From a virus, in IMG/VR virus record IMGVR_UViG_3300037346_000553, positions 1 through 20,944 of that record: 20,944 bases of DNA; one strand, given 5' to 3'. A program made the translations under genes and the position numbers. The notes below the pieces were generated by a model. That model did not search any database. It was not told where the DNA came from and saw only the letters and a program-made list of their open reading frames with translations. Position 1 is the first letter of the stretch. The number at the start of each line of letters is the position of its first letter. Below are positions 1 through 20,944 of this stretch, piece after piece.

Positions 1-9
1 CGCCGTACC

Positions 10-86
10 AGTAGGGCTACTGTCCGCGCAGCTAGGTAGCTCTACTGTGCTGGTTATACTGGCCAGTATAGGGATGCTGCGCGGAC
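10..86. repeat. GC-rich nested inverted repeats (cruciform or structured RNA)
   Basis: An 11-bp perfect inverted repeat, GTCCGCGCAGC at 22-32 and GCTGCGCGGAC at 76-86, encloses 43 bases. Inside it are a small hairpin (GTAG/CTAC near 36-45) and a 16-bp perfect palindrome, TATACTGGCCAGTATA, at 55-70. Just outside, AGTAG-GG-CTACT forms another small hairpin at 10-21. The base composition is far richer in GC than the rest of the window. The arms could fold as a multi-branched RNA or extrude as a DNA cruciform. No tRNA cloverleaf fits on either strand. The window edge at base 1 may cut the element. Confidence 0.6.
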
Positions 87-106
87 TATAATAATCTATG
101 TGCAGA

Positions 107-226
107 AAAGTGGTGGAAAGTGGTGGAAAGGGAGAAAGGGAGAAAGGAACATGGGACTAGGGACATGGGACTAGGGAGAAAGGGACTAGGGAGAAAGGGA
201 CTAGGGAATGGGGGAGAAAGGGAAAA
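107..226 (+). repeat. G-rich purine tandem-repeat array
   Basis: Almost pure purine on the plus strand, built from short direct repeats: AAAGTGGTGG twice, GGGAGAAA units, ACATGGGACTAGGG twice (150-177) and AGAAAGGGACTAGGG twice after that. More than ten runs of GGG lie within 120 bases, so the plus strand could form G-quadruplexes. All frames are stopped, so it is not coding. It stands alone in an AT-rich genome and lies directly downstream of the inverted-repeat element. Confidence 0.7.
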
Positions 227-278
227 CAATGTGCTACTGCCAGATGAAAACAGATAAAAATAGAAGTTTAACTAGATT

Positions 279-459
279 ATGAGATTACTATTATTAATTA
301 CATGTGGATTAATCCTATCGTTTACTACCCTAAACGCAGAGATGACCATGGGTAACAAGGGAGGGGAAACCGAGTACCTCACCCTACTCCTGTACTTGAT
401 TTATCAAAGGCTGCTTATGCAATGATTGCTAATTCAAAGACAGGTACGGTTAATGTTTA
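279..459 (+). pseudogene. Small secreted-protein gene, apparently frameshifted
   Basis: An ATG at 279 opens a 48-codon frame ending at TGA 423-425. Its first 20 residues look like a signal peptide (basic start, Leu/Ile-rich core, LNA before the likely cleavage site). From about 387 a second frame reads PTPVLDLSKAAYAMIANSKT and a few more residues to a TAG at 457-459; this looks more coding-like than the out-of-frame end of the first frame. The simplest reading is one small exported protein of about 60 residues, disrupted near the G-rich stretch at 357-369 by an indel or a sequencing error. I do not recognise the family. Confidence 0.4.
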
Positions 460-486
460 GTATACAATAATAAAATAACTAAAAAA

Positions 487-678
487 ATGGAAGAAACGAG
501 ATTAAAGACTCATGAACAAGGACCTAATAGTTTTATATTTAAACTAGGAGATGCGGAGGAACCGGTTATTGTAATAAACCAACAAGGGTTTTGGCATAAG
601 GGAGATCTAATTAAGGATAGCGGAGAAGTGTACCGTTTATTTAAACAATTTATTGAAGGTGAAGGTGGTAAATCGTAA
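487..678 (+). CDS. Small hypothetical phage protein (63 aa)
   Basis: A 63-residue soluble protein with no signal peptide. The middle reads VIVINQQGFWHKGDLI followed by an acidic stretch and EVYRLFKQFIEG, a pattern seen in many tiny phage proteins (a short strand, an aromatic-Gly turn, a C-terminal helix). I cannot give a function. The ATG follows an A-rich leader typical of the window. Its end overlaps the next frame, suggesting translational coupling. Confidence 0.6.
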   Translation: MEETRLKTHEQGPNSFIFKLGDAEEPVIVINQQGFWHKGDLIKDSGEVYRLFKQFIEGEGGKS

Positions 679-916
679 ATGCGTATGCTGTAGCAAAGCC
701 GCTACACGAAAGCTGGAAATTGAAAGCGAAATAGGTAGTGTTTATCTGTGTGATTCTACTGGTTGTAGAGAAACCGTAATCACTAGACTAAGATCACCTA
801 ATTATCAAGGTGAGAAGAATAACAATGAAATTAGATTTTCAGATAAGGTTAGCGCAACTTTAATTGTTGCCTTAGCTATTGTAGCATACTTAATAATAAG
901 TGGTGGGTTTAGATAA
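653..916 (+). CDS. Small cysteine-rich protein with C-terminal membrane anchor
   Basis: The protein has a Cys cluster near the N-terminus (CVCC, then a CDSTGC about 20 residues on) that could bind a metal ion, a charged middle and a single hydrophobic segment at the C-terminus (SATLIVALAIVAYLIISGG). This gives a tail-anchored membrane protein with a possible zinc-knuckle head. There is no ATG in frame: TTG at 653 or GTG at 659 or 665 must be used, all inside the end of the preceding gene. The start is therefore uncertain by a few residues. Function unknown. Confidence 0.55.
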   Translation: MKVKVVNRKCVCCSKAATRKLEIESEIGSVYLCDSTGCRETVITRLRSPNYQGEKNNNEIRFSDKVSATLIVALAIVAYLIISGGFR

Positions 917-937
917 AAATTAAAAGAGGTAATAATT

Positions 938-1312
938 ATGACTTACAAAAACTTTTTAAAAATTACAATGGGACTACAGAAATGTGGTAGAGATATTGAC
1001 CAGCTTCATAAAATGAAGGTTGATCTACTAGATTTTGTAGAACCATATCATGAAATTATCACGAGTGCATTGTGCGAAATCTATACGGCTGAAGGTATTG
1101 ATTGGTTAAATTGGTTTATGTATGAAAGTGATTTTGGACAAAAAGACTGGAGCACGTCGCCACTATATGAAGATGTTGATGGTAAGCTGATCCTTAATGA
1201 TAAGGTTGACGGGCAACCCAGACATGGAGCACATGATGCTGATGGAAATCCTATCTGTTATAGTTTTGAATCAACCTGGGAATTCTTAAAACAATATTTA
1301 AAAACAAAATAA
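938..1312 (+). CDS. Hypothetical phage protein (124 aa)
   Basis: A soluble 124-residue acidic protein. The central segment EGIDWLNWFMYESDFG is aromatic-rich and acidic and is a type of sequence I associate with uncharacterised proteins of large phages; the C-terminal part (ESTWEFLKQYL) looks helical. There is no signal peptide or membrane segment. The ATG follows the A-rich leader AGAGGTAATAATT. It begins a compact run with the next two genes (gaps of a few bases or overlaps), which suggests co-transcription. Confidence 0.6.
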   Translation: MTYKNFLKITMGLQKCGRDIDQLHKMKVDLLDFVEPYHEIITSALCEIYTAEGIDWLNWFMYESDFGQKDWSTSPLYEDVDGKLILNDKVDGQPRHGAHDADGNPICYSFESTWEFLKQYLKTK

Positions 1313-1318
1313 CAATTT

Positions 1319-1639
1319 ATGAAAAACGCTAAACACAAGGATTTAGGGCAAATCCAGGTTGAATTACAATGGGAAGGTGGTGAGAATCAAATTGCACTAG
1401 TAAAGGCGGCATGCAGTGGAAAGACAGATTGGTTTCAACACCGAAATGTAGTCTATAGAAGAACATCAAACTGGGATAAAGCATATTACTATTGTCTATG
1501 GGGGGCAGCTAATAAATCAATTAGCGAACTTGATCCTATACAATGCGTTACACCAACAGGTAGAGCGCAGAATCTTTCACCTTCTATTAAGCGCTTTAAC
1601 GAAATGGTTAAATCTGCTCGACTAGTTAAAATGACATAA
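1319..1639 (+). CDS. Hypothetical protein (106 aa)
   Basis: A basic soluble protein of 106 residues, rich in Trp/Tyr in the middle ([13 protein letters not shown], then [13 protein letters not shown]). No motif that I recognise. It starts six bases after the preceding stop, and its TAA overlaps the ATG of the acyltransferase gene by one base, so these genes are almost certainly translated from one message. Confidence 0.6.
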
Positions 1640-2121
1640 TGATGAATATTTTTAATCATCCACAGTTTTCAGAAGATAGTAATGGGTACCTTGTATCAAA
1701 TACTAGAATCGATACTCTTATCCCAAACGCTATTGAAATTGGAGAGAACCTTATCTCTGCAGTTGGATCTTGGATCTTAGCACATGACTCATCGTTAATC
1801 AATCATATTGATAAAGTTGCAGTTAGAAAAACTGTTATAGGTAAAAACGTATTCATTGGACTGAACGCAATAGTTATGCCTGGTGTTACTGTTGGTGATG
1901 GTGCTATTATTGGAACTGGTTCGATTGTAACTAAGGATGTTGAACCTTATACCGTCGTGGTAGGTAATCCAGCAAAACTCATATGTACTGTTGATGAATA
2001 CATCATACGAGTAAAAAATAAAGCTACATTAATTGATCCAGTAAAAGGTCGTCCTATGATCGAAGATTTACGAGCTTTTAGACGAGATTGGTTAAACACT
2101 AATAACCAAGAATCTAAATAA
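1639..2121 (+). CDS. Hexapeptide-repeat (left-handed beta-helix) acyltransferase
   Basis: Residues about 65-113 contain the isoleucine-patch pattern of left-handed beta-helix acyltransferases ([29 protein letters not shown]) followed by [10 protein letters not shown], the classic end of the maltose/galactoside O-acetyltransferase group. His49 in SWILAHDSS sits where that family places its catalytic histidine. The 160-residue length is slightly short for the family. The expected role is transfer of an acetyl or other acyl group from CoA to a sugar or small acceptor; the acceptor cannot be read from sequence. In a phage it might modify host surface sugars or virion glycans, which is inference. 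It is coupled to the upstream gene by TAATG. Confidence 0.82.
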
Positions 2122-2191
2122 TTTCACTTTAAGATTTAACAAAGCTAATAAAACTAATTACACAAATTACATATAATAATAAAATAAAGAT

Positions 2192-2389
2192 ATGAAAAAA
2201 ATATTATCCTTTTTAGGAAACCAACAACTTAGACTTCAAGGTACATTTCTTTGGCTTTTGGCACTTATTAATATTACAACTGATTCATTTTGGTTTTTTG
2301 CAGTACCTGCTATTATTGCATTAGGCATGCAAGATATTCTTGAAGAGGTTCGTAAATTAAATCAAAATGATAAACATGAAATTTTCTAA
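2192..2389 (+). CDS. Small membrane protein (65 aa)
   Basis: Two hydrophobic segments (around residues 17-30 and 32-47) are followed by a charged C-terminal tail, EEVRKLNQNDKHEIF. This suggests a small two-span inner-membrane protein with the tail in the cytoplasm. Family unknown. The ATG follows an A-rich leader, and the last 14 bases overlap the next small gene. Confidence 0.6.
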   Translation: MKKILSFLGNQQLRLQGTFLWLLALINITTDSFWFFAVPAIIALGMQDILEEVRKLNQNDKHEIF

Positions 2390-2540
2390 AGAGCTTTGTG
2401 TTGAGGAAATTCTACAAGAAGCACATGCTTATGGTCTTAGGTATGAGGTTGATCTATACGCAAAAAAGATCTTAGATGAAAGTCCTGGCATAGATAAAGT
2501 ACAAGCATATCAATTAGCATACCAAGAATGGATCAAATAG
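2376..2540 (+). CDS. Small hypothetical protein (54 aa)
   Basis: ATG at 2376 inside the end of the preceding gene, TAG at 2538-2540. The 54 residues are mostly helical and charged (KELCVEEILQEAHAYGLR, then QAYQLAYQEWIK), resembling the short helical proteins common in large phages. Overlap at both ends supports it being a real member of this run. Confidence 0.6.
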   Translation: MKFSKELCVEEILQEAHAYGLRYEVDLYAKKILDESPGIDKVQAYQLAYQEWIK

Positions 2541-2593
2541 AACAGACTCCTGATAAACTAAAGTTTCCGTGTAACCCAGACCATATACAATAA
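2528..2593 (+). CDS. Possible tiny ORF (21 aa)
   Basis: ATG at 2528 overlaps the end of the previous gene by 13 bases and opens 21 codons (begins MDQIEQTPDK) to a TAA. It is followed at once by an A-rich leader for the next gene. It may be a true micro-gene or only the leader of the next one; there is no independent support. Confidence 0.25.
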   Translation: MDQIEQTPDKLKFPCNPDHIQ

Positions 2594-2601
2594 ATAAAAA
2601 T

Positions 2602-2736
2602 ATGAAGACTATTTACATGGATCAAACAATTGAGTTAATTGCTTTAACAGATCCTGCATATGCACAGGAATTAATCAAAACAAGTCAGGTTAAAGAAACT
2701 GAAGAAAGTATACCATATCTTGTAATTAGTGAATAA
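2602..2736 (+). CDS. Small hypothetical protein (44 aa)
   Basis: ATG at 2602 after the A-rich leader AATAAAAAT. The 44-residue acidic protein (MKTIYMDQTIELIALTDPAY, then KETEESIPYLVISE) has no membrane segment. Codon use and leader match its neighbours. Function unknown. Confidence 0.55.
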   Translation: MKTIYMDQTIELIALTDPAYAQELIKTSQVKETEESIPYLVISE

Positions 2737-2751
2737 ATATAATAAAGTCAT

Positions 2752-3381
2752 ATGAAATTTTACTTATACATTTTTATTGCATTTTTATTAGTTGGTTGTG
2801 GTACTTATAGAAACACTTCATATTATGAAATTCATAAACCTGGATCTTTGCAAATAAATGTAATAGAGGAACCTAATGTTATTCAATATGAATATAGCGG
2901 ATTTAACAATATAACACTCTATAGTAACATTAATTCGCAGTACCACTTTAATACAATACATAATAATTACTGGGGTTGGAATTCAAATATTAACAACTGG
3001 TATTTAGGATATCCATACTGGGTTTGGAATAATTGGTCTCCGTATTGGGTACACCCAAATTATAATTGGAATTGGTCAAGAAGTTTTGGAAGAAACTCTA
3101 GTTTATCAAATATTTATGATAGTGGTAGAGGAAATCGTTTCAATGTAAACGGTAGGTCAGTACAACCAAGCAGAACTATTCAACCATCAAGGTCAGTACA
3201 ACCAAGTAGAACTATTCAACCAAGCAGAACTATTCAACCACCAAGGTCAGTACAACCAAGTAGAACTATTCAACCAAGCAGAACTATTCAACCATCAAGG
3301 TCAGTACAACCAAGTAGAACTATTCAACCATCAAGGTCAGTACAACCAAGTAGATCAACTGGGTCTACCAGAGGAAATTGA
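2752..3381 (+). CDS. Repeat-tailed lipoprotein (209 aa)
   Basis: Residues 1-16 form a lipoprotein signal peptide with lipobox LVGC, so the mature protein should be lipidated at Cys16 and sit on a host membrane. Residues about 70-110 are extremely rich in Trp, Tyr, Asn and Gly (WGWN, WYLGYPYWVWNNW), like some poorly studied Bacteroidota envelope proteins. From residue 136 there are eleven near-identical hexapeptides, SVQPSR or TIQPSR (one ends PPR), giving a basic, disordered Pro-rich tail. The tail is encoded by an 18-bp tandem array. Function is unknown; a role at the host envelope is inferred from the signal. Transfer from the host is plausible. Confidence 0.75.
   Translation: MKFYLYIFIAFLLVGCGTYRNTSYYEIHKPGSLQINVIEEPNVIQYEYSGFNNITLYSNINSQYHFNTIHNNYWGWNSNINNWYLGYPYWVWNNWSPYWVHPNYNWNWSRSFGRNSSLSNIYDSGRGNRFNVNGRSVQPSRTIQPSRSVQPSRTIQPSRTIQPPRSVQPSRTIQPSRTIQPSRSVQPSRTIQPSRSVQPSRSTGSTRGN
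3157..3354 (+). repeat. 18-bp tandem repeat array (11 units) inside the lipoprotein gene
   Basis: Eleven in-frame 18-bp units alternate between TCAGTACAACCAAGTAGA-type (SVQPSR) and ACTATTCAACCAAGCAGA-type (TIQPSR) sequences. Several units are identical at DNA level, so the array is recent or kept uniform by recombination and can change length without breaking the frame. Confidence 0.85.
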
Positions 3382-3397
3382 TTTAAAAACAAACATA

Positions 3398-3601
3398 ATG
3401 AAAATTAGAGACAAATCAATTCTTAAACAAGGAAGGGTACTTATTGACTTTTGGACACCGTAGTGTGGGCCATGTAGAATATTTAAACCTAAGAAAAAGA
3501 AAACAAAAAAACAAAAACACCGAAAGGCTTCGGTACTATTTCTGATATGGAATCCAATGGTGTATATTTCTCCGATAAACAATAATAAATTAATTTGGTA
3601 G
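3398..3601 (+). pseudogene. Thioredoxin-like remnant with amber codon in the active site
   Basis: ATG at 3398 starts MKIRDKSILK, reaches VLIDFWTP, then TAG at 3461-3463, and continues in the same frame as CGPCRIFKP. This is the thioredoxin active-site segment (DFWAPWCGPCR in the family) with the active-site Trp codon TGG changed to TAG. After FKP the sequence turns into a Lys/Thr-rich stretch and no thioredoxin fold follows: the frame closes at 3601, giving only 67 codons against about 105 in the family. It is best read as a decayed, truncated thioredoxin gene. The first 21 codons alone could still be translated. Confidence 0.65.
3519..3534 (-). terminator. Hairpin with T-tract on the minus strand
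   Basis: ACCGAA-AGGC-TTCGGT is a perfect 6-bp stem with a 4-nt loop. Read on the minus strand it is followed by a long T-rich run (complement of the A-rich stretch 3491-3518), the form of a rho-independent terminator. No minus-strand gene is nearby, so it may stop antisense transcription. On the plus strand there is no T-tract. Confidence 0.45.
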
Positions 3602-3612
3602 ATTAAAAAAAT

Positions 3613-3792
3613 ATGGATATTTTTAACATCATAACAATATATCTAGCGGTAGGTGTAGTATGTGGGATAAGTATAGAAGCATTAATGGCTAGTACAAATC
3701 TCAATGAAACTACTTCAGATTTTGAAAGATTTCTTTGGATTATATTTTGGCCATTTTTTGTACTTATTTTTATTATTGGTATGAAAAAATAA
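3613..3792 (+). CDS. Small two-span membrane protein (59 aa)
   Basis: ATG at 3613 after the leader ATTAAAAAAAT. Residues about 4-21 (FNIITIYLAVGVVCGISI) and 43-56 (WIIFWPFFVLIFII) are hydrophobic, separated by a polar acidic loop, and the protein ends MKK. This gives a two-span membrane protein. Function unknown. Confidence 0.6.
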   Translation: MDIFNIITIYLAVGVVCGISIEALMASTNLNETTSDFERFLWIIFWPFFVLIFIIGMKK

Positions 3793-3860
3793 TTATAATC
3801 TCTTTCAGATTGTAACATTACTTGTTATTATTATTCTATAATCAAATAAAAATAAAAAAT

Positions 3861-4088
3861 ATGAATAAATCTACCACTGCATTTGCACTAGGAATAATAC
3901 TATTATTAGGCGCTATTGTAATTGGAATATTCTTGGCATGGCCAATCCAATGGTTATGGAACAGCGCTCTTGTTGGTTCAATCGATGGAATTAATCAAAT
4001 TAGTTTTTGGCAATCGTATTGTATATACATCTTAAGTACTATTATGTTTCGTACTAATTCATTATATTCACCTAAACAAAAACAATAA
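3861..4088 (+). CDS. Membrane protein (75 aa)
   Basis: The chosen ATG at 3861 follows the A-rich leader AATAAAAAAT; an upstream in-frame TTG at 3822 is less likely because it lies before that leader. Residues about 7-26 (FALGIILLLGAIVIGIFLAW) are one clear membrane segment; a second, weaker one (FWQSYCIYILSTIMF) follows. The C-terminus is basic and polar. The pattern is common among Bacteroidota phage proteins of unknown function. Confidence 0.6.
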   Translation: MNKSTTAFALGIILLLGAIVIGIFLAWPIQWLWNSALVGSIDGINQISFWQSYCIYILSTIMFRTNSLYSPKQKQ

Positions 4089-4111
4089 TAACTTTTAATA
4101 AATTAGATATC

Positions 4112-4372
4112 ATGGCAAATTTTAAAGTAGGAGATCAAGTAAATTGGATTAAAAAAATGAATGTAGTACCTCATCCTGAAGGTAAAACTGATAGGGAAGG
4201 TAATATTTTACCAGTATTTAGAGATACTTTAATCACTGGTAGAATTGTACAAAGCGGTGATAGTAAATCATGGTTTGTTAGACCTCAGTCTGCAGAATCA
4301 CATAAAGATAAAATATGTGGAGAAAGATACTATGATGTTAAAATCACAGAAGATTTGTTAACTCATATATAA
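4112..4372 (+). CDS. Hypothetical protein (86 aa)
   Basis: A soluble basic protein that begins MANFKVGDQVNWIKK. The opening FKVGDQVNW and the later TLITGRIVQSG fit a small beta-barrel of SH3/KOW-like type, as in many 'VGDxVxw' proteins, but this is only a pattern impression. The next gene starts 13 bases after its stop. Confidence 0.6.
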   Translation: MANFKVGDQVNWIKKMNVVPHPEGKTDREGNILPVFRDTLITGRIVQSGDSKSWFVRPQSAESHKDKICGERYYDVKITEDLLTHI

Positions 4373-4385
4373 AAAATAATAAGAT

Positions 4386-4733
4386 ATGGAAACACTTTAT
4401 TTGCCACTAGTGGTACTCACGGTTTTGATCTTAATTGGTATTACATTCATAATTCTTGTGCGGCAATATGTATCATCGGTTAAAAGAAAAGATAAGCCGT
4501 TGTGGGATGGTATTGATTCATTGGCTAATGATTTAGGTAAAGAGATCGATAACATACATGACAAAATAGATGATAGATTGAAATCTATGGAAAACGATTA
4601 CACTTCTATTAATATAAACACTGAAGGTGAAGTTGACGCACTTCACCATATTTTTAACTTACGCTTAAGTAAGGTTGAGAAAAAAATAAAAAAAATACTT
4701 GAAAAGGGACGTAAACCTATTCAAAAAAAGTAA
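4386..4733 (+). CDS. Membrane-anchored coiled-coil protein (115 aa)
   Basis: One N-terminal membrane segment (residues about 5-26) is followed by a basic stop-transfer patch (SVKRKDK) and about 75 residues of charged, heptad-like helix (LGKEIDNIHDKIDDRLKSME, later LRLSKVEKKIKKILEKG). The shape is an inner-membrane anchor with a cytoplasmic coiled coil, as in spanin-like or membrane-tethering phage proteins. No specific function can be claimed. Confidence 0.65.
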   Translation: METLYLPLVVLTVLILIGITFIILVRQYVSSVKRKDKPLWDGIDSLANDLGKEIDNIHDKIDDRLKSMENDYTSININTEGEVDALHHIFNLRLSKVEKKIKKILEKGRKPIQKK

Positions 4734-4748
4734 TATAAAATTGCTATT

Positions 4749-4820
4749 GCGGATATCGTATAACGGTTATTACTTTAAACTTCCAATCTAAAAATAAAGG
4801 TTCAATTCCTTTTATCCTCT
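4749..4820 (+). tRNA. tRNA-Gly (anticodon UCC)
   Basis: A 72-nt cloverleaf. Acceptor GCGGATA pairs with TATCCTC (one C-T mismatch); the D-arm (TCGTATAACGGTTATTAC) closely resembles that of the enterobacterial glyT tRNA; the anticodon loop CTTCCAA has anticodon TCC with T33 present; the T-arm is AAAGG-TTCAATT-CCTTT, a perfect 5-bp stem. The anticodon stem has one A-C mismatch. The 3' CCA is not encoded. It is AT-rich and slightly degenerate, as is common for phage tRNAs, but appears able to fold. Confidence 0.82.
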
Positions 4821-4862
4821 CAATTTGGACACGGTGTCTAGATGTTTAATTAAATTAATGTT

Positions 4863-5042
4863 ATGAAGAAAATCTTATCTCTTTTTGTTGCAGCAGTATT
4901 ATTTGCTGCGTGTGGTAATGTTAACGCAAAAGCTGAAGCTGAAGCAGTTGCAGCAGACTCTACTATTGTTACGACTGACGTTATTGATTCTACTGCAGTA
5001 AGTACTGAAGGTACTAATGAAGTGGAAGTAATCACAGAGTAA
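4863..5042 (+). CDS. Small lipoprotein (59 aa)
   Basis: ATG at 4863. The N-terminus MKKILSLFVAAVLFAACG is a lipoprotein signal peptide with lipobox FAAC, so the Cys at position 17 should be lipidated. The mature part is short, acidic and Ala/Glu/Thr/Ser-rich (AKAEAEAVAADST, then VIDSTAVSTEGTNEVEV) and is probably disordered. It lies between tRNA-Gly and a GC-rich RNA-like island. Function unknown; a host-envelope location is inferred from the signal. Confidence 0.7.
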   Translation: MKKILSLFVAAVLFAACGNVNAKAEAEAVAADSTIVTTDVIDSTAVSTEGTNEVEVITE

Positions 5043-5129
5043 CAAACAACTGTGTCTCGGTGCACTATGTCTTTCAGAAGTTCAACGACGAGGTCTCGGT
5101 AGACAGAACGCATCTGACCCTACCCAAAT
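5043..5129 (+). ncRNA. GC-rich island with D-arm-like hairpins (possible ncRNA or tRNA debris)
   Basis: This non-coding stretch is much richer in GC than the genes around it. GTCTCGGT occurs at 5054-5061 and again at 5093-5100, each within a small tRNA D-arm-like hairpin (GTG/CAC and GTCT/AGAC stems). An alternative fold pairs GGTAG (5098-5102) with CTACC (5120-5124) around a CAGA/TCTG stem. I cannot complete a full cloverleaf here. It may be one structured RNA together with the following tRNA-like element, or remains of decayed tRNA genes. Confidence 0.35.
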
Positions 5130-5201
5130 GCCGAAGTAGAGCAATCCTCGAGCAATCATCATAGTAGCGCGTGGCGTCGGGTTCGATTCCTACCTTCGGC
5201 T
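5130..5201 (+). tRNA. tRNA-like element, atypical
   Basis: Exactly 72 nt, with a perfect 7-bp acceptor (GCCGAAG with CTTCGGC, discriminator T) and a T-loop segment GGTTCGATTCC. The T-stem needs a bulged C. The D-arm is reduced (GAG-CAATC-CTC, no GG). The best anticodon stem (GCAAT with GTAGC, one A-A mismatch) gives loop CATCATA, which would place TCA as anticodon but lacks T33. The acceptor and T-arm argue for tRNA origin; the middle is abnormal. It may be a degenerate tRNA, a tRNA-like RNA or an unusual suppressor type. Confidence 0.45.
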
Positions 5202-5273
5202 CAAATTTTAAAATATTAATATGATTAACATACACATGTTATTAGTAGAGCAGAACTACATAATAAAAACTAA

Positions 5274-6992
5274 ATGCAAGAGCAGATAACGCAAACTTTA
5301 GATAAAATATTAAAAGACAATCTTCTTGGATCCAATTTTCAATTTAGAACTGATCAAAGAGAAACGGTTGAAGCAATCTGTCAAGCTTATTTTCAAGATC
5401 CAAATGGCACTGTTGTAATTGATGCACCAACTGGTGCAGGTAAATCTATTATAGCAATAGCATCTAGTTTAGTTTTAATTGAACTTGGTAAAAAGGGTTA
5501 CATAATTACCAGTGATTTAAGTTTACAGGATCAATATGAATCAGATTTACATAGACTAAAACTACAGTGGGGTTCAATCAAAGGCGTTGATAATTATGAG
5601 TGCGCAGTAAATGGACTGCCATTCAGTTTAGGCGACTGTCGATTAAAAGGTATGAGCTATGAAAAGGCAAAAGAACTAAGCTGTTATTCTGATTGCGGTT
5701 ACTTAACTGCTAGGGATGTAGCTATCAACAGTAGAATCTCCTTACTTAATTATGCGTTTTGGTTGATCCAGAGAAATTATGTAGAAGATAAAAAAGCAGA
5801 AGAAGGTGGATCTCCTTTTCAAGAAAGAGATTTTGTATTTTTCGATGAGGCTCATAAAATTGATGAGATTGTACAAAATCACTTTAGTCCAAAAATCAGT
5901 AAATCTATTTTGGTTACAGTTAGGCTATTGGATAAATTTTTATTACGTTATGGATTTAGTAGACATCATATACCTAAAGATAAATTAGAAAAATTATTTT
6001 ATATTCTATCAACATCTTCTAATAAGACTGAATTGTTAATAGCAATGGAAGAATTAAAAAAATTCTTTGAAATCTATTTAACAATCAGCAAAGATGTAAA
6101 AGCTACTTCCAAAAAACGATATAGTGATTCATCAGTACCGAAAGATTGGCAATCTGCATTTGGTTCATTTGATAGGATTAAAGATATGCATTGTAAATTT
6201 GATGATTACATTGAAATCTTAAAGCAAGTAGGTGTTGACAAAATGGTACCAAACCAAACGGACGAAGAGGTAGAATTTACATGTATCGAAGAACAATGGT
6301 TAATCAAAAAACATTTACACGAAAGATCTGCATTTAAGGTTTTTATGAGTGCAACTATCGGTGACCCTGTTAGCTATATGAAAATCATGGGAATAGATAA
6401 TGCTAAATTTGTTAGACTATCAAATGATTTTAATTATGACAAATCTCCAATTATATTTGTAAATAAGTATAAATTATCCATGCGAGAAAAAACTGCAAAT
6501 TTACCTCATGTTGTTGAAATCATGGATAAGATTATTAGTAAACACAAAGGTCAGCGTGGAGTAATACATTGTGGTTCTTATGAGTTTATGAATTATATAA
6601 TGTCTAAAAGTAAGCATACATTTAGATTAATAAATTACGAAAATTCAAAAGAAAAGGCCAGTACATTAGAATTATTTAAAAAGAAAGAAGGTGCTGTTTT
6701 AGTTGGACCATCAATTTTGGAGGGGTTAGATTTAAAAGATGACATGAGCAGGTTTCAAATCTTTTTTAAAGTACCATATCCATCATTAGGTTCTCCTCAT
6801 ATTAAAGCAAAAATGAATCAAGTACCAGGTTGGTATGATTGGAAAACAACCGTTAGTTTTTTACAAGGCGTTGGTCGTTCGGTTAGAAGTAAAGATGATT
6901 GGGCTGTGACATATGTATTAGATGCTTGTTTTAAAAACTTACTTAATAAGATACCACCAAATGTCAAAGATCGTATTAAAACTTTAAGATAA
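5274..6992 (+). CDS. XPD/DinG-like superfamily 2 DNA helicase with probable Fe-S cluster
   Basis: This 572-residue protein has the ordered motifs of an SF2 helicase: Walker A APTGAGKS (51-58), DEAH (191-194), SAT in FMSATIGDP, a late VLVGPSILEGLDL segment and motif VI QGVGRSVR (531-538). Between Walker A and DEAH lie four cysteines, C110, C122, C137 and C141, the place and number of the 4Fe-4S ligands in XPD/DinG helicases. Such enzymes unwind DNA 5'-3' using ATP. The likely role is phage DNA replication, recombination or repair. ATG at 5274 is preceded by an A-rich leader. A terminator-like hairpin follows. The class is clear; the exact subfamily is not. Confidence 0.88.
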   Translation: MQEQITQTLDKILKDNLLGSNFQFRTDQRETVEAICQAYFQDPNGTVVIDAPTGAGKSIIAIASSLVLIELGKKGYIITSDLSLQDQYESDLHRLKLQWGSIKGVDNYECAVNGLPFSLGDCRLKGMSYEKAKELSCYSDCGYLTARDVAINSRISLLNYAFWLIQRNYVEDKKAEEGGSPFQERDFVFFDEAHKIDEIVQNHFSPKISKSILVTVRLLDKFLLRYGFSRHHIPKDKLEKLFYILSTSSNKTELLIAMEELKKFFEIYLTISKDVKATSKKRYSDSSVPKDWQSAFGSFDRIKDMHCKFDDYIEILKQVGVDKMVPNQTDEEVEFTCIEEQWLIKKHLHERSAFKVFMSATIGDPVSYMKIMGIDNAKFVRLSNDFNYDKSPIIFVNKYKLSMREKTANLPHVVEIMDKIISKHKGQRGVIHCGSYEFMNYIMSKSKHTFRLINYENSKEKASTLELFKKKEGAVLVGPSILEGLDLKDDMSRFQIFFKVPYPSLGSPHIKAKMNQVPGWYDWKTTVSFLQGVGRSVRSKDDWAVTYVLDACFKNLLNKIPPNVKDRIKTLR

Positions 6993-7006
6993 TATAAACG
7001 CAATAG

Positions 7007-7034
7007 AGTAAAACTGGCTTTTTACTATTTTTTA
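7007..7034 (+). terminator. Rho-independent terminator after the helicase gene
   Basis: AGTAAAA (7007-7013), loop CTGGCT, TTTTACT (7020-7026), then ATTTTTTAT. The 7-bp stem is AT-rich, but the T-tract and position in the 80-base gap between helicase and endolysin genes support termination. Confidence 0.55.
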
Positions 7035-7072
7035 TATCATATATTTTTTATAAATAATAAAAAAGTTAAACT

Positions 7073-7903
7073 ATGCTATTAAAAAATGGATCAAAAGGTC
7101 CTGAAGTAAAAAAAATTCAGGAAAAATTAGGAGTTGCTACAACTGGTAATTTTGGTCCAAACACAGAAGCTGCGGTTAAATCATGGCAAAAAGTAAATGG
7201 GTTAAATGACGACGGTATTGTTGGCCCTAATACTTTAGCTAAAATGGGAATAAGTACAGGTGCACCTGTTGCAGTTGCACCTAGTAAACCAATTCTACCA
7301 TCTATATTTAAACTTGATAAATTAAAAGGGCATATTCCTGATTCAGTTATTGCACAAATACCTGATACTGCTGCTAAATTCAATATCACAACTCCGTTAA
7401 GATTAGCTCATTTCTTAGCACAATGCGGACATGAATCTGGTGCATTTAAAGCTGTTAATGAAAACCTTAACTATTCAGCGGCTGGTCTTAAACAGATTTT
7501 CCCTAAATACTTTCCTGGAAATCTTAATGAATTATATGCTCGTAATCCTAGTAAAATTGCATCAAGAGTTTATGCTAATAGAATGGAAAATGGTAATGAA
7601 GCTTCTATGGACGGGTGGAAATTTAGAGGAAGAGGTTATATTCAATTAACTGGAAAATCAAACTATACTGCATTTGCTAAATTTATAGGAGAAGACACTA
7701 TTTCTAATCCTGATCTAGTTGCAACTAAATATCCTCTTGCTTCTGCTGCATTTTTCTTCGATTCAAATAAACTGTGGTCTATTTGTGATCGTGGTGCCGA
7801 TGATGCTACAGTAACTTCTGTAACAAAAAGAGTGAATGGTGGAACCATTGGTCTTGCTGATAGAATTAAACATTTTAGAGAATACTACAATTTATTAAAA
7901 TAA
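7073..7903 (+). CDS. Endolysin: peptidoglycan-binding domain plus GH19 (chitinase-like) lysozyme
   Basis: Residues 1-60 are a peptidoglycan-binding repeat of PG_binding_1 type (LLKNGSKGPEVKKIQEKLG, then GNFGPN, VGPNTLAKMG). A short linker leads to a GH19 catalytic domain (about 85-276) with LAHFLAQCGHESG, where E121 is the likely general acid, and GWKFRGRGYIQLTGK, the family's substrate-cleft signature. It should cleave the glycan backbone of peptidoglycan at the end of infection. There is no signal peptide, so it needs a holin or similar export, and a holin-like gene follows. The 276-residue length is normal for this architecture. The binding domain is N-terminal. Confidence 0.92.
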   Translation: MLLKNGSKGPEVKKIQEKLGVATTGNFGPNTEAAVKSWQKVNGLNDDGIVGPNTLAKMGISTGAPVAVAPSKPILPSIFKLDKLKGHIPDSVIAQIPDTAAKFNITTPLRLAHFLAQCGHESGAFKAVNENLNYSAAGLKQIFPKYFPGNLNELYARNPSKIASRVYANRMENGNEASMDGWKFRGRGYIQLTGKSNYTAFAKFIGEDTISNPDLVATKYPLASAAFFFDSNKLWSICDRGADDATVTSVTKRVNGGTIGLADRIKHFREYYNLLK

Positions 7904-7974
7904 TAGCACAAAACAATCTAGTAATACTACTATTGAAATGAAAGGCAAAACTTAGTATACTAATTAATGATTGT

Positions 7975-8304
7975 ATGATCCAAAAAAAAAAATCAAAAAT
8001 GGTTAAATTAGAAAATAAAAAAACACCATCATTTTTAGTAAAAATGTTTATGGATGATAATGACATTAATGAAAAATCAATTGTAGGATTTATTTCTTTC
8101 TTAATGATGGTAATTACACTTAGTGTAGATATTTATACTGGTTTAAGTGGAACAGAAATGCAAATTAATGAATTTATTTTTGATGGGTTTATGATATTAA
8201 CACTAGGCTCATTTGGAATCTCATCTGTTGATAAATATTTTTCTGGTAAATCAAATAAAAATAAATCATCTGAATCTAAACATGATGAAGAAATAGTAGA
8301 ATAA
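7975..8304 (+). CDS. Probable holin-like two-span membrane protein
   Basis: The 109-residue protein has a basic N-terminus, a first hydrophobic segment (SIVGFISFLMMVITLSVDIY), a short polar loop, a second segment (FDGFMILTLGSFGISSV) and a highly charged C-terminal tail (KSNKNKSSESKHDEE). Two spans, small size and position 70 bases behind the endolysin fit a holin that would permeabilise the inner membrane; this is inference from context. The start could be ATG 7975 or ATG 7999, which also has an A-rich leader. A promoter of the shared family begins just downstream. Confidence 0.6.
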   Translation: MIQKKKSKMVKLENKKTPSFLVKMFMDDNDINEKSIVGFISFLMMVITLSVDIYTGLSGTEMQINEFIFDGFMILTLGSFGISSVDKYFSGKSNKNKSSESKHDEEIVE

Positions 8305-8343
8305 TTAACTTTTTTTATATTTTGTAAAAAAGTTTCATAAAAA

Positions 8344-8375
8344 TTTTCAGTTCCCAATTATTTGTATTATATTTG
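8344..8375 (+). promoter_or_regulatory. Shared-family promoter, copy A
   Basis: TTTTCA at 8344-8349, 18 bases, then TATATTTG at 8368-8375, an exact match to the Bacteroidota -7 consensus TAnnTTTG. Copies B (9439-9470) and C (15624-15655) have the same elements with the same 18-base spacing and a nearly identical spacer (TCCCAATT). The ATG of the 3'-phosphatase lies 20 bases downstream. Confidence 0.75.
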
Positions 8376-8395
8376 TATTATACAATTATAAACAT

Positions 8396-8860
8396 ATGAA
8401 CAACGCGAAAATTTTTACTATTATCTTTGATCTTGACGGTACTTTGGCACTCATTGATAAACGCCGAAAATTGGCCGCCAAACCAGATGGAAAAATCCAT
8501 TGGGGAAAATTCTTTGATCCTCAAAACATACAACTTGACGAACCTAACATCCCTGTTATCGAAGCATTCAAAGCAATGAAAAATGCAGGTAATAGAGTAG
8601 GAATCTTTTCAGGTAGGGATTCAATTTCTCGTGCAGAAACTAAACAATGGTTAGCTGATAATGGTATAGAGCCTGCATTCTTACGTATGAGACCGCAAGG
8701 ATCTTTTACTAAGGATGACATCCTAAAGAAACAATGGTTGGACGAAGAATTGGAAATGGGAAATAAGATTTTATGTACATTTGATGACCGCGATAAAGTA
8801 GTTAAAATGTGGAGAGACAACGGTATAGTATGTTTCCAAGTAGCTGAAGGTTCGTTTTGA
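8396..8860 (+). CDS. Polynucleotide kinase-type 3'-phosphatase (HAD superfamily)
   Basis: A 154-residue HAD phosphatase: motif I FDLDGT with nucleophile D12 and acid D14, motif II FSGRD (71-75), and motif IV around D130/D131 in TFDDRDKVVKMW. The ending DDRDKVVKMWRDNGIVCFQV closely resembles the C-terminal phosphatase domain of T4 polynucleotide kinase ([20 protein letters not shown] from memory). It should remove 3'-phosphates from broken DNA or RNA so that ligase can act. In T4 this domain is fused behind a kinase; here it is a separate gene placed before the (damaged) kinase. It is driven by promoter copy A. Confidence 0.88.
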   Translation: MNNAKIFTIIFDLDGTLALIDKRRKLAAKPDGKIHWGKFFDPQNIQLDEPNIPVIEAFKAMKNAGNRVGIFSGRDSISRAETKQWLADNGIEPAFLRMRPQGSFTKDDILKKQWLDEELEMGNKILCTFDDRDKVVKMWRDNGIVCFQVAEGSF

Positions 8861-8882
8861 TTCTTATAAATTTCAACTAGCA

Positions 8883-9012
8883 ATGAAAACATGTAATAAA
8901 AACATGTACATTATTAACAATTACCGAAATTAAAGAATTAATAGAAACGAATAAAGTAGAATTAACTAAGAGATATCAAATTAAATATAATGAACAATAC
9001 AAAAACAAATGA
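8883..9012 (+). pseudogene. Small ORF broken by a 13-bp tandem duplication
   Basis: The ten bases AAAACATGTA occur at 8886-8895 and again at 8899-8908, 13 bases apart. As it stands, the ATG at 8883 gives only 16 codons. Removing one 13-bp unit joins that ATG to a 38-codon frame that reads MKTCTLLTITEIKELIETNK and continues, basic, to the TGA at 9010-9012, overlapping the kinase gene start in the usual phage manner. The restored peptide looks truly coding (charged helical pattern). Slipped-strand duplication is the simplest cause. Function unknown. Confidence 0.45.
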
Positions 9013-9055
9013 AGCCCTCGTTAAGGAACTCTTCCTTTTAAGAGGGCTTCCGTGA
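8990..9055 (+). pseudogene. Detached N-terminus of the kinase gene
   Basis: ATG at 8990 after an AT-rich leader opens 21 codons that end ELFLLRGLP and then a TGA at 9053-9055. LLRGLP is the strand leading into the P-loop of AAA_33/polynucleotide-kinase-like proteins (LLRGLPGSGKTT in the family). The matching GSGKTT begins at 9058 in another frame. The five bases TGACA (9053-9057) separate the two halves; without them the reading frame is continuous. Confidence 0.65.
9011..9050 (+). other. Strong nested stem-loop directly before the kinase frame break
   Basis: GAAGCCCTC (9011-9019) pairs perfectly with GAGGGCTTC (9042-9050). Within, AAGGAA (9023-9028) pairs with TTCCTT (9032-9037) around a CTC loop, and TT 9021-9022 can pair with AA 9040-9041. 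This gives about 17 bp with one small bulge. Its 3' end is the first base of the last sense codon before the TGA. No T-tract follows on the plus strand; on the minus strand a T-rich tail does follow. Confidence 0.75.
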
Positions 9056-9423
9056 CAGGATCTGGAAAAACAACACTTGCAAAATCAATTGGGGGTATTC
9101 ATATTGAAGCCGACCAATACTTTATGGAAGATGGTCAATATAAATTTGATGCTACGCAATTAAAGAACGCTCATAACTATTGTCAGATACAAACAGCAGC
9201 TTGGATGAAGACCGATGGGGCACAAGTTAATGTTGATAGAATTATTGTATCAAATACATTCACACAGGAATGGGAAATGGAAAAGTATTTTGAATTAGCA
9301 CAGAAATATGGTTATAAAGTTTATTCACTAATTGTAGAAAACCGGCATGGTGGTATTAATGAACACAATGTACCTACTGAAAAGATAGAACAAATGAAAA
9401 ACCGATTTGAAGTAAAACTTTAA
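9052..9423 (+). CDS. P-loop polynucleotide kinase-like protein, main part (N-terminus out of frame)
   Basis: The frame from GTG 9052 begins VTGSGKTTLAKS and continues HIEADQYFMEDGQYKFD, the AHNYC helix, IIVSNTFTQEWEMEKY, YSLIVENRHGGINEHNVP and a final RFEVKL. This is the P-loop kinase of the AAA_33 / NEDD4-binding-protein-2 type, related to the 5'-kinase half of polynucleotide kinases. It should phosphorylate 5'-OH ends and thus partner the 3'-phosphatase gene upstream. The first glycine of Walker A lies in the other frame (see 8990-9055), so initiation at GTG 9052 would give a P-loop lacking that glycine. It is either a mutated gene, a sequencing error, or a recoded gene. Confidence 0.75.
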   Translation: MTGSGKTTLAKSIGGIHIEADQYFMEDGQYKFDATQLKNAHNYCQIQTAAWMKTDGAQVNVDRIIVSNTFTQEWEMEKYFELAQKYGYKVYSLIVENRHGGINEHNVPTEKIEQMKNRFEVKL

Positions 9424-9438
9424 CAAAATTTAACATAG

Positions 9439-9470
9439 TTTTCAAATCCTAATTTTTTGTATTATATTTA
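9439..9470 (+). promoter_or_regulatory. Shared-family promoter, copy B
   Basis: TTTTCA at 9439-9444, 18 bases, then TATATTTA at 9463-9470. Spacer and downstream ATTATAATTAAAAC match copy C closely. The ATG of the 200-residue gene is 24 bases downstream. Confidence 0.7.
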
Positions 9471-9494
9471 TATTATAATTAAAACAAAGGCATA

Positions 9495-10097
9495 ATGATA
9501 AACAATTTAGAAATAATTAAACCATTACTTAACTTCGAAAAGAATGGTGACTTTTATATGTTATATGTTCTTAAACGTAAAAAGGATCAACTTGAAGGAG
9601 AACAAGATAATCACCAATCAGTAAGGACTATTAAAACATACTGCATTGAAAGTATTGACCACCTAGAAAGAAGATTAGATGAAATCATGCAACTTTGTGA
9701 AATGTTTAAAGCACGTGCTTATATCCATGTTCAAAAACAAAACCACCTTGACGTAAGCTTAAGTATGATGGTTACATTAGCGCAAAAGATCCAAGATGGA
9801 AATCATAACCAAAAAGGATTATTTGATTCTGTGGTTGGGCAAATCAAAACACAAGAGAAGAGATGGATAGTAGATATTGATACTAAAGACAGGGTTACAA
9901 TTGCAAGCATTATGTTAGCAATCTCCTTATGTAAACCCGAAGACAACGAAAAGATCATCACAATGATCCCAACTAAAAATGGTATTCATTTAATCACTAA
10001 GCGTTTTGATGTAATGGAATTCAAAAAGCAATATCCAGATATCGATATCCAAAAGAAAAATCCTACTCTTTTATATTTACCTAATACATTAAAATAA
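9495..10097 (+). CDS. Unknown phage protein with primase-like (AEP) motifs (200 aa)
   Basis: Not recognised with certainty. The C-terminal half has WIVDID (D127 and D129), then about 35 residues later PTKNGIHLITKRFD (H165, D172). The order DxD, GxH, D is that of the archaeo-eukaryotic primase/PrimPol fold (motifs I-III). The N-terminal half contains FKARAYIHVQKQNH and a hydrophobic helix. No zinc finger or helicase domain is attached, and the protein is short for a full primase, so a nucleic-acid enzyme of this fold is a hypothesis only. It is driven by promoter copy B and shares its control with the 3'-phosphatase and ligase. A PspC-like gene starts at its stop codon (TAATG). Confidence 0.7.
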   Translation: MINNLEIIKPLLNFEKNGDFYMLYVLKRKKDQLEGEQDNHQSVRTIKTYCIESIDHLERRLDEIMQLCEMFKARAYIHVQKQNHLDVSLSMMVTLAQKIQDGNHNQKGLFDSVVGQIKTQEKRWIVDIDTKDRVTIASIMLAISLCKPEDNEKIITMIPTKNGIHLITKRFDVMEFKKQYPDIDIQKKNPTLLYLPNTLK

Positions 10098-10270
10098 TGA
10101 ATAAAAATTTATACAGAGAAAACGGGTACATTGGTGGTGTGTGTGAAGGGTTAGGTAACTGGAGTGGAATACCTTCTATTTTATGGCGCATAGGATTTAT
10201 TTTAATATTCCCATATCCAATATGGGCTTATCTTATATTATGGTTTTTTATTAAACATAAAACTAACTAA
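10097..10270 (+). CDS. PspC-domain mini-protein (57 aa)
   Basis: ATG at 10097 overlaps the previous stop. The 57 residues match a PspC domain: LYRENGYIGGVCEGLGNW is the amphipathic GVCxGL motif, followed by IPSILWRIGFILIF and a membrane segment IWAYLILWFFI. PspC proteins sit in the inner membrane and in bacteria take part in phage-shock/envelope-stress signalling. Here it is a minimal domain alone. It is followed two bases later by the glucosaminidase gene. Confidence 0.75.
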   Translation: MNKNLYRENGYIGGVCEGLGNWSGIPSILWRIGFILIFPYPIWAYLILWFFIKHKTN

Positions 10271-10272
10271 TT

Positions 10273-10845
10273 ATGCTATATACTTATAATAAAGAAGATC
10301 TTAATTTTTATAGGTTAAGTACTTCAAGAATGTTAATTCTTTTAATTACTGTTGCTTCATTAATTTCATTTGCATCAGCCCTTGTTGGAAAATCTATCGG
10401 TAAAACCGAATCCACTATTGAATATAGTGAAATGGAAAGAATTATATTGATTAAAGAAACTGATGTTTTTTCTAAGGAAAAGGTAGTAACTATGTTAAAT
10501 GAACTCAACGTAAAGTATCCTCATATTGTACTTGCACAGTCAATGATTGAAACTGGTAAATGGAAGAGTAAAATTTTTATGGAAAACAATAATTTATTTG
10601 GTATGAAAGAGGCTAAGCAAAGAATTACAACTGCTGGCGGTACACAATATAATCATGCATATTACAACCACTGGAGAGAAAGTGTTTATGACTACGCGTT
10701 TTACCAATGTAGATATCTTCATAATATTAATTCTGAAAATGAATATTTTCAGTATTTAGGTGCAAGTTACGCAGAAGATCCTAACTACTTAAATACAATA
10801 AAAGCAATAATAGAAAAAGAGGGCCTTAAGGCCCTCTTTAATTAA
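10273..10845 (+). CDS. Membrane-anchored glucosaminidase (Bax/FlgJ-like)
   Basis: Residues about 19-37 form a membrane anchor (MLILLITVASLISFASALV). The rest is a glucosaminidase domain (PF01832 type): LAQSMIETGKWKSKIFMENN with the catalytic Glu93, NNLFGMK (106-112), then the YNHWRESVYDYAFYQ segment and LGASYAEDPNYLNTI typical of the Bax group. It should cleave peptidoglycan glycan strands from a membrane-bound position. In a phage it may aid wall opening at lysis in addition to the GH19 endolysin, or local wall remodelling. Its last codons lie within a 24-bp palindrome that also acts as a terminator. Confidence 0.85.
   Translation: MLYTYNKEDLNFYRLSTSRMLILLITVASLISFASALVGKSIGKTESTIEYSEMERIILIKETDVFSKEKVVTMLNELNVKYPHIVLAQSMIETGKWKSKIFMENNNLFGMKEAKQRITTAGGTQYNHAYYNHWRESVYDYAFYQCRYLHNINSENEYFQYLGASYAEDPNYLNTIKAIIEKEGLKALFN
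10816..10839. terminator. Bidirectional terminator between convergent genes
   Basis: A perfect 24-bp palindrome: AAAGAGGGCC, TTAA in the centre, GGCCCTCTTT. The arms are preceded by A and followed by T on both strands, the form of a rho-independent terminator working both ways. It lies inside the last codons of the glucosaminidase gene, just before the convergent stop codons that overlap by three to four bases. Confidence 0.8.
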
Positions 10846-11228
10846 AGTTCATGATAACCATCATTAGCCTGCTTTAGATAATTATAAGATTGTGAGATAT
10901 GATCTTGGATCCAACCTGGAATATCCTTTTCCATATTTCCAAGTTTTTCTTGTAAGTCTAATGCATCATCAATTAATGCAGCTAATAATTTTTGTGCCAT
11001 ACTAACTTCATGATCACTCTGTTCGGTTAAATTTGAAGTTTTCCAATGTGGGCTTTGGTGAGCACCTCTAGTTGGATGAACATTATTAAATCCTTGATAT
11101 TCAGGTGTATCGTATGCATTTGTATTCCCACCAGCCATTTCATCCCAAAATGATTTAAAGTCAGAAATAGTACCCTTATAGTGGCGTATTTTACTTAAGT
11201 CTTGTCTTTCTGTATTATGATTCATCAT
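10842..11228 (-). CDS. Hypothetical phage protein, minus strand (128 aa)
   Basis: A soluble protein. The C-terminal half (MAQKLLAALIDDALDLQEKL, then DIPGWIQDHISQSYNYLKQA) resembles a small helical module seen in many T4-like phages, where an acidic helix is followed by 'W(V/I)Q..I..A..Y(I/L)'. The N-terminal half is polar and Asn/His-rich. Its function is unknown to me; a virion- or prohead-associated role is possible. Its stop overlaps that of the plus-strand glucosaminidase gene. It is last in a minus-strand operon of three. Confidence 0.65.
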   Translation of the reverse strand: MMNHNTERQDLSKIRHYKGTISDFKSFWDEMAGGNTNAYDTPEYQGFNNVHPTRGAHQSPHWKTSNLTEQSDHEVSMAQKLLAALIDDALDLQEKLGNMEKDIPGWIQDHISQSYNYLKQANDGYHEL

Positions 11229-11236
11229 TTATAGTT

Positions 11237-11902
11237 TTATATTTTATCAAATTTATTTTTAAGATCATTAATTGCAGTTAAAACCTTTAATTTTTCAAGA
11301 TCAATTTTATCTAACTTAATCTTTAGTTCATATAATGTAATCCCATAATTATCTTCACGATCTTGTGCAGCGCGATATCTTTCAATATTTTGCTTTTCTC
11401 TACGTTTAAGGCGTTCTGCATGTGCAGCAGGATCATATTCATAATCTCTTGCTTCCATGATAGATTCAAAAGCAGCATTAATATATTTTGCCCCATGCTG
11501 GGCAACTAAAATATCTATAACAATTCCTTCTTTATCAAGTTCTTTAGGATCTCCTATACGATGTGTTCTTGACCACATATTTTGTAAGACCTGTATTGAC
11601 AATTTTTTTAAATCTTTATATTCTTTACGAATTGATACAGGATCTCTAGATTCTTCGATAGTTGCTAATTTGTCATAATAATTAGGATCTTCAAAGATAT
11701 GATCTTTTGCAATTTCATACGCAGCATCAGAATCGCTAGTATGTTCCATTTCGACCTTTTGGCCTTTTTTAAGGGCATCCCCAATATCTCCAACTGATAA
11801 CTTGTGTTTATTTGCTAAATCTTGCGCAGTCATCCCATCGGCCATACCGCCTTTGAAGTTTTCTTTTTCTAGAATGTATTCCTTAAATTTAAGTATTTCC
11901 AT
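11237..11902 (-). CDS. DUF5661-like protein with capsid-targeting-like N-terminus (221 aa)
   Basis: Residues about 20-80 (DLANKHKLSVGDIGDALKKG, then VEMEHTSDSDAAYEIAKDHI and EDPNYYDKL) match the pattern I know as DUF5661, a domain of unknown role common in virus genomes. The middle and C-terminal parts are charged and helical with a likely coiled coil (ELKIKLDKIDLEKLKVL). The N-terminus MEILKFKEYILEKENF resembles the capsid-targeting sequences of T4 internal proteins (Phe-x-(E/D)-(F/Y)-(I/V) with an (I/L)xE cleavage motif), which suggests packaging inside the prohead; this is inference. It lies two bases downstream of the minus-strand gene before it. Confidence 0.7.
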   Translation of the reverse strand: MEILKFKEYILEKENFKGGMADGMTAQDLANKHKLSVGDIGDALKKGQKVEMEHTSDSDAAYEIAKDHIFEDPNYYDKLATIEESRDPVSIRKEYKDLKKLSIQVLQNMWSRTHRIGDPKELDKEGIVIDILVAQHGAKYINAAFESIMEARDYEYDPAAHAERLKRREKQNIERYRAAQDREDNYGITLYELKIKLDKIDLEKLKVLTAINDLKNKFDKI

Positions 11903-11904
11903 AA

Positions 11905-12384
11905 TTAAAATGTTGAGTCAATAATTAATTGCTTAATTTCCTCTGTGATTTTTTTCTTATTTGCATTAGAAGGTAAAATTAAATTACTATTAAGATAATC
12001 AACAATAACAGATGCTAATACTTGCGCGCCTGATGGTTTACTCTTTCCTGTAACCTGGACCATAGCTTCATTTGTAGTATAGTTTTCGTAAGCTTCATCT
12101 ATCTTTTCATTAATATGTTTTTTAGCTTCTTTAATATATGAATCTGCTTTATGCTCAGGATTATCATTCATTTCATATGAATATGCTTCTTTCGCAATAC
12201 AGTGTCCTGCCTCCATAACTGGGCCAACAATTGCGGCCATATTATAACCTGTATTTATACGTGGTGATGAACCTAGTGAATATGTTGACATTGAATTCGT
12301 ACCAAAACCAACAGGTACAAAATCTTCAAACAATGGTAATTTTTTCATGTTATTTAGTATTTGTTTTTTTATATATTCATTCAT
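11905..12384 (-). CDS. Hypothetical protein with capsid-targeting-like start, minus strand
   Basis: The long reading starts at 12384 (159 aa), but ATG at 12346-12348, after the A-rich leader CTAAATAAC, would give MKKLPLFEDFVPVGFG, the typical look of phage internal or prohead-core proteins; I favour that start (about 147 aa). The middle (VMEAGHCIAKEAYSYEMND) and the C-terminal part (IKEAKKHINEKIDEAYENY) are helical. No enzymatic motif. It is first in the minus-strand operon, with a promoter probably in 12385-12425, the only divergent gap in the window. Confidence 0.65.
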   Translation of the reverse strand: MNEYIKKQILNNMKKLPLFEDFVPVGFGTNSMSTYSLGSSPRINTGYNMAAIVGPVMEAGHCIAKEAYSYEMNDNPEHKADSYIKEAKKHINEKIDEAYENYTTNEAMVQVTGKSKPSGAQVLASVIVDYLNSNLILPSNANKKKITEEIKQLIIDSTF

Positions 12385-12425
12385 AAACTATATATGATAA
12401 ATACATATAATAATAAACATAAAAT
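12385..12425. promoter_or_regulatory. Divergent intergenic region
   Basis: A 41-bp nearly pure A/T gap between the minus-strand operon and the plus-strand run starting at 12426. It must hold start signals for at least one direction. TATATATG and TACATATAATA stretches could serve as -7 elements, but no copy of the TTTTCA/TATATTTR promoter is present. Confidence 0.35.
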
Positions 12426-12716
12426 ATGAATGATTTTTATAGAACACCAGCAGGTCGTAAATTTTATGATGCTGATATGCCTAGATTAATATCTGCGTTA
12501 GAAAAAATTGCATTGAAGATGGATGAATCCAATAAATTAGATGAAAGAAAATTTAAGTTAGAGGAAAAGCTAATGAAACAGCAATTAAAGGAGGTTAATG
12601 AATCTCTAAAAGAATCAAGTGGTGTAAATCCTCGTCAACATACTGGTTCATATGTTAGTGAATTGGTAAAAGAATCAGTATCCACAAATACTAGTACAAA
12701 TACTACTCAAAGATAA
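12426..12716 (+). CDS. Hypothetical phage protein (96 aa)
   Basis: It begins MNDFYRTPAGRKFYDADMPR, followed by LISALEKIALKMDE, a start pattern ('..Y.T..G.kFy...mP.l...LekIa..l') that I know from small proteins of large phages, function undetermined. The middle is a charged coiled-coil-like helix and the end is Ser/Thr-rich. The TAA overlaps the next ATG by one base. Confidence 0.65.
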   Translation: MNDFYRTPAGRKFYDADMPRLISALEKIALKMDESNKLDERKFKLEEKLMKQQLKEVNESLKESSGVNPRQHTGSYVSELVKESVSTNTSTNTTQR

Positions 12717-12982
12717 TGAAAACCGCAGATATGACCAAAGCCGAGTTTATGAAAGGTCTTTCTAAATGGAAGAGAGGATATATGCAAAAACCCAAATCTT
12801 GGCAAAAGGTTTGGTTATGGTGGGAGAAAAATAAAGATGACCCAAAGGAGCAATGGTTTATGAACATCGCCAGATCAACTAAAACTGGAATAGAAGAATC
12901 TTCATGGATCATCGCTAAAAACATTGAACACTGGATTGATGTAATGGAACGTGATGGGTATAAATATTATATAGATGAATAA
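12716..12982 (+). CDS. Hypothetical protein (88 aa)
   Basis: A soluble, Trp- and Lys-rich protein (FMKGLSKWKRGYM, WQKVWLWWEKNKDD, ARSTKTGIEESSWIIAKNI). No recognised motif. It starts in the stop codon of the preceding gene and its end overlaps the next gene by eight bases, so it belongs to the same translated unit that leads to DnaJ. Confidence 0.6.
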   Translation: MKTADMTKAEFMKGLSKWKRGYMQKPKSWQKVWLWWEKNKDDPKEQWFMNIARSTKTGIEESSWIIAKNIEHWIDVMERDGYKYYIDE

Positions 12983-13319
12983 TTTAACTGCTGCTTTTGT
13001 TCTTTTCTTTATAGGGCAAGGTATAATATGGATTCAATCATATGGTCAATTTATTTGGCCATGGTGGAAAAACAATCCACTTTTAATTTCATTTACTTTA
13101 GGTGGTATTGCAAGTTACATTTTTATTAAGGCAACTTATTATACCTATTTACATTTTGATGGTTTACTTTGGCCAGGTAGATTTATAGGATTTGGAACAG
13201 GTATTTTAATATTTGCTATATTAACATATTTTCTAATGAGTGAAGGTATAACATTAAAAACTATGGTATCATTACTATTGGCAATATCATTAATTGCTGT
13301 ACAAATATTTTGGAAATGA
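12975..13319 (+). CDS. Four-span membrane protein (114 aa)
   Basis: Four hydrophobic segments: residues about 4-20, 37-53, 69-87 and 92-112, joined by short loops, with FIWPWWKNNP between the first two. A polytopic inner-membrane protein of unknown function; the end SLLLAISLIAVQIFWK is strongly hydrophobic. It overlaps both neighbours (eight bases at the start; its TGA overlaps the DnaJ ATG as ATGA). Confidence 0.65.
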   Translation: MNNLTAAFVLFFIGQGIIWIQSYGQFIWPWWKNNPLLISFTLGGIASYIFIKATYYTYLHFDGLLWPGRFIGFGTGILIFAILTYFLMSEGITLKTMVSLLLAISLIAVQIFWK

Positions 13320-14143
13320 AAGACCCTTATAAAATACTAGGATTAGATAGATCTGCATCTGATGATGAAATAAAAAAAGCTTATCGTAAATTAGCACTAG
13401 AATTTCACCCGGACCGAAATGGTGGGAATGATGAACAGTTTAAGGAAATTGCTGAGGCTTATGAAATATTAAATGATCCTAGAAAGAAAGCTCAATTTAA
13501 TTCAAGTTTTAATTTTGGTAATGGCATGTTTGATGAACAACTATTTGAAGACTTTTTAAAGAATCATAGTTTTGCTGGATCATTTAATTCTAGATATGGT
13601 TGGGCTGATAATGGAAAGGGCCAAGATATTAAAACACAAATTCATATAACTTTAGAAGAAGCTTATTTTGGTACCAATAGAGAAATACGGTTAGGTCTAA
13701 AAGCGGTTGTTGTTAAAATCCAATCTGGTACTACCAATGCACAGCGCTTAAGATTAAAAGGATTAGGACAAAAAGGAATGACCGATGAACTTAACGGTGA
13801 CTTAATACTTACAGTTATTATATTGGATCATCCTGACTATATGATAGATAATAAAGGTATTCATAAAATACATAAAGTTGATGTATTTGAAGCAATGCTA
13901 GGAGGTAAGTCATCAATAGATATATTTGACAAGAAAATTAATTTTATAATACCACAAGGTACACAAAATGGTACTATACTAAGAATACAAGGAAAGGGTT
14001 ATCCTATATACAATCAGGTTGATAAGTATGGTGATCTCTATGTTAATGTATTAATTGAATTACCAAAGGATCTTACTAGTGGAGAACTATCTCTAATTAA
14101 AGATATAAAAAATATGATAGATGGAAGAAAACAGACCACCTAG
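13316..14143 (+). CDS. dnaJ: DnaJ-family co-chaperone (type II, no zinc finger)
   Basis: Residues 1-65 are a J domain (MKDPYKILGLDRSASDDEIK, AYRKLALEFHPDRNGG) with the essential HPD at 31-33, which stimulates the Hsp70 ATPase. A short Gly/Phe/Asn region follows, then two C-terminal substrate-binding domains (THITLEEAYFG-like start, LRLKGLGQKG, later LRIQGKGYP and DLYVNVLIELP). There are no CxxCxGxG repeats, so it is like CbpA rather than canonical DnaJ. The chosen ATG at 13316 overlaps the previous TGA; an earlier TTG at 13310 is in frame but unnecessary. A phage-coded J protein probably redirects host DnaK to phage proteins. Confidence 0.92.
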   Translation: MKDPYKILGLDRSASDDEIKKAYRKLALEFHPDRNGGNDEQFKEIAEAYEILNDPRKKAQFNSSFNFGNGMFDEQLFEDFLKNHSFAGSFNSRYGWADNGKGQDIKTQIHITLEEAYFGTNREIRLGLKAVVVKIQSGTTNAQRLRLKGLGQKGMTDELNGDLILTVIILDHPDYMIDNKGIHKIHKVDVFEAMLGGKSSIDIFDKKINFIIPQGTQNGTILRIQGKGYPIYNQVDKYGDLYVNVLIELPKDLTSGELSLIKDIKNMIDGRKQTT

Positions 14144-14369
14144 AATAATTATACTAGGATTAAATAACATAGATCATGATGAATTCATGGAGGTGTTTTA
14201 CAATTTGATGATATCTTCACCTGATAATATTTTAAATTATGACGAAACACCACAACATAAAATAGCAAAACTTGATAACTTACTTAAGTTTTTTGAAGAG
14301 AGAGAACAATTTGAAAAATGCGCAAAAATTAAACAAATACAAAAACTGTTAAATGATAACATTAAATAA
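14121..14369 (+). CDS. Small UVR-motif protein (82 aa)
   Basis: The C-terminal 35 residues (KIAKLDNLLKFFEEREQFEK, then CAKIKQIQKLL) fit the UVR motif that in UvrB/UvrC and McsA-type proteins makes helical-hairpin contacts. The N-terminal half is short and acidic. It overlaps the DnaJ gene by 23 bases and the next gene by 17, so it is tightly coupled. It might be an adaptor for a host UvrB/Clp-like partner, but this is inference. Confidence 0.7.
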   Translation: MEENRPPRIIILGLNNIDHDEFMEVFYNLMISSPDNILNYDETPQHKIAKLDNLLKFFEEREQFEKCAKIKQIQKLLNDNIK

Positions 14370-14823
14370 GGAAGCAGAGTTAAAAAAGACCCTATTAGGT
14401 ATCTTAGGTGAAAAGATCGTAGCAAAATATCTCAGGGATAAAGGTCATAATGTTAATGAATCGTTATATATGTTTGATTCATCTAAAGATTTGGACGTTG
14501 ATGGTAATAATGTTGAAGTTAAGACGCAGGTACCATTCTTAATATATGATTCATTTGCAGTAGGGATTAATCAAATGAACAAAATACAAAATTCACATAG
14601 GGTATATTGGGTAAGTGTTCCACCAACTAAAGTAAATGATGCTTTAGCAGGATATGTGTTTGAAATGGATCCTAAGATTGCAACAAGTACACTACATAGA
14701 TTAAAAACCGGTAGAGAGATTATGTGTTTTAAAAGAAATCAAGAAGGTATGAAAATTGTTTACCAAATAAAGGATCAAAAATTGCTTAACCATCTTAGCG
14801 AATTATCTACAAGTTATCTTTAA
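14353..14823 (+). CDS. PD-(D/E)xK nuclease-like protein (156 aa)
   Basis: The N-terminal part has LGEKIVAKYLRDKGHNV, then SSKDLDVDGNNVEVKTQVPF. Glu20, an Asp at 46/48, and Glu55-x-Lys57 form the E-D-ExK arrangement of the PD-(D/E)xK nuclease fold (as in restriction enzymes and Holliday-junction resolvase-like proteins). The rest has alternating strands and helices (VYWVSVPPTK, YVFEMDP). Metal-dependent DNA cleavage is expected if active; the substrate is unknown. It overlaps the UVR-motif gene by 17 bases. Confidence 0.65.
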   Translation: MITLNKEAELKKTLLGILGEKIVAKYLRDKGHNVNESLYMFDSSKDLDVDGNNVEVKTQVPFLIYDSFAVGINQMNKIQNSHRVYWVSVPPTKVNDALAGYVFEMDPKIATSTLHRLKTGREIMCFKRNQEGMKIVYQIKDQKLLNHLSELSTSYL

Positions 14824-14833
14824 CTAAAAGTAT

Positions 14834-15586
14834 ATGATAAGTTTATTAGAACATATGAATTATAAACCACCAGTACTCAAGGGTGGTCAATTAGGATCAT
14901 TTGAAATAAGAGAGAATCAACCTGGGTATTACTATCTTTATATCAATGGAGAACAGTGGATGGCATATAATACAAATACTCACCTAGAGGCATATGAAGT
15001 CTATTCTCACTATATGTTAGCAGAAGGGCATGTTATTGTTACAGGTATGGGTTTTGGAGTTAGGGAAAATTGGATTTTAAGTAAGCCTAGCGTTACTAAG
15101 TTAACCATTATTGAAAGTAGTAAAGACTTGATAGAGTATCATACAAAAAATAAATCTGAGTTTTTAAATGATCATAGGGTAGAAGTTATTAATTGTGATG
15201 CATCTGAATATAAAGGTTCTTGCGATGTATTACTGTTAGATCATTACGAATTAGCCGATTATGAAAGTATACTCACCAACGTTAAATTAGTTCATGATAA
15301 TATTGAATGTAAGACTATGTGGTTTTGGCCACTAGAGAGAATAATCATGCACTCGAGAAGATGGCATACATTTAATGATGAACCCTATAATCTTATCACT
15401 AAACATGAATCATACAAGCTATTAAAGAAAAATTGGAACTTAGATAAGCTTCATGTTTTCACAGAAGATGAAATTGATTTAATGTGTATGATGTTTCATT
15501 CCAAAATGTTTTCCCAATCTGAACAACTTTTAAATAATCAATTTAGTAATAGAGATGCATACTATGAATTATATAGATGTATTTAA
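14834..15586 (+). CDS. Class I SAM-methyltransferase / spermidine-synthase-like protein (250 aa)
   Basis: A Rossmann-fold pattern is visible: VIVTGMGFGVREN (G71, G73, G75; motif I), an acidic residue at the end of the next strand (TIIESS, E94), VINCDASEY (D122; motif III) and DVLLLDHYEL (motif IV). This spacing is that of class I SAM-dependent methyltransferases and of spermidine synthase relatives. An N-terminal beta segment (about 20-45) is also like spermidine synthases. The substrate cannot be inferred. It starts ten bases after the nuclease-like gene and is followed by the ligase promoter. Confidence 0.7.
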   Translation: MISLLEHMNYKPPVLKGGQLGSFEIRENQPGYYYLYINGEQWMAYNTNTHLEAYEVYSHYMLAEGHVIVTGMGFGVRENWILSKPSVTKLTIIESSKDLIEYHTKNKSEFLNDHRVEVINCDASEYKGSCDVLLLDHYELADYESILTNVKLVHDNIECKTMWFWPLERIIMHSRRWHTFNDEPYNLITKHESYKLLKKNWNLDKLHVFTEDEIDLMCMMFHSKMFSQSEQLLNNQFSNRDAYYELYRCI

Positions 15587-15623
15587 AATTGTTAATAACT
15601 TTTCCAAAAAAGTTCACAAAATA

Positions 15624-15655
15624 TTTTCAAATCCCAATTAAATTGATTATATTTA
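15624..15655 (+). promoter_or_regulatory. Shared-family promoter, copy C
   Basis: TTTTCA at 15624-15629, 18 bases, then TATATTTA at 15648-15655; upstream AAAAAAGTT-CA-AAAA matches copy A, downstream ATAATTAAAACAA matches copy B. The ligase ATG lies 25 bases downstream. Confidence 0.75.
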
Positions 15656-15680
15656 TATAATAATTAAAACAACGGAAAAT

Positions 15681-16985
15681 ATGGAAACTTTTATAAAAGA
15701 TCTAAATTACTTACAATCATTCCTAAATGAAATGAACAAATCATCATCAGGAAATTATAAGATTGCAACTATTTGTAAACATGCTGATTCCGAATTCTTA
15801 AAGAAAATTTTTAATTATACATACAACCCATTTAAAAAATACGGTGTACACACAAAGGTTCTTATAAAGAACTCTCATCTAATTGCGCCTGAAAACTTAT
15901 ATCCTAATCTGTTTCAATTATTGGATGACTTAGCAGAAAATAATTTAACAGGTCATGCTGCTATCCAAGCAGTAAATTCATTTACTAATGAATTACCAAC
16001 TGACTTACAAAAAATAATACACTACATCTTAGATAGAGACCTTCGTATGGGTGCATCAATTTCATCAGTACTTAAGATACATCCTAATATCATTCCTGTT
16101 TTTAAAGTTGCATTAGCGCACCCTTACTCACCATCACGTGTGGATTTCGTAAAGGAAGAATGGTACGGTTCTCGTAAACTTGACGGTGTCCGTTGTATCT
16201 GTCGCAAAGAAGGCAATACTGTAACATTTTATTCTAGAAACGGTAAGGAGTTTGAAACACTAGGTCGCATTGCTGATGATATTAAAAAGATACCTGGAAA
16301 CTTCATCCTAGACGGTGAAGTATGTATGGTTGATGAAAACGGTAAAGAAGACTTTCAAGGTATTATGAAACAGTTTCGTAAAAAGGATCATACAATACAA
16401 AATCCTAAATTCTTGGTATTTGACTGTCTTACCATAGAGGAGTTTGATAATCATAAAGGTACTGATAAATTAGCTGACCGTTTACAACGCCCTACTATGA
16501 ATAGCATATCGGTCGGTAATTTTAATACTCTTACTATTGTTGAACAGGTTCAAATTAATACCGAGGAAGAATTTACCGAAATGGCAAAGGATGCTGAACT
16601 TAATGGTTATGAAGGTATTATGGTTCGTAAGAACATTGGTTATGAAGGTACCCGTTCACATAGTTTACTTAAGGTTAAAAAATTCCATGATGCAGAATAT
16701 ACTGTATTGGAATGTGTAAACGGAACTATTCGTTGGACTGAAAATGGACAACAGGTAGAAAAGGAATGTTTAAGTAGTATTATTGTTGAACATAAAGGAT
16801 ATCGAGTATCAGTAGGATCTGGCTTTTCTAAAGAACAAAGAGAATACTATTTAAACCGTCATGATGAACTAATCGGTAAAACTGCAACTATTCAATACTT
16901 TGAAGAATCGCAAAACCAAATGGGTGGGTACTCCTTACGTTTTCCGGTTGTAAAACATATATATAAAAATGGCAGAGATTGTTAA
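15681..16985 (+). CDS. ATP-dependent DNA ligase
   Basis: A 434-residue nucleotidyltransferase ligase. The adenylation motif is SRKLDGVR with nucleophile K166 (KLDG 166-169); then FYSRNGKEF (motif III region), FILDGEVCM (motif IIIa/IV), EGIMVRKN (motif IV) and LLKVKKF (motif V). The N-terminal 140 residues are a helical DNA-binding domain and the C-terminal part is an OB fold (IIVEHKGYRVSVGSGF). It seals nicks in DNA using ATP. Size and layout resemble ligases of T4-like and other large phages. It is driven by promoter copy C and thus appears co-regulated with the 3'-phosphatase that prepares ends for it. Confidence 0.93.
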   Translation: METFIKDLNYLQSFLNEMNKSSSGNYKIATICKHADSEFLKKIFNYTYNPFKKYGVHTKVLIKNSHLIAPENLYPNLFQLLDDLAENNLTGHAAIQAVNSFTNELPTDLQKIIHYILDRDLRMGASISSVLKIHPNIIPVFKVALAHPYSPSRVDFVKEEWYGSRKLDGVRCICRKEGNTVTFYSRNGKEFETLGRIADDIKKIPGNFILDGEVCMVDENGKEDFQGIMKQFRKKDHTIQNPKFLVFDCLTIEEFDNHKGTDKLADRLQRPTMNSISVGNFNTLTIVEQVQINTEEEFTEMAKDAELNGYEGIMVRKNIGYEGTRSHSLLKVKKFHDAEYTVLECVNGTIRWTENGQQVEKECLSSIIVEHKGYRVSVGSGFSKEQREYYLNRHDELIGKTATIQYFEESQNQMGGYSLRFPVVKHIYKNGRDC

Positions 16986-17031
16986 ACCATTCTATACCAA
17001 AACTTACATCTAATGAGCTTAATTTATATTA

Positions 17032-17045
17032 ATGGTAATTACCAT
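17032..17045. promoter_or_regulatory. 14-bp palindrome, possible operator
   Basis: ATGGTAATTACCAT is a perfect 14-bp palindrome in the 77-base gap between the ligase and the HAD phosphatase genes. Its place 18 bases before the ATG at 17063 would suit a repressor site for the downstream genes. It is too AT-rich for a terminator stem and has no T-tract. Confidence 0.35.
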
Positions 17046-17062
17046 ATATGAGTTTTTAAATA

Positions 17063-17632
17063 ATGATAAACGGCATGAATAAAATTAATGAAAAGTATAC
17101 TACTGATAAGATCCTAATCTTTGACATAGATGATACTATCGCAATTACAGCTGCAAAAATTATTGTTACTGATTCTAAAACTGGTGAAACCTGTGAATTG
17201 TCACCAGAAGAATTTAATCATTATGAGAAACATAAAAATCATATAATTAACTTTGATCAATTTAAGTCATTGGAAATTATGAAAGCTGGTAAATTAATTG
17301 CTAGGTACTTTGATATTCTTAAAAAGAATTACCAAAAAGGAATTGCGATTGGTATTATCACAGCAAGAGATAATCAAAATATGATTTATGAATGGTTAAG
17401 ATTTCATATAGGTTTTCATATTGACAAAAAGTTAATATGGGCAGTCAATGATCCTGTGCATGGTCTTAGTGGAAATATACAGAAAAGAAAACAGGATGCA
17501 ATGAAATGGTTTATTGAACAAGGTTATATTGACATCACGTTTTTTGATGATGATAAGGCTAATATAAAATTGATAAAGCAATTAGAAAAAGAGCTTGATG
17601 TAAAAATTAAAACTCATCTTGCTAAAAAGTAA
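17063..17632 (+). CDS. HAD-superfamily phosphatase (189 aa)
   Basis: Motif I is IFDIDDTIA (D21, D23), motif II ITARDN (110-114), motif III a Lys in KRKQDAMKWF, and motif IV FFDDD (161-165): a complete HAD phosphatase set. A cap-like insertion (residues about 35-80) lies between motifs I and II. It differs from the polynucleotide 3'-phosphatase at 8396 and is more like phage HAD proteins often called nucleotidases or acid phosphatases; the substrate is uncertain. ATG at 17075 is a possible alternative start. The next gene, deaminase-like, begins five bases after its stop. Confidence 0.8.
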   Translation: MINGMNKINEKYTTDKILIFDIDDTIAITAAKIIVTDSKTGETCELSPEEFNHYEKHKNHIINFDQFKSLEIMKAGKLIARYFDILKKNYQKGIAIGIITARDNQNMIYEWLRFHIGFHIDKKLIWAVNDPVHGLSGNIQKRKQDAMKWFIEQGYIDITFFDDDKANIKLIKQLEKELDVKIKTHLAKK

Positions 17633-17637
17633 AATTC

Positions 17638-18120
17638 ATGAAAAATCATAATAATAAAATACAACGGTTGAGTATAAAGATTGATACTTTTATTCAAATT
17701 TTACTTAATATTAAAACCTTATCAAATTCTTCTACTACCAAAGTAGGTTGTATGACACTTAAAAAAGATTTAAGTAAGATTGCTAGCTTTGGTTATAATG
17801 GTTCATATAGCGGTGCCCAAATAAATCTAAGCACAGGAACTGAAGAAGAATCATTAATACCTGGTGAAAGTGGATTTATTCACGCTGAGGTTAATATGAT
17901 AGCAAAATTTAAAGAACACGACCCTGAAAATTACATAGTACTCCTAACTCTTTCTCCGTGTAAACTGTGTACAAAAATCCTTGTGAACGCAGGATTTAAA
18001 CATGTTTACTGGGTTGATGAATATAGAGATACAAGCCACCTTCAAATCTTTACTGAATGTGGAATTACCAGTGGTGATACAAAAGAACTACTAAAACACT
18101 ACCAGCAGATCAAAGAGTGA
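17638..18120 (+). CDS. dCMP deaminase-like zinc enzyme (160 aa)
   Basis: The cytidine/deoxycytidylate deaminase signature is complete: IHAEVNMIAK (H82, catalytic E84) and TLSPCKLCTKIL (C108, C111), which bind zinc. Upstream, TKVGCMTLKKD and SFGYNGSYSG match the substrate-pocket strands of dCMP deaminases. It should convert dCMP (or a related cytosine nucleotide) to dUMP, feeding dTTP synthesis; many large phages carry such an enzyme. The 160-residue length is normal. Confidence 0.87.
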   Translation: MKNHNNKIQRLSIKIDTFIQILLNIKTLSNSSTTKVGCMTLKKDLSKIASFGYNGSYSGAQINLSTGTEEESLIPGESGFIHAEVNMIAKFKEHDPENYIVLLTLSPCKLCTKILVNAGFKHVYWVDEYRDTSHLQIFTECGITSGDTKELLKHYQQIKE

Positions 18121-18145
18121 ATATATACAAAAAAGTATACTCACA

Positions 18146-18724
18146 TTGATAGTTGAAGCCTTATCATTTAAATTAGCATTAGATTTTTTACAATATCTTA
18201 AAAAGAATAGAATCACCGCAATCAATGCAAAGATTACATTTTGGGATAGGGTAAATAATGAATTCACCACATATGAAGATGTTGCTGCAATGTCTTTATA
18301 TTTTGATACACAATATAAATTTATTGATAATTGCGTGTTAGGCTCTCTATGTTCACTTGAGCTATTTGACGGTACAAGTAATTTGTATGATTTTACTACA
18401 GAATATACTGCATCTAATATTACAAATTCATATAAGCTAATTTCAGGTTCCCAATATGATCGTCAAAGAAACGAACAGAGAGGAATTTTAGTAAATCGAC
18501 AAATTTCATTTATTAATCAAGCAGTTGAAGAGTATCTTAAATTCTATAATGAAATACGAAAAATATATGTAACTGGAATTTATTCTCCTTGTTATGCCCA
18601 ACCGGGATGGAGTCAAAATACATGGTACTTAAATTCACTTAGGGTTGGTTTGATTACAAATAAAACAAATAAACAATTTCCATATAAGGGAGTTAAGATA
18701 GAAAAAGAACCACCTACGCAGTAA
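18146..18724 (+). CDS. Unknown protein before the fibre gene (about 192 aa)
   Basis: Not recognised. The protein starts hydrophobic (IVEALSFKLALDFLQYL), has a beta-rich middle (KITFWDRVNN, then VLGSLCSLELFDGTSNLYDF) and ends with QPGWSQNTWYLNSLRVGLIT. There is no ATG near the start: TTG at 18146 is the only usual start before a Met at about residue 49, and the frame is open upstream to 18095. Position directly before the collagen-like fibre suggests a structural or assembly role; this is inference from context. Confidence 0.65.
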   Translation: MIVEALSFKLALDFLQYLKKNRITAINAKITFWDRVNNEFTTYEDVAAMSLYFDTQYKFIDNCVLGSLCSLELFDGTSNLYDFTTEYTASNITNSYKLISGSQYDRQRNEQRGILVNRQISFINQAVEEYLKFYNEIRKIYVTGIYSPCYAQPGWSQNTWYLNSLRVGLITNKTNKQFPYKGVKIEKEPPTQ

Positions 18725-18750
18725 AATAAATAAAAAAAGATCTAACATAC

Positions 18751-20847
18751 ATGTCATTTAATTTACAAGAATACATTATTTACAGAACCGAAATTGGAAG
18801 GGAACTGTTTAACACTGAAGTTGATACCAACTTTAAAATGGTTGCTAATCCTTGGGTTGAGGATAGAGTATATGAAGATGGAAACATCGTATACCATCCA
18901 GTTGAAGTTGAAACACCAACGGGTGTTACTGGTAATAGTGGATCCACTGGTGATAATAACCAGGCGCTTGTTTGGTGGAGAGCAAACCAAAGAACTACAT
19001 TAGGTGTCTTTAATACTAATGAATGGGACCTTATTGGTGGAATCGGTACAGGAAACATTAATGTTGGTACACAGCCTGGGTTTGGTAAAATTCGCGTAAA
19101 TTACACAGGTAACATTGGATCTTGGGAAGCAGGTAATAACTTTTTACTAACAGCACTAACACCTAATTCAACATTTAACCTGGTTGCTGGTTCAGGTATG
19201 AGTTTACAGTATGATCAATCTACAAACTCCATTAAATTAATTAACACAGGATCACAAGGTGAAATTAATCATGGTATAAATATAGGCACAGGAATTGCAG
19301 TTTATGCAGGAATGAGTGGCACTGATTTAACATTTAGAGGTTTTGGTATTGACCCTGCTAGTAATTCTGCATTAAGTATATCATTGGATTCTATAAATAA
19401 TAATGTAATCTATTCATTAGATGAAGGCCTTATTGATTTACAAAACCTAAATAATGGCGACCCGAGATTAAATATGCTAACTGATGTTACATATATAGGT
19501 ACACCTACAAATAATGATATCTTACAATGGAATGCATCAGCACAAGCATGGAGAAATGTTTCAGTAGCATCTTCTGGTGCACAAGGACCGCAAGGTAATC
19601 AAGGATTTATGGGTTCGACTGGTTTTACTGGTGCAACAGGATCTGGTGCAACAGGCTTAACAGGTGCAACAGGTGTAATAGGTTTTACTGGTGCAACTGG
19701 GTTAGGCGCGACAGGGTTTACTGGTTCAACCGGTTCAACCGGTTTTATTGGCGCAACTGGGTTTGGTGCAACAGGATTACCTGGACCACAAGGAGATACT
19801 GGGTTAGGCGCGACAGGGTTTACTGGTTCAACTGGCATAGAAGGGCCTGTTGGTAATGCTGGGTCAAATAGTGGAGTATGGGATTACGTGCCACTACCGA
19901 CGGGTTCTTTTAATCCGGGTTCTTTTAATTTTTCAACTAATGATGATTTAATATCTGCTATCACAACAGTGTATATTAGTCCTACTTCTGGTGTTGGTGC
20001 TGATTATTCTTTGTGGCTAGCAGGTTTACTTACGCTAACTATGACACCTCCTATCCATCCTGTATATTTACAAATTACTGAAGTTGGTAATAACTCAGTA
20101 ATAGGTATTTGGGAAATTGATCAAGTTATTGATGCAGGTACATATTATGAAATAGATGTAAATACTTTACTTGCAGGTAACTCGTTAAGTACATTAAGTG
20201 ATGAAGAATATACAATATCATGGGTATTTAATGGTGTGGATGGAGCAACTGGGTTTACTGGGGCAACTGGTCCTGTAGGAGCAACTGGTTTAATTGGATC
20301 TACAGGTCCACAAGGAGAAACAGGCGATCCAGGCGGAGCAACTGGTCCACAAGGCGCTACTGGTGCGGATGGATTGGATGGATTGTCAGGACCACAAGGA
20401 TTAACCGGTGCAACTGGGTTTACTGGAGCAACTGGGTTTACTGGGGCAACTGGTATGGATGGATTGGATGGATTGTCAGGACCACAAGGATTAACCGGTG
20501 CAACTGGGTTTACTGGAGCAACTGGACTTGCACCAACAACCGTTGAACAAGGTACAATTACATATGCAGCAACCACCGACTTAGATATGTCTACTATTAC
20601 TGGGTCGTTTCGCACGCTATCCTTAACTGGTGATGTTACGTTTACTACAAGTAATCGAGCTGGTGGTAGATTTGCAAGTATTAGAATTTTAGCTGATGGA
20701 TCAATCAGAAACTTTACTTTTCCAGCATGGGTTTTCATAGGAAGTGTACCACTATCGATAAGCGCTAATAAAACTGCCGTATTAAGTCTTGTATTTTTTG
20801 GTACAGGTGATGCTGATTGTGTAGCAGTATATGCAGTTGAAGATTAA
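18751..20847 (+). CDS. Collagen-like tail fibre / virion structural protein (698 aa)
   Basis: Residues 1-275 are a non-repetitive beta-rich part with an opening NLQEYIIYRTEIGRELFNTE, then WEAGNNFLLTAL and similar strands. Collagen-like Gly-X-Y tracts follow: about 275-370 (GPQG, GATG, GFTG) and 495-595 (GPQG, GATG, GFTG, DGLDGLSGPQG). Between them is a non-collagen domain (about 375-490). The last 100 residues (TITYAATTDLDMSTITGSFR, later SIRILADGSIRNFTF) look like a C-terminal trimerisation or receptor-binding domain of phage fibres. It probably forms trimeric fibres on the virion. It is preceded by an A-rich leader. Confidence 0.87.
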   Translation: MSFNLQEYIIYRTEIGRELFNTEVDTNFKMVANPWVEDRVYEDGNIVYHPVEVETPTGVTGNSGSTGDNNQALVWWRANQRTTLGVFNTNEWDLIGGIGTGNINVGTQPGFGKIRVNYTGNIGSWEAGNNFLLTALTPNSTFNLVAGSGMSLQYDQSTNSIKLINTGSQGEINHGINIGTGIAVYAGMSGTDLTFRGFGIDPASNSALSISLDSINNNVIYSLDEGLIDLQNLNNGDPRLNMLTDVTYIGTPTNNDILQWNASAQAWRNVSVASSGAQGPQGNQGFMGSTGFTGATGSGATGLTGATGVIGFTGATGLGATGFTGSTGSTGFIGATGFGATGLPGPQGDTGLGATGFTGSTGIEGPVGNAGSNSGVWDYVPLPTGSFNPGSFNFSTNDDLISAITTVYISPTSGVGADYSLWLAGLLTLTMTPPIHPVYLQITEVGNNSVIGIWEIDQVIDAGTYYEIDVNTLLAGNSLSTLSDEEYTISWVFNGVDGATGFTGATGPVGATGLIGSTGPQGETGDPGGATGPQGATGADGLDGLSGPQGLTGATGFTGATGFTGATGMDGLDGLSGPQGLTGATGFTGATGLAPTTVEQGTITYAATTDLDMSTITGSFRTLSLTGDVTFTTSNRAGGRFASIRILADGSIRNFTFPAWVFIGSVPLSISANKTAVLSLVFFGTGDADCVAVYAVED
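19577..19865 (+). repeat. First collagen-like Gly-X-Y coding repeat
   Basis: A 9-bp periodic tract encoding GATG/GFTG/GSTG units. A 35-bp segment at 19696-19730 recurs exactly at 19798-19832, 102 bp (34 codons) apart, so the tract grew by in-frame duplication. Confidence 0.8.
20237..20534 (+). repeat. Second collagen-like Gly-X-Y coding repeat with a 90-bp duplication
   Basis: Another Gly-X-Y tract. A 69-bp segment at 20367-20435 is repeated without change at 20457-20525, a period of 90 bp (30 codons), showing a recent in-frame tandem duplication. Confidence 0.85.
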
Positions 20848-20860
20848 AAATAATTAAGCT

Positions 20861-20944
20861 ATGTATAAGTCATTTAGTTTTCACGATCCTGCGTTTCTTA
20901 AAAGAACCAGTAGTTTAGCACCATTATATCTTACTTTAATATCT
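20861..20944 (+). CDS. Start of a further gene, cut by the window end
   Basis: ATG at 20861, thirteen bases after the fibre gene stop and following AAATAATTAAGCT, opens an uninterrupted frame to the last base (28 codons, begins MYKSFSFHDPAFLKRTSSLA). Context suggests another structural gene, but too little is visible to name it. Confidence 0.5.
   Translation, partial: MYKSFSFHDPAFLKRTSSLAPLYLTLIS

Follow-up and report, generated by a model that had tools for sequence, protein, structure and literature searches.

A small RNA family beside the tRNA genes of large phages, with a palindromic hairpin loop that may join two copies of the RNA

The window, a 20,944-nt stretch of viral DNA (positions 1 to 20,944 of IMG/VR record IMGVR_UViG_3300037346_000553), carries on its plus strand a tRNA-Gly(tcc) gene at 4749–4821 (RF00005, 53.4 bits). 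This was the only tRNA called by ARAGORN in the window, and the program called no tmRNA there. Downstream lie an ORF of 59 aa (4863–5042, +), whose product is lipoprotein-like as judged from a predicted signal sequence, a GC-rich non-coding island at 5043–5201, and a phage DNA helicase gene (5274–6992, +; phrog_2488, E 4.5e-109). The order tRNA-Gly, small ORF and RNA-A, our name for the RNA in the 5' half of the island, recurs in another viral locus, L021. Elsewhere in the window, at 10742–10848, a weak match to sraA (27.5 bits; cut-off 56) lies over a strong terminator-like hairpin between convergent ORFs.

The initial annotation described the island as a GC-rich, RNA-like segment crossed by no coding frame and ending in an atypical tRNA. 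Its G+C content is indeed 51–53%, against mostly about 22–40% in the flanks (100-nt windows), and no plus-strand ORF of at least 50 aa crosses it, the nearest stopping at 5042; on the minus strand, two mechanical ORFs (87 and 53 aa) do overlap the island. An RNA island was the right reading, except that the 5' half is not tRNA-derived and belongs to an RNA family of its own, independent of tRNAs. The island is real, and it consists of two parts, RNA-A (5048–5126, +) and a tRNA-like remnant (5130–5201, +), and it is the second part to which the description of an atypical tRNA applies. Covariance models, which had been proposed as a check, gave different results for the two parts. Our model R1 (74 positions, built from 18 copies) matched 5048–5126 in cmsearch at 62.3 bits (E 3.9e-13), marking a divergent copy of an unlisted structured RNA family, and 5130–5201 scored 17.2 bits against RF00005 in cmscan, under the cut-off of 29. 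Compared with shuffled sequences, folding energies were unremarkable for the island (z 0.25), RNA-A (z 0.08) and the tRNA-like piece (z -0.94). Since energy alone is silent, the evidence that the island is not a chance feature is comparative.

The tRNA-like piece has the perfect 7-bp acceptor (GCCGAAG/CTTCGGC) and the T-loop (TTCGATT) previously noted, but just three of the five T-stem pairs form. It retains G1-C72, C2-G71 and U73, which we take to be glycine identity elements. The 5' strand of the D-arm is missing, and GAGC flanks the D position on both sides, so there is no D-stem; the computed fold of 5130–5201 had no anticodon stem, and an anticodon arm bearing U33 was likewise absent. The suggestion of a UCA anticodon did not hold up: the D-arm and anticodon arm could not be drawn with confidence, ARAGORN calls no tRNA here, and with the D-arm 5' strand gone no UCA tRNA can be read from the segment. 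The idea of a decoy tRNA found no support. In L021 the corresponding position is occupied by a tRNA-like gene that shares this acceptor, retains the whole D-arm and has an odd central part of about 50 nt (32.9 bits). A 20-mer from the window's piece was found in no stretch among viral contigs. We prefer, with somewhat better than even confidence, to read 5130–5201 as a decayed tRNA or tRNA-like gene.

Relatives of the locus were first reached via the helicase gene 3' of the island, which led to nine viral loci. In a BLAST search of the island against the loci then collected, its 5' half matched in four (L004, L005, L010 and L011). A 19-mer from this half of the island was present in 24 IMG/VR stretches, and three further scans with other parts of RNA-A added loci, one of them returning at least 120 stretches, many of which were chance matches. 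When R1 was run over 47 whole viral records, exactly one copy was found in 39, that is, in the window and 38 others; none was found in four named phages (LR756500, Tenacibaculum phage PTm1, Sphingomonas phage PAU and Lak-C1) or in four fragments. Because most of the 47 records had been preselected as RNA-A carriers, these counts speak to single copy and not to prevalence. The window's helicase was found in 18 of 45 records, some of which may be incomplete, so RNA-A is also present in records where the helicase was not found. The nearest named phages by helicase are large phages, several of them putatively of Bacteroidota.

No Rfam family overlapped RNA-A in the window or in six loci with good copies (one scan listed 150 of its 155 matches), and BLAST of the window and a good relative against 50,697 phage records returned just tRNA ends or chance-like matches. 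Among bacterial genome contigs, the 19-mer scan hit a single stretch of coding-like DNA, a chance match with the rest of RNA-A absent; RNA-A was found in none of 60 genomes from the phylum of that stretch, in a scan run without a positive control. A search of the open-access PMC library found nothing on RNA-A. As judged by these comparisons, RNA-A is a previously unlisted, strongly conserved small RNA of large phages, present once per genome.

For analysis of the fold, 89 loci chosen as RNA-A carriers, representing 58 distinct sequences, were aligned with R1; the alignment was fitted to the R1 structure. Covariation shows that RNA-A folds into an irregular hairpin, P1a-P1b-P2, often capped by a GNRA tetraloop, and a second hairpin, P3. 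Standard pairs filled 99.7% of the 1207 pair cells, and both sides had changed in 11 of the 21 pairs, giving 98 cells with changes on both sides where shuffles gave 21.2. Sliding the partner by one to three columns lowered pairing to 24–56%. The initial annotation had named a lack of conserved pairing in related phages among the grounds for refuting its reading, and such pairing is present among the 58 distinct sequences. With the invariant U-G pair excluded, G-U cells numbered 36 and A-C cells 2, from which it follows that the folding strand is the tRNA-sense strand, and thus RNA.

In the window, P1a pairs UCUCG (5055–5059) with CGAGG (5089–5093), and 18 of the 58 distinct rows have U-A in place of C-G at its pair 11-38. 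On the tree, the three P1a changes all agree (p 0.25), too few for significance. P2 (5068–5084, +) varies in length and sequence, with changes on both sides in two of its four aligned pairs; most relatives have the GNRA tetraloop, and the window has a longer loop. In P3 (5098–5124, +), eight of ten pairs change on both sides. The repeated motif GTCTCGGT noted earlier does occur twice on the plus strand, as read from the sequence at 5054–5061 and 5093–5100, but neither copy lies in a D-arm-like hairpin: the family fold puts the first in the 5' strand of P1a and the second in the linker entering P3. The linker's TCTCGG was considered as an alternative P1a partner and rejected: where P1a switches from C-G to U-A and reads UCUUG/CAAGG, the linker does not switch with it and still reads TCTCGG or TCCCGG. 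Single-sequence folding energies of eight RNA-A copies were not better than those of shuffled sequences (z -1.57 to 0.62). The energy of the family fold came to within 1 kcal/mol of the minimum for 69 of the 89 copies; for the window's copy the difference was 4.3 kcal/mol.

The 4-nt core of the P3 apical loop is a perfect palindrome in 49 of 53 distinct rows and is of three kinds, CGCG, GGCC and CTAG; shuffled columns, which ignore relatedness, gave a mean of 22.2 palindromic rows and a maximum of 35 in 20000 trials. The four non-palindromic cores are GGAC, CGTG (self-complementary with G-U), CGTA and the window's CGCA. Five distinct rows stand outside the 53: L004, L014, L017 and L021, which have a longer P3 and no palindromic loop, and L201, whose TCTAGA is aligned differently. 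The adjacent bases 58 and 59 switch together from G:C to T:A (three T:A rows; one exception, with A alone). Neighbouring bases are unable to pair within one hairpin, yet these change together, as a kissing homodimer predicts. On a tree built without the loop columns, all five supported independent switches at 57/60 agree (p 0.06, which that number of events leaves short of significance); the tree is poorly resolved, with 9 of 49 branches starred. The five perfect palindromes tested gave loop duplex energies between -4.8 and -9.1 kcal/mol, and the window's loop gave -2.3. Self-complementarity in 49 of the 53 cores suggests a kissing homodimer, and RNA-A probably pairs with a second RNA-A copy via the P3 loop.

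The window's RNA-A is the lowest-scoring of the 89 aligned copies. Its P3 apical hexamer, ACGCAT (5108–5113, +), breaks the palindrome that most relatives keep; two pairs of the model, 17-34 and 51-67, are broken (A-C) as read from the sequence, and in window coordinates P3 shows an A-C mismatch at 5103/5119. At alignment columns 15, 17, 20 and 108 it has letters unique among all rows. With the palindrome and two pairs broken, this appears to be a divergent copy or one in decay. Decay is one possible cause, coevolution with something different another; a divergent copy followed by a decayed tRNA-like gene may mean that the unit is losing function in this phage.

The setting of RNA-A was compared over 63 distinct contexts, after 26 of the 89 copies were set aside as context repeats by a simple rule. 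Counting tRNAs on the same strand, 47 of the 63 have a tRNA start no more than 12 nt downstream, the gap being 3–6 nt in most contexts; when both strands were considered in 44 contexts, no reverse-strand tRNA was nearest. These 47 tRNAs comprise 39 Gly, 3 Asp, 2 Leu, 2 Thr and 1 Tyr. In eight contexts a terminator-like stretch and no tRNA lies behind RNA-A, and in the other eight neither was called. The last group includes L106, which has a terminator-like stretch missed by the pattern, and the window, L010 and L021, each of which has a tRNA-like gene behind RNA-A. RNA-A thus usually sits where tRNA processing would free its product, and a tRNA is not required. Each positive record has one RNA-A copy though the arrays hold up to 26 tRNAs. 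The tRNA-Gly association may reflect shared descent rather than function. A gene for RtcB, considered as a partner of RNA-A, was found in none of 39 records, and the analysis turned up no protein partner.

Other RNA genes share these neighbourhoods. RNA-C is a permuted tRNA-like, Y RNA-like gene consisting of a T-arm, an acceptor hairpin, a D-arm and a closing end helix (AGGATGG/CCATCCT, for example) that varies in step between loci. It lies upstream of RNA-A in L018 (4762–4831, -) and L033 (2033–2145), and also in L019, L004, L106, L109, L128, L168 and L170; its matches to YrlA are sub-threshold (33–35 bits; cut-off 69). In L166, L167, L171 and L174, RNA-C is replaced by a conserved stretch, GTTGAGTCTTTYAGAACAAGACATAAAAGAATTCGAAACC ... 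GGTGACCTTCTAAAA, without an obvious ORF and directly upstream of RNA-A. At about 4785–4880 in L003, a T-arm and acceptor 3' strand are followed by an acceptor 5' strand and D-arm, with the look of a permuted tRNA or a Y RNA-like gene. RNA-B genes are tRNA-like, with the anticodon region replaced by a conserved CAGTACTTCG...AAGGAACATRGMCGTG domain, and occur in L010 (1419–1525), L018 (4562–4651, -), L033 (2153–2254), L030, L034 and L036–L042. The RNA-B of L018 is the single Tyr call above; ARAGORN called it tRNA-Tyr, and the arm seems not to pair as an anticodon stem. Four close relatives of the window carry permuted tmRNA genes called by ARAGORN (L003, 4250–4537; L005, 4253–4540; L010, 4403–4688; L011, 4402–4687), with the tag ANDNFALAA and a start that overlaps a tRNA-Ile call. 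Finally, two of 46 records, L027 (3781–5529, +) and L012 (5320–6906, +), encode TROVE/Ro60-like proteins that are 42% identical to each other; both genes lie within a few kb of RNA-A, near Y RNA-like genes.

Several other explanations of RNA-A were weighed. That a decayed tRNA cluster makes up the entire island, with RNA-A and the tRNA-like piece both tRNA remains, is suggested by the clear tRNA derivation of 5130–5201 and by the position of RNA-A in tRNA arrays. RNA-A, however, is conserved and covarying across 58 distinct sequences without a cloverleaf, and no Rfam tRNA match to it was found in the window or the six good-copy loci among the matches listed. Its conservation refutes the decayed-tRNA reading for RNA-A, and we regard a decayed cluster as extremely improbable. 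The same very low standing goes to a DNA element, a site for replication, packaging or recombination with inverted repeats that merely resemble RNA helices. Single copy per positive record, inverted repeats and palindromic centres would all suit such a site, but the excess of G-U over A-C on one strand, together with the tRNAs directly behind RNA-A on that strand, argues against it. A cis-acting leader serving the processing, folding or antitermination of the next tRNA, and of tRNA-Gly especially, would explain why tRNA-Gly follows in 39 of the 63 contexts, mostly at 3–6 nt. Against this stand the eight contexts with a terminator-like stretch and no tRNA, the eight more with neither called, and the single copy beside arrays of many tRNAs; a leader therefore seems quite unlikely.

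Two further explanations involve proteins. The palindromic P3 loop might be the binding site of a dimeric protein, without RNA-RNA kissing, since palindromes are typical of such sites too and there is one element per positive record. Three different palindromes, however, mean that symmetry is kept and not the letters, and we consider a protein site unlikely. RNA-A might instead be part of a phage Ro60/Y RNA particle, working beside RNA-C, which is found no more than 300 nt upstream in 14 of the 63 contexts; the proximity of TROVE to RNA-A in both TROVE-bearing records fits as well. YrlA (RF02553) is a tRNA-like RNA. Like YrlA and the Y RNAs, RNA-A is non-coding and neighbours tRNA arrays, and Y RNA-like genes often precede it. 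But RNA-A has no tRNA-like part and no RF02553 match among the 150 of 155 matches listed, the weak matches being on RNA-C; 49 of the 63 contexts lack RNA-C by the pattern used, and TROVE is confined to the two records out of 46, many of which are fragments. Membership in such a particle is very unlikely.

The reading we favor is that RNA-A is a trans-acting, homodimeric RNA released from tRNA arrays, the window holding a divergent copy with a decayed tRNA-like gene behind it; from the comparative evidence we put its probability at about 0.6. RNA-A would be a free-standing small RNA gene of about 74–91 nt, co-transcribed with the tRNA array. Since a tRNA starts 3–6 nt behind it in most contexts, the enzymes that process neighbouring tRNAs would release it, and elsewhere a terminator would set the 3' end. 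P3 of one molecule would kiss P3 of another, as the covariation of adjacent loop bases suggests, and the resulting homodimer would use its near-invariant internal loops and linker to act in trans, the likeliest role being that of a scaffold or a protein-binding RNA.

Small self- or mutually complementary loops join RNA molecules in the HIV-1 DIS and in phi29 pRNA; the viruses, contexts and sizes differ from those of RNA-A. The small stable RNAs rnaC and rnaD of T4 are annotated beside a phage tRNA cluster, as RNA-A is, but they are 139 and 119 nt long, and R1 did not match them (best 6.1 bits, E 0.71, filters off). A report on GOLLD and ROOL (PMC12286853) describes these as phage and prophage RNAs often near tRNA islands that form homo-oligomers via kissing loops, with many GOLLD members exceeding 800 nt. 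RNA-A is likewise found at phage tRNA islands; it differs in its short length, two hairpins and unrelated sequence. The GOLLD, ROOL and OLE Rfam models gave no RNA-A match in the window or the six loci among the matches listed. RNA-A thus appears closest in style to GOLLD and ROOL, and by the Rfam test is not a member. More tentatively, and at somewhat less than even odds, an RNA of about 74 nt cut from a tRNA array and self-assembling by a palindromic kissing loop might be a miniature, independent counterpart of the GOLLD/ROOL nanocages, its contacts conserved as symmetry and not as sequence.

The usual view of tRNA arrays in large phages is that they help translation. RNA-A is a non-tRNA gene kept in single copy beside such arrays in many phages, with the covariation signature of an RNA homodimer. 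It represents a further structured RNA family, for whose annotation a single covariance model suffices. For GOLLD and ROOL, which are hard to test by mutation on account of their size, it is still an open question why phage tRNA islands keep self-assembling RNAs. If the dimer is real, RNA-A would offer a very small natural test case for that question.
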